From Butyrivibrio fibrisolvens 16/4 (GTDB lineage Bacteria; Bacillota; Clostridia; Lachnospirales; Lachnospiraceae): a stretch of 64,000 bases of DNA. The translations under genes were made by a program, and so were the position numbers. Position 1 is the stretch's first letter. Every line of letters starts with the position of its first letter. The stretch lies in contig FP929036.1 in the NCBI GenBank assembly GCA_000209815.1, forward strand, positions 2,454,035 through 2,518,034. Direction: 5' to 3'. Positions 1 through 64,000 of the stretch are shown piece by piece. The notes beneath the pieces were generated by a model. It did not search any database and was not told where the DNA came from. It saw only the letters and a list, made by a program, of their open reading frames with translations.

Positions 1-409
1 TGAATCTATATGAAAATCTGATGCTAACAGCAAAGAAAAACTGGAATGCGATACCAAAAACATAGTAGGAAATAGGCATTCTATATATAAACACAGTAAC
101 TACTACTACATTTGTAATCAATGTAATAGCTGTAGCTATAACTAATTTCTTTAGCTCGTAGAAGCTGGCGAAGCGCCAAATGCTGCGGTACAAGCCAAGA
201 AAATAATATACTGCAATTGTAAATATGGTATATGGAATAATAATGAGATAATATTTTGAAAGATACGGCTCCTGAATGTGAGTAAACTGGCAGTCAAAAC
301 GAAGCCAGAGCGCCAAAAAATAAGACAGAGCGACTGTGAAGCAATCGTACGCTGTCAGAATGTAAGCAACCTTATGCCAATGTTTGATATTATTAAATAT
401 GTCCTTCAT
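1..409 (-). CDS. Polysaccharide biosynthesis protein, CapD/FlaA1-like (N-terminal part)
   Basis: The reading frame begins at an ATG at 409 and runs off the left edge, so about 136 residues are visible. They form the hydrophobic N-terminal membrane domain: a segment around residues 15-33 (ALSYFLALWLRFD), then further helices with FLGLYRSIWRFAS and a Val-rich segment. The LWLRFD and LYRSIWRFAS signatures are typical of membrane-anchored CapD/FlaA1 nucleotide-sugar 4,6-dehydratases, whose Rossmann domain would lie outside the window. Such enzymes make UDP-linked deoxy-amino sugars for capsule or O-glycans, which fits the sugar-transferase remnant and polysaccharide genes nearby. Family assignment is good; substrate is unknown. 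Confidence 0.75.
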   Translation of the reverse strand, partial: MKDIFNNIKHWHKVAYILTAYDCFTVALSYFLALWLRFDCQFTHIQEPYLSKYYLIIIPYTIFTIAVYYFLGLYRSIWRFASFYELKKLVIATAITLITNVVVVTVFIYRMPISYYVFGIAFQFFFAVSIRFSYRF

Positions 410-460
410 ATAAAATGGTATCCTCTAGTGTTTATATTCACCGGATATTTTAACATAAAA

Positions 461-491
461 TAAAAAAAGGGCGAGATTTATATACTCGCCC
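461..491 (-). terminator. Rho-independent terminator after sodA
   Basis: On the minus strand GGGCGAG and CTCGCCC form a 7-bp perfect stem around a 9-base loop, followed by a run of T residues (the A run at 462-468 on the plus strand). It sits 10 bases beyond the superoxide dismutase stop codon. Confidence 0.9.
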
Positions 492-501
492 TGGATTGAT
501 T

Positions 502-1116
502 TTAAATTAATGATTCATATCTTGCCTCTACCTTTTTCCAATCAAGTATCTCCCAGAATGCTTTTATGTAGTCAGGGCGAAGATTCTTGTACTTAAGATA
601 ATAAGCATGTTCCCAAACATCAAGAGCAATGAGTGGAATCTGGCCTGTGCCCTCAGAAATAGGATTGTCTTGATTCAATGTCTTTGACACATATAGCTTT
701 CCAGATTTGTCTGTTGATAACCAAGCCCATCCAGAACCAAACTGCGCTGCTGCAAGAGCTGATATCTCGTCCTTGCAAGCATCCAAGCTGCCAAACTTCT
801 CATTAATCGCTGCAAGAAACTTTCCTGTAGGAGCCTTTGCTGGATTTGGAGAGAACATTTCAAAATATAGGTTGTGATTGTAGTAGCCACCGCCCTGATT
901 CTTTAAGCCCTGACGTAATGTTGCATCAGAAACTGAATCCAGGCTTCCGAGGATTTCTTCAGCACTCTTTCCAGTAAGGCCAGCTTTTTCTACCAAGTCG
1001 TTGAAATTCTTAGTGTATGTGGCGTGGTGTTTACCGTGATGAGTCTCTATTGTAGTCTGATCAATATATGGCTCTAAACCGTTTGTTGCGTAATCCAATT
1101 TAACCTGTTCAAACAT
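502..1116 (-). CDS. sodA: Fe/Mn superoxide dismutase
   Basis: The product (204 residues, full family length) converts superoxide to peroxide and oxygen in the cytoplasm. The metal ligands are visible in their usual contexts: His in ETHHGKHH near residue 26, His in GGGYYNHNLYF near 80, and Asp and His in ALDVWEHAYYLKYKN near 165-169. FGSGWAWL is the classic mid-protein signature. The start is supported by AAGGAGGG 8 bases upstream, and the gene has its own promoter and terminator, so it is monocistronic. The sequence does not decide between Fe and Mn as cofactor. Confidence 0.97.
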   Translation of the reverse strand: MFEQVKLDYATNGLEPYIDQTTIETHHGKHHATYTKNFNDLVEKAGLTGKSAEEILGSLDSVSDATLRQGLKNQGGGYYNHNLYFEMFSPNPAKAPTGKFLAAINEKFGSLDACKDEISALAAAQFGSGWAWLSTDKSGKLYVSKTLNQDNPISEGTGQIPLIALDVWEHAYYLKYKNLRPDYIKAFWEILDWKKVEARYESLI

Positions 1117-1164
1117 TGTAAAACCCTCCTTTTTAAGTTGAATATAATCAACATCTTTATGCTG

Positions 1165-1193
1165 ATTGTAGCATTAGTGCTTGAGGTATACAA
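1165..1193 (-). promoter_or_regulatory. Promoter of sodA
   Basis: Minus strand: TTGTAT (1188-1193), a 17-base spacer, then TACAAT (1165-1170), about 50 bases upstream of the sodA start. This is a near-consensus housekeeping promoter. A small inverted repeat GTTGA-N6-TCAAC lies just downstream and could be an operator, but that is weak. Confidence 0.65.
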
Positions 1194-1202
1194 TATGATC
1201 TT

Positions 1203-1693
1203 TTAATGTTCCCCAGGCAATGGTCTATGCTTTCCCGTCAGCTCCTCTACATCAATTCTCATTACAGTCACGATAGATGTCATTTTCTCGTCAAAGGTGA
1301 AGTCATTTTTCCTGTCTGAGTTTTCATAATAGCTCGTAGTCCTAAGTCCTTCTCGACAGGATCATCAACAAATGTAATCTTACCTGTGCCCATCAGGCAT
1401 TCGTAGCTCATCCCATACTGGCAAGCCATTTTGCCTTCAAAAGATTCTGCATATAGCTCCATTGTAAAGCAACACTCTGGATTCTTCTTTATGATGTCCA
1501 GCTTTCTTCCTGTGTGCCCACTATGAAGGTAAAGGATATAATGGCCATCAGCATCATCTCTAGCCACACCATAGTTCATGGGTACCACATATGGCTTTCC
1601 ATCATCCACTAGGCCGAGGTGAAGATATAGGCAATTATTCAATATCTGATCCAGTTTATTTTTGTCTGTTATTTCTCGTTCTCTTCGAGTCAT
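1203..1693 (-). CDS. NimA-like pyridoxamine 5'-phosphate oxidase family protein (frameshifted)
   Basis: This small flavin-binding split-barrel protein belongs to the PPOX/NimA group, which includes nitroimidazole reductases. Recognisable parts are the start MTRREREI, LHLGLVDDGKPYVVPMNYG and LYLHSGHTGRKLDIIKKNP. The uninterrupted frame stops at 1280. Adding one base to the five-base T run at 1306-1310 restores the expected C-terminus, which contains FDEKMTSIVTVMRIDVEEL and ends at 1203, giving about 163 residues. The break is either a real mutation or, more likely given the rest of the window, a missed homopolymer base. The substrate cannot be named from sequence. Confidence 0.8.
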
Positions 1694-1710
1694 CAGTTCC
1701 TCCTGACAAT

Positions 1711-1836
1711 CTAGCTCTTCAATTCCGGTGCCTTCCAGCTACTAACAACCCTCTCCGGAGTCCCCATAAACTCCTCCATAGTTGCAGAAGTCTCAGAGCT
1801 GATACCTTCCTTCTTCACTACCGACTTCACCGTATC
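1711..1836 (-). pseudogene. 3' remnant of an undecaprenyl-phosphate sugar transferase
   Basis: In the frame ending with TAG at 1711, the sequence encodes a tail containing EGISSETSATMEEFMGTP. It closely matches the C-terminus of the intact sugar transferase at 23687-24340, sharing the same ISSETSATMEEFMGTP block. Everything upstream of the homology is missing; it is joined instead to a 35-codon ORF (1793-1897, starting MLLTNRLKGYTKDELYALA) in a different frame. The remnant and the intact gene are in the same orientation and bracket about 22 kb of accessory genes. Confidence 0.8.
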
Positions 1837-1899
1837 TTTCCGCCAAAGCATATAATTCATCTTTTGTGTAACCTTTAAGTCTGTTTGTAAGTAACATTA

Positions 1900-2879
1900 T
1901 TATTCTCCCAAATAATCATGTTTATATTCCAGCTTCCAAGGAAATATTTTACATATTTTTTCAATACTTCCCTTTGTAGTGTAATACCCATTGAGCTTTT
2001 TCTTGGAATACTGTCCTACATCATTTCTAGTTCTTTCACATAATTCACTAGTATAGTAGTCTTCCCAACTAATATACTTCTTGCTATCAGCATATTTCCA
2101 AGTTTCTTCCAGTATTTCTTTAGGAACCTCTACCAAACCCGATTTTAGAATTAAATACTCAAATGACTCCGGTGCATACAGAGAAATAGATTTTGGTGAT
2201 GTATTTATAAGTTCCATACAAGCTTGCATTTCCGGTCCAAAAGCAGCTCCGTCCACTATAGCAAGAATTTTAGTTTCTTTCGCTCCTAAAATCTTTGTCT
2301 GAACCTTACTTTTTCCACCCGCAGAATCGCATTTATCTGGATACAACTCGCAGAAAAAATCATAGCCAGAATTAGAATCCTCTGTAATTACTATATTCGG
2401 ATTCTCTGGATTCCCAAAATGGTTTCCATAAAGCTGGTACATCTCATTATATATTTTAGTAGCATTTCTATATTTACCCGCAGCATCACCTTCTCGCAGG
2501 CCATATATTTCTTCAATGCTATATGGCAACTGAGGCAAACGCTCCCTAGAAATAATCACGAAATAATGATCCGCTGATTTTACCGCCTTTGCGAACTCTT
2601 CGGTAGCTAGGAATCCATTACCCTCATCTATAAAAATATTCGTTCTTTATACGACTCCACAAATAACCTCCAATTTTCCTCAGTCAAAACGCTGCAAGTT
2701 TTTTCACTTATCAACGTTATACCTGATGATTCTGGATTTGCATTATAAGCACTTAGTAGTCTAATGAATTCTGACTTTCCCGATGCACTATCGCCCCTCA
2801 AAACCGTAATATTTCTTTTGATATTTAAATGATAATGGACTTTATTGTTATATAGTTCTATATCATATCTTCCAACCAT
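1900..2879 (-). CDS. P-loop ATPase with a TOPRIM-like C-terminal half (frameshifted)
   Basis: Two frames (2879 to about 2636, then to 1900) join if the five-base A run at 2632-2636 gains one base, giving about 326 residues. A Walker A motif (LRGDSASGKSEF, residues 28-39) is followed by a Walker B-like IFFIDEGN that forms exactly at the repaired junction. Further on come VITEDSNSGYDFF, AGGKSKV and AIVDGAAFG, whose acidic and GGK features resemble the TOPRIM half of OLD nucleases. The gene follows a DUF4869 gene by 29 bases and has a GTGGAGG ribosome site. No precise family name is certain; a nucleotide-dependent sensor or nuclease is an inference. Confidence 0.6.
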
Positions 2880-2908
2880 TTAGATAGACCTCCACAGGCA
2901 AAAATTTC

Positions 2909-3360
2909 TTAGTTCAATAACCCTTCCTTGATTACTTTCTCCACCAATTCAAATGGAGTATGTACAACGTCTCCTGTATTCGCAATCTTAATATCAAATG
3001 ATTCATCTGGGAAGTGCATAATATGTCCCATTCGTACAAATATGTCTTTATCCCTACCAATCTTTAACAACCACTTTGCGCAATTATCACCGCAAGCAGA
3101 TACATTGAAAATATGCTCATCATCAAAAGCTATTTGTATTAGCGTTTTTGCTCCGCCTGATATTCTAGTAACAGGAATTGAACCTAGCACAGGACTAACA
3201 ACCAGATTAGGTCCTTCCAAATCAGACTTGTCCACATCTTTGACTATCTCTTTAGCTAGATCCGATTCTAGCCACTTGTCTTCATATGTATTATCAAAAT
3301 ACATATCAGGATTACTTATGTAATTAGCTTCTTTATAATCTCCAAAAATATGTTTAACAT
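2909..3360 (-). CDS. DUF4869 protein (frameshifted near the start)
   Basis: The visible frame starts at 3304, but adding one base to the A run at 3344-3348 extends it to an ATG at 3360 and gives the N-terminus MLNIFFGDYKEANYI. The result is about 150 residues, the normal size for this family. It has no catalytic signature I can name; VVSPVLGSIPVTRISGGAKTL is its most distinctive stretch. It is directly followed by the P-loop ATPase, suggesting a two-gene unit. The family is found mainly in gut and rumen Clostridia (my recollection). Function unknown. Confidence 0.65.
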
Positions 3361-3386
3361 GAGCATTCTACCTTTTCTAATGCATT

Positions 3387-3648
3387 CTAATTATTCACCC
3401 ATATAATATCTGTAGCTTCAAACAATCTATCCTTAAATTCTATTATACTCTTATTTCTTAAGTCATAGTCATAAATAGATGCCACAATCATCTGATGCTC
3501 TGGGAAATCTCTTTGAATTATTTGCAACATCTTTTGCTTCACTAGTAATTCCAGCTGGCATAAGTAATGTGGTCCACATAGCGCCAGTGTGATTCTGGCA
3601 TCATTTCCAACTGTATCGCGCGCCCTACTTTATCCACATTAGAAACCA
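3387..3648 (-). CDS. Small unknown protein or gene fragment (frameshifted)
   Basis: A coding-like stretch of about 88 residues appears if a GGG near 3618-3622 is read as GGGG. The product then contains MVSNVDKVGARDTVGND, ITLALCGPHYLCQLELLV and DRLFEATDIIWVNN before a TAG at 3387. It lies between DUF3307 and DUF4869 in the same orientation with short gaps, so it could be a small operon gene or the tail of a larger lost gene. I do not recognise the family. Confidence 0.35.
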
Positions 3649-3663
3649 TTGTTCCATTATTCT

Positions 3664-4420
3664 CTATTTATATTTATTACATATAAATAGACAACAAAAT
3701 GCAATAAATGCACTCATAAGTGTTCCAACCAGATATTTCTCCGCAAACTCCTGTAACTCCAGCTGCTTATAACGAGCCAAACTTTTAGCAGTTAATACAA
3801 ATCCTATAGCTCCATACTGGCCTAATAATCCTAGGACTAAAATTATTTCTCTTTCAAGCACACCTATCCAATACCCAACCCTAACATTTTCCTGATGCTC
3901 TTGACCATCATTTGTTTCCTCTTTTTTCCCTGCTACCTTTTCACTTTCTTCATCCTTTTTCTTTAGAAATAATGATTCAAAAATTACTGAAATAAATATA
4001 GCGGCAGGCTTCCAACAAACAAGAATCGCTGCCATTGCGATTAATTCTTTCTTCTCTAAGTAATTATAAATCAGTGAATTTGTATTATCGATATCAATAT
4101 GCAAAACGCTTAACAATATCACTAATATTGCAATATGTACTACCTGGTCTAGAAGAAATATAATCCCCACATAATGACCACGCTTATCAAAATCATTTTT
4201 CATTTTATCAATGACAAAATGTGTCAAGAACAGCAAGAGTGAAAATAAAAATACTTTTTAATACTGCTATCCCCAACAATCACTGCCCCCGTTATTACAG
4301 GTATACAATATAACAAACAATGTAATGCCAGGAACTTCAAGGATTCTTTTTCTTGATTGCTATTAAATTAGTCTGTAAATAAAAATCTCCAATAATATGT
4401 CCTAATATTATTAATTCCAT
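3664..4420 (-). CDS. DUF3307 integral membrane protein (two frameshifts)
   Basis: Reading from an ATG at 4420 gives MELIILGHIIGDFYLQTN, the hallmark DUF3307 start. Two repairs, at the T runs 4347-4351 and 4255-4259, join this to the long frame ending at 3664, for about 250 residues. There are several hydrophobic helices, a charged cytoplasmic loop rich in Lys and Glu (around LKKKDEESEKVAGKKEE), and more helices at the C-terminus. The start lies 2 bases after the SatD stop, so the two genes are co-translated. DUF3307 is commonly paired with SatD; its biochemical role is not established. I infer a membrane partner or effector. Confidence 0.75.
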
Positions 4421-4422
4421 TT

Positions 4423-5289
4423 TTATATGTACCTTTCTCTTATATAATTTATAGCAACATAATCAAGTTCTCTAATTTTTAGAACATTTCCTCTCTTCAT
4501 TACTACAGCTGCATTCTGTCTCGAGCTTTGCAATATTTCAGCTATTATAGTCGATTGAGTATTCTTTGAAATTATGTATTCACTTTCCATCATATCATAT
4601 CCTACAAATATCGGTTTTATATACTTTGTCATATCCAACTCTAGACTACCAATTTCAAATTTTGATTTAACAGTTCTAACATCTGCAGTAGAAGTATTTT
4701 GCCGACTTTTTAGTGCTTCCGCTTTTATTGTAATCAAGTCATCTACACCTGAAATAAAATCAGAAGATACTCTATCATACATCGTAAATGGAAATATTAA
4801 TTCATTTAATAATTGCACATAATTTTGCATCGGCATTTGCTGCCGCTTTAGCTGTAATGACGCATTTATCAAATGATTAGCTAAAAAGTCATCTTCTCCA
4901 GAATATATATTTATATTACTTAACTGAGAATTATATACACCTTCTATTGCCTGTCTAGCGTTATGATATGCTGGACCATCCTGTTGAGTAGATAATCCAT
5001 TTTCTATTTTGATTGTCCACTCGCCAACGCCTATACCTGCTCTTAATTTCACAGGATATATTAATATTTCCAACAATCTATAATACATATATGCAGAAGC
5101 AACATCTACAAATAGCCCCTGAAGTGAATCTCCTGCGCTAAAAGTCACCTTAAATTCCTGGGATTCGCAGAACATTCCATTTAATATTTCCACATAATCC
5201 ATTAGAATTTTTTGTATACTCGTTCTATCAATTACTCCATATTTCCTTGACTTTTCAATATCTATTATTAGAGATGCATACTTTATCAT
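4423..5289 (-). CDS. satD: SatD-family protein: nucleotide-cyclase-like domain plus C-terminal HTH
   Basis: The 288-residue product carries two motifs in the order seen in class III nucleotidyl cyclases: SAGDSLQG (residues 51-58) and LRAGIGVGEW (82-91). The C-terminus (about 238-285) has a helix-turn-helix with STIIAEILQSSRQNAAVVMKR. SatD is a named family from the Streptococcus acid-tolerance locus, but its activity is unproven. The gene is first in an operon with the DUF3307 membrane protein and is preceded by a clear promoter overlapped by palindromic repeats, which suggests self-regulation through the HTH. Cyclase activity here is inference from fold-level motifs only; the metal-binding Asp set is incomplete by eye. 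Confidence 0.75.
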   Translation of the reverse strand: MIKYASLIIDIEKSRKYGVIDRTSIQKILMDYVEILNGMFCESQEFKVTFSAGDSLQGLFVDVASAYMYYRLLEILIYPVKLRAGIGVGEWTIKIENGLSTQQDGPAYHNARQAIEGVYNSQLSNINIYSGEDDFLANHLINASLQLKRQQMPMQNYVQLLNELIFPFTMYDRVSSDFISGVDDLITIKAEALKSRQNTSTADVRTVKSKFEIGSLELDMTKYIKPIFVGYDMMESEYIISKNTQSTIIAEILQSSRQNAAVVMKRGNVLKIRELDYVAINYIRERYI

Positions 5290-5314
5290 TCCCTACCACT
5301 CTCCTTATGCATTT

Positions 5315-5387
5315 ATCATATTACAACTGCGGCTTTAGTGCAATCATATTCGGTTGCGTTTATAAATTGCAATCAAATATGGTTGCG
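5315..5387 (-). promoter_or_regulatory. satD promoter with paired palindromic operators
   Basis: Minus strand: TTGCAC (5338-5343), 17-base spacer, TATGAT (5315-5320). Two 19-bp imperfect palindromes of the form GCAATCA-N4-GGTTGCG occur at 5340-5358 and 5369-5387, 29 bp apart, and the first overlaps the -35 element. A weaker third copy starts near 5398. This arrangement is typical of a repressor that blocks the -35 box; the SatD HTH is the obvious candidate ligand. Confidence 0.7.
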
Positions 5388-5402
5388 TGTCTTTAGTGCA
5401 AA

Positions 5403-5431
5403 CAAAAACAGTTGTCAAAGTGACAACTGTT
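5403..5431 (-). terminator. Terminator of the OLD-led operon
   Basis: An 11-bp perfect inverted repeat (AACAGTTGTCA / TGACAACTGTT, 5407-5417 and 5421-5431) with a 3-base loop is followed on the minus strand by a short T run. It separates the 5455-9181 operon from the satD promoter. Confidence 0.75.
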
Positions 5432-5454
5432 AAAATAATCATTAAATATCTTTT

Positions 5455-6876
5455 TCACATCATCTCCCTTAAAATATTACTTGCCACGTTATTTCCTGTC
5501 CTACCATCACTAGGAGTTTTTGCGATAGTAGTCATATACCTAGAGTCATCATGATAGGTAAGCTTTATGTGTTTTCCCTCTTCTTTAAGATTAAAACCCA
5601 TCCCTTCTAACTCACTCTTCATGTTACTACTTACAGATTTATAACCTTTAAAAATTTCTTTAACTTTACGACGACGTTTTTCAAGCTCCCCTACTCGTTC
5701 ATTTGTACTAAGAATATCCTTAATTATGTGGGCTTTTCGAGTTTTAGGATCTATCTTTTCTTGAACTTCTTCTAGAGAATCTAATACCATCTCACTAATC
5801 TCACCATCAAAAAAATCTATTTCATTTCCTTGAAATAATATTGCTTTATCTTTTTTGTTGTCACTTTAGCTGAAAGCCTAGCATTCTCCTCCTCAAGTAC
5901 AAGATTTCTATTAGTCAGTTCTTTTATCCTATCTTGTAATTCATCTATTTCTTGTCCAAACACGCTATAAACAGATTTAACCTCATTCTGAGCTGCTTGC
6001 TTATCATTTATGGCATTATTGCACTTTTCATTTGTTCTATCCAAAATATCATTTAAAATGCTACTCCTAACACCTTGCCAAGTAAGAATTAAATCAAGGT
6101 TCTGCAAATTACTATATTGCATTACATAATCGACTATCTTTTCCATCAATTTTTCAGGACGATTTCCTTCTATATATCTACACCTTTTATGTCCCATCTT
6201 TTGACTTGGATAATACACTCCAATTGTTCCATTAATCTCATTTTGATTATTGCATTTTTTACTCAGTAAGTGGTTTATTGAAGCATCTTCTTGCACAAAA
6301 ACATGTGCAATCCCTTTTAAAAGATACGATAGTCTATTCACATCGATGGGTATTCTATTTTGCTTCGTTCGTGATACGTAAATCACTGGCAAATCATACT
6401 TAGTTCTACCACACACCATATCTACAAGAAGATTACTATTCTTCTTTTCTATCTTATGTGGATTGAATGAGACGCTTAAATCGTTATCATTTGCCACGTA
6501 GCCATTTGAAATTAATAAAAAATAAATTGTGGCGTACTAAAATCCCCATTAGTTATCACTGCATCTTCTTTATAACTGCGATCTAAACGAATAGCCATCT
6601 TCATTTTCTTATAATCAAAAATATAATCTGTATCCCAAATGACTCCTTCCAATTCTGTTTTTCATACCTAACGGCTACTATACCGCACTTTTCATAATCA
6701 ACTATTTCTAACCATAATGAATCATTTCCATATCTTTCCTGTTGATTTCCATGCCAAGATAAATCTTTAATTACGTTTTCAGGGTGTGGACTATTCCGAT
6801 TCCATTCAATGACCAAATCAATAAAACTCTCTTTTGTTAAATTTCTAATATTTAAAACAGTTGAATATAATACCAT
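5455..6876 (-). CDS. Uncharacterised coiled-coil protein, third gene of the OLD-led operon (three frameshifts)
   Basis: Three frames join when one base is added at each of three A/T runs (6659-6663, 6517-6522, 5851-5856), giving about 475 residues. The N-terminal region has LSWHGNQQERYGNDS, where bases just before the first break are well ordered. The middle holds LPVIYVSRTKQNRIPID and IAHVFVQED. Residues about 300-350 are a coiled coil (QDRIKELTNRNLVLEEENAR). The C-terminus has HDDSRYMTTIAKTPSDGRTG, which resembles small RNA/DNA-binding folds. The start is an ATG at 6876 sharing bases with the upstream stop (TAATG), with GAGGGGGAG before it; a GTG at 6882 is the alternative. I cannot name the family; co-expression with an OLD nuclease suggests defence. 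Confidence 0.6.
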
Positions 6877-7414
6877 TACCACTCCCCCTCACAAGTTATA
6901 TAATTGTTTTTTCTATATTTTAATGTCCCATTTTTATCAGTTCCTTCAACGCATGAATGCATCTGCTTAGCCGACAAACTCATATATATCAGCCCTATTC
7001 TCATTAACAATTGTAATATATATCCATCATAGATGTTTATTTTTCCCACATCATTAATCAGTTCTTTTTAAGATATGAAAATATAGTACATAATGCATTA
7101 TTTATTACCTTTTCCTTCTTAATTTCCTGTGAATCATCAAATATGTATCGTACATTTCTTTTCTCGGATGTATTAAAACTCAACAATTCTCCCACATTTG
7201 GCACATCTAAGAGGTATGTAATATTAACCCCGCTATCTGATAAAGTATTTATCTTTATAATATATACAGCCCCATTTGATGAGAAAGGGTATGTGTTAAA
7301 AAGTCTCACCATCATATTTCACAGTAACTCCTGCATCCGACAAAAATTTAGCGTTTGGATCTTGAGCAATCACTTCGTCTATGTATTTTTCACCGAATCG
7401 TATAACTCTTTCAT
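6876..7414 (-). CDS. Uncharacterised protein, second gene of the OLD-led operon (frameshifted)
   Basis: An ATG at 7414 is preceded by AAGGAGGTGAT, almost a perfect match to the 16S anti-SD. Correcting T run 7386-7390 (add one), A run 7298-7302 (remove one) and T run 7065-7069 (add one) gives a continuous product of about 180 residues. It begins MKELYDSVKKYIDEVIAQDP and ends NNYITCEGEW, with the stop overlapping the next start. There are no recognisable catalytic motifs. Placement between an OLD nuclease and a coiled-coil protein, with translational coupling, says it is part of that system. Confidence 0.5.
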
Positions 7415-7485
7415 AATTATAATCACCTCCTTACTAGGAAAATTTCATTCATTTTTAATGTCTAGCTAGTATATTTTCAAATATT

Positions 7486-9181
7486 TTACATACAAACTCT
7501 GTCCATAAATTCTCTTATTTTTTATACACATCGTCCTCTAAATCCGGATAAGTCTCAAGTACGGTATTAGTCCAATCTGGACCGTGACCTCCGACCTGTT
7601 TAACGAAACTCTCTAGTTCTCCTTCTTGTACCATAAAAATCCCTACTTCTTCAAGCTTCTTATTTAGCTTATGATACGAAGATGATGCGTCTCCTGCAGG
7701 CAATGCTTGTATCCCACCTTTCTTTATAGCATCCCATTTTGATACTAATGATATAGCAGCCCTAATTTGCTTGATTTCTTTTTTGTTAGGTTTTTTTCGC
7801 TTGATGAATTACATATTTTTTCAATCAAGATTTTTAATTCATATTTATCAACATATTCTTTGGGACTATGTAGATTCGAAACAATTTTTTTGTAATCAAT
7901 TTTTATACTTTCCCAATCGATACTGTATGCCTCTGTAATCTCCCTAAAAACATTCTCTTCATTTAATACATCTATATCCACAATCAGACGAATATCAACA
8001 TCCAATGAATGCAAAGCATTTACGATTTTTGCCATTCTATGCTTCCCTCCACAATGAATAAAAAGGGTTTCTGAATATAGACCTCGGCAAAGCTTGTTAT
8101 AATTTTCTATTATAGAATACATCTTACAATCTGAGTCGCTCTCGCAAAGAACTACATTCTTATGAAACAAGCTAGCCATTATATTCGAATATTTTAGTAG
8201 AGGATCATTCCACACACTATTAAATGTTTCATTTTCCAAAATAGAAAACTTGTTAGCATTTCCATTTCTAGTTATTCTAATAATTTTCACTCTATCTGGA
8301 CATACTTGAGTCAATCCTTTAACTATCTCTTCGCTATGCGTAGAAATAAAAGCTTGCTGATATTCAGTCAATGTCGTCCCTATAATTTGGCCCATAATAT
8401 TAGCCTGTGGTGGATGCAAAAATGATTCTGGTTCATCTATCAAGAATGTACAATAATAATCTATCATAAGATAAAGTAATATACCTGTAAAACTTTTTAT
8501 ACCGTCGCCTTGTTCCTGAACTTGCATATATGTGTCTAATATTTCAGCATAGGCATTTTGACGTTCCTCTTCATCTTTGAAATCATTATTCAGCTTTACT
8601 GAATCGCCAATACATAATGGAATATTCGCTCCATTTAAAATATATGGAATTAATTCTTTTCCAAATGCACTTTTAAAACTTTGACTTAACCATTCCCTAT
8701 ACTCTCTATTAAATGCAACATAATGTATGGGATTAGTCTTTGTAGCTTTTCTGGTTATACAATTCGCAGGATTACTAATCGAAAGTCTATTAATAGTATC
8801 AAGATACGTTACAAAGAGAGCTCTAGCCGGTCCATAATACATATTATGAGCATAATTAGAAACACTATATCTAGCTAGTGAATATCCTATTCCAGAATAA
8901 TTTCTATTACCCCCCATTATCTACTATAGTTGATGTTTGTTCAAGAAAATCAATAATACTTCCATCATACTTCTCTATTTCTATGTCCTTTATAACAGTA
9001 GTTTTTTTATTTGTTTCACATAAAGCATAAATATCCTTCAACGATTGACTTTTTCCAGCATTATTAGGCCCCACGAAAATAACTATATCATTTTTCTAAT
9101 TTTAATTTCTGTTCCATCATTAAGTTTTATTTTAGAAATATAACCACCATATTTTTTATCACTTACATTACGGTCATCCAT
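7486..9181 (-). CDS. OLD-family ATPase with TOPRIM nuclease domain (four frameshifts)
   Basis: One product of about 565 residues appears when runs at 9091-9095, 8910-8915, 7779-7784 and 7518-7523 each gain a base. In order: N-terminal MDDRNVSDKKYGGYISKIKL, Walker A VGPNNAGKSQS, ABC signature QEQGDGIKSF, Walker B TFLIDEPESFLHPPQ, switch His in STHSEE, then the TOPRIM acidic residues in VVLCESDSD, CGGKHRM and VDIDVLNEEN, and the C-terminal GGHGPDWTN. This is the overcoming-lysogenization-defect (OLD) architecture, as in GajA of Gabija. No UvrD/GajB helicase follows; two unknown genes do, so it is not a canonical Gabija locus. Confidence 0.85.
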
Positions 9182-9223
9182 TATCCGTGCCCCCCCTAAA
9201 AATTATATTTCGAAATTAAGCAC

Positions 9224-9257
9224 AAAAAGCTAACCAGCATATGCTGATCAGCTTTTT
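9224..9257. terminator. Bidirectional terminator downstream of the SecB-like gene
   Basis: AAAAAGCT (9224-9231) pairs with AGCTTTTT (9250-9257) around an inner CAGCATATGCTG palindrome, giving A and T runs on both sides. It sits 8 bases after the minus-strand SecB-like stop. Confidence 0.85.
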
Positions 9258-9264
9258 CACTACT

Positions 9265-9693
9265 TCATACAGCTTCCTTGTAGTACTCCAAAACATTAAT
9301 AAATGGAATAACAATCTTTCCGCTATTTAACACATTTCCCGATATAGCCTCAATCTTTCCCCTAGCTATTCCCACAAGCGCAGCCGCGCCATTTACCATA
9401 ACTAGCTGCTTAAATTGTTCTTCATCTACATCTCCTGATGGTACAAACGCACCCTCAAGTGCTATTTCCATATGACATTTTTGTTCTTCTGAGTTGATTA
9501 AATCAATTTTAAACTCTATCTCAATTTGCCCCATCAACCCATCTTCATCTTTTTCAAATCTAGGTTTATTGATACAAAAATCAATTTTCTTTTCTTTTGC
9601 ATCAGCAAAATTTACCAGTGAATTCTCTATAACAAGCTTATTAATGTTATTCCCTAACAGTTCAATTCCTGCAGTAATTTCATTTAAATTCAT
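9265..9693 (-). CDS. SecB-like chaperone of a toxin-antitoxin-chaperone system
   Basis: The 142-residue product has the alternating beta-strand pattern of SecB-fold proteins (QIEIEFKIDLINSEE, MEIALEGAFVPSG, VNGAAALVGIARGKIEAIS, VIPFINVLEYYKE). Firmicutes generally lack housekeeping SecB, so a SecB-like gene beside a HigA-type antitoxin is best explained as the dedicated chaperone of a TAC module, as in the M. tuberculosis HigBA-SecB-like locus. Its ATG overlaps the antitoxin stop (TAATG), making chaperone and antitoxin co-translated. A terminator follows at once, so it ends the operon. Confidence 0.8.
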   Translation of the reverse strand: MNLNEITAGIELLGNNINKLVIENSLVNFADAKEKKIDFCINKPRFEKDEDGLMGQIEIEFKIDLINSEEQKCHMEIALEGAFVPSGDVDEEQFKQLVMVNGAAALVGIARGKIEAISGNVLNSGKIVIPFINVLEYYKEAV

Positions 9694-10087
9694 TATGCAA
9701 TCCCCTCTGTAAGTTCCATATCCTTAGGTAATCTGAATCTCATAATATTAGTTAGGCTCTCGGTTTCCCATTTATCAACAGTATATTCTGCCTTCGTGTT
9801 TTCTGAATATATGTCAACATTACACTCTAAACCCAATTTCGCACAAATTTCATTCAACGACTTAATAGTAAAATTATACTCGCGGCTCTCCCATTTAGAA
9901 ACCATTCCCTGGGTAACCCCCATAAAATCTGCAAATTCCTTTTGTGTCATTCCTCTGTCTAATCGAGCCAACTCTATCTTCGCTGATATTCTAGCCAATT
10001 CAACAATTGTTTTACTTCCTGCTCTTCAAATCCATCTGTAACCCATGTAGTCTTCTTAGCATTAGCAATCTTATCTTTTAAACTCAT
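9693..10087 (-). CDS. higA: HigA-type antitoxin with XRE HTH (frameshifted)
   Basis: The continuous frame begins at 9998, but an ATG at 10087 with GGAGG upstream starts MSLKDKIANAKKTTWVTDGF, which joins the main frame if one base is added near 10015-10020. The product is about 131 residues. The HTH lies in the middle (MTQKEFADFMGVTQGMVSKW). The C-terminal tail after the HTH (about 45 residues, with VDKWETESLTNIMRF) is the expected place of a chaperone-addiction segment. It lies between toxin and SecB-like genes and probably binds the palindrome in the operon promoter. Confidence 0.8.
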
Positions 10088-10112
10088 AGCTTCCTCCATT
10101 TAACCCCTGTCA

Positions 10113-10496
10113 TTATTCCTCTAGCTCATCCAATCTCTTAATTGAAAGATTAATTCCTCTTCTATAGTCAGAATCATTTTTCTCAAGAAATGCATGTAGT
10201 AAAATAATATCCCCATCTACTATAGTATAAAGAACCCTAACATTCTTCTTTGTTTTAGGATGTCTAATAGAATACAAATACTTCTCACCCGTTAGTTTCT
10301 CATACTGCGGAAGTCTAATAGCTCCTTCCAATTCAACACTTAATACTGACAAATCCTCTATCAATTTCTTCTGATATCTCTTCCAAGGTGGTTTATTTTT
10401 CCAAGCTTCATTGACAGCATTAGAAAATTCTTTTTCTAACATAGGAACAGCATAAATATTGTCTGAACCATATATATCTATATTATGTAGTTCCAC
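10113..10496 (-). CDS. higB: HigB/RelE-like toxin
   Basis: The product (about 127 residues) shows the phage Gp49/HigB-like RelE fold pattern: PPWKRYQKKLIEDLSVL, LEGAIRLPQYEKL, LYSIRHPKTKKNVRVLYTIV, and the terminal strand IILLHAFLEKNDSD. These toxins cleave ribosome-bound mRNA. The frame is open to a GTG at 10505, but that GTG lies almost on top of the GAGGAGG ribosome site; the GTG at 10496 has a normal spacing of about 8-10 bases, so I prefer it. First gene of the TAC operon; the antitoxin follows by 25 bases. Confidence 0.85.
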   Translation of the reverse strand: MELHNIDIYGSDNIYAVPMLEKEFSNAVNEAWKNKPPWKRYQKKLIEDLSVLSVELEGAIRLPQYEKLTGEKYLYSIRHPKTKKNVRVLYTIVDGDIILLHAFLEKNDSDYRRGINLSIKRLDELEE

Positions 10497-10529
10497 CCAT
10501 TGCACTCCTCCTCGATATATGTATATACA

Positions 10530-10558
10530 ATAATATTACTTATAGGTAATATCGTCAA
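10530..10558 (-). promoter_or_regulatory. TAC operon promoter with embedded palindromic operator
   Basis: Minus strand: TTGACG (10553-10558), exactly 17 bases, TATTAT (10530-10535). The spacer and part of the -10 box form a perfect palindrome ATATTAC-N6-GTAATAT (10533-10552). A regulator bound there would physically cover the promoter; the HigA-type HTH is the expected ligand (inference). Confidence 0.85.
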
Positions 10559-10628
10559 TAGTGTAGAATTATTTACAACTCACAGTTATCACAGTTATAT
10601 ATTCATAACCTATATCAATGCTTTTATC

Positions 10629-13562
10629 TTACATCAACTCCAGCACCTCTGCCGCTATCTCAGCATCACACACTCTCATGATATTATCCTCAGCATCTTC
10701 CTTTGATAGCAGATTAATGCTTCCATACCACACAACCTGATTATCAATCGCAGCAAAACGTTCGCAATCCTCTGTCCTAAGTCTCACTTCGAATCCTGCA
10801 CGTCTCAGCCTCTCCAACAGTTCCATTCTTACATAATCCTTACCATATACATAAGCGTCTGGATGCCAGGTTACTATCGTTACATTCACCCCAAGCTCAT
10901 ACTTAGGTGCCAGCATCTCTACAAGCTTTTCAACCTTCTTCGTGTTAATACGTGGGCTTGAGATTACAACTGATTCCTTTGCCTCCATCAAGTCTCGATT
11001 GTAAACTTCTGCATAGCTTTCAATATCATAGATTGCATTTGCCTCCTGCTTCTCACCCTCTATTCCAGCACATATATCATATCCAATTTTCTTATAAGCT
11101 TTTAATCGAGACATATACATCTTATCAAACTTCGGAACATGGATATCCACATAATCATATACAATGACATTCTCTTTACTTGGATAGTCACGATTCAATC
11201 TACCCACATACTGTTCCACTACATTTTCACCCCTAATTGGCGTAGCCATAAATAATGTATCTAACCTAGGATAATCGAATCCTTCACCAAGTAAAGAGCC
11301 GGTACCTACTAATATTAAGCTCTCGTCTTCACTAACTGAATTTAGCTCGGCCACCTGGGCACGTCTTGCCTTAGTGCCATCTTTACCTGTCAGAAGAATT
11401 ACGCTATCAGCCTTATCCCTCAACAATTCAAATAATCGCTTTGCATGATCTACAAATTTCGTGAGTATAACAGGAGTTCTTCCGGCTTCCATACATATCA
11501 CTACGTCATTTACAATCTGCGCATCCCTAACATCATTATTTCTAATCAGCTCATATGTCGCATTGCCATAAGGAGTTTTGCTCAAATGATGTGTGGCAAC
11601 CGTTCGTGTAAATCTTGGATACACTAAGTGGGGAATCCCTTGCTCCTTTGCTCTGTCCTTCGCAGTAAATCTATACCTTATTGGACCGATTAAGAATTCA
11701 TTCGTCTTATCTTTTCCATCTCCTCTTTTTGGCGTTGCAGTCACACCATATAAATATTTTGCAGGTACTTCTCTCAGAACCTCTATAGCAGAATCCGAAG
11801 CACCATGATGACACTCATCCAATATAACTTGACCATACTGTTTTAGGAGTGGATGCAGTCCATCTTTCTTATTCAAAGATCTAATCATAGCTACATCAAC
11901 AATTCCTGTCATAGAGTCGTGTGCACCTTGTAGATTTCCTATTAGTTTTTTTCGCTTCTTTATGCGTCCAGATTTTGTCTTATATTCTGGTTGCTCCTCA
12001 TCAATTACTAGGAATTCGTTTAATCGTTCTATCCACTGATTCATCAGCTCTGCTTTATCTACCAGTATCAACGTGTTAACCTGATGTTTCGCAATCAAAT
12101 CACAACATACTACTGTCTTTCCAAATGCTGTGGCCGCATGAAGAATTCCATCATCATACTTCATAATTTCTTCCAGCGCTTCTTGCTGAGAGTCTTTTAA
12201 TTTACCTTTAAAAGACACATTAATTCTTCTACCATTTTCACGTTCGTCTCTAATCTCATATTTAATATCTGCAGCCTTCAGTAGTTCCTCTACCTTTTCT
12301 TGTAGCCCCCTTGGCAGTGCTATATAATTCCCGACATCCTCGCCAAGATATATAAACCTTGGCGTATCATAATTAGGCATACTCATAGCTTGATTTCTAA
12401 AATAATCTCTATTTGTATATGCAGAGAGCTGTCGTAGTTTTCGCTTTAACCCGTTAGAAAGATTATTCTTTTTAATATAAAGCTTGTCAGATAATGTGAT
12501 ATCAACAGAACCATCCACATCTACCCCGGAAATGTTGTCCGAATCTTTCCATGGAATGTAGTTCTCATTATCTTCTTCATTTATAGTTACCTTGCTCCAC
12601 TGTAACAGACAATCTTCAACCTCTGACTTAGTTAATCTTCTAACTGTACCTAATGCCTGCAACTGCTTAGGATATGCATTCCAATTCTCATCAACAAAGG
12701 CACTATTCCCTTCTAGCAATGCACGTCCCTGTAACGGGAGCGCAATTACGTTGCCTAACCCACCTGCTGGTAATGTATCTTGTGTAGGTATCATTCTGTC
12801 GTAATATCTAAATGATTTTAAATCTACAGACTGTGCGCCTTTTTCAAGCAACGCAAATCCAAATCTTCTTGCCAGTTTTGCAGGAATCTGTTCTTTGAAG
12901 AAAATCCACACATGAGCACCATTTCCCGAACGTGAACGCTCCACTATAGCAGGAACCCCCAACTCCTTACAAATAGCCATTAGCACATCAACTTCTTCCA
13001 TCCACTCCTGGTTTTCATTTGCAAAATCTCCCTGCTGCGAGCCCTGAGCATGATTGTCAAAATCAAACACCAGCAACTGACACATATTATCCTCAAGCAT
13101 GGGATAGATTGCCACTACATCATTACCATTTGGGTCTGCTCCTCTTAAATGTGCTTTTATCAAATCCGGAGTGACCGGCTTATATGCCTTAATCTCGCAA
13201 TCTTTACATCTAACTCCGTCGTGCATATTTATATGGCAATCTCTCTCCCATCTATTGAAGCATTGAGTGTAGTAGCCAGTTTTTCCAGTTTTAGGATTAC
13301 AATAACGAAGATCATAAACATCCTGTCTACCTCTGCAAAAGAGTATGAAGAAATTGTTAGCATTCTTATCATTTATCTCAATTGGCTCAATTCTATCTCC
13401 TTGGTTTGGGTCATATTTTTCTTGTTTTGACTCATCCTGGCTATCCGCATTTATCTTCACATTATAAGAAATCCCTGCCTCATACAATAATTGTCTGAGG
13501 CAGAGATTCTCTTGCTCTAGCTGTTCTATTTTCTGTTTTAGTTCTTTTATAGATTCACCCAT
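10629..13562 (-). CDS. TOTE-type archaeo-eukaryotic primase fused to SF2 helicase and PLD-like domain
   Basis: This intact 977-residue protein has four parts: an N-terminal coiled coil (1-30); a Cys/His cluster (C101-C122) leading into an AEP primase domain with VFDFDNH (165-171), ERSRSGNGAHVW (208-219) and IALPLQGRA (273-281); a superfamily 2 helicase with HAATAFGKTVV, LDECHHGAS and VTATPKRGDGKD; and a C-terminal PLD-like domain with AAIDNQVVWYGSINLLS. The phospholipase-D His of the HKD motif is not visible, so that domain may be a binding or degenerate nuclease unit. The combination matches the primase-helicase of TOTE conflict systems described by comparative genomics. It has no frameshift, unlike many neighbours. 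Confidence 0.9.
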   Translation of the reverse strand: MGESIKELKQKIEQLEQENLCLRQLLYEAGISYNVKINADSQDESKQEKYDPNQGDRIEPIEINDKNANNFFILFCRGRQDVYDLRYCNPKTGKTGYYTQCFNRWERDCHINMHDGVRCKDCEIKAYKPVTPDLIKAHLRGADPNGNDVVAIYPMLEDNMCQLLVFDFDNHAQGSQQGDFANENQEWMEEVDVLMAICKELGVPAIVERSRSGNGAHVWIFFKEQIPAKLARRFGFALLEKGAQSVDLKSFRYYDRMIPTQDTLPAGGLGNVIALPLQGRALLEGNSAFVDENWNAYPKQLQALGTVRRLTKSEVEDCLLQWSKVTINEEDNENYIPWKDSDNISGVDVDGSVDITLSDKLYIKKNNLSNGLKRKLRQLSAYTNRDYFRNQAMSMPNYDTPRFIYLGEDVGNYIALPRGLQEKVEELLKAADIKYEIRDERENGRRINVSFKGKLKDSQQEALEEIMKYDDGILHAATAFGKTVVCCDLIAKHQVNTLILVDKAELMNQWIERLNEFLVIDEEQPEYKTKSGRIKKRKKLIGNLQGAHDSMTGIVDVAMIRSLNKKDGLHPLLKQYGQVILDECHHGASDSAIEVLREVPAKYLYGVTATPKRGDGKDKTNEFLIGPIRYRFTAKDRAKEQGIPHLVYPRFTRTVATHHLSKTPYGNATYELIRNNDVRDAQIVNDVVICMEAGRTPVILTKFVDHAKRLFELLRDKADSVILLTGKDGTKARRAQVAELNSVSEDESLILVGTGSLLGEGFDYPRLDTLFMATPIRGENVVEQYVGRLNRDYPSKENVIVYDYVDIHVPKFDKMYMSRLKAYKKIGYDICAGIEGEKQEANAIYDIESYAEVYNRDLMEAKESVVISSPRINTKKVEKLVEMLAPKYELGVNVTIVTWHPDAYVYGKDYVRMELLERLRRAGFEVRLRTEDCERFAAIDNQVVWYGSINLLSKEDAEDNIMRVCDAEIAAEVLELM

Positions 13563-13606
13563 ACTTATGTCCTTCTCAATTTTACACTTTCCACAATAAC
13601 TTTATA

Positions 13607-14641
13607 CTACCTCTGCTTCTCCACAAAGTTCGAAAACCTTGGCAGTAACAATCCAATGAATCCATACTTGGATGTATCAATTAATCCCTTTTTATCTAGA
13701 CGATCCCTGTATGTTGAAAATAAGCTGGAAGACATATTTATTTTATCTCTCAAATGCTTTATTTTCATTTCCTCTTTACCTTCGAAAGCAAATAATACAT
13801 TGCGATCAGTATCTGAGAGTTCCGACCATATCTTTTGGTATACGTACTCTTCCAAGTATTGTTCATATTCCGGCAGAATCTGGTTTAAAGATTTTTCTGG
13901 ATTTCTCCACTTAACATATCCCAAAACCTGATAAGCAAACGCATACCCCTTGGTTTCATCAGCCATTTCCTTAGCTGATTTTTGATCAATATTAAAAATT
14001 GATTTGTAACTATCTATGATAGCTCCAGTGTTTAATGGAAGCATATGAATTTTAGGAGCGCGATACAAAAAAGTTAATGATTTTTCATTTTGTAACTGGT
14101 ATATATTTTCATAAAGACCTGTCATAAGAATGAATATATCTAATTCTTTCCTAATATATATCTGGAAAGAATGTGCAAGGATTCTCATAGATTTATTATT
14201 TGTCACCTCGTCAAGCAAAACCAACACTTTTTTTCCTTCCTTTTTTAGAAGAGATAGCATAGTCTCAATTGCAGTATCAATACTTGTAAACTGCTGCCCA
14301 CCTTCTACACTCAAACCAATTCCAAAGAACGACAAATCTATTTTAGCTTTTGCATATAAAACGTGTGTTTCTGGTAAATTATATAATTTTGCTGCAAGCT
14401 GCTCTAATAAATCCAGTTCAGGATTCAATTCCACAACAACCCATTTTTTATCTTCTGTCAATTCCTTTGCAATACTAGTCATCAAAACTGTTTTTCCTGC
14501 TCCTCTGACGCCTGTAATCATGTACATCATGCAGTTTGCTGGCTCTGATGAAAAATTCTCAACAACCTCATTGGTCTGCTCCAATCTTGAAATATATGTT
14601 AATGGTTGCTTTCCAAATGATAATGTGAATGGGTTAGTCAT
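13607..14641 (-). CDS. AAA ATPase with winged-helix C-terminus
   Basis: The 344-residue product has Walker A ITGVRGAGKTVLM (about 42-54), Walker B KVLVLLDEVTNN (about 150), a sensor-like ILMTGLYEN, and a C-terminal winged helix (IKHLRDKINMSSSLFSTYRDRLDKKGLI split across residues 300-330). This is the Orc1/Cdc6-like group of bacterial AAA_16 ATPases. The ATG at 14641 is chosen because AAGGAG lies 6 bases before it; a TTG two codons earlier is possible. Four perfect 10-bp repeats cover its promoter, suggesting that the wHTH or a partner regulates it or that it acts at iteron-like DNA. Confidence 0.75.
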   Translation of the reverse strand: MTNPFTLSFGKQPLTYISRLEQTNEVVENFSSEPANCMMYMITGVRGAGKTVLMTSIAKELTEDKKWVVVELNPELDLLEQLAAKLYNLPETHVLYAKAKIDLSFFGIGLSVEGGQQFTSIDTAIETMLSLLKKEGKKVLVLLDEVTNNKSMRILAHSFQIYIRKELDIFILMTGLYENIYQLQNEKSLTFLYRAPKIHMLPLNTGAIIDSYKSIFNIDQKSAKEMADETKGYAFAYQVLGYVKWRNPEKSLNQILPEYEQYLEEYVYQKIWSELSDTDRNVLFAFEGKEEMKIKHLRDKINMSSSLFSTYRDRLDKKGLIDTSKYGFIGLLLPRFSNFVEKQR

Positions 14642-14663
14642 TTTCAACTCCTTCTCATATTTC

Positions 14664-14720
14664 TTCTATAACTTTCTATAACTTTTTCTTCATTCTATAA
14701 CTTTCTATAACTTTTGACAA
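14664..14720 (-). promoter_or_regulatory. Promoter with four iteron-like repeats
   Basis: Minus strand: TTGTCA (14715-14720), 17-base spacer, TAGAAT (14692-14697). Four perfect copies of AGTTATAGAA occur as two tandem pairs (14693-14712 and 14664-14683) separated by 9 bp. One pair lies in the spacer and -10 region and the other just downstream. Confidence 0.8.
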
Positions 14721-14735
14721 CTATACGAATAAAAA

Positions 14736-14817
14736 TAAGCGCTTAGTGTTCACCCGTAAGGGGAAACAAATGGCATCCTTTCGGATGCCAGACTTATTAA
14801 ATATATGGAGCATTTTA
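14736..14817. mobile_element. Solitary IS66-type end sequence
   Basis: About 80 bp, from TAAGCGCTTAG through GGCATCCTTTCGGATGCC to TATGGAGCATTTTA, match the left end of the IS66 element at 32006 with few changes, including the small GGCATCC/GGATGCC hairpin. No transposase or second end is adjacent. It is an IS66 relic or a minimal derivative of that end. Confidence 0.75.
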
Positions 14818-14818
14818 T

Positions 14819-14848
14819 AAAAGACAACACTGATAAATGTTGTCTTTT
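14819..14848. terminator. Bidirectional terminator
   Basis: An 11-bp perfect stem (AAAAGACAACA / TGTTGTCTTTT) with an 8-base loop lies 9 bases after the stop of the minus-strand flavin reductase-rubredoxin gene. Confidence 0.9.
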
Positions 14849-14856
14849 ATTATTTC

Positions 14857-15495
14857 TCATCTCTCCACTTTCTCAAAATCCGCCTTCGGATGCTTACAAA
14901 TCGGACATACAAAATCATCGGGCAACTCCTCACCCACATACTCATATCCGCATATGCGGCACCTCCATGCTGTCTCACCCTTAGGTGTTGTTCCAACAGC
15001 CTCAGGCTTTGGCTTGATATTATTCTGATAATACTCGTATGTCACTGATGGCACTTCTGAAAGAACAGTCATAGCTGTAGGCTCACAAATAAATAGTGTA
15101 TGGGAACCCAAATCAACCGTTTCAACAACCTTCAGCGAGAAGTATGCATTTGTCCCAGCCACAATATAAGTAATTCCATTATCCGCCTGCTTATAATTCT
15201 CCTTTGAATAATCAGCAAACTTGTCTACATCTCGACCTGACTGAAATCCGAAATGCTTAAACAAATCAAATGACGCATCCTGGCTGATGACAGAAATATT
15301 GCACTCACCAGTCTCCTTTACCATATCATGAGTGAAGTTAGCCTTGTTAATCGCTACGGAAATACGGTTTGGTTCAGATGCCACCTGTATGGCTGTGTTA
15401 ATGATACAACCATTAGCTCTACCATCACGCACTGCAGTGCATACAAATAAACCATAAGATAATTTGTACATAGCTTTTGTGTTCATTTCTGACAT
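14857..15495 (-). CDS. Flavin reductase-rubredoxin fusion (high-molecular-weight rubredoxin), copy 1
   Basis: The 212-residue protein has an N-terminal FMN-binding flavin-reductase split barrel (MYKLSYGLFVCTAVRDGRAN to about residue 150) and a C-terminal rubredoxin (WRCRICGYE, VCPICKHPKADF; four iron-binding Cys). Such proteins pass electrons from NAD(P)H reductases to flavodiiron proteins for oxygen or NO reduction in anaerobes. It is about 90% identical to the copy at 17246. Unlike that copy, the sequence before its ATG (GTGGGATTATT) lacks a good ribosome site, so it may be weakly expressed. Confidence 0.93.
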   Translation of the reverse strand: MSEMNTKAMYKLSYGLFVCTAVRDGRANGCIINTAIQVASEPNRISVAINKANFTHDMVKETGECNISVISQDASFDLFKHFGFQSGRDVDKFADYSKENYKQADNGITYIVAGTNAYFSLKVVETVDLGSHTLFICEPTAMTVLSEVPSVTYEYYQNNIKPKPEAVGTTPKGETAWRCRICGYEYVGEELPDDFVCPICKHPKADFEKVER

Positions 15496-15579
15496 AATAA
15501 TCCCACAATTTTACATGTCTAAAAATCTAACACCGTAAACATCAAATCATACACTGTAATTAATCACTCCCCATAATAA

Positions 15580-16574
15580 TTATACTTTATTATATCTTTC
15601 ATAGTTCGTTTTTCCTGAATCCTTAATAGCTTTTCTCCAATACGTTGTATATTCTTTATTATCCACAAATTGACTTACTTCTTTTATCCCCCTTTTGTAT
15701 ATCCATGCACACAACATATAGTCATCATTTAGAACATCGTCTAAAATCAAATACAAATATGCAATATTTATATTGTTTAATGATAAATACCTGTCAAATA
15801 ATCCATGAGATGCTTTTATATCACCTCTATTAATACTATTTTTTAATTTTACAAATACTCGTTTTTCTTTATTCAAAAAGAAATATCGCCTCCACGTCAC
15901 TCTAGAAGTCCTATAACGTCTTAATAATTCCCAAAAATATCTTTCTTTATTATCTTTATAAGTAAAAATATTATTAGTAATTTTTGACAATTTTACATAA
16001 TATCCATTTAATTGCTTAAACGTATCCGCCATATATCCTATGCTTGGATTTACCGGTATACCAATCTTTCCAGGTAATATTTCATCAACTGAAAGCTTAT
16101 AATCATATTTTTTCAAAGACTCTTCTATTTCACTTAGAAACTTATATTCCTTATAAAACATACCATCAGAATATCTATAGGCATCAGATATCCGACTAAT
16201 TATTTCATCCTTGTGCTTAATTAAGTTATCTCCTATAGGCATCAAAACATTTTTTGTATCAGGTATTTCATTAACTTCATTCATACATTTTGTGGATAAA
16301 GCCATCATGTAATCATAACTCGAAAGACTATTATCATATATTAATTCCTGATATGAAGAACTACAAAACTTATTGTGCAGAAATGGGCACTCTAAATAAA
16401 ATAACAATTCCTGTGATATCTTATTCATATTCTCTAATGCATTTTTCTTGTTAATAAAAATTTTATTAGCCACGTCGTATAAGTAAAAATAATTGACGCA
16501 ACAACAGATGTAATAATTGATTCAGCTATCATTTTTTTCTTATCCCTTTTTAACAATCCATTTTTGAACGCCAT
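15580..16574 (-). CDS. Unknown protein with N-terminal membrane anchor (frameshifted)
   Basis: The frame from 16473 extends to an ATG at 16574 if the A run at 16456-16460 gains one base. That adds MAFKNGLLKRDKKK followed by a single hydrophobic helix (SIITSVVASIIFTYTTWLI), giving about 331 residues anchored in the membrane with a soluble, Tyr-rich, basic C-terminal part (YFWELLRRYRTSRVTWRRYF). I do not recognise a family. It lies between the two flavin reductase-rubredoxin copies, in an accessory stretch. Confidence 0.55.
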
Positions 16575-16657
16575 TTACCATTTAAAGCATTGATATTTTC
16601 TTGTTCTTCGTAAGTACCTTACAATAGGTACCGTTTACACTCTCTCCAACTACTCCT

Positions 16658-17167
16658 CTACCAACCACAAGGCATCCCAAGCTTCCCCAAGAAAGTCTCC
16701 ACATCCATACTCATAGCCCCGGCTCTATTCCTCGATGACTTGATATATACCTTACCAAGCTCTGTCTGTATAGTAATATAAGAGCCATCATCACGATATA
16801 TCTTCATCTCTTCCGCTGGATTATCAAAGATTCCTAAAGGATTTTTCATCTTTTTAAAGTCTTTTACTTCACTCTCTATCAGATAGAACTCAATCTCAGC
16901 AATATCCCTTGGTTTCTTCAAACCCTTAGTGCGTGAACTGCCATCAGTATTTTTGAATCTATCTGCGAAGATTACATCTTCACGCATCCTATACAATAAC
17001 TCTGAAATACCTTCAATTTTCGAAATTGCTATCCCCGACAAAACCCCGACAACAACTTTGTGATGCTCTTCATCTGAAGCCTCTATACCCATCTGCTCTT
17101 TTGCCGGATTCTGTGTATATGTTTTCCCGTTAGAATACTTCAAACTGTATGTATAATTAAATCTCAC
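16658..17167 (-). CDS. Hypothetical protein, 169 residues
   Basis: An intact frame beginning MRFNYTYSLKYSNGKTY and ending FLGKLGMPCGW. It is soluble, mixed alpha/beta by composition, with a lysine-rich middle (KGLKKPRDIAEIEFYLIESE) and a strand-rich end (DDGSYITIQTELGKVYIKSS). No motif, signal peptide or membrane segment is seen and I do not recognise the family. It lies between the duplicated flavin reductase-rubredoxin genes. Confidence 0.6.
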   Translation of the reverse strand: MRFNYTYSLKYSNGKTYTQNPAKEQMGIEASDEEHHKVVVGVLSGIAISKIEGISELLYRMREDVIFADRFKNTDGSSRTKGLKKPRDIAEIEFYLIESEVKDFKKMKNPLGIFDNPAEEMKIYRDDGSYITIQTELGKVYIKSSRNRAGAMSMDVETFLGKLGMPCGW

Positions 17168-17245
17168 TGATTAAACCTCTGCAATCAATCATCATTTCAA
17201 CTATAGGCTATTGGGAATTATTATGTGACCATTCCTACCCGGTTC

Positions 17246-17884
17246 TTACCTCACCATCTTTTCAAAATCCGCCTTCGGATGCTTACAAATCGGACAGATA
17301 AAATCATCCGGCAGCTCCTCTCCTACCCACTCATATCCGCATATGCGACATCTCCATACAGTCTCCCCCTTAGGCGTTGTCCCAACAGCCTCTGGCTTTG
17401 GCTTGATATTATTCTGGTAATACTCATATGTCACCGATGGCACATCAGAAAGCACTGTCATAAATGTAGGCTCACAGATAAATAAAGTATGCGAATCCAA
17501 ATCAACTGTCTCCACGACCTTCAGTGTGAAGTACGCATTTGTCCCAGCCACAATATAAGGAATCCCATTGTCCGCCTGCTGATAATTCCCCTTTGGATAA
17601 TCAGCAAACTTGTCCACATCACGTCCCGACTGGAATCCAAAATGCTTAAACAACTCAAAGGAGGCATCCTGGCTGATGACAGAAATATTACAAGCCCCTG
17701 TCTCCTTCACCATATCATGTGTGAAGTTCGCCTTGTTAATCGCTACAGAAATACGATTTGGCTCCGATGCCACCTGAATAGCAGTGTTGATGATGCAGCC
17801 ATTAGCTCTGCCATCACGCACCGCTGTACATACAAACAAACCATAAGATAACTTGTACATCGCTTTAGTATTCATTTCTGCCAT
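17246..17884 (-). CDS. Flavin reductase-rubredoxin fusion, copy 2
   Basis: Same architecture and length (212 residues) as the gene at 14857, with about 19 substitutions. Both domains and all four rubredoxin Cys (CRICGYE, CPICKHP) are intact. It is preceded by AAGGAGGGG with good spacing, so this is probably the expressed copy. The two copies are in direct orientation and about 1.75 kb apart, bracketing two unknown genes; homologous recombination between them would delete that segment. Confidence 0.93.
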   Translation of the reverse strand: MAEMNTKAMYKLSYGLFVCTAVRDGRANGCIINTAIQVASEPNRISVAINKANFTHDMVKETGACNISVISQDASFELFKHFGFQSGRDVDKFADYPKGNYQQADNGIPYIVAGTNAYFTLKVVETVDLDSHTLFICEPTFMTVLSDVPSVTYEYYQNNIKPKPEAVGTTPKGETVWRCRICGYEWVGEELPDDFICPICKHPKADFEKMVR

Positions 17885-17906
17885 AACAACCCCTCCTTTT
17901 TAACAA

Positions 17907-19192
17907 CTACCCACGAATAACATCCACCAACTCCGCCCCTCTGATATATGGAATTGCACCATAGCGTCCCAGCAAATATCCCTTTTCAATGTTCTCTGTT
18001 TTTCTAACAGGAAACTCATCCAATGAATATAAATCTGAAGTTCCCGTTCTATTATTCTTTTCTGTAAAATAGACTTGATCTCTTCTAAATGTAGATAAAG
18101 ATAATAAAGATGTATCGTGTGTTGTAAAAATAAGCTGTGCACCAGCTTTATTTATTTCCTTGTTTCTGAATAAATTAATAATATGCTTAACTATAAATGT
18201 ATGTAGGCTATTGTCAATCTCATCAATTACTACCGTAGTCCCGTTCTCAAATGCATCCTTCAAAAATGGTCCTAAGGTAAACAATTGATTGGTACCTAAT
18301 GATTCTTCTCCCATCCCAAGGCTATAAACAGTGTCATTTTTACCATCGCTTACCTTATGCTCGGTGATTACTTCTATTTGCTCCATCTCCTGAGTAGCTA
18401 CATTTGGAATTTGCTGACCATCAACTATAAGCTGAGGCTGTAATATATTACCTGGCATATTAATCTTCGACTTCTTTACATTAAAATGTATTTTCGAAAT
18501 ATTAATATCCGCAGCCTGAAGTAAATCTTCTGTAAATTGTAAGTACTCATTCTGCTTTGCACTTTTATATGCATTGATAGAAAGTGCAGATAGTACTTGG
18601 GCATCTGTAAAAGTAAGCACCTTTTCAGAGAGCCATTTATAAGGAATAATTGTACACTCTGTATTCCAGTTAGTCGCAGTTGCCAAAAATAGTTTATTAG
18701 GGGTATTAAACCTAACAAGAGGTTCAAGAACGGTTTTTTGAGACTTGAAATCGTACTTTTCACCCTTTCTATCAAAAATCAATGTAGGTTTCTTGCTTTT
18801 ATACTGATATAAGTACTCTTCGTGAACTTTCATTCTATCAGCCGAAAAACCATATATATATTTATTTCCGTCATCTGCAACAAAAATAAATTCAAATTCT
18901 GATGGTTCTTTAATACTTTCCTTATCAAATTTAAAAGGAATCATCGAACTAATAGGCTGATTTACCTGCATTATATTAGAATTTTTAATCAATAGCACTG
19001 CAACAGTCATAGCTCTAAAAAGACTTGTTTTGCCTGAAGCATTTGCACCATATATAGCAATTGTATTAGCCGCTTTATAATCATTCTTCTCATTTATATT
19101 TTCTTGATGTTCACGATCTGAGGACGGATTTAAGGCTAATACAGCTTCATCTTTAAAAGATAAAAATTTTTAACCGAAAATTGAATAAGCAT
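17907..19192 (-). CDS. AAA_15/AAA_21 ATPase, abortive-infection-like (frameshifted)
   Basis: Adding one base to the T run at 19167-19171 extends the frame from 19010 to an ATG at 19192, giving about 428 residues. The N-terminus MLIQFSVKNFLSFKDEAVL and Walker A YGANASGKTSLF are typical of this family. Later come the signature LGMGEESLGTN, Walker B TTVVIDEIDNSLH and the switch His in FTTHDTSLL. Relatives act in abortive phage defence, often with an RloB-type partner, but no partner gene is adjacent here. The start codon and ribosome site lie inside a long inverted repeat (19185-19231). Confidence 0.8.
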
Positions 19193-19231
19193 ATACTCAA
19201 ACCTACCTTTCTAACTTGAGTATATGCTTAT
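19185..19231 (-). promoter_or_regulatory. Long inverted repeat enclosing the ribosome site and start of the ATPase gene
   Basis: Arms of 16 bp (ATAAGCATATACTCAA, 19185-19200, and its perfect complement 19216-19231) flank a 15-base loop. In minus-strand RNA the loop carries AAAGGTAGG, the ribosome site, and the start ATG (19192) lies in the 3' arm. The structure would control translation initiation if it folds. Confidence 0.7.
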
Positions 19232-19485
19232 ATTCCCATTCTGTCAAATTATAAATCGTGTTTTTGCATTTTTTATTCAAATTTCATCTTTATAATTTTG
19301 CTTTCATTATTTTTAAATTGCTTTTTGAAATCACTTTGACTTCTACTTCTTGCTCATGGTCTAAAACCACTGTTTCGTATATTCTATATCCCCAAACATC
19401 TAATTTCCACAACATTATCTTCTGCGCCATGTATCAAACTCATGATTTCTATAAAAAACAGTCACCAGCTGATTTTAATTATATT

Positions 19486-20256
19486 TTATCGATTATTTAT
19501 GCTCAAGTTGATTGAATCAAAATACTCCACAGTATATCTCGTTCCACTATTTCTCCCCGCGCCAAAAACTTGCAGTTCATCACTCCACGCAGCAATCAAT
19601 CTATTCCGCATTGGGAAATGATATTTTAGTGGCGGTGTCCCTGGTGGAAACTGTGAGATAACTGCTCCATTTTGAGATATCATATCAAAAAGTTCCATAT
19701 GTTCTCTTGGATAATAAATGTCTAAGCCATTCCCTACAAAAGCAATTGTCTTCAACCCATTCTTGATAGCTGCAGTATGTGCATATCCATCAATACCTTT
19801 AGCTGCTCCACTTACGATAACAGGATTGTCTACTGAACCCCGATTTTCTATCAGTTTAATACAAGCATTCTTGTCTTCTTGAGTACATCTTCTAGCTCCA
19901 ATCACACCAATATGTTTCCGACCATAGTCCTCTGAAGACAGATTCCCCTTACTGTACAAAAGAATAGGCAAATTATCATCTGAACGATGCTTGTCGCTAT
20001 AAAACGTATCTTCCCTTGTAATTGTTTTTATACCCAGTCTTTCACACTCTCTATTTATTCTAATTGCTCTCTCCAAGCCCCTTGCATTAACTATAGATTC
20101 ACATCTATTTTTCCCTACACCAGTTTCTAGCAATACAGCTATATCTGCTTCATAGATATTTCGTGGATTACCGAACCAATTCAATAGATTACGCTGCGTC
20201 TTTATTCCTACACCAGAAATATTAGTAAGCCATATCCAATATAATAAATCATCCAT
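19486..20256 (-). CDS. dprA: DprA/Smf-family ssDNA-binding protein
   Basis: The 256-residue protein has an N-terminal SAM/HhH region (LTNISGVGIKTQRNLLNWFG, LETGVGKNRCESI) and the Rossmann-like DprA domain: VIGARRCTQED, VSGAAKGIDGYAHTAAI, GNGLDIYYPREH, FPMRNRLIAAWSDELQVFGAG, GTRYTVEY. It lacks the extra C-terminal winged helix and is short for the family. DprA loads RecA on incoming single strands in transformation. It follows comM by 4 bases, in an operon with a RAYT transposase, and ends the operon. Confidence 0.9.
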   Translation of the reverse strand: MDDLLYWIWLTNISGVGIKTQRNLLNWFGNPRNIYEADIAVLLETGVGKNRCESIVNARGLERAIRINRECERLGIKTITREDTFYSDKHRSDDNLPILLYSKGNLSSEDYGRKHIGVIGARRCTQEDKNACIKLIENRGSVDNPVIVSGAAKGIDGYAHTAAIKNGLKTIAFVGNGLDIYYPREHMELFDMISQNGAVISQFPPGTPPLKYHFPMRNRLIAAWSDELQVFGAGRNSGTRYTVEYFDSINLSINNR

Positions 20257-20260
20257 AAAT

Positions 20261-21805
20261 TTAGGCTCCCACTGTATACATATTACTATTGCTCTTGTCT
20301 AATTCTCTGCAGGATAACACTCCAATGATGTCACATTTTTCTATATTCTCACTTCCTCTGACATCTGCCGATGTACGAGCAAGTCGAAGTAATTTATGAA
20401 TGACTCTTGCACTGTAACCATATTTGTCGCAGCTCTCCTTCAAAATCGAAGTACACTCCTTATCTAATTTACAATACTTCTGAATGTGTGATACCGTCAT
20501 TTGAGCATTACAAAATATCCCGTCATCATCCTTGTATCTTTCTTCTTGAATCTTTCTAGCAGCCTCTACCTTTTGCCTTAACTCTTCTGATGTGTAATCA
20601 ACCTCTTCATTATTTAGTTCAAAATAATTGACCGGATGTACCCATTTTTGAATGTCCATTCTTTCTAATATTGGACCTGAGACTTTAGATCTATAGTGAA
20701 TTATTTCATAATCAGTACATTTGCATTTAGCACTTGGATAATATCCGCAAGGACAAGGATTCATTGCTGCCACAAATACAAAATTTGCTGGATACGAATT
20801 CGTCCCATTTACTCTCGAAATGGTAACTGTTCTATCTTCCAATGGCTGTCGCAGAGCATCAAGTGTACTTCGTGAAAATTCTGCAAGCTCATCTAAAAAT
20901 AGTATTCCACCATGTGCTAGAGATACTTCTCCGGGCTGAGCATAAGTACCTCCACCGATTAATGCATTAAGCGACACATTATGGTGCGGAGCTCTAAATG
21001 GTCGTCTTTTTGCCAAACCATCATTATTCTTTAATGTCCCAGCAATACTTTGTATCTTTGTAACCTCAAGAGCTTCTTCCTCTGACATCTCAGGAAGAAT
21101 ACCTGGTATTCTCCTAGCTATCATACTCTTGCCGCACCCCGGCTCGCCTATCATTAATAAATTATGTCCTCCAGCAGCAGATAATAATACTGCTTTTAAC
21201 AATTCACGCTGTCCTCGTACTTCGGAGAAATCTGGCTCATCCACAGTGGTGATGATTTCTACAGATTCCTGTGTTTCTATTCTTACCTTTTCGTGTCCTT
21301 CCAGTAGCTGTACTGCTTGTTTTAGACTTTGTAAACCAAAAACATCTATGCCATCTATCTTTTCTGCCTCTTTCAGATTCTCATATGGAACTATAGCTTT
21401 CTTGATTCCGCATTGCCTTGCAGCAGTAATCATAGAAAGAATTCCGGGGCAAGACCTAATACGACCATTTAATGATAATTCTCCAATAAAAACATAATCC
21501 TCTACATCTTTAGGCGCAATCTGATTTGTCTCTGTAAGTACGGCTATTGTTATTCCTAAATCATAATGTGAACCACGCTTCTTCCGATTTCCAGGTGCCA
21601 AACTTATGAGCACTTTATCCCTCGGAATATCATATCCATAATATTCAATTGCTGCTTGTAATCTTTCCCCAGATTCTTTTACTGCCTGATCTCCTAGCCC
21701 AATAATTGAAATCATCTGCTGTTGTCCTTTTAACGTCGTTGCTTCAATCTCTACCTGAAATCCCTCTATACCCTCTACCGCCATACTTCTTACCATGGTA
21801 GCCAT
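20261..21805 (-). CDS. comM: YifB/ComM Mg-chelatase-like AAA+ ATPase
   Basis: A full-length (514 residues), intact protein. The N-terminal ChlI-like domain has LISLAPGNRKKRGSHYDLGI, Walker A GEPGCGKSMIARR (about 218-230), Walker B ILFLDELAEFSRSTLDALRQ, and NPCPCGYYPSAKC, the zinc-binding Cys cluster typical of YifB. ComM is a hexameric branch-migration helicase acting in natural transformation. Its start overlaps the RAYT stop by 16 bases and dprA follows immediately, so all three are co-translated. Confidence 0.95.
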   Translation of the reverse strand: MATMVRSMAVEGIEGFQVEIEATTLKGQQQMISIIGLGDQAVKESGERLQAAIEYYGYDIPRDKVLISLAPGNRKKRGSHYDLGITIAVLTETNQIAPKDVEDYVFIGELSLNGRIRSCPGILSMITAARQCGIKKAIVPYENLKEAEKIDGIDVFGLQSLKQAVQLLEGHEKVRIETQESVEIITTVDEPDFSEVRGQRELLKAVLLSAAGGHNLLMIGEPGCGKSMIARRIPGILPEMSEEEALEVTKIQSIAGTLKNNDGLAKRRPFRAPHHNVSLNALIGGGTYAQPGEVSLAHGGILFLDELAEFSRSTLDALRQPLEDRTVTISRVNGTNSYPANFVFVAAMNPCPCGYYPSAKCKCTDYEIIHYRSKVSGPILERMDIQKWVHPVNYFELNNEEVDYTSEELRQKVEAARKIQEERYKDDDGIFCNAQMTVSHIQKYCKLDKECTSILKESCDKYGYSARVIHKLLRLARTSADVRGSENIEKCDIIGVLSCRELDKSNSNMYTVGA

Positions 21806-22410
21806 AATTCGTTTTCTCCCATATCTTTCATAATTAACAATTCTTTCTCTATATGTGACTGCTTACCTTCTACAAACAATCTGTATCCTTCTTTGCCTTG
21901 TTTTCCAAATAGACCAAGCGTCTTTTCTTTATTTACTTCACAGTTTTCTTCTTTTGAAATATCATCACTTTGAGCGACATACTGTGGATAACTACTATAT
22001 TTATAATCCAAAGCTTCTCTAACCATCCCCGCTTTTACTGGATTAAGATGAATGTATCTACTTACTTCCAGAAAATAAGTATCCTCTTCTATCAAACTCG
22101 ATGCATATCTACCTTGAAACACATGCCCCACATACTTATATTTATGATTGAACTCACTGGAATACAGTGACAATATCTTCTGCATTATCTTCCAAATTTC
22201 ATCCTGCTGTGTCTCTATCTCAAGATGAAAATGATTAGTCATCAAACAATATGAATGTAGCTTAAAAGGATACTTCTGTTGCACAATCTTTATATAATCT
22301 AAGAATTGTATATAGTCATCCTCATCTTTAAATATTTCCTTTTGTCTATTCCCTCGGCTCATAACATGGTATATAGCTCCCGGATACCATTCTCGTTTCT
22401 TTCTTGCCAT
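21790..22410 (-). CDS. REP-associated tyrosine transposase (RAYT, Y1 family)
   Basis: The 206-residue protein carries the HUH motif LMTNHFHLEIE (His59 to His63 region), the starting WYPGAIYHVMSRGNRQKEIF and the catalytic-Tyr helix VSRYIHLNPVKAGM. These enzymes nick and rejoin single-stranded DNA at REP-type hairpins and are usually domesticated. It overlaps comM by 16 bases, giving a RAYT-ComM-DprA unit in which all members handle single-stranded or branched DNA. Confidence 0.9.
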   Translation of the reverse strand: MARKKREWYPGAIYHVMSRGNRQKEIFKDEDDYIQFLDYIKIVQQKYPFKLHSYCLMTNHFHLEIETQQDEIWKIMQKILSLYSSEFNHKYKYVGHVFQGRYASSLIEEDTYFLEVSRYIHLNPVKAGMVREALDYKYSSYPQYVAQSDDISKEENCEVNKEKTLGLFGKQGKEGYRLFVEGKQSHIEKELLIMKDMGENELWLPW

Positions 22411-22487
22411 TGTTCTCCTTATATTTAAACTTATACTATTTTACGGATTCCAATTTTCATAATATAGCGCTTTCGCTGGATGCGATA

Positions 22488-22840
22488 TTACATTGCACCC
22501 ATATCCAAAAGCGCCTTTACATATCCTGCAAGTCTTGATCTTTGACTTGCATCCATATTCCCAAATGCTTGTACTATCTCTCCAATATCTGAGTTTCTGT
22601 CAATGACGTAGTAGTTATTCTTATTACTTCTACCACCGTCTTCCTCAATTCCTGATAATAACCACTCAGGTGTAATATTTAATACCTGACATATAATCAT
22701 AATCTTATCAGAAGCGGGATTTGTTTTCTTTTTCTCCAATCACTAACCGTGCTTTCAGGAATTCCTGTAAGTTTAGCAAATTCCTTTTGTGTCATTTTCT
22801 TCTCATCTAGTAATTGAAGTATTCTTTCACTTGCTGTCAT
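22488..22840 (-). CDS. XRE-family HTH regulator (frameshifted)
   Basis: An ATG at 22840 begins MTASERILQLLDEKKMTQKEFAKL with an XRE helix-turn-helix (MTQKEFAKLTGIPESTVSDW). Adding one base to the T run at 22729-22733 joins it to the frame ending at 22488, for about 117 residues. The tail contains ITPEWLLSGIEED and a helical end, VKALLDMGAM. It is a small repressor-like protein next to the RAYT operon; its target is unknown. Confidence 0.75.
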
Positions 22841-22981
22841 TAACCTGTACCTCTTACATAATGAATAATCTCTCTACACTAGTTTTCATATCCCTTATAA
22901 ATAAATCCTATTTTACGTATCTTATCATCAAAAATTTGTGCCGTCAACCCCAAAACGAATCTGTTTTGTAACAATTTCGTA

Positions 22982-22994
22982 ATGGGGTCAGGCA
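22982..22994. repeat. TGGGGTCAGGCAC repeat, copy A
   Basis: A 13-base motif found again, same orientation, at 23649-23661. The two copies bracket the IS4-type transposase fragment. GGGGTCAG-type motifs are reported near RAYT genes in other bacteria (general recollection), and a RAYT gene lies 570 bases away. Confidence 0.55.
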
Positions 22995-22997
22995 CCA

Positions 22998-23453
22998 ATG
23001 TGTTCTGATAAATCCATCACTGCACCTATGTTCAAGGAACTATATTTCAAGAGGTGGCCAATCGAAATAAAATATCATGAACTTAAAAGCTCATTCAAAC
23101 TGGAAGAATTCAATGGAGCAACACCTGTAGCTATCATGCAAGAGTTCTTCATTAACTTGATGCTCTCGAACATTGCTTCACTTATCAAAAATCATGTAGA
23201 TGAGCTAATTGATGAAACTTCAAATCCTGCCAACAAATATAGATACCAAGCAAATCGTTCCTTTATTATCGGTCAACTAAAATATCGTTTTGCTAGATAC
23301 ATTAGTGCTCAACTTGATTTGAACACTTTTGATGACCTAATAGCTTTAGCTTACAAAAACAGATCTCAAATTCAACCAGGAAGGTCTTTCGCAAGAAAGA
23401 GAAATAAAGCCATCGGTCGAACTCACTTTAGGAATAAGAAAGTTGCTTTTTAA
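22998..23453 (+). pseudogene. IS4/DDE transposase, C-terminal fragment
   Basis: The only clearly coding plus-strand gene in the island. It retains the C-terminal catalytic block KELYFKRWPIEIKYHELKSS (the Glu of the DDE triad with the YREK-like motif) and a basic tail ending HFRNKKVAF. The N-terminal two thirds, including the first two Asp, are absent, so it cannot be active. It was truncated at about 22998, beside a TGGGGTCAGGCAC repeat. Confidence 0.85.
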
Positions 23454-23648
23454 CCTATAAAAATATCTATTACATTCATACCAGCTATGACATATGCTGC
23501 TGGCTTATTTTCTATGCCTTTGAGCTGCACTTTTTATTCTGTAAAATGTGTAGCTTACGGATTTTCTTTCTATGCAATGAATGTGATACTATTAGTAAAA
23601 GTAAAATCTAATGAGATTTTCCTTAAGTTGACGTTTAGTTGACCACAT

Positions 23649-23661
23649 TGGGGTCAGGCAC
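23649..23661. repeat. TGGGGTCAGGCAC repeat, copy B
   Basis: Identical to the copy at 22982-22994 and in the same orientation, 655 bp to the right, just beyond the transposase fragment. The 23454-23648 stretch between holds no gene I can support. Confidence 0.55.
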
Positions 23662-23686
23662 GTTCTTTTTTATGAACAATTGGATT

Positions 23687-24340
23687 TTATCTCGGTGGCT
23701 TCCAGGTAGCCTGAACACCATTTGGCGTCCCCATAAACTCCTCCATGGTAGCCGATGTTTCAGAGCTGATGCCTTCACGATTCAACACCGTCTTCACCGT
23801 ATCTATAATTATCTGGCAATCAAGCGCCAATGATATGTTACGTGAATACCACACATCCATGGCAAATTTGTCTTCCCAGGACACTGCGTTTCGTCCATGA
23901 GCCTGCGCATAACCAGTGAGCCCTGGTCGCACATCGTGCCGATGATGTTGCTCCTCATTGTATCTATCCAAATACCGTACTAATAACGGACGAGGGCCGA
24001 TAAGTGCCATGTCTCCAACTAATATATTAAGAAGCTCTGGTAATTCATCGAGGGATGAAGCTCTAAGAAATCTGCCATATTTATTCAGACGAACCTCATC
24101 TGGCAGCAGATTTCCATCAGAATCTTTTCTATTGTCCATGGTTCTGAATTTTATCAGATTAAATACTTTCTCATCTTTACCAGGTCTGGTCTGAGTAAAG
24201 AATGGATTTCCTCCCATAAATATGACGCCTAAGATGATGAGTGCAAGAAACAATGGAGCTAATACCGCTATTCCGACTAGTGACAAAATGAAATCTATAA
24301 TTCTTTTAATAATACTAGCGTACATATATCTTTTATTCAT
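23687..24340 (-). CDS. Undecaprenyl-phosphate sugar phosphotransferase (PglC/EpsL-like)
   Basis: This intact 217-residue polyprenyl-phosphate hexose-1-phosphate transferase starts polysaccharide assembly by moving a sugar-1-phosphate onto the membrane lipid carrier. A single N-terminal re-entrant hydrophobic segment (FILSLVGIAVLAPLFLALII) is followed by the catalytic block with KFRTM, SLDELPELLNIL, GPRPLL and RPGLTGYAQAHGR. Its C-terminal ISSETSATMEEFMGTP is duplicated as a remnant at 1711-1836. It is 2 bases after the glycosyltransferase stop at 24343. Confidence 0.93.
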   Translation of the reverse strand: MNKRYMYASIIKRIIDFILSLVGIAVLAPLFLALIILGVIFMGGNPFFTQTRPGKDEKVFNLIKFRTMDNRKDSDGNLLPDEVRLNKYGRFLRASSLDELPELLNILVGDMALIGPRPLLVRYLDRYNEEQHHRHDVRPGLTGYAQAHGRNAVSWEDKFAMDVWYSRNISLALDCQIIIDTVKTVLNREGISSETSATMEEFMGTPNGVQATWKPPR

Positions 24341-24342
24341 AT

Positions 24343-25552
24343 TTATCCTTTTTGAACCTCAGCTAATATCTGCTTTGACACTGTTTTAGCATTATAATGC
24401 TCCTTCATATACTCGAATCCGTTCTGCCCAATGGATAAGTCAGCACCCATAACCTTACCCATTACATCAACGAATTTTGAAACATCATCACTTTCGCACC
24501 ACCAGCCAAATTTCCCAGCCTCTATAATGCGTCCAACATCAGTATTCGCATCCGTAACAGCTAGTACTGGTAATTTTGCCTGCATATAGCTCAACAAGCG
24601 GCTAGGGAAATTAGGTATAGTGAAACGATGATCCAGAAAGATTAATCCTACATCACATGCTCCTACTAGAGTGTCGTAGTCCTCCTTAGGAAGCATAGCC
24701 ATATACTTCACCTTATTCGAATCAGCTGTAGCAGCATAATCACTCATTAACTGCTGTTCCGTACCACTTCCGATAATCAAGAAAAAGCATCTTCATTATC
24801 CTTCTGACTATCGATACAAGCCACCAAGTGCTTAATACCTTGAGGCTTTCCAAGATTACCACCATAGATAAAGACCTTTTTGTCCAATGGAATATCGTAC
24901 TTTTCCCTTATAACAATTCTAGTTTGAACATCCACTGATTTGTCCACAATCTCTAAAGCATTTGGACATTCTGTCAGCTTACCAATAGGAATATCTTCAT
25001 TATGCTCAATCACGTAGTCTATATTCGCAGGGCTCATGCAGCCAATGATATCTGAAATCCTATAGAGCTTTTTTTCCTTAGCACGGAAATAGCTATATAT
25101 TAATCCCTTTAATCCAGTCTTTTTTAGCATTCCTAAATCAACAGCATTCTGTGGAAAAATATCTTTAAGCATAAGATATGTGCATGCAGCATCGCGTTTT
25201 TTACATATTCAGCCGCTCCACAGAATGTTATAGGTGGAGTTGGATAAAGTACTAAATCAAACTTTACATCAGCGAAATACTTTTTAATTCCACGAATCAA
25301 AGAGTGTTCAATTGTCAGAGTAGTAATACCTTTCTCAATTGCATTTGTCTTCTGAATATTTCCAATTGTCAATCTCAAAATCTTTGCATCGCCATCATCT
25401 ATTACAGTTGTCTCTTTACCATTTCTACTTTCAACAGGAGATATGACATAGATTTCATGCCCTAAATTTCTAAATTGTCTCAATAAATCAGTATATATTC
25501 CTCTCTCGTTTATTGAATTAATTTCCTGTAAAGATATAAAAAGTATATTCAT
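24343..25552 (-). CDS. GT4-like glycosyltransferase, WcaI/WbuB type (two frameshifts)
   Basis: Three frames join when runs at 25197-25202 and 24782-24786 each gain one base, giving about 403 residues. The N-terminal Rossmann domain starts MNILFISLQEINSINERGIY. The C-terminal nucleotide-sugar domain has FIYGGNLGKPQGI, FLIIGSGTEQQ, and the donor-binding GLIFLDHRFTIPNFPSRLLSYM. It probably adds a sugar to the lipid-linked primer made by the sugar transferase 2 bases downstream. Donor and acceptor are unknown. Confidence 0.85.
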
Positions 25553-25797
25553 TTTCCAATTGCTCCAAAATATAGTTTAAGGCTGCGGATTTCAAGCATT
25601 CCACAGCCTTTATTATATCCATTATTCTATTATATTACCATTCCTATCCACGCACTCCGTAGCAAGATTCACCCGAGCCATCCTGCCTCTCACTTTACGA
25701 GGCTTAAAAGGATTGTAATCGGCTTCTCTGATAATATTACAAATATTCACTTCACATATCACTATGTCATTCAGGAAACAATCATTTTTATGCTCTT

Positions 25798-26693
25798 TTA
25801 ACTGTTTTGAGTCTGTTGAAGTTTTTCTTCAACAATTACTTCCTGTGTTTTTTCAAACTTCATATTTCTAGTTTCTATCAATCCTTTATGCCATGAAATA
25901 GTAACCGCAAGTAGTAAAGAAAGCAACACTATGTTCGTAAATAATAACGGCTTTATTGTTTTTGAACTTGCTTTTATTACTAATCTATCAATATAATAAA
26001 ATAAGCCATACATAACATTCACAAGTACTATTCCAACTATCAAAGACACTGCCATCAGCCTATATGAACTAACACAATTAATATTGTTCAGTACTGATGT
26101 GGAAAATGCTATTCCTGTTGTAAATGCCAAAACTATAGCAGCAAAAATCCCCAATATTGCAATATAATCTCTCTGTTGCTTATCAATTTTATCTTTTTGA
26201 CTATTAATTTGATGCTCTACATCATCAAGCATCTTACCTAAATTATCTTTAGTCGTACTACTAAGTTCACGCATTTGAGATTCAACCCTCGTAAAACGCT
26301 CTTCTCCTGATGTTTTCCAATTAATAGAGTCTACATAAGATATTCTAGCAATTTCAAGATTCACATGATCATAAAGTTTATTAATTTCTTTACTAACATC
26401 TACAGTACTTTTGGTTCGATTGTATCCTTTTTGATTAACCATAGATTCTGTCCGACAATATTAATATCACCTTTCGTTGGATCATTATGGATTACCATTA
26501 ATGCACTAAAAATGTCTGAATAATAGTGTCTAAACGTGTTTTCATTATCTAACTTTTCACCATATATCTCTTCAAGGCGCTTGTATATTTCAAATCTAGA
26601 ACCCTTATCACGCATTATATCTTGTCTAATTGCTAATTCTAGTATAAAATCCTTAAATGCACTTCGAAGCTCTTCTTCTTTAACATCATTCAT
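25798..26693 (-). CDS. Membrane toxin candidate of a Panacea TA pair (frameshifted)
   Basis: Two overlapping frames join if the T run at 26409-26412 gains a base, giving about 298 residues. The N-terminal 95 residues form a soluble helical domain (RSAFKDFILELAIRQDIM), then a coiled coil (VESQMRELSSTTKDNLGKML), then four hydrophobic helices (from IAILGIFAAIVLAFTTGIAF onward). A further shift near the stop would add a conserved-looking tail with NPFKPRKVRGRMARVNL down to about 25624. It follows a Panacea-domain gene by 6 bases; membrane toxins are known Panacea partners, hence the call, which is inference. Confidence 0.55.
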
Positions 26694-26699
26694 ATATTT

Positions 26700-27122
26700 C
26701 TATCCAACCTCTTTAATTAATTCAATTGGAATAGGATTATGATTTCCGTTACCATTTTTATAAACTTGATCCCAAGCACCATTTGGTTTATGAGTTTCTG
26801 CGACTAATTCCCATGGATCTTTAATACATTTTTCATCAATAATTGTATCAATAATAAAAGAATCATCTTCATCAATTGAAACGTCATAATAATCAGTTAT
26901 AGGCATAGCTCCATACGCGCAAAAATAATAATATACTATAGGAACGACTGGACCAAATTGCCACGCCTCTATAGTATCAGGAAACGCAATATCTCCTTTT
27001 TTACACAAAAAATCTTTTTGAATATAATACAATATTTTCTGTAAATGCAGATTACTTATTGGATTTTCTTTTTTTATGCACCTTGAAACTACATACTTTG
27101 ATAAATCAACAGCACTATACAT
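26700..27122 (-). CDS. Panacea (DUF4065/SocA/GepA) antitoxin
   Basis: The product (about 140 residues from the ATG at 27122, which has GGTGAGG upstream) shows the Panacea signatures: SAVDLSKYVVSRC, ISNLHLQKILYYIQKDFLC, and AWQFGPVVPIVYYYFCAYG. The domain is a promiscuous antitoxin that neutralises unrelated toxins encoded next to it. The immediately downstream gene, a coiled-coil four-helix membrane protein, is the probable toxin. The frame is open to 27146 but the upstream codons lack a ribosome site. Confidence 0.85.
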   Translation of the reverse strand: MYSAVDLSKYVVSRCIKKENPISNLHLQKILYYIQKDFLCKKGDIAFPDTIEAWQFGPVVPIVYYYFCAYGAMPITDYYDVSIDEDDSFIIDTIIDEKCIKDPWELVAETHKPNGAWDQVYKNGNGNHNPIPIELIKEVG

Positions 27123-27226
27123 TATTTCATCCTCACCTATAAACATTATCTTAATTTTATTTTAACAAAACACTAGTTCTTTTTCAAGCTACCATGTTTT
27201 TTTCGCCAACTTATATTATCACAACT

Positions 27227-28045
27227 CTATCTTAAATCTTTCAGCTCATCCTTATATCCATTCACCTTAACCGTTTCTAAAACATACAGTGCCAGGAAAT
27301 AGAGCTTATCATATACTTCAATCTGCTCATCCTCGTTCAGTTTTACCTGTGTTTTTGTATTATGCCGAATGCCAAGTTTATTCATAGATGCGAAGAATTC
27401 TTCACTTATAGCCGAGCAAGCAAGTTTTTTGTACTCATCTCTTCTTGGCTCCATATACGAATACAATGCATATAAGATTGACTTTTTATACTCTACATCA
27501 TCTTCTTTTCGCATATCAAGATATGATAAAACTAACTCTTCAAGTTCTGGGATTGTGGCTGCCACAACCTCAGCTTGTGCATTCTTCATTCTAATATAAT
27601 ACTTATTAGTCTCAGCACACTCCTCTTGTACAACCATATTGCAACATTCATCTAAAACATACTCTATATTTTTTATGATTCTTTCGGATTCCTTTTCTAT
27701 GTCCGTTTCCCCGAAAAACATCTTATGGCTAAAGGCAGAACCACCACTCGCTTCATGGATAGGAGCCCAATATAACAGGTTAATTATCAATTCCAAATAC
27801 AAGAGTATGTCAGATTTTTCAGTTATTTCATTTGTATCCACACCAATATCATTCAAATAATCTTTAACACTAATAGCACCACATCTATAAGGCCAAAATT
27901 TCACACAAACATCCAAATAAGCCTCTATGGTGTATTGCTTAGAATCCACTCTTACCTTGGTAGATAGGTCATTTCGTATTTTGTTGAACTCAATTCTTAA
28001 GTCATTTTGTCTTTCCAACGAAAATATAGATAGATTTTTCTCCAT
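27227..28045 (-). CDS. Unknown helical protein, possibly abortive-infection related
   Basis: An intact frame of about 272 residues from the ATG at 28045, with GTAGGGGAT before it. It is almost wholly helical and acidic, with no catalytic motif. The stretch EASGGSAFSHKMFFGE and the C-terminal FFASMNKLGIRHNTKTQ are the most distinctive; the latter recalls C-termini of some Abi-type proteins, but I would not name a family. It lies between two putative defence pairs in the same orientation. Confidence 0.6.
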   Translation of the reverse strand: MEKNLSIFSLERQNDLRIEFNKIRNDLSTKVRVDSKQYTIEAYLDVCVKFWPYRCGAISVKDYLNDIGVDTNEITEKSDILLYLELIINLLYWAPIHEASGGSAFSHKMFFGETDIEKESERIIKNIEYVLDECCNMVVQEECAETNKYYIRMKNAQAEVVAATIPELEELVLSYLDMRKEDDVEYKKSILYALYSYMEPRRDEYKKLACSAISEEFFASMNKLGIRHNTKTQVKLNEDEQIEVYDKLYFLALYVLETVKVNGYKDELKDLR

Positions 28046-28049
28046 ATAA

Positions 28050-28383
28050 TTATAATCCCCTACCAATTAAATTCTTCACATCAATAAACCTCGTGCCTAT
28101 TTTATCTTGCTTACCATCTATCAAGTAATAATTGCAAGCACCAATATTGTTGCTTTTATGATATCTATGCAACCACAAAAGCACAACGTTGTTGCACCAT
28201 GCCTATTGTCATATCATTGGAAAATACCTCATCCCGCACTTACCAATGTTTTAACTTCCCTTTTATCATTAAGGATAATGATTGGTCATATATAGTCAAA
28301 CGTGCTATATGCAAGATCATTTTCCATACCATTAAGTACAATATTACAACTCTTAATGTTATTACAGCATGCAATATTTTGTT
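28050..28383 (-). other. Frame-disrupted coding-like stretch
   Basis: About 330 bases between the TOPRIM gene and the next gene have coding-like pieces in all three minus frames. The last piece ends SNNIGACNYYLIDGKQDKIG and then GTRFIDVKNLIGRGL, with a TAA at 28050. Earlier pieces are MENDLAYSTFDYI and DKREVKTLVSAG. I could not restore one frame with single homopolymer repairs, so it is either a decayed gene of roughly 100 codons or one with several read errors. Confidence 0.35.
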
Positions 28384-29363
28384 TTACGTCTTTTCTATAA
28401 AATCAACAACCTCAGCAAAAGATTTATGCTTCTTTGATAATTCATCAAAATCAGCCTCTTTAACCAATTGCTCACTTTTTGTAGTATTTCAAGCTTACTG
28501 AATCCATCAAGTTTTGGTGCGAACCAATCTTCAATACGGTTGTTAATTATTGCTATTTTATAATTAGCTGCCCCTATTTGTTCTGAAAACATTTGTCTAG
28601 TAAGTTTTTCATCTCCATCCGAATCAACTACTATCAATACTGATGATTCATCTTTCATTTTCTTATATATATTAGGTATATATCCCTTCCCATCTGCAGG
28701 TATTATAGAAATTTCTCTTCCAAGTTTTTTTGCAATCGCTTGCAGAATAATAGCATCTGTACGCCCTTCACATATAACAATTTTATCATGTGATTGCTTA
28801 CTACTATTTACTTCTATTTCAACTCGTTCCATCAGTTCTTTTACAAGATAAATAACTTTTGGAGCCTGTAATATTCTTTTTAAAATAGCGCAGAATTCAT
28901 CCTCATCATTAATAATAATCGTATTTTTTTCTTCAGATTCATAAAATAAATCAATCTTATCACCAATATTACAAATAATATCTTCATCAACAACGATTAT
29001 TACTGGGTAAACTGGAGTCATCTTTAATTCAAATAATCTGTATCTATAATTATTTGTACAAATTTCAAACCCCATTCTACGCTCTTGATAAGCCGAACTA
29101 ATATCAATTAATTTACTAGTAGTAATATCTCCAACTTTTTCCTCTACCATAGACATGTATTTGGCATTACGAAATACTTCAGACATAGACTTTGCAATAT
29201 TAATCAATGAGCCATCAGTTGTAATTTCTCCAAACACAGCAAAAACTTTTCCATTCGTGCTATTTTTAAGATACTCAACTTGTTCATTCATTATCGTGTA
29301 TATGTTTTCTGTATACTTTAAAGCTTTCTTTTCGGAATCTATTATCCAAAAATTATCGTTCAT
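28384..29363 (-). CDS. TOPRIM-domain protein (frameshifted near the C-terminus)
   Basis: The product (about 326 residues after adding one base at 28476-28480) has a central-to-C-terminal TOPRIM domain: the Glu in IVICEGRTDAIIL, GKGYIPNI, and the acidic pair in VLIVVDSDGDE. The first 190 residues are unique, with strands such as FAVFGEITTDGSLINIAKSM. No P-loop is present, unlike OLD proteins. The start overlaps the upstream EEP-nuclease gene by 11 bases, so the two are co-translated and probably work together, perhaps as a nucleic-acid-cleaving defence pair (inference). Confidence 0.7.
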
Positions 29364-30157
29364 CGTAAGCCCCCTCTATAATATTTACCAGCAATGGTAA
29401 ATGATCACTTATATCATTATTAGGTCTTTTTCCTTTAATTAAATCTATATTATTAATACTTTTCAAATACTGAAGTCCAGCAATATTATTAGCGAGTTTT
29501 CTCCTAACCAATACTTGATCCAAACAATGCCAATAAGATGTCATATAATTTTGTTCTGTATAAAAACTACCATACATCTCTGTCTCTTCTGACAGATAAT
29601 GTAATATAGGATTGTAAAACCGTCTAATCCTGTTACTATTGGGATTAGTATATTCTTCATTGATTATTAAAGACTTAAATAGTACAGCATTAAATCCAAA
29701 TTTGCTCAGCATCTCCTCATCATAAGGATTAGCATTAAAGTCCCCGATTACAATTGTGTTATCAGAATCATTACACAACTCATTTTTCTCAATATCAGGG
29801 ACAATAGTTTGTATTGTATGTATTCTTTCAGCAGTTTTATAATTTCTTCTATCCTCTAAATGTAAAGCTGCAACTATATATTTATTCACATTAGTATCAA
29901 CTGTATATATTGTATAACGTCTTTGTGGTTGTATAGAAGTTACATTTATACCAGCTCTTACAATCATTGTAACTTTTTATCTCCGCCAACTGCTTCAATA
30001 TGCCTATATGTATCCCTTAATTCATAAATAATATTATTAAAGTCTAAACCTATAAATTCCGAAAAAATAGCAATATCTACATCATTCTCAACAATACAAG
30101 CGATAATTATTTTTCAATTTTTCTTCTATGCAAATTCCAGTATAAGATATTAAGCAC
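29353..30157 (-). CDS. Endonuclease/exonuclease/phosphatase (EEP) family protein (two frameshifts)
   Basis: Repairing T runs at 30110-30114 and 29974-29978 gives about 268 residues from a GTG at 30157 preceded by AAAAGGGG. The EEP signatures are NILYWNLHR, DIAIFSEF (metal-binding Glu), AALHLEDRR, IVIGDFNANPYDEEM (Asp and Asn of the active site), HCLDQVLV and ISDHLPLLV (catalytic Asp-His). Family members are DNase I-like metal-dependent nucleases or phosphodiesterases. It overlaps the TOPRIM gene; this pairing is unusual. Confidence 0.8.
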
Positions 30158-30253
30158 TAGACAGACCCCTTTTATACTTATATAAATATAGTAACTCACA
30201 TATTGATTAAAAAACTACCTTTGCTTTTACAACTTCTTGAAGCAGTCACATCT

Positions 30254-30886
30254 CTACTTTATCCTCTTCGCTGGAGCCCCAACATACACTCTAGCCTCTT
30301 CAATATTCTTAACAACGCAAGCACTAGCACCAACAATTGCACCATCCACAACGGACAGTCCCTGCAGAATCTGCATTCCAGTACCGAACTCTACGCAAGA
30401 CCCCACTTCACAACATCCCGAAACATTCACACTAGGATACATGGTTACATAATCATGAATCACATCGTCATGCCCTAATGTGCAATCTAAGTTTATTATT
30501 ACATGATTGCCAATTGTAACATCCACTGTAATTATTGTACCAGCGCAAATGATAGTTCCTTCACCTACAGTCACTCGTTTAGACATGATTACAGATGGAT
30601 CAATTAATGTTGCAAACTGTATTGGATAATTGCTAATCTTTTCAATAATCTTCTTGCGCACCTTTGCGCTTCCAACAGCGCAAACAACATATGCGCCATC
30701 ACAAGATTTCAGATAATCTGTTCCGCCTAATACAGGATAATCGTCAATCGTAGTTCCCCATATAGCATCATTATCATCGATAAATCCTTTTATTTCCCAT
30801 GTTGCCTGCACATCATTAATTCTTTCAGCGAGCCAAGCAACCTCTTTACCAAATCCTCCAGCGCCTATAATATATAAGTCTTTCAT
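30254..30886 (-). CDS. NeuD/PglD-like sugar O- or N-acyltransferase
   Basis: The intact 210-residue product starts with a Rossmann-like MKDLYIIGAGGFGKEVAWLA and ends with a left-handed beta-helix hexapeptide-repeat domain (SVIMSKRVTVGEGTIICAG, TLGHDDVIHDYVTMYPS, VGASACVVKNI). The catalytic His is in LGHDD. Such enzymes acetylate amino sugars on nucleotide carriers. It could serve the FdtA/FdtB amino sugar made from genes at 47-49 kb (inference). Its ATG overlaps the TGA of a decayed upstream ORF. Confidence 0.9.
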   Translation of the reverse strand: MKDLYIIGAGGFGKEVAWLAERINDVQATWEIKGFIDDNDAIWGTTIDDYPVLGGTDYLKSCDGAYVVCAVGSAKVRKKIIEKISNYPIQFATLIDPSVIMSKRVTVGEGTIICAGTIITVDVTIGNHVIINLDCTLGHDDVIHDYVTMYPSVNVSGCCEVGSCVEFGTGMQILQGLSVVDGAIVGASACVVKNIEEARVYVGAPAKRIK

Positions 30887-31149
30887 TCTTCGTTTCCTCG
30901 TTTTAATTCTATTCCATAAGCATCCAATACTTCTTTGGCAATGTCATATGTAAACTTAGACAGCGGTCTCTTATTCCAATCCTCTTAGTTTAAATAATTC
31001 CCATATATTGCTCTGTAAATCTCATCTTCTGTTGAAAGCAAGCTTTGTAGTTGCGTTGTAAGTGATGCCATATACCCCTATCCTTGATATCTAGCTTTAT
31101 GAATAACCTCAATTGCAACATCCCTATGATTCTTATATAAATTAGATAG
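30883..31149 (-). pseudogene. Decayed gene upstream of the NeuD-like acyltransferase
   Basis: One frame reads NLYKNHRDVAIEVIHKARYQG, then, after a TAG, MASLTTQLQSLLSTEDEIYR, then, after a TAA, EDWNKRPLSKFTYDIAKEVL to a TGA that overlaps the next start (ATGA). The composition and the coupling to the next gene indicate a former coding region with two in-frame stops. I cannot identify the family. Confidence 0.45.
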
Positions 31150-31189
31150 CACTTATTACAAAACTCGCACTTTGTAAAATCATTATTAT

Positions 31190-32005
31190 TTATACCATCG
31201 AATCTATATTAGGCTCATTTGAATATACTTCTTTATAAGCTTTATCAAAAATATTTTTATTTAATGATTTCACCAAAGCTTCACCTTGAATATCAATAAC
31301 TTTGTTATTACATTCAATTTCATTAATCGGTGAACACACCAGCTTTATTGCTATTTTAGGAGATATTGGGTAATATAATTCATTTCTATCTTCAAATTTA
31401 TCTCCTGTTAAATTTACAATTGGTGTATCACTTGTTATAAAAGGAATAGATGTTTTATTATTATATATCTCTATCCAACTAGAAAGATTCACGTTAATAT
31501 TCTGAGCCATCTGCTCAGCAAATAATATCATCAGACTATTTACATAAAAATTTGTGTTTAGGTCTTTAAGCTCTTTTACATCGGACTTTATTTCCTCTAT
31601 GACTTTTTTCTCAACATTATGAATCGCCGGACTTCTAAAAAATTGCATGCAAAAAAATCGCAAAAAATCATATTTATAGTCTTTTTCTGTAATATAATTT
31701 AATGCATCTATAGCTATCTTTTTTAATTCTTCGTCTGATAAACCTCTTTGTCCCAATAATGACAGAAATAGTTCCTCTCTTACTAATGAAATAGCACTAA
31801 TCATTCTTGTGTCTTTATAAAAAGCTGCATCAGCGCGATTTAGTCTGTCTAGAAAATGATTTTCATTATCTATATCTTCAAAGGTACACATTACAGACTC
31901 GCAAAAATCTTTGTGAATCTTCGCTCCTGCTAATAATGAAAAATCTATCCCCATTTTAACCAACGATCTTTTTTGCATATGAGAAATTAATTTACTTACA
32001 ATTTC
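31190..32005 (-). pseudogene. DUF4238 gene, C-terminal part (interrupted by IS66)
   Basis: This part carries the family's FITSDTPIVNLTG and ELYYPISPKIAI motifs. Its coding frame continues straight from the N-terminal part at 34706-34911 once the IS66 and one copy of the 8-bp duplication are removed (DVEIV joined to SKLISHMQKRS). Beyond the apparent stop at 31190 another frame has a Cys cluster (KCEFCNKC), so a frameshift may hide the true end. DUF4238 proteins are accessory proteins of unknown function. Confidence 0.85.
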
Positions 32006-32092
32006 GTAAGCGCTTAGTATTACCCGTAGGGTATGAATAAAGGCATCCTTTCGGATGCCAGACATTCAACATATGGAGCATTTTACTCCATT

Positions 32093-33713
32093 TTATATAG
32101 CGCATGCTTCTCGAGTAGCTTTGCTCCATGGAGCTAACTGCTCTAGTTCCTCGTCTGACGAATCAGCACTCGGACGACTCTCGAGAAGATACTCGAGATA
32201 TTTTTCAGGATCTATGTCGTTAGCCTTTGCGGTTTCAATCAGTGAGTAGATTACCATGCTGGCTATCACTAAATAACCAATTCTTCCTGCCCATTACAAC
32301 AGGACGGATTGCATTTTCACTTAGATTATTGCTAAGGCTACAAGCTCCATCCTTAAGATAGTTCTTCAGGTATGGTCGGCATCCGTTGGTATAGTTAATC
32401 GCTTTGATTATACTATCGCCAGTCTTAGGTGTAAGTCCATCAAGCCACGCCAAGAAAGCATCTATCACAGGCTCTTGATCCTTGAGACGACGCTTATAAA
32501 TCTGTTTAACTGAAAGTCCCTTCTCTTTATAGGTTCTTTCATAACTAAACAGCTTATCGCAGTATAGAAGTCCTTGTACCGCTGGATGAGTGTAATCCGT
32601 TTCATGACCTTTAGGAATGGCTCTCAGCCAATACCTTCTGATGTGTGCCCAGCAGGCACATCGATTGGCGTCAGGTACTTTATTGTAGCCTTTGTAGCCA
32701 TCAGTCATAAGGAAATATCCTTCGGGTGCATCCTTCAAGAAGTCTGCCGCATTGGCACCTTTTCTTGTTGGTGCATAGTTGAAAAGGATTATTGGAACTC
32801 CTCGTTCTTCACCAGTTCGAAATACCCATACATAGGATTTCGACTGTGGTCTTCTGTCAGGTTCTTTCAAAACCTGGATAGGAGTTTCATCAGCCATGAG
32901 GAACATCCTCTCGCATAGCTTTCGATGAAGGTAATCATACATGTGAACCATGTAATCCTGTGAACAGGTAATAATCCAGTTTGCCATAGTAGCTCTGCTA
33001 ATCTTGGCACCAAGATGTAAGAAATCCTGTTCCTGCCTGTACAGCGGACAAGCCATGACATACTTGTAATACATCACATGTGCTGCAAGGCCTGAAGAAA
33101 CATAACTACCTTCAATCAATGCAGCTTTACATTTATCATAGGCAAAGTAAGTTTCTGCTTCTTTTTCGGCGTTAGGACAACAGTACGTCCTGGCCACGTA
33201 CTCAATTCTCTCCAAGCTAGGCTTGTGATAGATCACCTCAGTGCGAACTACCTTTGTTCCAATAGGAACCATTACACTACCGCATTCAGGGCATTTACGT
33301 TCTTCCTCTGGAAGTTCCTCAACAGGAACCTGTGTGGTCTTGATGTTCTCAAAGATTTCATCATAGGTAGCCTTTGGCTTACGTTCACGAGTGTGAGCTT
33401 TAACCTCGATAATCTCAGGCTCAACTGGAATGGCAGGCTTATCATCTGCATCAGCTGCATCAAAGAGGCTGAGCTGACCAGGAATATCGTTTTTACGAAT
33501 CTCACTGGTAGAACCAAACAGCTTATTCTTAAGATAATCAAGCTGTGCCTGAAGATTTGCTATGACCTGGTCCTTTTCATCAATCCTGGCATTACGCTCA
33601 TCGATAGACTTTTGAAGCGACATAATAAGCGATGTCTGAGTGTTGATTGTATTATTCAGTTGTAAAATTGTATCCCTCAGATCCCTGAGTTGGATATCAT
33701 TTGCACCTGACAT
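32093..33713 (-). CDS. tnpC: IS66 transposase TnpC (C-terminal deletion and frameshift)
   Basis: Long protein with the N-terminal leucine-rich coiled coil (TIQLNNTINTQTSLIMSLQK region), the Cys zinc-finger (KCPECGSVMVP) and DDE catalytic parts (LMADETPIQVL, FLMTDGYKGY, ACWAHIRRYW, LSNNLSENAIRPVVMGRKNW). The frame stops at 32235 after DSQHGNLLTD. A second frame gives the normal IS66 end (SLIETAKANDIDPEKYLEYL to 32093). About five residues between the DS and S-M-V are missing, so a small out-of-frame deletion has probably inactivated it. Confidence 0.9.
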
Positions 33714-33790
33714 TTACCTGTTAAAGCTCCTTTTTCTGATACATTTATTATACCAGATTTAGGGGTGAAAACCCAGTAAAATCAAGGCTT

Positions 33791-34144
33791 TTAGGCACTT
33801 TTTATTGCCTTTGGTTGCTCGATATCCAGCCCTGACATTAGCCAGTCAAACTGTCGCCAGGTAATGGTTTTGACCTCGTTTTTATTACGTGGCCATTTGT
33901 ATTTACCAAGCTTGTAATCGAGCCTTTTATATAAAAGCACAAAACCATCTTTTTCATGATACAGTGCTTTTATCCTGTCATTACGCTTACCGCAGAAGAG
34001 GTAAAGCGATGTGGTATTTTCTGCATCGAGTTCGAGCAGATCCTTAATTACGGCACACAGTCCATCTATGGACTTGCGCATATCTGTGTAACCACAGATG
34101 ATATATATGTTATCCGCCATGGAGATATCACCAATCATATGCAA
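33791..34144 (-). CDS. tnpB: IS66 accessory protein TnpB
   Basis: The 117-residue product has the TnpB signatures IYIICGYTDMRKSIDGLCAV, LYLFCGKRNDRIKALYHEKD and GFVLLYKRLDYKLGKYKWPR. It is required with TnpA and TnpC for IS66 transposition, though its activity is not defined. It overlaps the tnpA end by 10 bases. An internal ATG at MADNIY could be the real start. Confidence 0.93.
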   Translation of the reverse strand: MHMIGDISMADNIYIICGYTDMRKSIDGLCAVIKDLLELDAENTTSLYLFCGKRNDRIKALYHEKDGFVLLYKRLDYKLGKYKWPRNKNEVKTITWRQFDWLMSGLDIEQPKAIKSA

Positions 34145-34518
34145 CCTCCAAGGCAGGTCATAACCTGAGATAATAACTTTGGATTAACATCATTGAAAAC
34201 TTTTATCGATGCCTGTCCTATAGTTATTTCGATGGCACAATTGTTTGATGGAAACTGCTGAACCACTGGTGGCTTTTCAGCAGGAAGTTCATCGACAATT
34301 TCAAGTTTCACGATATCTGGTTTTGAATCAAGATGGTAATCTTCGGCATATGTTCTTTCAGGAACATTGGCTCCATCTCGTTTCAACTGTTTTACCCAGC
34401 TATAAAAGGTGCTGCTTTGGATATCGTGCTTCTTGCACCACATGTAATCGGATAAGCCGCTGTTGCGACATTCCATTACCATGTCAAACTTTTGTTGCTT
34501 AGTAAATTTGCTTCGCAT
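34135..34518 (-). CDS. tnpA: IS66 accessory protein TnpA (HTH)
   Basis: The product begins MRSKFTKQQKFDMVMECRNS with a helix-turn-helix (GLSDYMWCKKHDIQSSTFYSW). The start at 34518 is chosen because GGAGG lies upstream at proper spacing and because IS66 TnpA proteins begin this way; the frame is open to 34590. It is the first gene of the IS66 operon. Confidence 0.9.
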   Translation of the reverse strand: MRSKFTKQQKFDMVMECRNSGLSDYMWCKKHDIQSSTFYSWVKQLKRDGANVPERTYAEDYHLDSKPDIVKLEIVDELPAEKPPVVQQFPSNNCAIEITIGQASIKVFNDVNPKLLSQVMTCLGGCI

Positions 34519-34705
34519 AATAACAACCTCCATGTGTAGCGAAACACTCCACTTTGAATACCCTATTCGATATGGAGTAAAACGCTCCATATGTGAACGA
34601 ACTATAACGAATAGTAATTGGAGTGAAATGTTCCATATATTTAGTTGTTATTATTATTTCAAAAGTGCCGCTGTCAGTCACGACGGCGGAATACTAAGCG
34701 CTTAC

Positions 34706-34911
34706 ACAATTTCAACATCTCTTTCACCAAACCCGCTCATATCATAAAAGTAATTCTCATATCCAATTTTCATTATTGAAGTATATGCTTCAATTCCTTG
34801 ATTACCATAAGTTTTTAATCTTCTAACCCAAATTCTTCCTGTTACAGTTCCATCGCCAGTCCATCTCTTCAAATAGCCACGCCATATATAATGTTGCCTT
34901 TTTGTAGCCAT
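34706..34911 (-). pseudogene. DUF4238 gene, N-terminal part (interrupted by IS66)
   Basis: From an ATG at 34911 this reads MATKRQHYIWRGYLKRWTGD and IMKIGYENYFYDMSGFGERD, the characteristic DUF4238 start (QHY-WRGYL-RW and ENYFY). It breaks exactly at the IS66 end. The matching C-terminal half is at 31190-32005. Confidence 0.9.
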
Positions 34912-35015
34912 AGTCCATCCACATTTTTATCCGTTTCCATTGTCATAGCATAAACGCCATATTTTCTAACCTACACGAGAAAGTATGGAAAATGCTCCAT
35001 CGGTTCTTTCCAGAC

Positions 35016-35325
35016 TTAGTTGAATTTTGTATAAAAATACTCATTCACCAATACTTTTGCTTTTAACAACTCAAAGCTATTTCTACCGTACATCACTCTC
35101 TTTATAACTTTTATTTTATTAACACTACCTTCTGCTAGACCATTATTATATTGCAACTCAATGCCCTTTTAACAGCGTCAATATCACATCTTATTCCATT
35201 AATGTATGTCTGTAGTGCTGGTATATTAAACCTTTCCATTTATGCCAACCAAGGCTCAAGTTCATATGAATGTTTTGAATAAATAATCGCGTACAACTCT
35301 TTCACCGCACCCTCCCTGGGTCAGT
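35016..35325 (-). pseudogene. ISL3-type transposase, C-terminal remnant
   Basis: After adding one base near 35168-35172, the stretch reads VKELYAIIYSKHSYELEPWL, FNIPALQTYINGIRCDIDAV, then LQYNNGLAEGSVNKIKVIKR and MYGRNSFELLKAKVLVNEYF to a TAA at 35016. NGLAEGSVNKIK is the ISL3 family C-terminal motif. The rest of the transposase is absent. It marks the left boundary of the main polysaccharide block. Confidence 0.8.
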
Positions 35326-35350
35326 TTTAAGTATAAATCAACATTACCCT

Positions 35351-36061
35351 TTATTTTATTAAATAATAGTCAAAAACAAATCTACTATTCCAATAGTTAT
35401 CATTTAAAGGCTTATGGATTATGCACGTATACCCTCTATCCTTCGCATATTTAATCAGAGTTTCCTTGTTATAGTATGTTTTATCCAATCCACTATATAA
35501 CTTATCATAGTTTTCTATCATTGATCGTCGAAATGATATATGTTCTTTTCTGAATTCTTCGTCATGTATCTCAGTTACTACTACTGCTTTGTTTGCTTTT
35601 TGGCACATTTTATTTATTATATCATACCCTTTTTCAGCATCTGTAAAATACTGAAAAACACTATCAGCTAAAATAATATCATACTTATTTTTAACATCAA
35701 TGCTAGATGCATCAATGCATCTCAAATCGTCTGATTGCACTACCTCTTTCGCAATTTTTAATAAAGACTCCGAATAATCTAACCCCCCGAGTTTTTCAAT
35801 TGAAAATAATCTGTTGAACAGATATAAATTCACGCCACTACCACAACCTATCTCATAAACGCTTTCAAATGTACCACAGTTATCGTTAATCCTGGCCACC
35901 ATTTGTTTAAACTCACTATAAAAATTTTGGTAGTATTCTCCGTCTGCTAAAACATCAAATCCATTTGCTCTTTTTAATTGAACAAAACTATCAAACACGT
36001 TATCATTCACAGATATATTGGGGCTTTTGCCCTTCCATATTGATTCCCATTTATTTGTCAT
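35351..36061 (-). CDS. SAM-dependent class I methyltransferase
   Basis: An intact 236-residue protein with SAM-binding motif I VYEIGCGSGVNLYLF (about 68-82), the acidic loop in KLGGLDYSESLL, motif II/III IILADSVFQYF and VVVTEIHDEEF. It lies at the 3' end of the polysaccharide block, 41 bases after the nucleotidyltransferase-PLP fusion, so it may methylate a sugar or the fusion's small-molecule product; this is inference. Confidence 0.85.
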   Translation of the reverse strand: MTNKWESIWKGKSPNISVNDNVFDSFVQLKRANGFDVLADGEYYQNFYSEFKQMVARINDNCGTFESVYEIGCGSGVNLYLFNRLFSIEKLGGLDYSESLLKIAKEVVQSDDLRCIDASSIDVKNKYDIILADSVFQYFTDAEKGYDIINKMCQKANKAVVVTEIHDEEFRKEHISFRRSMIENYDKLYSGLDKTYYNKETLIKYAKDRGYTCIIHKPLNDNYWNSRFVFDYYLIK

Positions 36062-36102
36062 ATATCCCCCCTTTATTGTGCCTTTAATTTTTCTAAACTA
36101 AA

Positions 36103-37899
36103 TTATAAGGATCGCAGTGCGTTTAAAAGTCTATCGTCCTCTTCCTCATTTCTTATCGCTATCCTAATATAATTAGCCCCAACCTTTTCTGATAAATCCT
36201 TAATCAAAATATAATATTTATCTAATAATATATTTGTAAGTTCATTAGCACTATATTTACCTAAAAGCTCAATCATAAAATAATTAGCCTCAGATGGAAC
36301 AACTCTTATATAATCAATTTTACTGAGTTCATTAAAAAATCGTTTTCTTTCCGCTTTAAATTTCAATATTGCTGTTAAATACTCTTTTTTATACTTCTCG
36401 CAAATCTGCATATAAAATTCAGCAAAAGAATTAATATTCCAAATTGAAACCGACTGTTTTATCTGATTTATCTTTGTTGTGTCTCCTGATGCAAGTATTC
36501 CTAGTCTTAGCCCAGGGACTCCATAGGATTTTGATATACTCTTAACTATAAATAGATGATTGTTTTCATTTAATATATTTTGTTTAATAAAAGTGCACTC
36601 CTCTGTAGCAAAATCTATAAATGATTCATCGAGAATAAAGTTAATATTATTATCTTTTGTCCATTTAATTAACTTTTTAATTCCTTCTTCAGAAATATAA
36701 TTTCCAGTAGGATTATCTGGATTAATCACAATAAGAGTTGATATATTTTTATCTGTAAAAAAATTTATAACATCCCCTTCATTGTAACTATAGTTTAAAT
36801 TAATTGGATTAAATACAACTAGTTCAGCCCTATTATATCTATTTGGATACTCCTCAAAAGTAGGGCGAATAATACCTATTTTACCTGAAATAGTTTCCAT
36901 TAATGCTTTTATTAATTCAGCCGCACCATTACCTATAACAATGTTTTCTCTATGTACCGCAAAATTCTTCGCTGCTAGCAAGGAATTCACTCGCATTCCC
37001 GATGGATACTGCATAAGGAGTTTATCAAACGATGCTTTCATTTCATCTCTCATTTTTGTTGGAGGAAAATATGGATTAACTAAGTAACAAAAATCCAACA
37101 TATCAGGAAACCTCCAGTATCCACCATACCTTTCCTCAAATCTCAGTACCTTCCCCTCAATATCAGCATCAAATAACGTTTCTGCAATATCTAAATCTTG
37201 CTCATCATCAATCTCATACCACTTTTCCCCAGATAGGCGCTTGCCTACAATTTCAGCACCATCAAGCATTGTTATAACTCTAAGGACCTGCTCATAATAT
37301 TCGTTTACCCCTAGCACAGTTTGATATGCTTCAAGAAAAGGGATGTATTGCGAACTGGAAAAATGCTTGCTAAATTTATAAATATTAACAGTTTTATAAC
37401 ATCCTGAAGTATTTGTAAAATCGAATTTTTTCCCTGAAATAAAATCAACTATCCTATCGTTTTCATCTAATCTAAGGCACGTGCCATCCATCCAAGGTTC
37501 ATACTTATCTACTAATGCCAAAGTATCTCTTTTATCATTTATTAAGTCAAATAAAATCTTATCTTCAAAAATTATATCCGATTCAAATAATAATGTATCA
37601 TCGTCTTTTAAATACTCTTTTGCCAATGAAAGGGAATAAATATTGTTAGTCTTATCAAATATTGGGTTATCAACATAATAAATCGGTGTTCTAATCCCCA
37701 AAGAACTAGTATAATCAACAAGCTTTTGGCCTTCATAACCAGTCACAATTACTATTCGAGACAAATCCACTTTTTCTAACTGTCTTAATAATCGTTCAAT
37801 TAAAGTAACACCATTTACTTTAACCATGCATTTTGTATTATTTTGAGTAAGTTCTTTTAGTCTTTTCCCCATTCCAGCTGCTAAAATAATTGCTTGCAT
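36103..37899 (-). CDS. Nucleotidyltransferase fused to a PLP-dependent aminotransferase/decarboxylase-like enzyme
   Basis: An intact 598-residue fusion. Residues 1-240 are an NTP-transferase: MQAIILAAGMGKRLKELTQN, TKCMVKVNGVTLIERLLRQL, LLFESDIIFED, GEKWYEIDDEQDL. Residues about 255-598 are a fold-type I PLP enzyme of the HisC/CobD group: IGNGAAELIKALM, INPDNPTGNYIS, NFILDESFIDF and the PLP-binding Lys in VKSISKSYGVPGLRLG. Its neighbourhood includes LicD. A plausible reading is synthesis of a CDP-activated amino alcohol (for example ethanolamine) for transfer to the polysaccharide, but the exact substrate is not decided by sequence. Confidence 0.88.
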   Translation of the reverse strand: MQAIILAAGMGKRLKELTQNNTKCMVKVNGVTLIERLLRQLEKVDLSRIVIVTGYEGQKLVDYTSSLGIRTPIYYVDNPIFDKTNNIYSLSLAKEYLKDDDTLLFESDIIFEDKILFDLINDKRDTLALVDKYEPWMDGTCLRLDENDRIVDFISGKKFDFTNTSGCYKTVNIYKFSKHFSSSQYIPFLEAYQTVLGVNEYYEQVLRVITMLDGAEIVGKRLSGEKWYEIDDEQDLDIAETLFDADIEGKVLRFEERYGGYWRFPDMLDFCYLVNPYFPPTKMRDEMKASFDKLLMQYPSGMRVNSLLAAKNFAVHRENIVIGNGAAELIKALMETISGKIGIIRPTFEEYPNRYNRAELVVFNPINLNYSYNEGDVINFFTDKNISTLIVINPDNPTGNYISEEGIKKLIKWTKDNNINFILDESFIDFATEECTFIKQNILNENNHLFIVKSISKSYGVPGLRLGILASGDTTKINQIKQSVSIWNINSFAEFYMQICEKYKKEYLTAILKFKAERKRFFNELSKIDYIRVVPSEANYFMIELLGKYSANELTNILLDKYYILIKDLSEKVGANYIRIAIRNEEEDDRLLNALRSL

Positions 37900-38146
37900 T
37901 TATAATCCTCCCTCAACTTATAAATCATAAAAATAAATGTTATAATGAATAGACATCTACGTAATTCAGTTCCAACCCCGGTTAATTTTGAAGACATAAG
38001 CATCCCAACATCAGCCATAAAAATAGTTTCATTATATTTCTTAGATGCGTTTCAAAAGCAACTGTACATCTTTCATTACATCGACTTCCTATTTTTTCTA
38101 ACCCGTATTTTACATACCTTAATATACTGTTCTGAAATTGTTATAT

Positions 38147-39655
38147 TTACTTATTAAATTTATTAAAAAAATAAGTTATACATTTCTTCACATAATTCCT
38201 ATCTAGAAAATAATTAAATAATACAATAATAACCATTACAAGTATCAATACAATGGTTGCTACTATAGCCCAAGTTATATAATTATCTACATATTCACCA
38301 ATAAAATATTTCAAAATATTTGCTACCAATAAAGATAGTACATAGTTAAAAATTAATATTATAATATCGTATTTTACATTAAAAGCAATTATTTCTCTTG
38401 CTTTTATAATATTAGCAACGATTATAACCAAAGTACCTACTGCAGAACCTAAGACTATACCGTTTAATCCAATATAACGCATAGCAATCAGTGAACAAAC
38501 TAGATTTATCAATGTCGCAACACCAGTTTGAACATTTTGTTTTTCAAATTCTCCAGCGACATTAATTATCATCCCATATGGCATATTATTCAGCTTTAAA
38601 TAAAAATATGAAAAAAATATTATAGCCAGGCTTGGAATAATATAGTTTTCATCATTTATATTTCTAGTATATATTTCTATAAAGGGTATAATCATTACGG
38701 TCGCAACAGTAAAAAAAACTGTTGAAATAATAACAACAGTCTTCTTATATATTTGAAAAATCTCTGTTGCACCATTAATCTGATTTGATTTTATCAATTG
38801 GCCAAATGAATCTGTTGGTGCACTACTAAGGGCTGAGAGGTATTGATATACACCAGAATATATCGCATTGTAAACATAATAAACACTCGCCTTTGAAAGG
38901 CTCAATCCTAATGAAACTAAAATCAAATCTGTAGAAGTGAAAACAGCAGATGCAATCTTCTGAAACAAAATATCTTTTACGCCGTGTATTTTGGATAAGT
39001 CAAAAACACCATGATATGAAATGTAGGGATAACACTTTTTCTCATAATATTTTAAAGATAATACATTCAATATTATATTAAGAGTGTTCAAAGCATATAC
39101 AACAACTATATTATAATCATTTGCTATTAATACCAATGAAATAGCCCACGTAATCGTCTTACATATAATCCCCACAATTGTTGTTATATATTGTTTGTTA
39201 TGTCCAGCAAATACAACAGTGTACTTTGTCAATCCACAAATCGATAACGCCGTAGTAGATGTAGTTAAAGCTAATAGTAGTAGAGCATAAAAATAACCAA
39301 TAGGAGCTTCTAGATAATATACATATACGATGCCAATAAGCATTACTAAACTCACATATATGACTGTAATTCGATTAAAATATTTCTTAGCAGTATATAA
39401 AATACTATTTAGCTCATCATAATCGCTGTTTAATATTGGTTCGTATGCTGCTACAACAACAGCAACTGAGAATCCTCCCTCAATAATTGTGAACATGGAC
39501 GCAAATTGTGTTAATGTAGAAACCAAGCCCGTCACAGATGAACCATAATGAACCATAACCATTTTGTTGTATATCAATCCATACAACATTGTTAAAATAT
39601 TATTTATAATCGCAGTTATTGCCACAAATGTAGCTTTTCTAAATCTATTATGCAT
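38147..39655 (-). CDS. Polysaccharide flippase (Wzx-like, MOP superfamily)
   Basis: An intact 502-residue protein with about 12-14 hydrophobic helices and few charged loops, starting MHNRFRKATFVAITAIINNI and with the N-terminal VMVHYGSSVTGLVSTLTQFA typical of capsule exporters. It would move the lipid-linked repeat unit across the membrane. It follows the pyruvyl transferase gene by 5 bases. The plus-strand frame at 37945 on its downstream side is not convincing as a gene; 37900-38146 otherwise holds nothing recognisable. Confidence 0.93.
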   Translation of the reverse strand: MHNRFRKATFVAITAIINNILTMLYGLIYNKMVMVHYGSSVTGLVSTLTQFASMFTIIEGGFSVAVVVAAYEPILNSDYDELNSILYTAKKYFNRITVIYVSLVMLIGIVYVYYLEAPIGYFYALLLLALTTSTTALSICGLTKYTVVFAGHNKQYITTIVGIICKTITWAISLVLIANDYNIVVVYALNTLNIILNVLSLKYYEKKCYPYISYHGVFDLSKIHGVKDILFQKIASAVFTSTDLILVSLGLSLSKASVYYVYNAIYSGVYQYLSALSSAPTDSFGQLIKSNQINGATEIFQIYKKTVVIISTVFFTVATVMIIPFIEIYTRNINDENYIIPSLAIIFFSYFYLKLNNMPYGMIINVAGEFEKQNVQTGVATLINLVCSLIAMRYIGLNGIVLGSAVGTLVIIVANIIKAREIIAFNVKYDIIILIFNYVLSLLVANILKYFIGEYVDNYITWAIVATIVLILVMVIIVLFNYFLDRNYVKKCITYFFNKFNK

Positions 39656-39660
39656 AATAA

Positions 39661-40771
39661 CTAAAACATGACTCCAATATACTTATCAATCAACTCCATG
39701 CTTTTTTGTGGGTAATCATAATACTGCCCCAAATTCAAAACTTTCAAATATTCTTTATTATTTATCCATTCCAAATTATCTATATTGAAAAATCTGTCTT
39801 TATAAAAGTCACTATCTACCTCTCCCAAAAAAACCTGAAATTTTACCTATTTTAGACTCTGTATAATCTAGAATGAGGTTATTTCCATTAAGGATAGTTT
39901 GAAGAATAATAGAATGATATCTCATGCCAACGCATGCTTTAGCATTAGCAAAGGTGGCATAAAGCTCATATAAAGACTGTGGTTCGTATTGAATACAAAC
40001 ATTTTTGATATTCCTACCCAAAAACATCTCGGCAAAATAACTTCTGTCATCCCCGCCCCAAAAAAAAGTATGCATAGGAACCATAATAACCTTAGAATAC
40101 TCTTTTGCAATTTGACTCGTCAATCTATACAAATCCTGCATGACATCAAGTATATTGTCCTTATAAACATTAAATCTTGTATCTCTAAAATTTAATACTA
40201 CATAGTCTGATTCTATTCTTTTATTACTCTCTTTATATGCAAGTGCAGAAATTACAGCTGGATCACTTAATGTCACTATTTCGGAAGAATTCTTCACAAC
40301 TTGTGCACGTTGTGATGATAATTTGTCTCTCAATATTACGATGTCCGATAATTTAATAATTTCTTCCGAAATTGATTTAAAAAAAGCGCTATGAAAAGGC
40401 CCATATCCGCACCCAATAAGACCTGTTTTTATTTTGTTCTTTTTAGCTATCGAAAACGCTCTCCTGATTATAAGTATTTCTGATATATCCATAATAGGCC
40501 CGCCACCCATTATGACATAATCAGATTTTAAGATGTACCTTTTTAGGTCTTGAATATTTTTTTCACAAAAAATCTCAATATTAATTCTTTTTCCATCTGT
40601 ATAACAATCATAATCATAGTAAATCGTTCGTTCAGAAAAAAAAGGTACTAAAGACCCCAAGTAATACGTATTTCCCTGTTCCTTACGCTCAAAAATTTTT
40701 ATAATACCATCCAGTATAGCTCTATCCCCCATTGTTTCGGTTCCGTACCATCCTAGAATGCATATATTCAT
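39661..40771 (-). CDS. Polysaccharide pyruvyl transferase (frameshifted near the end)
   Basis: The product starts MNICILGWYGTETMGDRAIL and has KSDYVIMGGGPIMDIS, GLIGCGYGPF and ACVGMRYHSIILQTILNGN, matching the polysaccharide pyruvyl transferase fold. Adding one base to the A run at 39827-39833 extends it past the stop at 39812 to a TAG at 39661, with EWINNKEYLKVLNLGQYYDY, giving about 370 residues. It would add a pyruvate ketal from PEP to a sugar, giving the polymer negative charge. Confidence 0.88.
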
Positions 40772-40782
40772 GTATTTAACTC

Positions 40783-41888
40783 CTAAAATAAAATTTTACT
40801 ATTCTTTATTATTTCATCATAAAATAATTTTAGACCTTTGGCATCCAAAGCACCTATGTAATGTGAACATGTATTACATTTTGTTAATCTAATATTATCT
40901 AAAACAGAGACATTCGCATTAAAAATATCATATGCAGATTCTAATAATGCACTTCCCAATTCTTGACTAAAAGTAGCACAATAGGAAATATTACCATTAG
41001 GTACTAATGTAACCCATTCATTATATTGACAAGGACAAAGCGAATAACGCTTCTTCTCCTTTATATACAGAAATAACGCAAAATATATTTCAGATTGATC
41101 CTGCATAGCTTTTTTGTAAAAAAATTCCTGAGCAAGCATCCTCGCTTTTTCACTAACAAAAATAGAAAAATCTTCAAATTTACTAAAATTATCTATTCGA
41201 GCATTTACCGTAGCAATATTATAATTAACTGTGATATTATTTTTTACTCCATGCCTCTACTTCTTCAAGTTTATAAACATTATGTTTTGTCACAGTACAA
41301 ATTACCGCCAACGAATCACAATAACTAGATTCGTCTAATTTAATCCGAGAGATTGTTTCTATAACATTAGTCCATGCGTCTTTATGCCCACGCATATAAT
41401 CTTGCATTTTCCCCACACCATCAATAGATAACGAAAGATTAACCGATACCCCTTTTTCATCACAAAGCGTTTTAATATTTGAGAGTTTTTCTATTATCGA
41501 GTTTGTAAAATACCCATTAGAGATAATATTAATTGCTCTTAAGCGAGGTAGCTTTTGAAGTATAACATCTACACACTCAACCAAATCCGGTCTAAGAAAA
41601 GGTTCGCCTCCATTTAATCCAACACAAACAACTTCTTTAAATAGTCTGTCAGATAGAATCTTATTAAGTTCTTCAACTGAATAATCTCTTTTAGAAACCA
41701 AATTTTGCATTCCGCACATCACACAATTAAAATTACACTTATATGTGATTGGAAGTTGTATTGTAGTTGGATACTTTTTATTTTTTATGCTTTAAGACAA
41801 CTCTTAATATGAGTTTACGTATATATATTATTTTTATCTTTACTAATGATAATCTATTTTTCACACACACAAGTAAACTATAATTCAT
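40783..41888 (-). CDS. Radical SAM protein with SPASM-like C-terminus (two frameshifts)
   Basis: Adding one base at 41781-41786 and at 41240-41245 yields about 367 residues from an ATG at 41888 (AAGGAAGG upstream). The radical SAM iron-sulphur motif appears at the repaired N-terminus: ITYKCNFNCVMCGMQNLV (CxxxCxxC). The SAM-binding GLNGGEPFLR and LSLSIDGVG follow. The C-terminal half has additional Cys (CPCQYNEW, SYCATFSQE, LTKCNTCSHY) as in SPASM proteins. Between glycosyltransferase genes, it may modify a sugar or lipid carrier; the substrate is unknown. Confidence 0.85.
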
Positions 41889-42841
41889 ATTTACCTTCCT
41901 TAAATATATTATTTTAATAATGTCACACAATCTACTTTAATAACAATATTTATTCATAACTAAACCAAGCGCAAGCCCTCAATCACTCAAACCTTCAATC
42001 ATTAGTTGAGTACACCAAATCCATTCTAAAGAAAATAATACACTGACACCACTCAAATTATCACGCCCACAAGATTCAACGCCAATATACAGCCATTCTT
42101 CATGAGTAGCAGATAATCTCCATGATCGTCGCAATATTGTGTGAAGCATGCTCAATCTCAAAATCTCTTATCTACCGCAGAGAGGTTAACTTCACTAAGA
42201 AGTTTATAGGAGCGCATCTTCACAAGGAATAAAAATATTATAAGTATAAGGTTGATTCAATGCTTTCGTTCACCCTTCTTTTCTATGCCTCAATGCGTCA
42301 CGTCCTCCTAATTAGTATATATTTACCCATTTCTTAACTAACGATGAATTCTTAAAACCTTCTTATAAAAAAAGTTTCGGATATGAGAACTCACTTATCA
42401 AATCTATATCTACAAAGATTATCTTCTTTTAAAATGAATAGGCTAGCTTATTCCTGCGATGCAATAATCAATACTTTTCACTGTTTTTCTAAACAGCAAT
42501 CCATCTGCGCACCTAAAAATGCTCATTCAATCCATTTTTTAACTGTTAAATCTTACCAACTTCACTATTCAAATCAATTTTCTCTTAAACTCAAAACTTT
42601 CTTCATCCATAAAAATACCGGCCACCAATCGTTAACACTTTGGTCTGACTTTTTAGGAGCGGTCCAAAATGCTAGATATCTTAATATCTGGTTATCGAGA
42701 TTTTATATTAACAACAAAAATACACAAACATTATAATCAGGTGACACTAATATTTTCCCCCTGCCACTGCATCCACTAATACAATCTCAAACTATATAAA
42801 CACCAAATATAATAATATTACTTTTAATTGTCCAACTATAA
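41889..42841. other. About 950 bases without a supportable gene
   Basis: Short minus-strand pieces (for example 41979-42161, with HEEWLYIGVESCGRDNLSG) and a plus-strand frame at 42383-42736 have low-complexity compositions with no recognisable motifs. The minus strand also shows fragments like EKIDLNSEVGKI and QLKNGLNEHF split by stops. It most likely holds a decayed gene and intergenic DNA; no terminal repeats or RNA gene were seen. Confidence 0.4.
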
Positions 42842-44111
42842 TTATTTAGAGTATAGCTCGCCATATATTTTTAATAAATCATCATAAATTTGCTCATAAC
42901 CATATTGAATTTTTGCCTTGTTAATTGCATTTATTGATAATCTTTTGCATTCATTTGCGCTCTCAAAAAGTTTCTCAATATACCCCGCCGCCATATAGGA
43001 TGCATCAGCTTGATAAAAATAAACATTACTATCATGCTCAGCCAAGGACATTACCCCCCCCTACATATGAAACTACAGATGGGACCCCCAGAAGCATTGC
43101 CTCCCCCATGGAATTAGGAGAATTTTCAATAACAGATGGAAGTAAAAATACATTTGCTTTTAACATCTGTTCTTTCATTTCTTCTGCCCCTAATGGACCA
43201 GTAAAAAATACATTGTTATTTAAACCGTACTTTCTTAGTAGCTTTTTTATATATTTAGAGTAATACCCTTCTCGAAGTATATTAAAAATGGTATTAGGTT
43301 TTAAAATATTATCTCCACATACTATTAGTTTTGCATCTGGAAACCTTTCTTTAATTAACGATAATGTTTCCAATGCCAGATGTAATCCTTTTATTGGGTA
43401 TGATCCCTGAGAAATTAATATGGTGTGCTTTTCACAATTCTCATATGACCAAGATCCTTCATAAAATTCTTTTCGAAGTACCTCTTGCAAATGGTGATAA
43501 TTTAAATATGAATTAATAAGCTTTGTGCAATTATAATCCCAATCTGTTCGACCAATAACATGATGTACATTCTGTAACGCTTCAATCTCAAATTGTCCTC
43601 GAATTTCAAACTTTCTTTTCTGTTTTAATATATTATCTCTTCTAAAAAAATCTCTAAATGAGTATGCATTACATATTTTTGGGGGCAAAAAAAGCTTCAT
43701 AATGTTTCGAATAAATTGACACTAATCCCTGAATATGTATAATTGTCTTTTCTGGATTAGCAAAAGCTCTAACCATTGAAAGCGTATGTGGAAACTCCGT
43801 ACCAAATATATGTACTATGTCTGGATTGACTTCTTTAATAATCCTCTTAAAGATTTCTTCACGTTCTTGCACATATATATGAGCAGGATTTCTATACTCT
43901 CTAAACCCATAAAAACACTATCATTGCCCCATTCAATCTTTAAATAGTCGTCTTCCGTTGAAATAGCCGCACATATAGATAACTCAACCTCATCAGACGC
44001 ATCTAAGAAATCAGCAAGTTGTGTCATCCACCCCCCACCTGTACTTTGCTCAACATTAATTTTATTGCACACTTGTGGAATAACCACATTACATAACCAT
44101 AATATCTTCAT
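42842..44111 (-). CDS. GT4 glycosyltransferase (three frameshifts)
   Basis: Four frames join by adding a base at 43911-43915 and 43687-43693 and removing one from the eight-base C run at 43054-43061, giving about 423 residues. Parts in order: MKILWLCNVVIPQVCNKINV, NPDIVHIFGTEFPHTLSMV, HVIGRTDWDYNCTK, HTILISQGSYPIKGLHLAL, LIVCGDNI and the donor-binding VIENSPNSMGEAMLLGVPSV. This is a GT-B retaining glycosyltransferase; linkage and sugar unknown. It is one of four GT4-like genes in this block. Confidence 0.85.
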
Positions 44112-44140
44112 AATTAATTATCTTTTTAACTAATATTCAT

Positions 44141-44995
44141 CTATTTCAAACTATCTGGCAACACTAATTCCCATGGCTTATGACCAAATCGTTGTTCTTC
44201 AGGTGGATACTTCTTCCATTCACCATACATTTTATTTAAATATAAATCAAAATTATTAGGAACTGGTAAATAAGTATCCTCAAACAGTTTCCTTGTAGTT
44301 GGAACTAAATCTTTTTTATTATACGATGGATAACCATCCCCAAAATAAACACATAACACTTGCTCACTTTTCCCATTGTATTTTTGTTCATTTTCTCGAA
44401 GCATCTTTATAAATAAGCGATTTGGAACAATTTTCAAACAAGTGTGCACAATAAGTCTAAACCCTTTTTTAATCTCATCTTTAATACTAGAAGGTGGTAA
44501 AGATATATCGGTAGAATGTTTCCACTGATATACCTTAGATAACCATTCCATTATTTTCATAAACCTTCTAAATTCATTAAATTTATCCGGGACTGCATCA
44601 TAAGGGAAAACATCAATATATATCCCCTTATGCATATTTACCAGTCTATTTGAATATTCAACATACTTGCTACCATCTAATCTGACCTTAGCATAAAGAA
44701 ATGGCATTTCTGAGTCAGTTTCCACCATTTGAAGGAAATAAGGCTTTTTTAATCTAAACTTGCAACAATTAATAAAGCGCATATAATCAGATCGTAACAT
44801 CCCAATATCAACGTCATCATCCCATGGAATAAATCCACCATGTCTAATAGCACCCAAGCATGTGCCACTGTCTAGCCAATATTCAATTTTATTTTCTCTA
44901 CAAAATTTGTCAAAATCCTTCAGCATTGAAAGTAACACTATTTGCAATTCTTTTAGAGTATCATCATCAATTTTTAGATTATTTTTTTCCCCCAC
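44141..44995 (-). CDS. LicD-family phosphotransferase
   Basis: An intact 284-residue protein with the LicD signature YWLDSGTCLGAIRHGGFIPW followed by DDDVDIGMLRSDY, the acidic metal-binding patch, and HKGIYIDVFPYDAVPD. LicD proteins transfer phosphocholine, phosphoethanolamine or similar groups from CDP carriers to surface glycans. This agrees with the nucleotidyltransferase-PLP fusion at 36103, which could supply such a CDP-activated group (inference). Confidence 0.93.
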   Translation of the reverse strand: MGEKNNLKIDDDTLKELQIVLLSMLKDFDKFCRENKIEYWLDSGTCLGAIRHGGFIPWDDDVDIGMLRSDYMRFINCCKFRLKKPYFLQMVETDSEMPFLYAKVRLDGSKYVEYSNRLVNMHKGIYIDVFPYDAVPDKFNEFRRFMKIMEWLSKVYQWKHSTDISLPPSSIKDEIKKGFRLIVHTCLKIVPNRLFIKMLRENEQKYNGKSEQVLCVYFGDGYPSYNKKDLVPTTRKLFEDTYLPVPNNFDLYLNKMYGEWKKYPPEEQRFGHKPWELVLPDSLK

Positions 44996-45010
44996 ACTTT
45001 ATTCTCCATT

Positions 45011-46170
45011 TTATAATTCATCAATAAACTCTTTTATTTTCTCTGCCCAGATAATATTATTCTTATTCTTTAATACAAATGCCTGTGCGGAGTTTCCTTT
45101 TCTTCCCAGCTCATTTGCCGGTAAATTAAATATCTCATTTAGCTTTTTTGCCATACCATCTATTGTTTCATCCTCTAACAAATAGACATGATTATAGTAA
45201 TCGCGTGGCATTCCGGGTAATACAGTGGTAAGTAATGGGGTCCCAGAGGCCATGTATTCCATATTTTTTGATGGAAATGAATACTTTACAAAATAACTAT
45301 TAGTAGGTCTCGGATTTACCAATAATGTAGCCATTTTCAACTTCTTCACAATCTCACTATTTTCTTTTTCACCATAGTAAAAACATTTGTGTTTTTATCG
45401 CCTGCTATTTTTCTAACTCTTCTTTATAATCACCTGAACCATATATATGTAACTCTACACCAATCAGTTTCGATTTCAAGAAACCTTGAACAAGTATGTC
45501 AATTCCGTTAGTCCGTGATATATTTCCTGCAAACATTATAATTCTATTTTGAACATCTTTATTGCAAACGCACTCATTAACTTGAATATTGTGATCTACC
45601 AACCCTTCCATTACAAAACTGTTTTTTCTCTATCTTTATTAATCTCATCATTCATAGCCTCTGTCATTAATATGTATGCATCACACTTTTTAATAATCCA
45701 ACGACCAATAAGACTAGATAAACTCTTATTATCCCCAAATGTCCATGGGAAATCTGTTATTATACCTACGATTTTACTTTTCGTAAAAAGCCTTGCTAGA
45801 ATAGCGCCAATACTCTGTGCATAATTTAAAACATCGATAATTAAAACACTATTTTTCTTGCTACACGAAGAATTTGAGTCATTTGAATTATTATCTTTTG
45901 TATAGTATTTTTATATTTGCATGTAAGATATTGATAATTAACACTATTATCCACTTCTTCAGATACATCTGTTACAATTCCACTATTCTTTATAAATGGT
46001 GGCATAGATAAGACCACTGTATCAATATCATTACATACAGACAGGCCTTCTACTATTAATCTATGATATTTCTGTTCTTGTTGTCCTGGAAAACAATTAT
46101 TTTTAACATAAACATCCCTATAGTATTTTTCTGAACAAACTGTTGAACAATATATTATCTCTTTTTTCAT
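45011..46170 (-). CDS. Glycosyltransferase, GT-B fold (four frameshifts)
   Basis: Fragments join by adding one base at each of 45853-45857, 45622-45627, 45408-45412 and 45379-45383, giving about 387 residues: MKKEIIYCSTVCSEKYYRDV, SIGAILARLFTKSKIVGIIT, DAYILMTEAMNDEIN, NRIIMFAGNISRTNGIDILV, LHIYGSGDYKEELEK, and LVNPRPTNSYFVKYSFPSKN with MEYMASGTPLLTT. The pattern is that of a GT4-like enzyme; sugar specificity is unknown. Of all genes in the window this one has the densest breaks. Confidence 0.78.
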
Positions 46171-46188
46171 GTTATAAATCTCTATAGC

Positions 46189-47305
46189 TTAACGACTAGC
46201 CCTTTCATCATTGTTTGCATCTAAAAAATTATTTATTATATTTGTATACTGCTGGGTCATTGATTCTATGGTATATTTTCTAGCTTTCTCTATATTATTT
46301 TTAGCCATAAACTCACGTAATTCTTCATTTAATAGCAAATATTCTAGTTTAGTGGCAGCTCCAAGTGCATCTTCATTATTCACAATATATCCATTTGTTC
46401 CATCTTCAATTGTCTCAACAGCAGCGACACATTTATTTGTGGAAACAATTGGCGTTCCAACTGATAATGCTTCATTTATAACAAGTCCCCATATATCCTC
46501 TCTAGTCATGAGAACAAAAACATCAGCAGCTGCCATGTAATCCATTGTCAAATCGATTGGAAGAAAATTTATAAAATTTATATTATCTAGATTTAAATCT
46601 TTGATTTGTTTTTTAAACTTTCCGTTGGGGCACCTCCAATAATATATACTGTAGGTTCTGCCCTCATCATACTAATTGCTGTAAGCAATACATCAAATCC
46701 CTTACGATGAATTATTTGCCCAACCGATACAACAATTTTGGAATTAACATCTAATCCAAGTTTTCTTCTTAAATTTTTTTATCATATTTTTTTCGGATTT
46801 TTTTCTCAGGTACCGACGAAAAAGGATATTGATGAATATTTTGTCGGTTCGCGCCATAATGAATAAAGTAATCTGTTGTAATCTTTCCAGAACTAAAATA
46901 AATATTTGCACCTTTCAAAAAGAATCGCTTAACCAAATACTTCAAAAATGGTTCTTTTGATACCATTCCACCATCTGCATGAATTGCATATGCTTTTTTA
47001 TTTCTTCGCAGCCAAAGTATTGTCTTTTGCTCAACAATCGATGCATAGTTCCCTATAATGCATAAATCATAATTATATTTTTCTAAAACTGGTAATAATA
47101 CTTTAAATGAGTTTTTTAATCTGTCATCCGCATTAATTACTATATATTTGAAATTTGACGCATCAAACTTTTCCCAACTACTATCTCTTTCGACCGCATT
47201 TTTAGCTTCAAATACGACAGTAAGGTCAAATTTTTTTCCTAATTCATTAAAAAAATCCACTGTATAAGGTGCTGGAATATTTGTTAAATATAGTATCCTT
47301 TTCAT
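46189..47305 (-). CDS. GT4 glycosyltransferase (two frameshifts)
   Basis: The N-terminal frame (MKRILYLTNIPAPYTVDFFN, typical of GT4) joins the C-terminal one by adding one base at 46774-46780 and one at 46619-46621, giving about 373 residues. The repaired middle has VVSVGQIIHRKGFDVLLTAI and VYIIGGAP; the end has FVLMTREDIWGLVINEALS and the donor site GTPIVSTNKCVAAVETIEDG. The start lies 24 bases after the fdtA stop. Confidence 0.87.
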
Positions 47306-47329
47306 CTATTATTTACCCTGGTAAAATAT

Positions 47330-47755
47330 CTATTCACGTTTTGTAGCTTCACACATTTCTCTTTTATATTCCTCATAATTTCTAATATACTCTTCACCAT
47401 TATAATGTGTACTAGCAAGGACTAATAAAACAGAATCTGAACTAAAATCATACATATCTTTCCATACCATTTTAGGAATATATACCCCCACCATTGGTCT
47501 ATCTAGATTAACTACAAATTCTTCATGTGTATCTGTAATTCTAACTTTACTTTTGCCAGCAACATTAATTAGTACAAATTCTGATTCTCTATTTGCATGC
47601 TGTCCTCTTACTACTGTGCTATCTGATTCATAGATGTAAAACACCCTTTGTATATCAAAGGGGACTTCTTGACCGCCTTCAATAACTATTAGTTTTCCTC
47701 TTTCATCACCATAATCTTTAAATTCTATTATTGGACACCGTTCCCTAAGATTCAT
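47330..47755 (-). CDS. fdtA: dTDP-4-keto-6-deoxyhexose 3,4-ketoisomerase (FdtA/QdtA-like)
   Basis: An intact 141-residue cupin: IIEFKDYGDERGKLIVIEGG, IQRVFYIYESDSTVVRGQHA, NRESEFVLINVAGKSKV and VGVYIPKMVWKDMYDFSSDS are family hallmarks, including the RGQHAN His. It isomerises dTDP-4-keto-6-deoxyglucose to the 3-keto form. The FdtB-like aminotransferase gene lies 3 bases upstream in the same operon, so the pair makes dTDP-3-amino-3,6-dideoxyhexose (Fuc3N or Qui3N type; the epimer is not decided). Confidence 0.9.
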   Translation of the reverse strand: MNLRERCPIIEFKDYGDERGKLIVIEGGQEVPFDIQRVFYIYESDSTVVRGQHANRESEFVLINVAGKSKVRITDTHEEFVVNLDRPMVGVYIPKMVWKDMYDFSSDSVLLVLASTHYNGEEYIRNYEEYKREMCEATKRE

Positions 47756-47758
47756 TTA

Positions 47759-48859
47759 TCAATCTCCTGTAAACCCATTTATTGCTTCAATAACTATTTT
47801 TTGCTCCTCGCTCGTCATTCCATTGTACATTGGTAAACTTAATACTTCATTCGCATATTTCTCAGCTATTGGATAATCTCCAACCTTATGCCCCAAATAT
47901 GCATAAGCCTCCGAAAGATGTGGTGGAATTGGATAGTGAATTAATGTTCCAATTTCTCGTTCCTTTAAATATTCCATTAATTTATCTCTATTCTCAGGTA
48001 CATGAACAACATATTGATGCCATGTTGAATCTGCGCCAGGTCTAACTTGTGGTTTAATAACCAATGGATTACTGATTTTAGAATCATATTCTTCGGCTAA
48101 GCGATTTCTTTCTTCATTGAAATCATCAATATGCGACAGCTTAACACGAAGTAATCCGGCCTGAAGTTCATCCAAACGGCTATTACTTCCTACCATCTTG
48201 TTATGGTATCTCTTTTCAGAGCCATAATTTCTAAATATTTTAAATTGATTTGCCAGTTCGCTATTATCTGTAACAATACATCCCGCATCACCAAAAGCAC
48301 CACATCCTTTGCTAGGATAAAAGCTAAAGCAACCAATGTCTCCAAATGTTCCCACAGTTTGGCCCTGCCAATGATTTCCGTGGGATTGCGCACAATCTTC
48401 AACTACTTTAAGATTATACTTTTTAGCAATTGACATTATTTTTGTCATATCACAAGCCTGACCATACAAATGAACTGCTAATATTGCTTTTGTATTATCA
48501 GATATCGCCGCTTCAATTTTATCTGCATCAATGTTGTCATATTGATCTGGCTCTACAAAAACCGGTGTTGCACCATTTATAGTTATACCCATTACACATG
48601 CTATGTATGCATTAGCACATACAATAACTTCATCGCCTTTACCGATATTTAGTAATCTAAAACTAATCCATAAAGCATCTAAGCCTGACGCTAATCCTAC
48701 GCAATATTTTGCCCCCACATAGTCTGCCCATTCTTTTTCAAATAGTTCAACTTCTTTGCCTAAGATATACCAGCCAGAATCTAATATCTCACAAGCTTTC
48801 TTCTTATATTCATCTGCATGAAGTTCATATTGTCTACCAAGATTATTTGGCATTATCAT
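47759..48859 (-). CDS. fdtB: dTDP-3-keto-6-deoxyhexose transaminase (FdtB-like, DegT/DnrJ family)
   Basis: An intact 366-residue PLP enzyme: LGRQYELHADEYKKKACEIL, VGLASGLDALWISFRLLNIG, VVEDCAQSHG (PLP-binding Asp), and FSFYPSKGCGAFGDAGC with the Schiff-base Lys. NSRLDELQAGLLRVKL is the typical C-terminal helix. It aminates the 3-keto sugar from FdtA using glutamate. The first of two possible Met (MIMPNN) is taken as start. Confidence 0.92.
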   Translation of the reverse strand: MIMPNNLGRQYELHADEYKKKACEILDSGWYILGKEVELFEKEWADYVGAKYCVGLASGLDALWISFRLLNIGKGDEVIVCANAYIACVMGITINGATPVFVEPDQYDNIDADKIEAAISDNTKAILAVHLYGQACDMTKIMSIAKKYNLKVVEDCAQSHGNHWQGQTVGTFGDIGCFSFYPSKGCGAFGDAGCIVTDNSELANQFKIFRNYGSEKRYHNKMVGSNSRLDELQAGLLRVKLSHIDDFNEERNRLAEEYDSKISNPLVIKPQVRPGADSTWHQYVVHVPENRDKLMEYLKEREIGTLIHYPIPPHLSEAYAYLGHKVGDYPIAEKYANEVLSLPMYNGMTSEEQKIVIEAINGFTGD

Positions 48860-48874
48860 AGTATTTTACCATCC

Positions 48875-49883
48875 TTATTTTATCCAGTATAAATCATAAA
48901 AATGTTTTACTCTAATAAACGGAGATATGTATTTTTGATATATTTTCAAGAGCGGATTTTTTGCTGACACTCTCTTCGTTCTAGTTAATCTAATTTGATA
49001 TTTATCTTCTATATACTTCCTATTAAACATCAGCCGCTTAATATATGGTGCATACAACGCTTTATGTAATGCCCGCGATTTTGTTCTGGAAGAAGCATGT
49101 AAAATATGAGGCGTAATAAACCTTACATTCTCAAAATGATGTATTACTATCGGATACTCTTCACCCGTTTTTTTACTTTAATTACAGGTGCATTATCATA
49201 TTCACCACAATAATCAATTAAACTGATATTCCAAGGCGCCAAACCAACACCGTAATGATTGCACACCATTACACCCGCAAATTTCTCAGGAAAAACATTT
49301 AAGTACTTCTGATCAGCATACCATTCTGTCGAACCTGGCACGGTATAAAAACACCATTCTAAACATCTATCAGCCCACCATGAAAGTGCGTCATAGCCAT
49401 TTTTATCATTTACAAATGTATTAAATTCTACACAGTAACTCCCCTGCTTATCATGAATCTCTTTTTCAAGCTTTTCGCTTTTAAATCTATGTGGAACAAT
49501 AATCGTTGAACATCCCTTTTCCTTCATTTCATCAAACACTGGTTGAGGTGATGAAAGAAACTCCATATCTGCATCTATATATGTGCAAACTGGTTCATGA
49601 TAATAATCTAAAACATGCCTGATAATCCAAGGCGAACATGTCCAATTGTACTCCGTCTGAGTCCTTTCTTTTTTTACACTAAGTAGCTCTGGTGTTTCAA
49701 ATTCCTTCAATGAAACCAAAATAATATTTTTATAATTCTCTTTTTTAGTATTTCATAACTCAACTCATCAAAAGTAAAGACATATAACTTAAATTCAGTC
49801 ATACATCTTTCCATAGAGTGATATAACGTAATTCCTTTATCAATATATTCTGAATCAAATAATGTACAAAAAATACAATCCAT
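48875..49883 (-). CDS. GT-A fold glycosyltransferase (two frameshifts)
   Basis: Adding one base at 49741-49746 and at 49168-49174 gives about 337 residues from an ATG at 49883 with GAGGG upstream: MDCIFCTLFDSEYIDKGITL, TCSPWIIRHVLDYYHE, TYIDADMEFLSSPQPV (the DxD-type metal/nucleotide site), NTFVNDKNGYDALSWWADR and CNHYGVGLAPWNISLI. It resembles family 8-like and related nucleotide-diphospho-sugar transferases. It precedes the amino-sugar genes. Confidence 0.83.
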
Positions 49884-49958
49884 ATTTTCCCTCTACGTAT
49901 ATATTTTTCATTATGATACACACTAATCCATTATAACCATCATAGTCCTTAACCTAAC

Positions 49959-50156
49959 CTACTTTTTAGTATTCTCTGCAATTATTTCAATTTCATCAAA
50001 CCTATTTCCCTTAGATTTACAATATGGTTTTATATCGGACCTAAAATTTCTGCAGTGATTATATACACCATTTTCATCGAATTATATTTTTGAATCTGTC
50101 GTATCTATGGTGCACTGTGTGCATCTTTTGTACAGGCATTTTACTATCTTTTTATA
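49959..50156 (-). pseudogene. N-acetyl sugar amidotransferase (WbpG/PseA-like), N-terminal remnant
   Basis: The frame contains CLYKRCTQCTIDTTDSKI, a stop (TAA), then FDENGVYNHCRNFRSDIKPY and RFDEIEIIAENTKK before a TAG at 49959. RC-x2-C-x-DTTD and FDENGV-NHC are the Cys-rich N-terminus of these ATP-dependent enzymes. Downstream, short out-of-frame pieces (KDYDGYNGL) recall the following PP-loop region, but the catalytic domain is gone. Confidence 0.75.
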
Positions 50157-50160
50157 AATC

Positions 50161-51394
50161 TCAACTAACACTATTAATTAATTGACATCGTCTATTTACT
50201 ATTCCACTAATAAATACAAAAAATAGGACATAATAATAATTTGGATTTGCACCAACTGGCTCCAATGTCATATATAAAAACATAGAAATCAAAGCACTGA
50301 ACAAATAATAATCTAATGCTACAATTTCTTTTTTTGAAATCATAAATTTAAAACTATTTTTTAATGAATTTACAACATAAATCATCAAAAAAGCAAAAAC
50401 TATTGTATTATATCTTCTGGCAAATTCAAGCCACGTATTATGAGTACCTCCATCCAGATTACCTTCCCATCCTCCCTGAGGTATATTTATTACTTTCTTT
50501 AAACCATCGATTGCTAATTCTACCCTTATGTTATGAAATACGCCTCCATCTCGCCCTAGAATAGATTTCATTCTTGGCATATTCATTACATCAAATACAT
50601 TAAAGATTCTTAAAATAATAACTAGAAATAAAATGGCTATTCCCACTCTAACATACTTCTTTTTAATTTACCTACACCTTTGTTCTTCCATCGATTAATT
50701 ATATCAAAACATAAACATAATACAAATGTACCTACAAACATAAAACTTGTGGTACGTCCTTCAGTACTGAGGGATAATATAATACTAAAAATATTCCTAT
50801 ACCTGTAATAATCTTAATTTTTATTTTCTTTTCCTTTATTGAATAATAAAAAGATGAAACCATTATCAGAAAACCTATATCAAATACTGTACTAACTTCA
50901 TAATCATCTTTCCAAAATGCAAACCACCTTCTAGAATCTTCTGTAGGTCTATAGTATCTCATTATGTGATCTAAGACAGCTTGCAAAAACATTCCCCAAT
51001 TTAATGCTGTTATACTTCCCAAAGCAATCCTATCCGAATCAATCTTACTATTTCCATTACATGCACATCCCATTAAATATGTCATAGGAAACAGCCATAC
51101 AACTTTTACATCGCTCCAAAAAGTATTGAGTAATGGTTCTCTAAGAAAAGCAATAACTGCAATAATAAGAGTTGCAACAAATAAATTTAAAAATGAAAAA
51201 TCAAATGGGTTATTTTTTTTCTCATACAGAAAATATAAAACAAATGGAATAGAGCACCAAAAAATATGTCTTAAATCTATTATTCTATACATAAAACCAT
51301 AAACAAATATTGTAGTGTATAATGCCAAACTCATCATACTCTTTGATTTATCAGCGTACAATATCTTATGAAAGTCGTCTAAGCTTTCTATCAT
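50161..51394 (-). CDS. Polysaccharide polymerase-like membrane protein (Wzy type, two frameshifts)
   Basis: Frames join by adding one base at 50787-50791 and 50660-50664, giving about 412 residues with about ten hydrophobic helices. A large outside loop after the middle helices holds FHNIRVELAIDGLKKVINIP and GGTHNTWLEFARRY, typical of Wzy/O-antigen ligase-like polymerases, and LSLSTEGRTTSFMFVGTF is restored at the junction. It would polymerise repeat units exported by the flippase. Confidence 0.8.
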
Positions 51395-51531
51395 TACTGT
51401 TTTCTCCCTCGAAATTTTTTTGGTAGTTGTAACCCTACCCTTTCCCCTTTCATTTATCCCTAAGAAGCTTTCGCCTCCTGCTTATCTTCAGTTACTTGTC
51501 TTGGATTCAACCACTCAATCTCTGAATATTT

Positions 51532-52266
51532 TCAGTTTCTGATATCTGCACTCCATCTTTTTGGGTTTGCTTGCCTTGCCGCTTCATAGACTTTAGTTCT
51601 TTTCTTAAGAATCTCTTTATCTAATCCTGCATAAGGTTCTGCTTGTGTCACAAATTGTATACCACAGAGCCAGTGTTCCATGTTATACCACTTCACAAAA
51701 TTCTTTCCCAAAAGACGTGCTTCTATGATGTCATTGAATCCTTTTGACTGATAATTAGGCATATATTTTTATGTCTTAAAAAGGCTTTCCGCGTATGGAT
51801 TGTCATTACTTACTCTAGGCCTACTTCTTGAAGGAGTAACTCCAAGTGCATAAAGTGTTTTCAACATAGATGCCCCCCTTCATCGAACTACCATTATCTG
51901 AATGCAGCACCAATGGTTGCTTATTCAAAAATACTTTTCCATTTCTGTATATATGCGATATTAGCTTTCCAGCCAAGTCTGCAGATTCACAATGATAAAC
52001 TTACCAACCAACAATCTTTCTACTAAATAAATCTGAAAACAAATATAAATAATCATACTTTCCTTTGATTGGTCCATTTATCGGCATTCTTTATACTTTG
52101 TTGTAGCTGATAAACGTCGCTTGTTCATGGCTTAATCTCGCCATCTGTACAGGGTATTAATTCCTACTCCAGTCTCTTTTTGCATTTCCATAACGACTAC
52201 ATCTTCTTCGAGAAGTGTAACCACTATCGATTCTTTCATCTCCTTGGAATATCTGTTATAGCTCAT
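51532..52266 (-). pseudogene. IS3-family (IS150-like) transposase remnants, orfA and orfB
   Basis: An orfA start (MSYNRYSKEMKESIVVTLLE, ending NTLYRWRD) at 52266 is followed by orfB pieces: KYDYLYLFSDLFSRKIVGW, HSDNGSSMKG (DDE Asp), ALGVTPSRSRPRVSNDNPYA and, in the 51532-51762 frame, EHWLCGIQFVTQAEPYAGLD. Stops and shifts separate the pieces and most of the orfA-orfB junction is missing. It is dead and separates the polymerase gene from the DUF6056 genes. Confidence 0.85.
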
Positions 52267-52407
52267 ACTTGTCAACTATCCCTTTGGTAACTACCATACC
52301 AAAGTGAAAGGCGGATGACAACTCCCTTACGTCAGAGGGTTATTTTCATAACCATAGAATATTATTCCAATATTATAATTAAATAAAAAACTATAGCATA
52401 ACTCTCT

Positions 52408-53875
52408 TTATTTCTCTTTTAATCTATATAAAATAGATTTCTTTTGATAATACACATTTGGCATTATAGATTCACTACTATAAACCGCCTCAGGTTTCAC
52501 TTCAAATAGATATCCATCTGGTAAACCGCTGTACAAAAAATAAGGTGTCCAACTTGGTTCTTCATCTCTTGTAATAATTACTTCATCTTTAGGTGAACTT
52601 TCTATCTCCAAAATAATTCCATTCCAGAATGCGTAGCTTTCTTTTATGAGTCCACTGTTGCGCACGATATCTATAGGAACTATCTTTTGATAAGTTTTTC
52701 CATGCAATGATAGCACGCCTACAATCGCCAATACTGCAACTGTTACAGATATTTTTAATGGTCGACTTAGATTTTCAATATTTCTAGCCGCAAGTATCAT
52801 TCCTATTTGGAGACATCCTATGCAAATCCCTATAAGTAATTCATAATCTAATAAATATTGCATTCTCACATCCAAATAAGTAGTTGTCATAGCTCTTCCA
52901 TAAACATATGGAAACAATGTGCCAAATATACATAAGACAGTAAGAAATATAGTAACTAAAATATTATTTCTATTTACCCCTGTCCCTGCCTTTATTCCGA
53001 CAAATACCAATATAAAAAATATTGCTATTGCCAATGGATGATGAAAAGCAATATCTTTTAGCCTTACAATAATATCTATAATTATCTGCTTTACTGCTGC
53101 TGGAATGCTAGGATTGACATCATATCCACCCTGACGAACAAAATTTCCAGGTGCAAAAACTACTGTAATTCCACACACAATATATATCAGTAAAGGGACT
53201 ACTCGATTGATGACTTTCTTCTTATCAGAAAAGTCTAATTTAAACATAAAAAAACAATATACAGGTATAACAATCCAATCGGTACATCTAAAAATTCATT
53301 TGTTGCTGGAATAAGACCTGAGATTATTAATCCGTAATAATATTTCTTCTGGCCTGTTTCTTCATATCTAATGGTGTATGCTAAGGTTAATAACAGCAAA
53401 CCAAATGGCACTGCGTAAGCTGTGGCACCAATATACCAGTTATAGGTCTCTGAATAATAGTATGTTGTATATAAAACCGCTAAGATAAAAAATGTCACAA
53501 CATCAACATTTACTTTTTTAACATCAACTAATTTTCCCAGGATTACCTTCAAGGAATAATTAATTAGAAAGAACACCAATAAAAACACTACTATCATCCA
53601 CAGACCATAGATTCTTCCTAAATGCATCTGCATATTCAAAGGATTAATTAGTTTTTGCAAAAAGAATGTGAGCCATCTTCCACCATGATACAACCAATTC
53701 CACCAGCTATATGCTGCTGCATCTACTAACAAATTCTTCGAAAGCGTCCTGCTTCCAAAAGCGAAATCATCTGAAGCTGGAACAGAATTTAATAAACAGA
53801 AAAAATAGGTACAAATATTGCCATATACCCCCAAATAACAAGTAACTTATAATTTCGAATTTTATTATTTTTCAT
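52408..53875 (-). CDS. DUF6056 multi-pass membrane protein, copy A (two frameshifts)
   Basis: One base added at 53800-53805 and one at 53248-53254 joins the frames into about 489 residues from an ATG at 53875. It has about ten helices. Early SVPASDDFAFGSRTLSK and later APGNFVRQGGYD are the conserved outer-face motifs shared with the neighbouring paralogue (SMPATDDYAW, APGNYKRTVSYD). Such proteins sit in capsule loci with lipid-linked-sugar glycosyltransferases (GT39-like); a role in adding side residues is inference. Confidence 0.75.
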
Positions 53876-53916
53876 TTGTTCTTCCAACTTTTCCTGTACT
53901 ATTTCTGTATAACTAG

Positions 53917-55394
53917 CTAATTAATATAAACTTGTATTTCTTCTTTCCCATACCAGATTTGCGAGCATTGATTTGCATTACCATAAAAATGATCGCCTAC
54001 CCCTATTTTTTCATATTCACCTGAATCTATTCCTGCTGGATATGAAAATCTTGTCCAAGGGACATTCTCTTTTTTAACTACTATTTTTTCATCAGTAGAA
54101 TTTTCTATCTCACTGATAATATCTTCCCAAGTATAATAGATTTCTGCAATCTGTGTGCGATGCTGTAAGATATCGTATGGAACAACATACATTAGTGTTC
54201 CCTCTATCTTTGCCATAAAAAGTGATGCAATAATAACTACTGCACCTATAATAATTCCAATCTTTCGGGTAAGTACCTTATTACATCTTACAGAAATCAA
54301 CTGGCCAATCTGGAAAGCAATAAATGCAAAGCCAATAAACATTATAAAATCTGTAACAAAGAAAGCTCTTTCAGCAAATCCTTCTTCTATCTGTTTTCTT
54401 TCTCCAGCTACATAAGGATACATTGCACCGAATGCTGATATCAATGTAAATAAAGCACCTACGATGATTCTCTTTATACTTACTACTTTATCTTTTCTTG
54501 TATAAAAGTAAGTAGCCGAAAGAATAACTATTAGCAAGAATAAAGCTATTGTCCAAGGATACATTAGTAATGTTTCAGCTGCGCGTTTTAAAATTCTATA
54601 TACTGTAACAACAATACTTCCTATGTACTGTACATCTCCCTTATCATAAGACACAGTTCTCTTATAATTTCCAGGAGCGATTACTGTAATCACACCGCTT
54701 ATTACATATATAAGAAGTGGCATAACATCCTTTTTACTCTCTCCTTAAATCCTTCATTAAAGAACACTTCCAGAATATAGAACAATCCAATAGCCACACA
54801 GTTCATCAATCCTGTACATGCTATTGCACCTGTAATAATCATCTTTATATAGGACTTCTTATCCTGGTCATTTACATAATCTGAAATGAACTTCATGCAG
54901 AACAGCATAACAACCATCATCATGGAGTATCCTGGAGTGCCTGACCACCAATTATATACATCGTTATAATAATATGTTGTAAATAACAATGTGATTAGAA
55001 GGAATGTAAATACACTTCTTACAAATTCATCTTCTATCTTAAGTAATGATTTTGCCAATCCTTTTATGGCACAGATTAATCCTATAACGATAAGTGTATA
55101 AACTAATACCATGCATATTCCAAAGCTGTGCCCTACATCCTTAAACCAATATAATGGGTTGAACAAAATCTGGATGACAACGGCAAATACACCTGACTGA
55201 CCAAACCAGTTCATATAGTTCCACTGAACGCGCTTAACAACTTCTACAAATCTGTTAGTAGAAAACCATTCTATAGCCCATGCATAATCATCCGTAGCTG
55301 GCATAGAATAGAAAATAGAATATACATATGGAATAAATAGCGCCATATATAATATCGCTAATATTATTTTGTAATAGTTATTTTTTAATAGCAT
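53917..55394 (-). CDS. DUF6056 multi-pass membrane protein, copy B (one frameshift)
   Basis: A paralogue of the 52408 gene. Adding one base at 54731-54735 joins the two frames (about 493 residues). The start at 55394 (MLLKNNYYKIILAILYMALF) is chosen because GAAGGA lies directly upstream and the longer frame overlaps the previous gene. Shared motifs are YSMPATDDYAWAIEWFSTN, YYNDVYNWWSGTPGYSM and VIAPGNYKRTVS. Tandem copies suggest two related but distinct substrates. Confidence 0.78.
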
Positions 55395-55407
55395 TTCCTT
55401 CAATAGT

Positions 55408-56145
55408 CTACTCCTCATCCAAAAATGCCTGCAACTCCTCTGGAGTACCAAGCACGTGCACCCTTTCAGGGTTTATATCAGAAATATAAATCTCACCATT
55501 CTTTGAAAGCAGATAATCGTACAATGGTGCTACATATTTTTCTCCATTCACAAGCTCTCTTGTCCGGCTGTAATACTCGTCATAAAGCTGCTTATAAAGG
55601 GCACAAGTCTTGAAATAGTATGCCCCGAGAGTGCAGTAATTAGAGATTCTCTGTTTTTCTTTTATCTCTACAACTTTTCCAGCATCATCCAGTCTTACAA
55701 AGCTCCAGTGGTCTCCCTCTGCCTGAAAGCATGGAATAAATCCATCACCGTGAAGCTCCTCACTATTCATTTCACCTGCTTCTACATAGGTGTCGATGTT
55801 GTAAATGAGTAATGCGTGGTCTGGATTCCAGAATTTCTCTGCCATCATGGCTGTAGTAGCCTGGCCATCTGTAAGGTAATCTAATATGATTACGTAATAT
55901 TTATTAATTCCCAGCTTTTCACACTGCTCCTTAATGAACTTTTCTACATCTGCATTTTCATCTTTCATAGCGATGAAAACATACTTATCTACATCAGCCT
56001 TATATCCTTCCAAGCTGATAAGTGACCATTCAAAAAGAGTCTTACCCTTGGCCTCAATCATATATTTAGGAACTGTATATCCCATCTTCCTGAATCTGGA
56101 ACCCAGTCCTCCCATAGTAATTACGATATCAATTTTGTTATTCAC
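55408..56145 (-). CDS. Nucleotidyltransferase (sugar or alcohol phosphate activating)
   Basis: From a GTG at 56145 with AGGAGAAGAAGG upstream the product starts VNNKIDIVITMGGLGSRFRK, the NTP-transferase pyrophosphorylase loop, then YTVPKYMIEAKGKTLFEWSL, LLIYNIDTYVE (metal Asp) and KVVEIKEKQRISNYCTLGAY. About 245 residues. The frame is open to 56160 but that start would overlap the HAD gene by 23 bases. It works with the HAD and kinase genes upstream: phosphorylate, dephosphorylate or proofread, activate. Confidence 0.88.
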   Translation of the reverse strand: MNNKIDIVITMGGLGSRFRKMGYTVPKYMIEAKGKTLFEWSLISLEGYKADVDKYVFIAMKDENADVEKFIKEQCEKLGINKYYVIILDYLTDGQATTAMMAEKFWNPDHALLIYNIDTYVEAGEMNSEELHGDGFIPCFQAEGDHWSFVRLDDAGKVVEIKEKQRISNYCTLGAYYFKTCALYKQLYDEYYSRTRELVNGEKYVAPLYDYLLSKNGEIYISDINPERVHVLGTPEELQAFLDEE

Positions 56146-56545
56146 CCTTCTTCTCCTCACATCTTGATTTTCTACAAATCTCTTCCAATTCCTCTGGAGT
56201 GTTATTTAAAAACTCGTCTGGTCTAACTGTTCTATCATCTACGTAAAATCCCTTGTGACCAGGCCATACCTTACCAAATACTATCTCATCATATGGAATA
56301 TCCCATTTCTCCAGCCATTCGTGTAAAACCACAGCTGTGTTCTTATTTATAAGTCCAATATTTCCATTATAAGAATTCATATTTCTAGATGTATAAAGAA
56401 CGATTTTTGCACCGTTATCCTTATAGTATCTAATCTTGTCTACTATCTCCTTATATGGCACCAAATCTTCGTATCGTTCTTCCTTTTTCTTTATAGGACA
56501 TATAGTTCCATCTATATCAAATACAAAGGAATAATCCTTAAACAT
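56138..56545 (-). CDS. Capsule-type HAD hydrolase (BcbF-like)
   Basis: The intact 135-residue protein has HAD motif I SFVFDIDGTICPIKKK, motif II KIVLYTSRN and acidic motif YVDDRTVRPDE. Small HADs of this kind lie in capsule loci next to nucleotidyltransferases and kinases. The gene overlaps the kinase stop by 8 bases and the nucleotidyltransferase start by 8 bases, so all three are translationally coupled. Confidence 0.9.
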   Translation of the reverse strand: MFKDYSFVFDIDGTICPIKKKEERYEDLVPYKEIVDKIRYYKDNGAKIVLYTSRNMNSYNGNIGLINKNTAVVLHEWLEKWDIPYDEIVFGKVWPGHKGFYVDDRTVRPDEFLNNTPEELEEICRKSRCEEKKGE

Positions 56546-57991
56546 CCGCTTCTATCTCCTTTAAAATCCTGTCTACATTTAAAATAAATCCGAATACCTT
56601 ATGCGGATTATCAATATGAAGTGGCAACATAGAGATGAATAATGATGCTTCGTAAATACGAACTGTTAAATAATCAAATCCATTCTCCTGCACCTTTTCC
56701 TTGAATATCTTAACATACTCCGAATTATCAAAAGGAATATCTAAGTCGTAAGAGAAATCCTCTGAAATTCGGATATCAAATAATCCATTGTTAAAGAAAT
56801 CGTATTTGCCACATACAGAATGACTAAGCTTTGCAACATCATAGTACGGATTAGTCCAAAGATCTTCTTCCCTACTAGCCCCCTTAGGGTCGATAAACTT
56901 CAGCATCTGTGTAGATTTATTATACAATGCATTGGCAAAGCAAGGGTCTCCATGTCCTATTACCATTTCCTGTGGATAGTTGTTTCTACTCTCGATTTTT
57001 CTTTTAAAGCAAAATACCTCTCTAAAAGACTATCAATAGTAATATCTCCCTTTGCAGCAAGAAGTGCCTGTATCTGTCCATATTCAGGGAGCCTTTTCAA
57101 ATCTGCTATACGGGCATTTACCTTGTTAATATAAAGCTCATCTGCTGTGGCTGTATACTCTTCCTTTGTACAATCTTTAGTATGGCGGCACTTAAAGAAA
57201 TAAAAATACTTATCCATAAGATTAGAAAACTCTGCCTTATCCATAGAGCCGTGCACCCACTTAATAGCAAGGTCTGTCATATGGAGTCTCTCCATAGTAT
57301 AGCTGGCAGTGTTTTCATCCTCTTTATAATCGAAAGGCATAACAAACCAATACTTCATATCCTCCGGTAGAAGGTGGTAAAAATCATATTCTGCCTTTAT
57401 CTTTTTCTTATTTGTAGATTTCTTTACAAGAGTGTATTCATTACCTTTTAGGCTATTAAAATATCTGGAATCAAAATTACCTGTGACACACTGGATAAAA
57501 TTGGAAATGATGCCAACATCCACCATTCCATCAATATTGAAATGCTCATCTATTTCCTTTACAAGATCCCAGGCTTTTCTTCCTGCGATTATATTTTTAC
57601 AAAATGTAATGTAGGTATCTACATTAGGAAACATAGCTAGCACTGCTCTGCTACCGTCAAACACTCCATAAGGCTCATCAATGAAACCGAGCTTGTCAAA
57701 AGAAAGCTTAGCAGCGTTCATATCAGAAACGATATAGTTTGAAAAACAGTGAATCACCCTGACATCCTGATTAGTGTACACATCCAACTGTCTTACTAAA
57801 TCAGAATACTCAAATACAGAATGGATTTTCTTCCAAACTACATTTGAATATATTTTTCCCATAGATTCTCTATAGTAATCTTCCAGACAACGTTTCTTTA
57901 CAACTACATCTGCAAAGCCTTTATTTCCAATAATATCTGCGATCACTTCGCTTTTTCTTCCTGTATCATCATAAATGATTAAGGTTTTCAT
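56538..57991 (-). CDS. Aminoglycoside-phosphotransferase-like kinase with a novel N-terminal domain (one frameshift)
   Basis: Adding one base at 56966-56968 joins the frames into about 484 residues. The C-terminal APH-like kinase has VIGHGDPCFANALYNKSTQM (catalytic Asp loop) and LKFIDPKGASREEDLW (metal Asp). N-terminally, residues 1-190 form a Rossmann-like alpha/beta domain (MKTLIIYDDTGRKSEVIADI) before the kinase small lobe (TLVKKSTNKKKIKAEYDFYH). It probably phosphorylates a sugar or alcohol that the neighbouring nucleotidyltransferase activates. Confidence 0.82.
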
Positions 57992-57992
57992 A

Positions 57993-58853
57993 CTAATTCC
58001 TTTCGACTGTGGCTACATCAATTAGCTTCACAATAACGTATATACAAATCATCAGTATCACGCTGATAAAAATAAACTGTTTTAATTCTATTGCCTGACT
58101 ACTACTAAGTGCCGATGACAAGTACTCTGAAATCTTTGCATTTACATTGGTTCTGGCTCCATAGAGTCTATATAGCAATGAAACGGACCCAATCTCTATA
58201 ATCCAGGCAAGTAGCGATAGAATATAGAGAATAATACCTCTGCCTTTAGTTACATTGGCTATTTCCTGATAGACTAAGTTAAACTTATTAAGAAGCTTTA
58301 TTGCCCTCATTTTTCTAACTGTAGCATCTGCCCTAAGAAGATATTTATTCCAATATCTATACACTCCTGGAAACACTACAAAAACAATTATTACAGCAAG
58401 GACAAAGAGAAGCAAAATATACACTAGTGGTGTAATAACTCCTCCGTAAATGGTCCATACAGCTATTATCATAGTTAACAGTGCGATAGTATCCATAAAT
58501 CTATCTAATACAACTGTAATGACGCCTTTTAACATATTTCCAGTCTGATTACCGTAGCAATACATTCTAAATAGTTCGCCAAATTTAAATGGAAGCAGAA
58601 TGCTGACCGGTGTCACCTTACAGTATATCTTTAGGTACTGAGAAAAACTGATATTAGCTCCATACAATGCAAAATACAGCCTGATAGCTTTTAGAAAATG
58701 CACCAATAAAACTGTTAGAAGCATTATGCCGATGTAGGCCGCACAAGTATCTGCAAACAGCTTCTGTAAACTATAATTCCTTACCAAAATACATCCTGCT
58801 GCCAGAAGTACCAAAACATTTATTAAATTATATACAAATGCCTTTTTCTTCAT
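57993..58853 (-). CDS. UPF0104/AglD-like membrane protein
   Basis: The intact 286-residue product has about eight membrane helices and the family motifs RLYFALYGANISFSQYLKIY, PFKFGELFRMY and VLDRFMDTIAL. It belongs to the lysylphosphatidylglycerol-synthase-flippase/UPF0104 group, thought to move lipid intermediates. It sits 10 bases after the GT2 gene and 1 base before the kinase, in the same operon. Confidence 0.85.
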   Translation of the reverse strand: MKKKAFVYNLINVLVLLAAGCILVRNYSLQKLFADTCAAYIGIMLLTVLLVHFLKAIRLYFALYGANISFSQYLKIYCKVTPVSILLPFKFGELFRMYCYGNQTGNMLKGVITVVLDRFMDTIALLTMIIAVWTIYGGVITPLVYILLLFVLAVIIVFVVFPGVYRYWNKYLLRADATVRKMRAIKLLNKFNLVYQEIANVTKGRGIILYILSLLAWIIEIGSVSLLYRLYGARTNVNAKISEYLSSALSSSQAIELKQFIFISVILMICIYVIVKLIDVATVERN

Positions 58854-58863
58854 CTTGTCTCCA

Positions 58864-59664
58864 TTACTGCATATTTGTATATACTACCTGTGCTGTGTAA
58901 GCATCTACTACTTTATCTCTATGCTCCTCAGCCACAAATTTCTTTTTATTACAAACAAATGACCAAAGTAATCCTAGTACATTCATAGCCTGGTTTACCA
59001 TCTTTACATTGGAAACCTGGTCGTCTTCTCTCCAAATGATTGGGAAGAATTTTACTTTATGTTTGTAAAATGCCTGTCCCATTACCATACAATAATTAAA
59101 TACTAAGTTATCCTTATACTTCAAGTAAAATTTGTCTTTAAGAATGCTAACCTTGTACATATTTAAACCAGAGCCCAGGTCATATACCTTGTATCCACAG
59201 CCGATTGAGAACAATGTATTGTATACAATGTTTCCAAATGTTCTGAATTTAGAATAGCCCTGAAGCTGTGAGCCCTTCATAAATCTGGCTCCAAGGAAGC
59301 AATCATAATTCTCATATTCCTTATTCTTAAGGTAAGGCATGATATTTGAAATATCCCCCTGATCATCTCCGTGAAGAAGGATAACATAATCAAAGTCGTG
59401 GTCCATAGCATACTGGAATGCCACCTTATGGGAACCACCCAGTCCGTAATTATCGTCATTACGAAGTAAGCTTACTTTCATAGGAAAGTTTCTATCTTTG
59501 ATATAATCCTGTACCACCTGCTCACCGTTATCAGTGCTGCGATTATTTACAATAATTACCTCTGATAGATACTGACATACATCATCATTAAGCTGTCCCA
59601 ATACTCTTGGAATCTGCTTTTCGCAGTTATACATAGGTATAAAAAGCAATATCTTATTGTCCAT
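58864..59664 (-). CDS. GT2 glycosyltransferase, dolichol-phosphate-mannose-synthase-like
   Basis: The intact 266-residue protein begins MDNKILLFIPMYNCEKQIPR and has IIVNNRSTDNGE, ILLHGDDQGDISNIMPYL (metal-binding DxD-type site) and LGARFMKGSQLQGYSKFRTF. It probably moves a sugar onto undecaprenyl phosphate, giving a lipid-linked donor for the large membrane glycosyltransferase-like protein encoded next to it. Confidence 0.92.
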   Translation of the reverse strand: MDNKILLFIPMYNCEKQIPRVLGQLNDDVCQYLSEVIIVNNRSTDNGEQVVQDYIKDRNFPMKVSLLRNDDNYGLGGSHKVAFQYAMDHDFDYVILLHGDDQGDISNIMPYLKNKEYENYDCFLGARFMKGSQLQGYSKFRTFGNIVYNTLFSIGCGYKVYDLGSGLNMYKVSILKDKFYLKYKDNLVFNYCMVMGQAFYKHKVKFFPIIWREDDQVSNVKMVNQAMNVLGLLWSFVCNKKKFVAEEHRDKVVDAYTAQVVYTNMQ

Positions 59665-59689
59665 TAATTATCCTCCCTACAAAGGTCAG

Positions 59690-62592
59690 TTATTCTACTT
59701 CCCTTAGCTTTAAAAATCTAATATTCTCAGGCTCTAGAGGAACTACTATCTCGTTATCCTCAGTCATCTGAATCTTTATATCGGAATGTCCATTTAATAG
59801 CCAGCCTCTACCAGCTCCAAGAGGTATCAAAAGCTTTCCTTCATCCATATTGCAATGGATTCTGTGTTCTGCTCCTGTCTCATCATTCCAGCTTACAGTC
59901 ACGATTTTGCCCTTATTATAATCCTGCTTTGCCAGCTTTTTAAGAAGTGGTGTTTCTTCCACATTCTCTAAGGTCCTCTCGTTATTGTATTCAAATAATA
60001 CATAGCTTACATCTGATTTATCTACTGGAAACTCTAAGTAGATAAAATCAGCCTCGTCGCCGTCTATAGTTCTATCAAAATCCAATCGAATTCTATTATC
60101 TTCTAATGAGGAAGTGTATCCAAGGTCTATTTCTGTAAAGATATTCTCCAATGTTTCCATTGAACTACCCCATGAACCAGCAACTCTGCCAAGCTCATCA
60201 TCTTCCTTTGAAAGATTAATGGTCTTATTATTATCTAAGATTTCTTCTCGGCTAACGCTTCCATCATTTGGGAAAAATAGTCTGTTCTCATCACTCCATA
60301 CATAATCCCCAGAAGTAACCAGCCAATGATACAGATAGTAATTTGAATCTGAATCCAGATTTACGCCAACAATAGTATCGTTTCTTCTGAGATAATCCAC
60401 AGTCTCTTCCACGGCACCATATCCTTTAAGAGTATTGAATATCTCCATAACAGAATCGCCCTTAATGTTGCAAAGATAGCTAAGGCCAAAGCTGTCCACC
60501 AAACCAAAGTATCCTCTTTCTCTATCAAGAGTATTCATATAGTCATTTATATGAGCTATGTATTCATAGGAATCCTTATTTATAAAACAATCTCCGAGGC
60601 GAATGCTATAATCATCCATTACATAGACATCGTCTTTTGGTACCTGATAGCAAGAACTCAGTTTTGCTCCGCTAGACATATTATAAAATCCCTCAGCAGA
60701 AACTATCGAAAGAATAAATACGGCAAATCCAAAAACAAAAAGCGCGGTCTTACTTTTGTCCTTCAAATATCTAGCTACTAGGATTACAAATAATACAAAG
60801 GCAGCTTTAACTATACCGTCACTTCTAGAATAAAGATCACCTTTATCAAGTCTTACAACCGTATAGCTAAATGCAATCAAAAACATTATTCCAACAGATA
60901 ATGCTGTAAAACCACTTACAGGATTATCTATTAATAATTTCTTATCTACAAATCTAGCCTGGCCCAGCTTTAGAAACATTGCTACAGAAAGCCAAATAAC
61001 AGCTACAAGAATCAGGTATGTCAAAACATAATACACTACAAGTCTTAGTGAAATCGAACTAATGAATGGCAAGAACCCATTTGCAGCATCCTGACCAAAT
61101 CTGGTCAATCCATCAGCTAAAATAGTCTGACTTCCCATAGCTAGCATATGCTTTAACGTACCAAGGAGCAGCTTAATGCTTAAGACAGCTGGAATAAAGC
61201 AGATTATCCACCATATCCAAAACTTTACAGTTTTTACATCCTTAGTAAGTTCCCCTGATTTTGCATAAGAATATATCTGCCAAATTCCAAGTGGTAAAAA
61301 TCCTATACACACTGCTGCACCAAAACAGGATAATACAGTCCGTGTACCAAGCTTGTTAAAAACCAAGCTTTTAACCACATGTTTTTATTTTCAATAAGCT
61401 TTGGCCATACTAAAAGTAAGATTGTAGGTACAATAAGTGTGATTCTATTGTAATCCGTTACAACAAATAAAAGCGAGATAAAAAGAACCCATTCAGCCTT
61501 TAATTGTCTTCTAAGCAAAAAAACTATCACAAAGATTATTGAAAGATAAAACAGATTAGCTGTTAAATTGTAATATGAAGCTCTGCCATGTCCGAAGAAA
61601 GCAAGGAAGAATCCATGTACTATGGAATACATTCCAGATACAGGTATATAATCCTCGAATGGCTTCTGTCCTAATTCAAAAATCTGTGAATATCCAATTA
61701 CATTTTCAAATGCATGATGTAGTGATAAATCTGCGATAGATCCAGTACCACTAAATCTATTGAAATTCATAATAGAAACACAAGTACCAAGCCCCAGCAC
61801 CTCTTCAAGTGTAAATGTACTCTTCCATCCTTTTACTAAACGAATAATTGCTTCCACCAAAAAAGCAACAATAATAAGTATGACCAGATATTTAATTCTA
61901 GAAGGTATTCTTATCTGCGAATATGCTTTATCAACTGTTTGATAGGTATTCATTAAAAACACTAGTAATGTAAATGGAACAAAAAGCTGCGCCACAAGAA
62001 CAGCTTTAGCATATGCTTTGCCATCCTTACCAACTAACGCCAAAACTAGTGTGATGATAAAAGCAATCACAGAAATTGTTTTCACGCTAATAGTTCCTGC
62101 TATGCCAAGTAAAGCATATATTCTATATATTCCACAAATACTGTAAGCAGATATGAATAAAAATGAAACAGCAGGTATCATTAGCTTTTCATTCTTCTTA
62201 GTCATTATTAAACTAATAAAGATTGCTGCTAAAACAAGCCAGTTTGCTTTCTGATAAAAGAAATAGTTTGTGATAAGTGATACTGCAAGTGCTACCCAAA
62301 CATATTTGTTAGCCTTGAACTCTGTTGCATCAGCAGTAGCACCCCACTTCTTAAGAAGAAATACAACTGTATATAATAACGCCCCCACAATTCCAAAAAT
62401 ATAAAACAAAGAACGTTCCGCGCTTTTATTACTTCCTTCTATTGCTGTATATTCCATAACTACATCAGTAAATTTCTGGTTAGTATTTCCTGTAAGGCAG
62501 GAATAAACCATCATCAATACAGCCCCTAAAAGTAGCATCCCGCAAAACAATATTAATCTCTTTTTGCTATTATCACTGTTTGCTGTAGGCAC
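59690..62592 (-). CDS. Very large multi-pass membrane protein (one frameshift)
   Basis: Adding one base to the A run at 61322-61325 fuses two long frames into about 967 residues, with roughly 16 helices and a 300-residue C-terminal outer domain (SSCYQVPKDDVYVMDDYSIR, DNNKTINLSKEDDELG). The two frames overlap by 76 bases. Architecture (many helices then a large extracellular domain) recalls YfhO/GT39-like proteins that use polyprenyl-phosphate sugars, fitting the GT2 gene just downstream. No family is certain. Confidence 0.7.
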
Positions 62593-62610
62593 TATTATTT
62601 ATCCTCCACT

Positions 62611-63825
62611 TTAATTCTTGTGATAAATCTCTTCGAAAAGTTCATTATACTTGTCGTACATCTTCTTCTTTTCAAAATACTGAACTTTATCTATACAAGC
62701 TTTTGAGCGCTCTGCTGTCTTTGCACCCATAACCTTTATTCCTGCTATAAGGCCTTCCTTGTCATATTTCTCAACAAGAATACCGCAGGATTCGTTAATC
62801 TCTTCTCTGCAGCCACCTGTGTCGTATGTTACTACAGGAGTTCCACAAGCAAGGGACTCCAAAATTACTGTTGGAAAATTATCCTCTACAGAAGCATTTA
62901 CAAAAACATCTGCCTCTGAATAAATCTCAATAAGCTGCTGCACGTTATTAGTACGAGTAATAGGAATGATTTCCTTTGGCACCTCTGCCACCTGTTCTGG
63001 CTGAAGACCTACTATAGTAAGGACATAATCCTCTGGCAGGTTCTTCCCAATATATTTAATATCCTCAAAACCTTTTCTAGTAGTCCACTCCGAAGCCAGG
63101 GCTAGTACTAATTTTTTGTTCTCAATACCGTGTGACTTTTTGAAGTCTCCCTTTGATGGCTTAAACACCTGCAAATCTATTCCATTATTAATTACCTCTA
63201 TTCGGCAATCCTTTAAGAAAGATTCCTTTGCCAAATCTCCAAGCCATGCTGATGGAGCCACCAAAGTAAGATTCTTACTTATACCTGCAAAAAGACTCTT
63301 CTTTAATTCGTAATTGCGTTTCGATCTATCCAGCCAAATAGATTTAGGATATCTTTTAAGTTCTGGGCAATGATCGCATCCTGTTTTCCATTTATCACAA
63401 CCGGCTAAATCAAAATAAGGACAATGACCAGTAAAAGGCCAGCAATCGTGCAGTGTCCAAACTACAGGTATGTCAGCCTCTTTTAAGTACTCAAATAATA
63501 TTTTGTAATTACAAAAGTAACCGTGAATGTTATGAAGGTTTACAATGTCTGGCTGAAACTCTTTCAATTTCTTCACAAGTCTCTTTGTGGCTATCACTGA
63601 GCCAAGGCCATGAGCATCAAACAATCTTGTAATAACCAAATGCCAGGCTAAATCCATTTTATTACCTATTTTATAGCGATTTACACCATCGCCTTCGTTT
63701 GCCTGTCTAGCCCAACAAGCCAGCCCTTCGTTTCCAGCACCTATAAAATTCTTATATATGTCATCACAGATAGTGGCTGGTCCTCCACCTTTACCACTTT
63801 CTGCATTTATTACTGCCAGTTTCAT
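62611..63825 (-). CDS. GT4 glycosyltransferase (WcaC/WbbU-like)
   Basis: The intact 404-residue protein: MKLAVINAESGKGGGPATIC, IVNLHNIHGYFCNYKILFEY, VVWTLHDCWPFTGHCPYFDL with Cys-rich CDKWKTGCDHCPEL, LALASEWTTRKGFEDI, and the donor site VNASVEDNFPTVILESLACG. This Cys-bearing subgroup includes colanic-acid glycosyltransferases. It lies 18 bases before the very large membrane protein. Confidence 0.93.
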   Translation of the reverse strand: MKLAVINAESGKGGGPATICDDIYKNFIGAGNEGLACWARQANEGDGVNRYKIGNKMDLAWHLVITRLFDAHGLGSVIATKRLVKKLKEFQPDIVNLHNIHGYFCNYKILFEYLKEADIPVVWTLHDCWPFTGHCPYFDLAGCDKWKTGCDHCPELKRYPKSIWLDRSKRNYELKKSLFAGISKNLTLVAPSAWLGDLAKESFLKDCRIEVINNGIDLQVFKPSKGDFKKSHGIENKKLVLALASEWTTRKGFEDIKYIGKNLPEDYVLTIVGLQPEQVAEVPKEIIPITRTNNVQQLIEIYSEADVFVNASVEDNFPTVILESLACGTPVVTYDTGGCREEINESCGILVEKYDKEGLIAGIKVMGAKTAERSKACIDKVQYFEKKKMYDKYNELFEEIYHKN

Positions 63826-63848
63826 TTCTATTCTCTCTTATAGTCTTA

Positions 63849-64000
63849 CTATTTTTTCAAATATCTTTTAGGAATCATATAAACAAGCTTTCCTTTTTTT
63901 GAAAGGCTTATAAGCACATCCATCATTTCCTTTGCATCTTCAACAATTCCTAAATTGCAACCGCCTATATACTGTTCTTCAAGTACTCCAGCCTCTTTAA
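63849..64000 (-). CDS. C-terminal end of an unidentified, probably glycosyltransferase, protein
   Basis: A frame entering from the right edge reads LKEAGVLEEQYIGGCNLGIV then EDAKEMMDVLISLSKKGKLV and ends with a TAG at 63849. About 50 residues are visible; they resemble the tail of a nucleotide-sugar transferase, but the family is uncertain. It is upstream of the GT4 gene in the same orientation. Confidence 0.55.
   Translation of the reverse strand, partial: KEAGVLEEQYIGGCNLGIVEDAKEMMDVLISLSKKGKLVYMIPKRYLKK

Follow-up and report, generated by a model that had tools for sequence, protein, structure and literature searches.

The window analysed here, a stretch of 64,000 nucleotides from Butyrivibrio fibrisolvens 16/4, carries on its minus strand satD (positions 4423-5289, an ORF of 288 amino acids) followed by a broken gene for a DUF3307 membrane protein (3664-4420), delimited by ORFs, Pfam and frame reading. 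The window SatD matches Pfam SatD (PF16264) at 1e-14 with 55.1 bits against a curated cut-off of 29, and it is the only SatD match in the genome, a single contig of 3.16 Mb. The ATG of the DUF3307 gene (4418-4420) lies 2 bases past the satD stop codon (4423-4425), exactly as the initial annotation had placed it, but the intact protein assumed there is not encoded: the gene is broken in two places, which had been overlooked. Read from the ATG, the frame meets its first stop at 4337-4339, after 27 codons; a middle piece lies in another frame with a stop near 4226, and the last piece, ORF 3664-4236, is the sole long open frame; it covers positions 66-120 of 127 of PF11750 (DUF3307) and scores 33 bits against a cut-off of 23. 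The window genome thus has no intact pair. The window has 87 ORFs with a median of 178 amino acids and a coding coverage of 0.87, and a stretch of the sister genome G003 is similar in this respect, with 21 ORFs, a median of 217 and a coverage of 0.87, so that gross sequencing error is not evident; it is possible that the breaks are two local indels that arose as assembly errors.

A palindrome search upstream of satD yielded two operator copies of 18 bp each, at 5340-5357 (proximal to satD, GCAATCATATTCGGTTGC) and 5369-5386 (GCAATCAAATATGGTTGC), 29 bp apart from start to start, and a degenerate third copy another 29 bp away at 5398-5415 (GCAAACAAAAACAGTTGT). Two palindromes covering the promoter had been described before; they are there, at a length of 18 bp instead of 19 bp, and the third, weaker site and the conservation of the array had gone unnoticed. 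The satD promoter was placed by eye on the minus strand at 5315-5343, with TTGCAC (5338-5343), a spacing of 17 bp and TATGAT (5315-5320), so that the minus-strand right half of copy 1 is also the likely -35 hexamer. A script gave another equal-scoring pair for the window, and the layout seen by eye is the layout that the script gave in 11 related loci. Copy 3 overlaps a hairpin of the upstream gene (5407-5431, minus strand), whose 11-bp inverted repeat is perfect and runs into T-rich DNA; the hairpin is likely the terminator of the gene at 5455-5790. This gene encodes a small protein with a HicA-like match (PADLOC, 1.1e-5) and a match to phrog_2053 (3e-14), and a relative lies upstream of satD in G003 as well.

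The array recurs beyond the window. Of 35 related loci, 24 have palindromes of the form GCAA-N10-TTGC upstream of satD, with one to four in each and 50 sites in total, and successive sites are spaced by exactly 29 bp in 26 of 26 cases. The stricter pattern GCAAY-N8-RTTGC, which was picked after inspecting the sequences, is present in 22 of the 35 related satD promoters, whereas none of 300 dinucleotide shuffles gave it in more than 2 of 35. In 20 of the 24 loci, the start of the last site is 61 to 69 bases upstream of the start codon; 17 bp past the TTGCA half of this site, 11 loci show a -10-like hexamer, and satD of Fusobacterium has a site at about -61. Other SatD types, represented by 36 promoters, have repeated 13-mers of different sequence in seven, with lags of 29 in five, 58 in one and 28 in one. 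Throughout the window genome, the pattern GCAAYC-N6-GRTTGC occurs in three places, two of which are the satD operators, and the reversed pattern occurs nowhere. Because the operator is nearly confined to the satD promoter, autoregulation is indicated, which agrees with the control of its own operon that had been proposed for SatD. In the simplest reading of these sequences, SatD itself would bind the arrays with 29-bp spacing.

The AlphaFold model of SatD (pLDDT 90.5, pTM 0.91) contains an N-terminal palm domain with a cyclase fold (residues ~1-146), which a helical linker connects to an HTH-like bundle at the C-terminus (~233-286). In a fold search the model matched class III cyclases, including the cUMP synthase 7r65, as well as GTP cyclohydrolase III, Cas10 and the Panoptes synthase. 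The Panoptes mCpol 9mnr_A aligns with TMt 0.57 and E 5.8e-3, a value from structure comparison for a fold that is common to many palm families. The model supports the view that SatD has the fold of nucleotidyl cyclases and palm polymerases, as had been suspected from the motifs FSAGDSLQG and LRAGIGVGEW, both of which are present in the window protein. Of the C-terminal HTH claimed along with them, the model retains four short helices of HTH size, but the window SatD itself matches no HTH family in Pfam.

The candidate metal-binding residues D10 and D54, placed by the secondary structure of the model and aligned to the cyclase Asp residues by profile alignment, are essentially invariant in the 33 palms compared. 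As in class III cyclases (PF00211), one of them ends strand 1 and the other sits in the hairpin between strands 2 and 3. In the region where class III cyclases carry the transition-state Asn and Arg, on the helix after the GIGxG strand, Arg112 is present in 29 of 33 palms, and in the alignment a His or Tyr is found at about the expected Asn position. The base-selecting Lys four residues before the second Asp is replaced by F50 in 36 of 36 alignment rows, compared with K in eight of nine rows of a comparison alignment (A9). SatD further differs from the class III cyclases by its HTH-like tail, by a weak match to their profiles (hhalign probability 6.5%) and by the lack of a Pfam match to PF00211 in the window protein. 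GTP cyclohydrolase III (2qv6) has its palm domain twice in tandem and is not known to make a cyclic product; in contrast, SatD has one palm and the HTH-like tail.

Several loci contain variant forms of SatD. A mini-SatD, a lone palm of ~130 amino acids without HTH, is encoded convergently to DUF3307 in loci that also have a full SatD (L004:1441-1842, L024:1468-1872, L025, L027, L029, L220:2494-2892) and is perhaps a dimer partner of SatD. At L112:2387-4669, a protein of 760 amino acids combines SatD with a long TPR-like repeat run (by eye) and is followed by DUF3307. Second SatD copies without DUF3307, in which the metal Asp positions look lost on inspection by eye, occur at L215:2210-2926 and L216:2428-3186 near a GMP-synthase-like gene, and the SatD loci L007, L009 and L013 also adjoin such a gene. 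At L205:1013-2638, SatD without DUF3307 is followed by nucleotidyltransferase-like and HEPN-like genes (by eye).

For the membrane partner, the protein of Clostridium luticellarii was modelled (pLDDT 92.6, pTM 0.88). The model is all-helical, with 13 helices and no strand, and contains no separate ligand-binding domain; the protein has seven hydrophobic stretches, and Pfam detects DUF3307 only. Comparison of the model with solved structures in the PDB gave no convincing match. In SatD-linked DUF3307 proteins the second half is strongly conserved beyond the Pfam domain (GxxIGxLER, AKSIARF, FAEKYLxGTL).

Profile searches detected SatD in 28 of 391 genomes of the class and DUF3307 above its cut-off in 29. 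Both families were found by Pfam in 25 genomes, and in the other three SatD genomes (G154, G249, G421) a DUF3307-like neighbour gene was recognized by motif. In a phylum sample of 398 genomes, SatD occurs in 69 and DUF3307, searched with a longer model, in 79. DUF3307, whole or broken, directly follows satD in 36 of 39 named loci, and in the remaining three the contig edge lies inside satD; the conserved pair that had been claimed is thus borne out by adjacency in nearly all loci examined. The pair is also present in Fusobacterium and on plasmids of Vibrio, Pseudoalteromonas, Salinivibrio, Segatella and haloarchaea. The haloarchaeal partners are annotated as SatD, the Vibrio protein scores below the Pfam cut-off and those of Segatella and Pseudoalteromonas escape Pfam SatD detection, the GD hairpin being kept in the latter three. 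The SatD-DUF3307 pair is widespread but patchy among bacteria. Among 72,556 plasmid records, the SatD query found 3 and the DUF3307 query 13, and SatD was found neither in 50,697 phage records nor in viral contigs searched with two profiles.

The two genes decay unequally. DUF3307 is broken beside a whole satD frame in 10 loci (the window, G003, G136/L040, L045, L062, G654, G614, G534, G703, G707), or in 11 counting Agrobacterium pAt, where only the second half of DUF3307 is left and the space does not suffice for the first; in G003 the gene is split by a transposase gene. The reverse, a broken satD with a whole DUF3307, was seen in one locus (G722), which corresponds to a binomial p of 0.012 for 10 versus 1 and of 0.006 for 11 versus 1. 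Both genes are damaged in G477, and in G692 and G817, which belong to one genus, only a stretch of 28 to 37 amino acids from the start of SatD and the last ~40 of DUF3307 are left, next to each other; these are scars of module deletion. The count is not blind, since the 18 regions from the phylum sample were picked as abnormal-looking, and it includes many draft and metagenome assemblies, although assembly errors should hit both genes equally. The one-sided decay fits the published essentiality of satD, which excerpts of PMC11323703 describe as the sole accessory gene of S. pyogenes in the top quarter of essentiality scores. Repeated wreckage of DUF3307 with survival of satD is as expected if SatD restrains a harmful partner. 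Alternatively, DUF3307 could be lost first simply because it is less needed.

We propose, with a probability of roughly 0.4, that the pair is a two-gene switch in which SatD, probably via a nucleotide product, holds a harmful DUF3307 protein off. The pairing, the fold, the conserved metal Asp residues, the operator array and the one-sided decay were observed here, and the essentiality of satD in S. pyogenes is published; operator binding by SatD, catalysis, toxicity, inhibition and a role in defence are inferred. SatD would bind the operators spaced by 29 bp, the nearest of which lies over its own -35 box, and would thereby set the level of the operon. Its palm would bind NTPs and probably make a nucleotide signal. 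The multi-pass membrane protein DUF3307 would be harmful when active and would be held off by SatD or by its nucleotide. If SatD or the nucleotide were lost, for example because a phage degrades or binds signal nucleotides, DUF3307 would be released and the membrane disturbed. With its DUF3307 gene broken, the window strain probably keeps the switch only as a relic.

The closest logic is that of Panoptes, in which, according to excerpts of two papers (PMC12657218, PMC12657230), a palm synthase constantly makes nucleotides that hold a membrane effector off, and loss of the synthase or of the nucleotide kills. The main texts of both papers mention neither SatD nor DUF3307. Like Panoptes (OptS mCpol and OptE), the pair forms a two-gene operon with the palm protein first and the membrane protein second, the palm folds match, and losing the first gene should do harm. 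Unlike its Panoptes counterpart, SatD ends in an HTH-like tail and its hairpin motif differs (GDExQ), and OptE consists of two TM helices and a beta-barrel, whereas the all-helical DUF3307 model has no beta-barrel. The proposed switch would share the constitutive synthase and the inhibited membrane effector with Panoptes, using different parts and adding a probable self-regulation by SatD; SatD-DUF3307 does not appear to be a member of Panoptes or Pycsar. Type II toxin-antitoxin systems resemble the pair in the short gap or overlap, in a first protein of DNA-binding type with its own operators and in the one-sided loss, but the antitoxin-like SatD has an enzyme fold and the putatively toxin-like DUF3307 is a multi-pass membrane protein.

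It is conceivable, though rather unlikely, that SatD is a non-catalytic nucleotide-sensing regulator whose palm reads a nucleotide pool or second messenger and whose HTH controls the operon, with DUF3307 having a physiological membrane job or being a toxin restrained by repression only. If SatD were only a repressor, the essentiality of satD would require no nucleotide. The HTH-like tail, the operator array that is nearly confined to the satD promoter, the absence of the AC-type Lys, the low hhalign probability and the second SatD copies of L215 and L216 argue for such a sensor, whereas the near invariance of both metal Asp residues and the mini-SatD copies, which retain the palm without the HTH, argue against it. 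The same holds for the true cyclases that are found near DUF3307 elsewhere.

Eighteen loci have DUF3307 without SatD (G085, G119, G237, G420 and 14 of the phylum sample), and 11 of them have a class III cyclase nearby; 12 of the 18 proteins consist of the N-terminal DUF3307 half only. A CHASE2 cyclase stands directly upstream in G085 and G119, tested with Pfam in G085, and a CHASE2 cyclase and a GAF-HD gene are near DUF3307 in G487, G535, G723, G524 and G569. In G237 a GAF-HD gene overlaps DUF3307 and a cyclase follows ~5 kb further (by eye), in G504 a zinc-ribbon cyclase lies ~1 kb away (by eye), and in G809 a cNMP-binding protein is encoded nearby. The set of CHASE2 cyclase, GAF-HD gene and DUF3307 recurs in several families (L114:3907-7649, L225, L226, L228, L232, L233). 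The stretches examined in G420, G557, G803, G668, G778 and G816 gave no cyclase or cNMP link; by eye, G668 is phage-like, and G778 and G816 resemble polysaccharide clusters. In G581 and G818, DUF3307 sits at the C-terminus of a fusion protein that matches PycTM in its first part (4.7e-6 and 7.4e-12); the operons also encode PycC-like cyclases (1.2e-29 and 3.7e-8) and have E1-like and JAB genes, to which G581 adds an E2 as a gene of its own. These DUF3307-PycTM operons, L224:61-4135 (with the separate E2) and L223:114-4034, come from genomes of different families and resemble a variant of Pycsar that includes ancillary genes of the CBASS type. Should DUF3307 be a membrane output for nucleotide signals, it would connect a number of signalling and defence operons.

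A Pycsar-like mode of action, in which SatD would stay quiet until infection and then produce a cyclic nucleotide by which DUF3307 is opened or activated and the cell killed, seems improbable to us. The class III cyclase fold, including the match to 7r65, the membrane partner and the fusion of DUF3307 to PycTM beside PycC in the two operons above are in its favour. However, it predicts neither the essentiality of satD nor the more frequent breaking of DUF3307, and the DUF3307 model offers no separate domain for a ligand. The membership in Pycsar considered in the initial annotation found no support in PADLOC, where SatD and DUF3307 of the window gave no match at all, PycC and PycTM/TIR included, with SatD inspected up to E 1 and DUF3307 represented by its surviving piece. 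The expected enrichment in defence islands failed to appear as well, which also speaks against this mode: around 12 SatD loci, 150 ORFs match 55 PADLOC families at 1e-12, compared with 79 families matched by 150 of 164 ORFs in 12 distant control stretches. The absence of nearby enrichment, the rarity on plasmids and the lack of finds in phages also count against a defence function as such. A housekeeping or stress module for secretion or acid tolerance, as the S. mutans sat gene name implies, without any link to phages, is very doubtful. In its favour are the mostly chromosomal location, the metabolic or regulatory nature of the commonest neighbours (among the best 25 of 151 families) and the link of sat genes to acid tolerance given in excerpts of PMC11323703; against it are the patchy occurrence in class and phylum, the deletion scars of G692 and G817 and the repeated natural loss of DUF3307.

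Extending the proposed switch, we tentatively speculate that SatD-DUF3307 might be a separate, widespread class of inhibitory nucleotide signalling that ranges from Clostridia and Fusobacteria to haloarchaea. In such a class, a palm enzyme that is also the regulator of its own operator array would make a nucleotide that restrains a membrane killer of undescribed fold, so that phage proteins would trigger cell death by destroying signal nucleotides. DUF3307 would then be a general membrane output module shared with CHASE2 cyclases, HD-GYP proteins and the Pycsar variant with E1, E2 and JAB. SatD and DUF3307 are families without an assigned biochemical function, and the essentiality of satD in S. 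pyogenes is, according to excerpts of PMC11323703, a published puzzle, which the fold, the partner, the operator and a testable switch logic turn into a simple experiment. In open-licence papers and among the SatD matches listed, we found none that links SatD or DUF3307 to nucleotide signalling or phage defence; DUF3307 appeared there only in one paper, on a jumbo phage, and the listed matches for SatD together with cyclase concerned chemistry or pharmacology only.

Although defence genes were not enriched around the SatD loci sampled, the window has, less than 10 kb from satD, an AEP-TOTE conflict protein, an OLD-like gene and a toxin-antitoxin-like trio. The conflict-system protein (10629-13562, 977 amino acids) combines an AEP primase (2.7e-75) with helicase and PLD domains. 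The trio (9265-10505) consists of a Gp49-like toxin candidate below the cut-off, an HTH_3 regulator and a third ORF without Pfam match, which we take to be SecB-like; it recurs beside the DUF3307 remnant in G003 (L111:2368-3552). OLD-like TOPRIM genes, one of them with AAA_21, lie at 7745-8917 and 28395-29363, and another AAA_21 gene lies at 17907-19010. Two near-identical proteins of 212 amino acids, by eye similar to flavin reductase or rubredoxin, are encoded 1.8 kb apart at 14857-15495 and 17246-17884.
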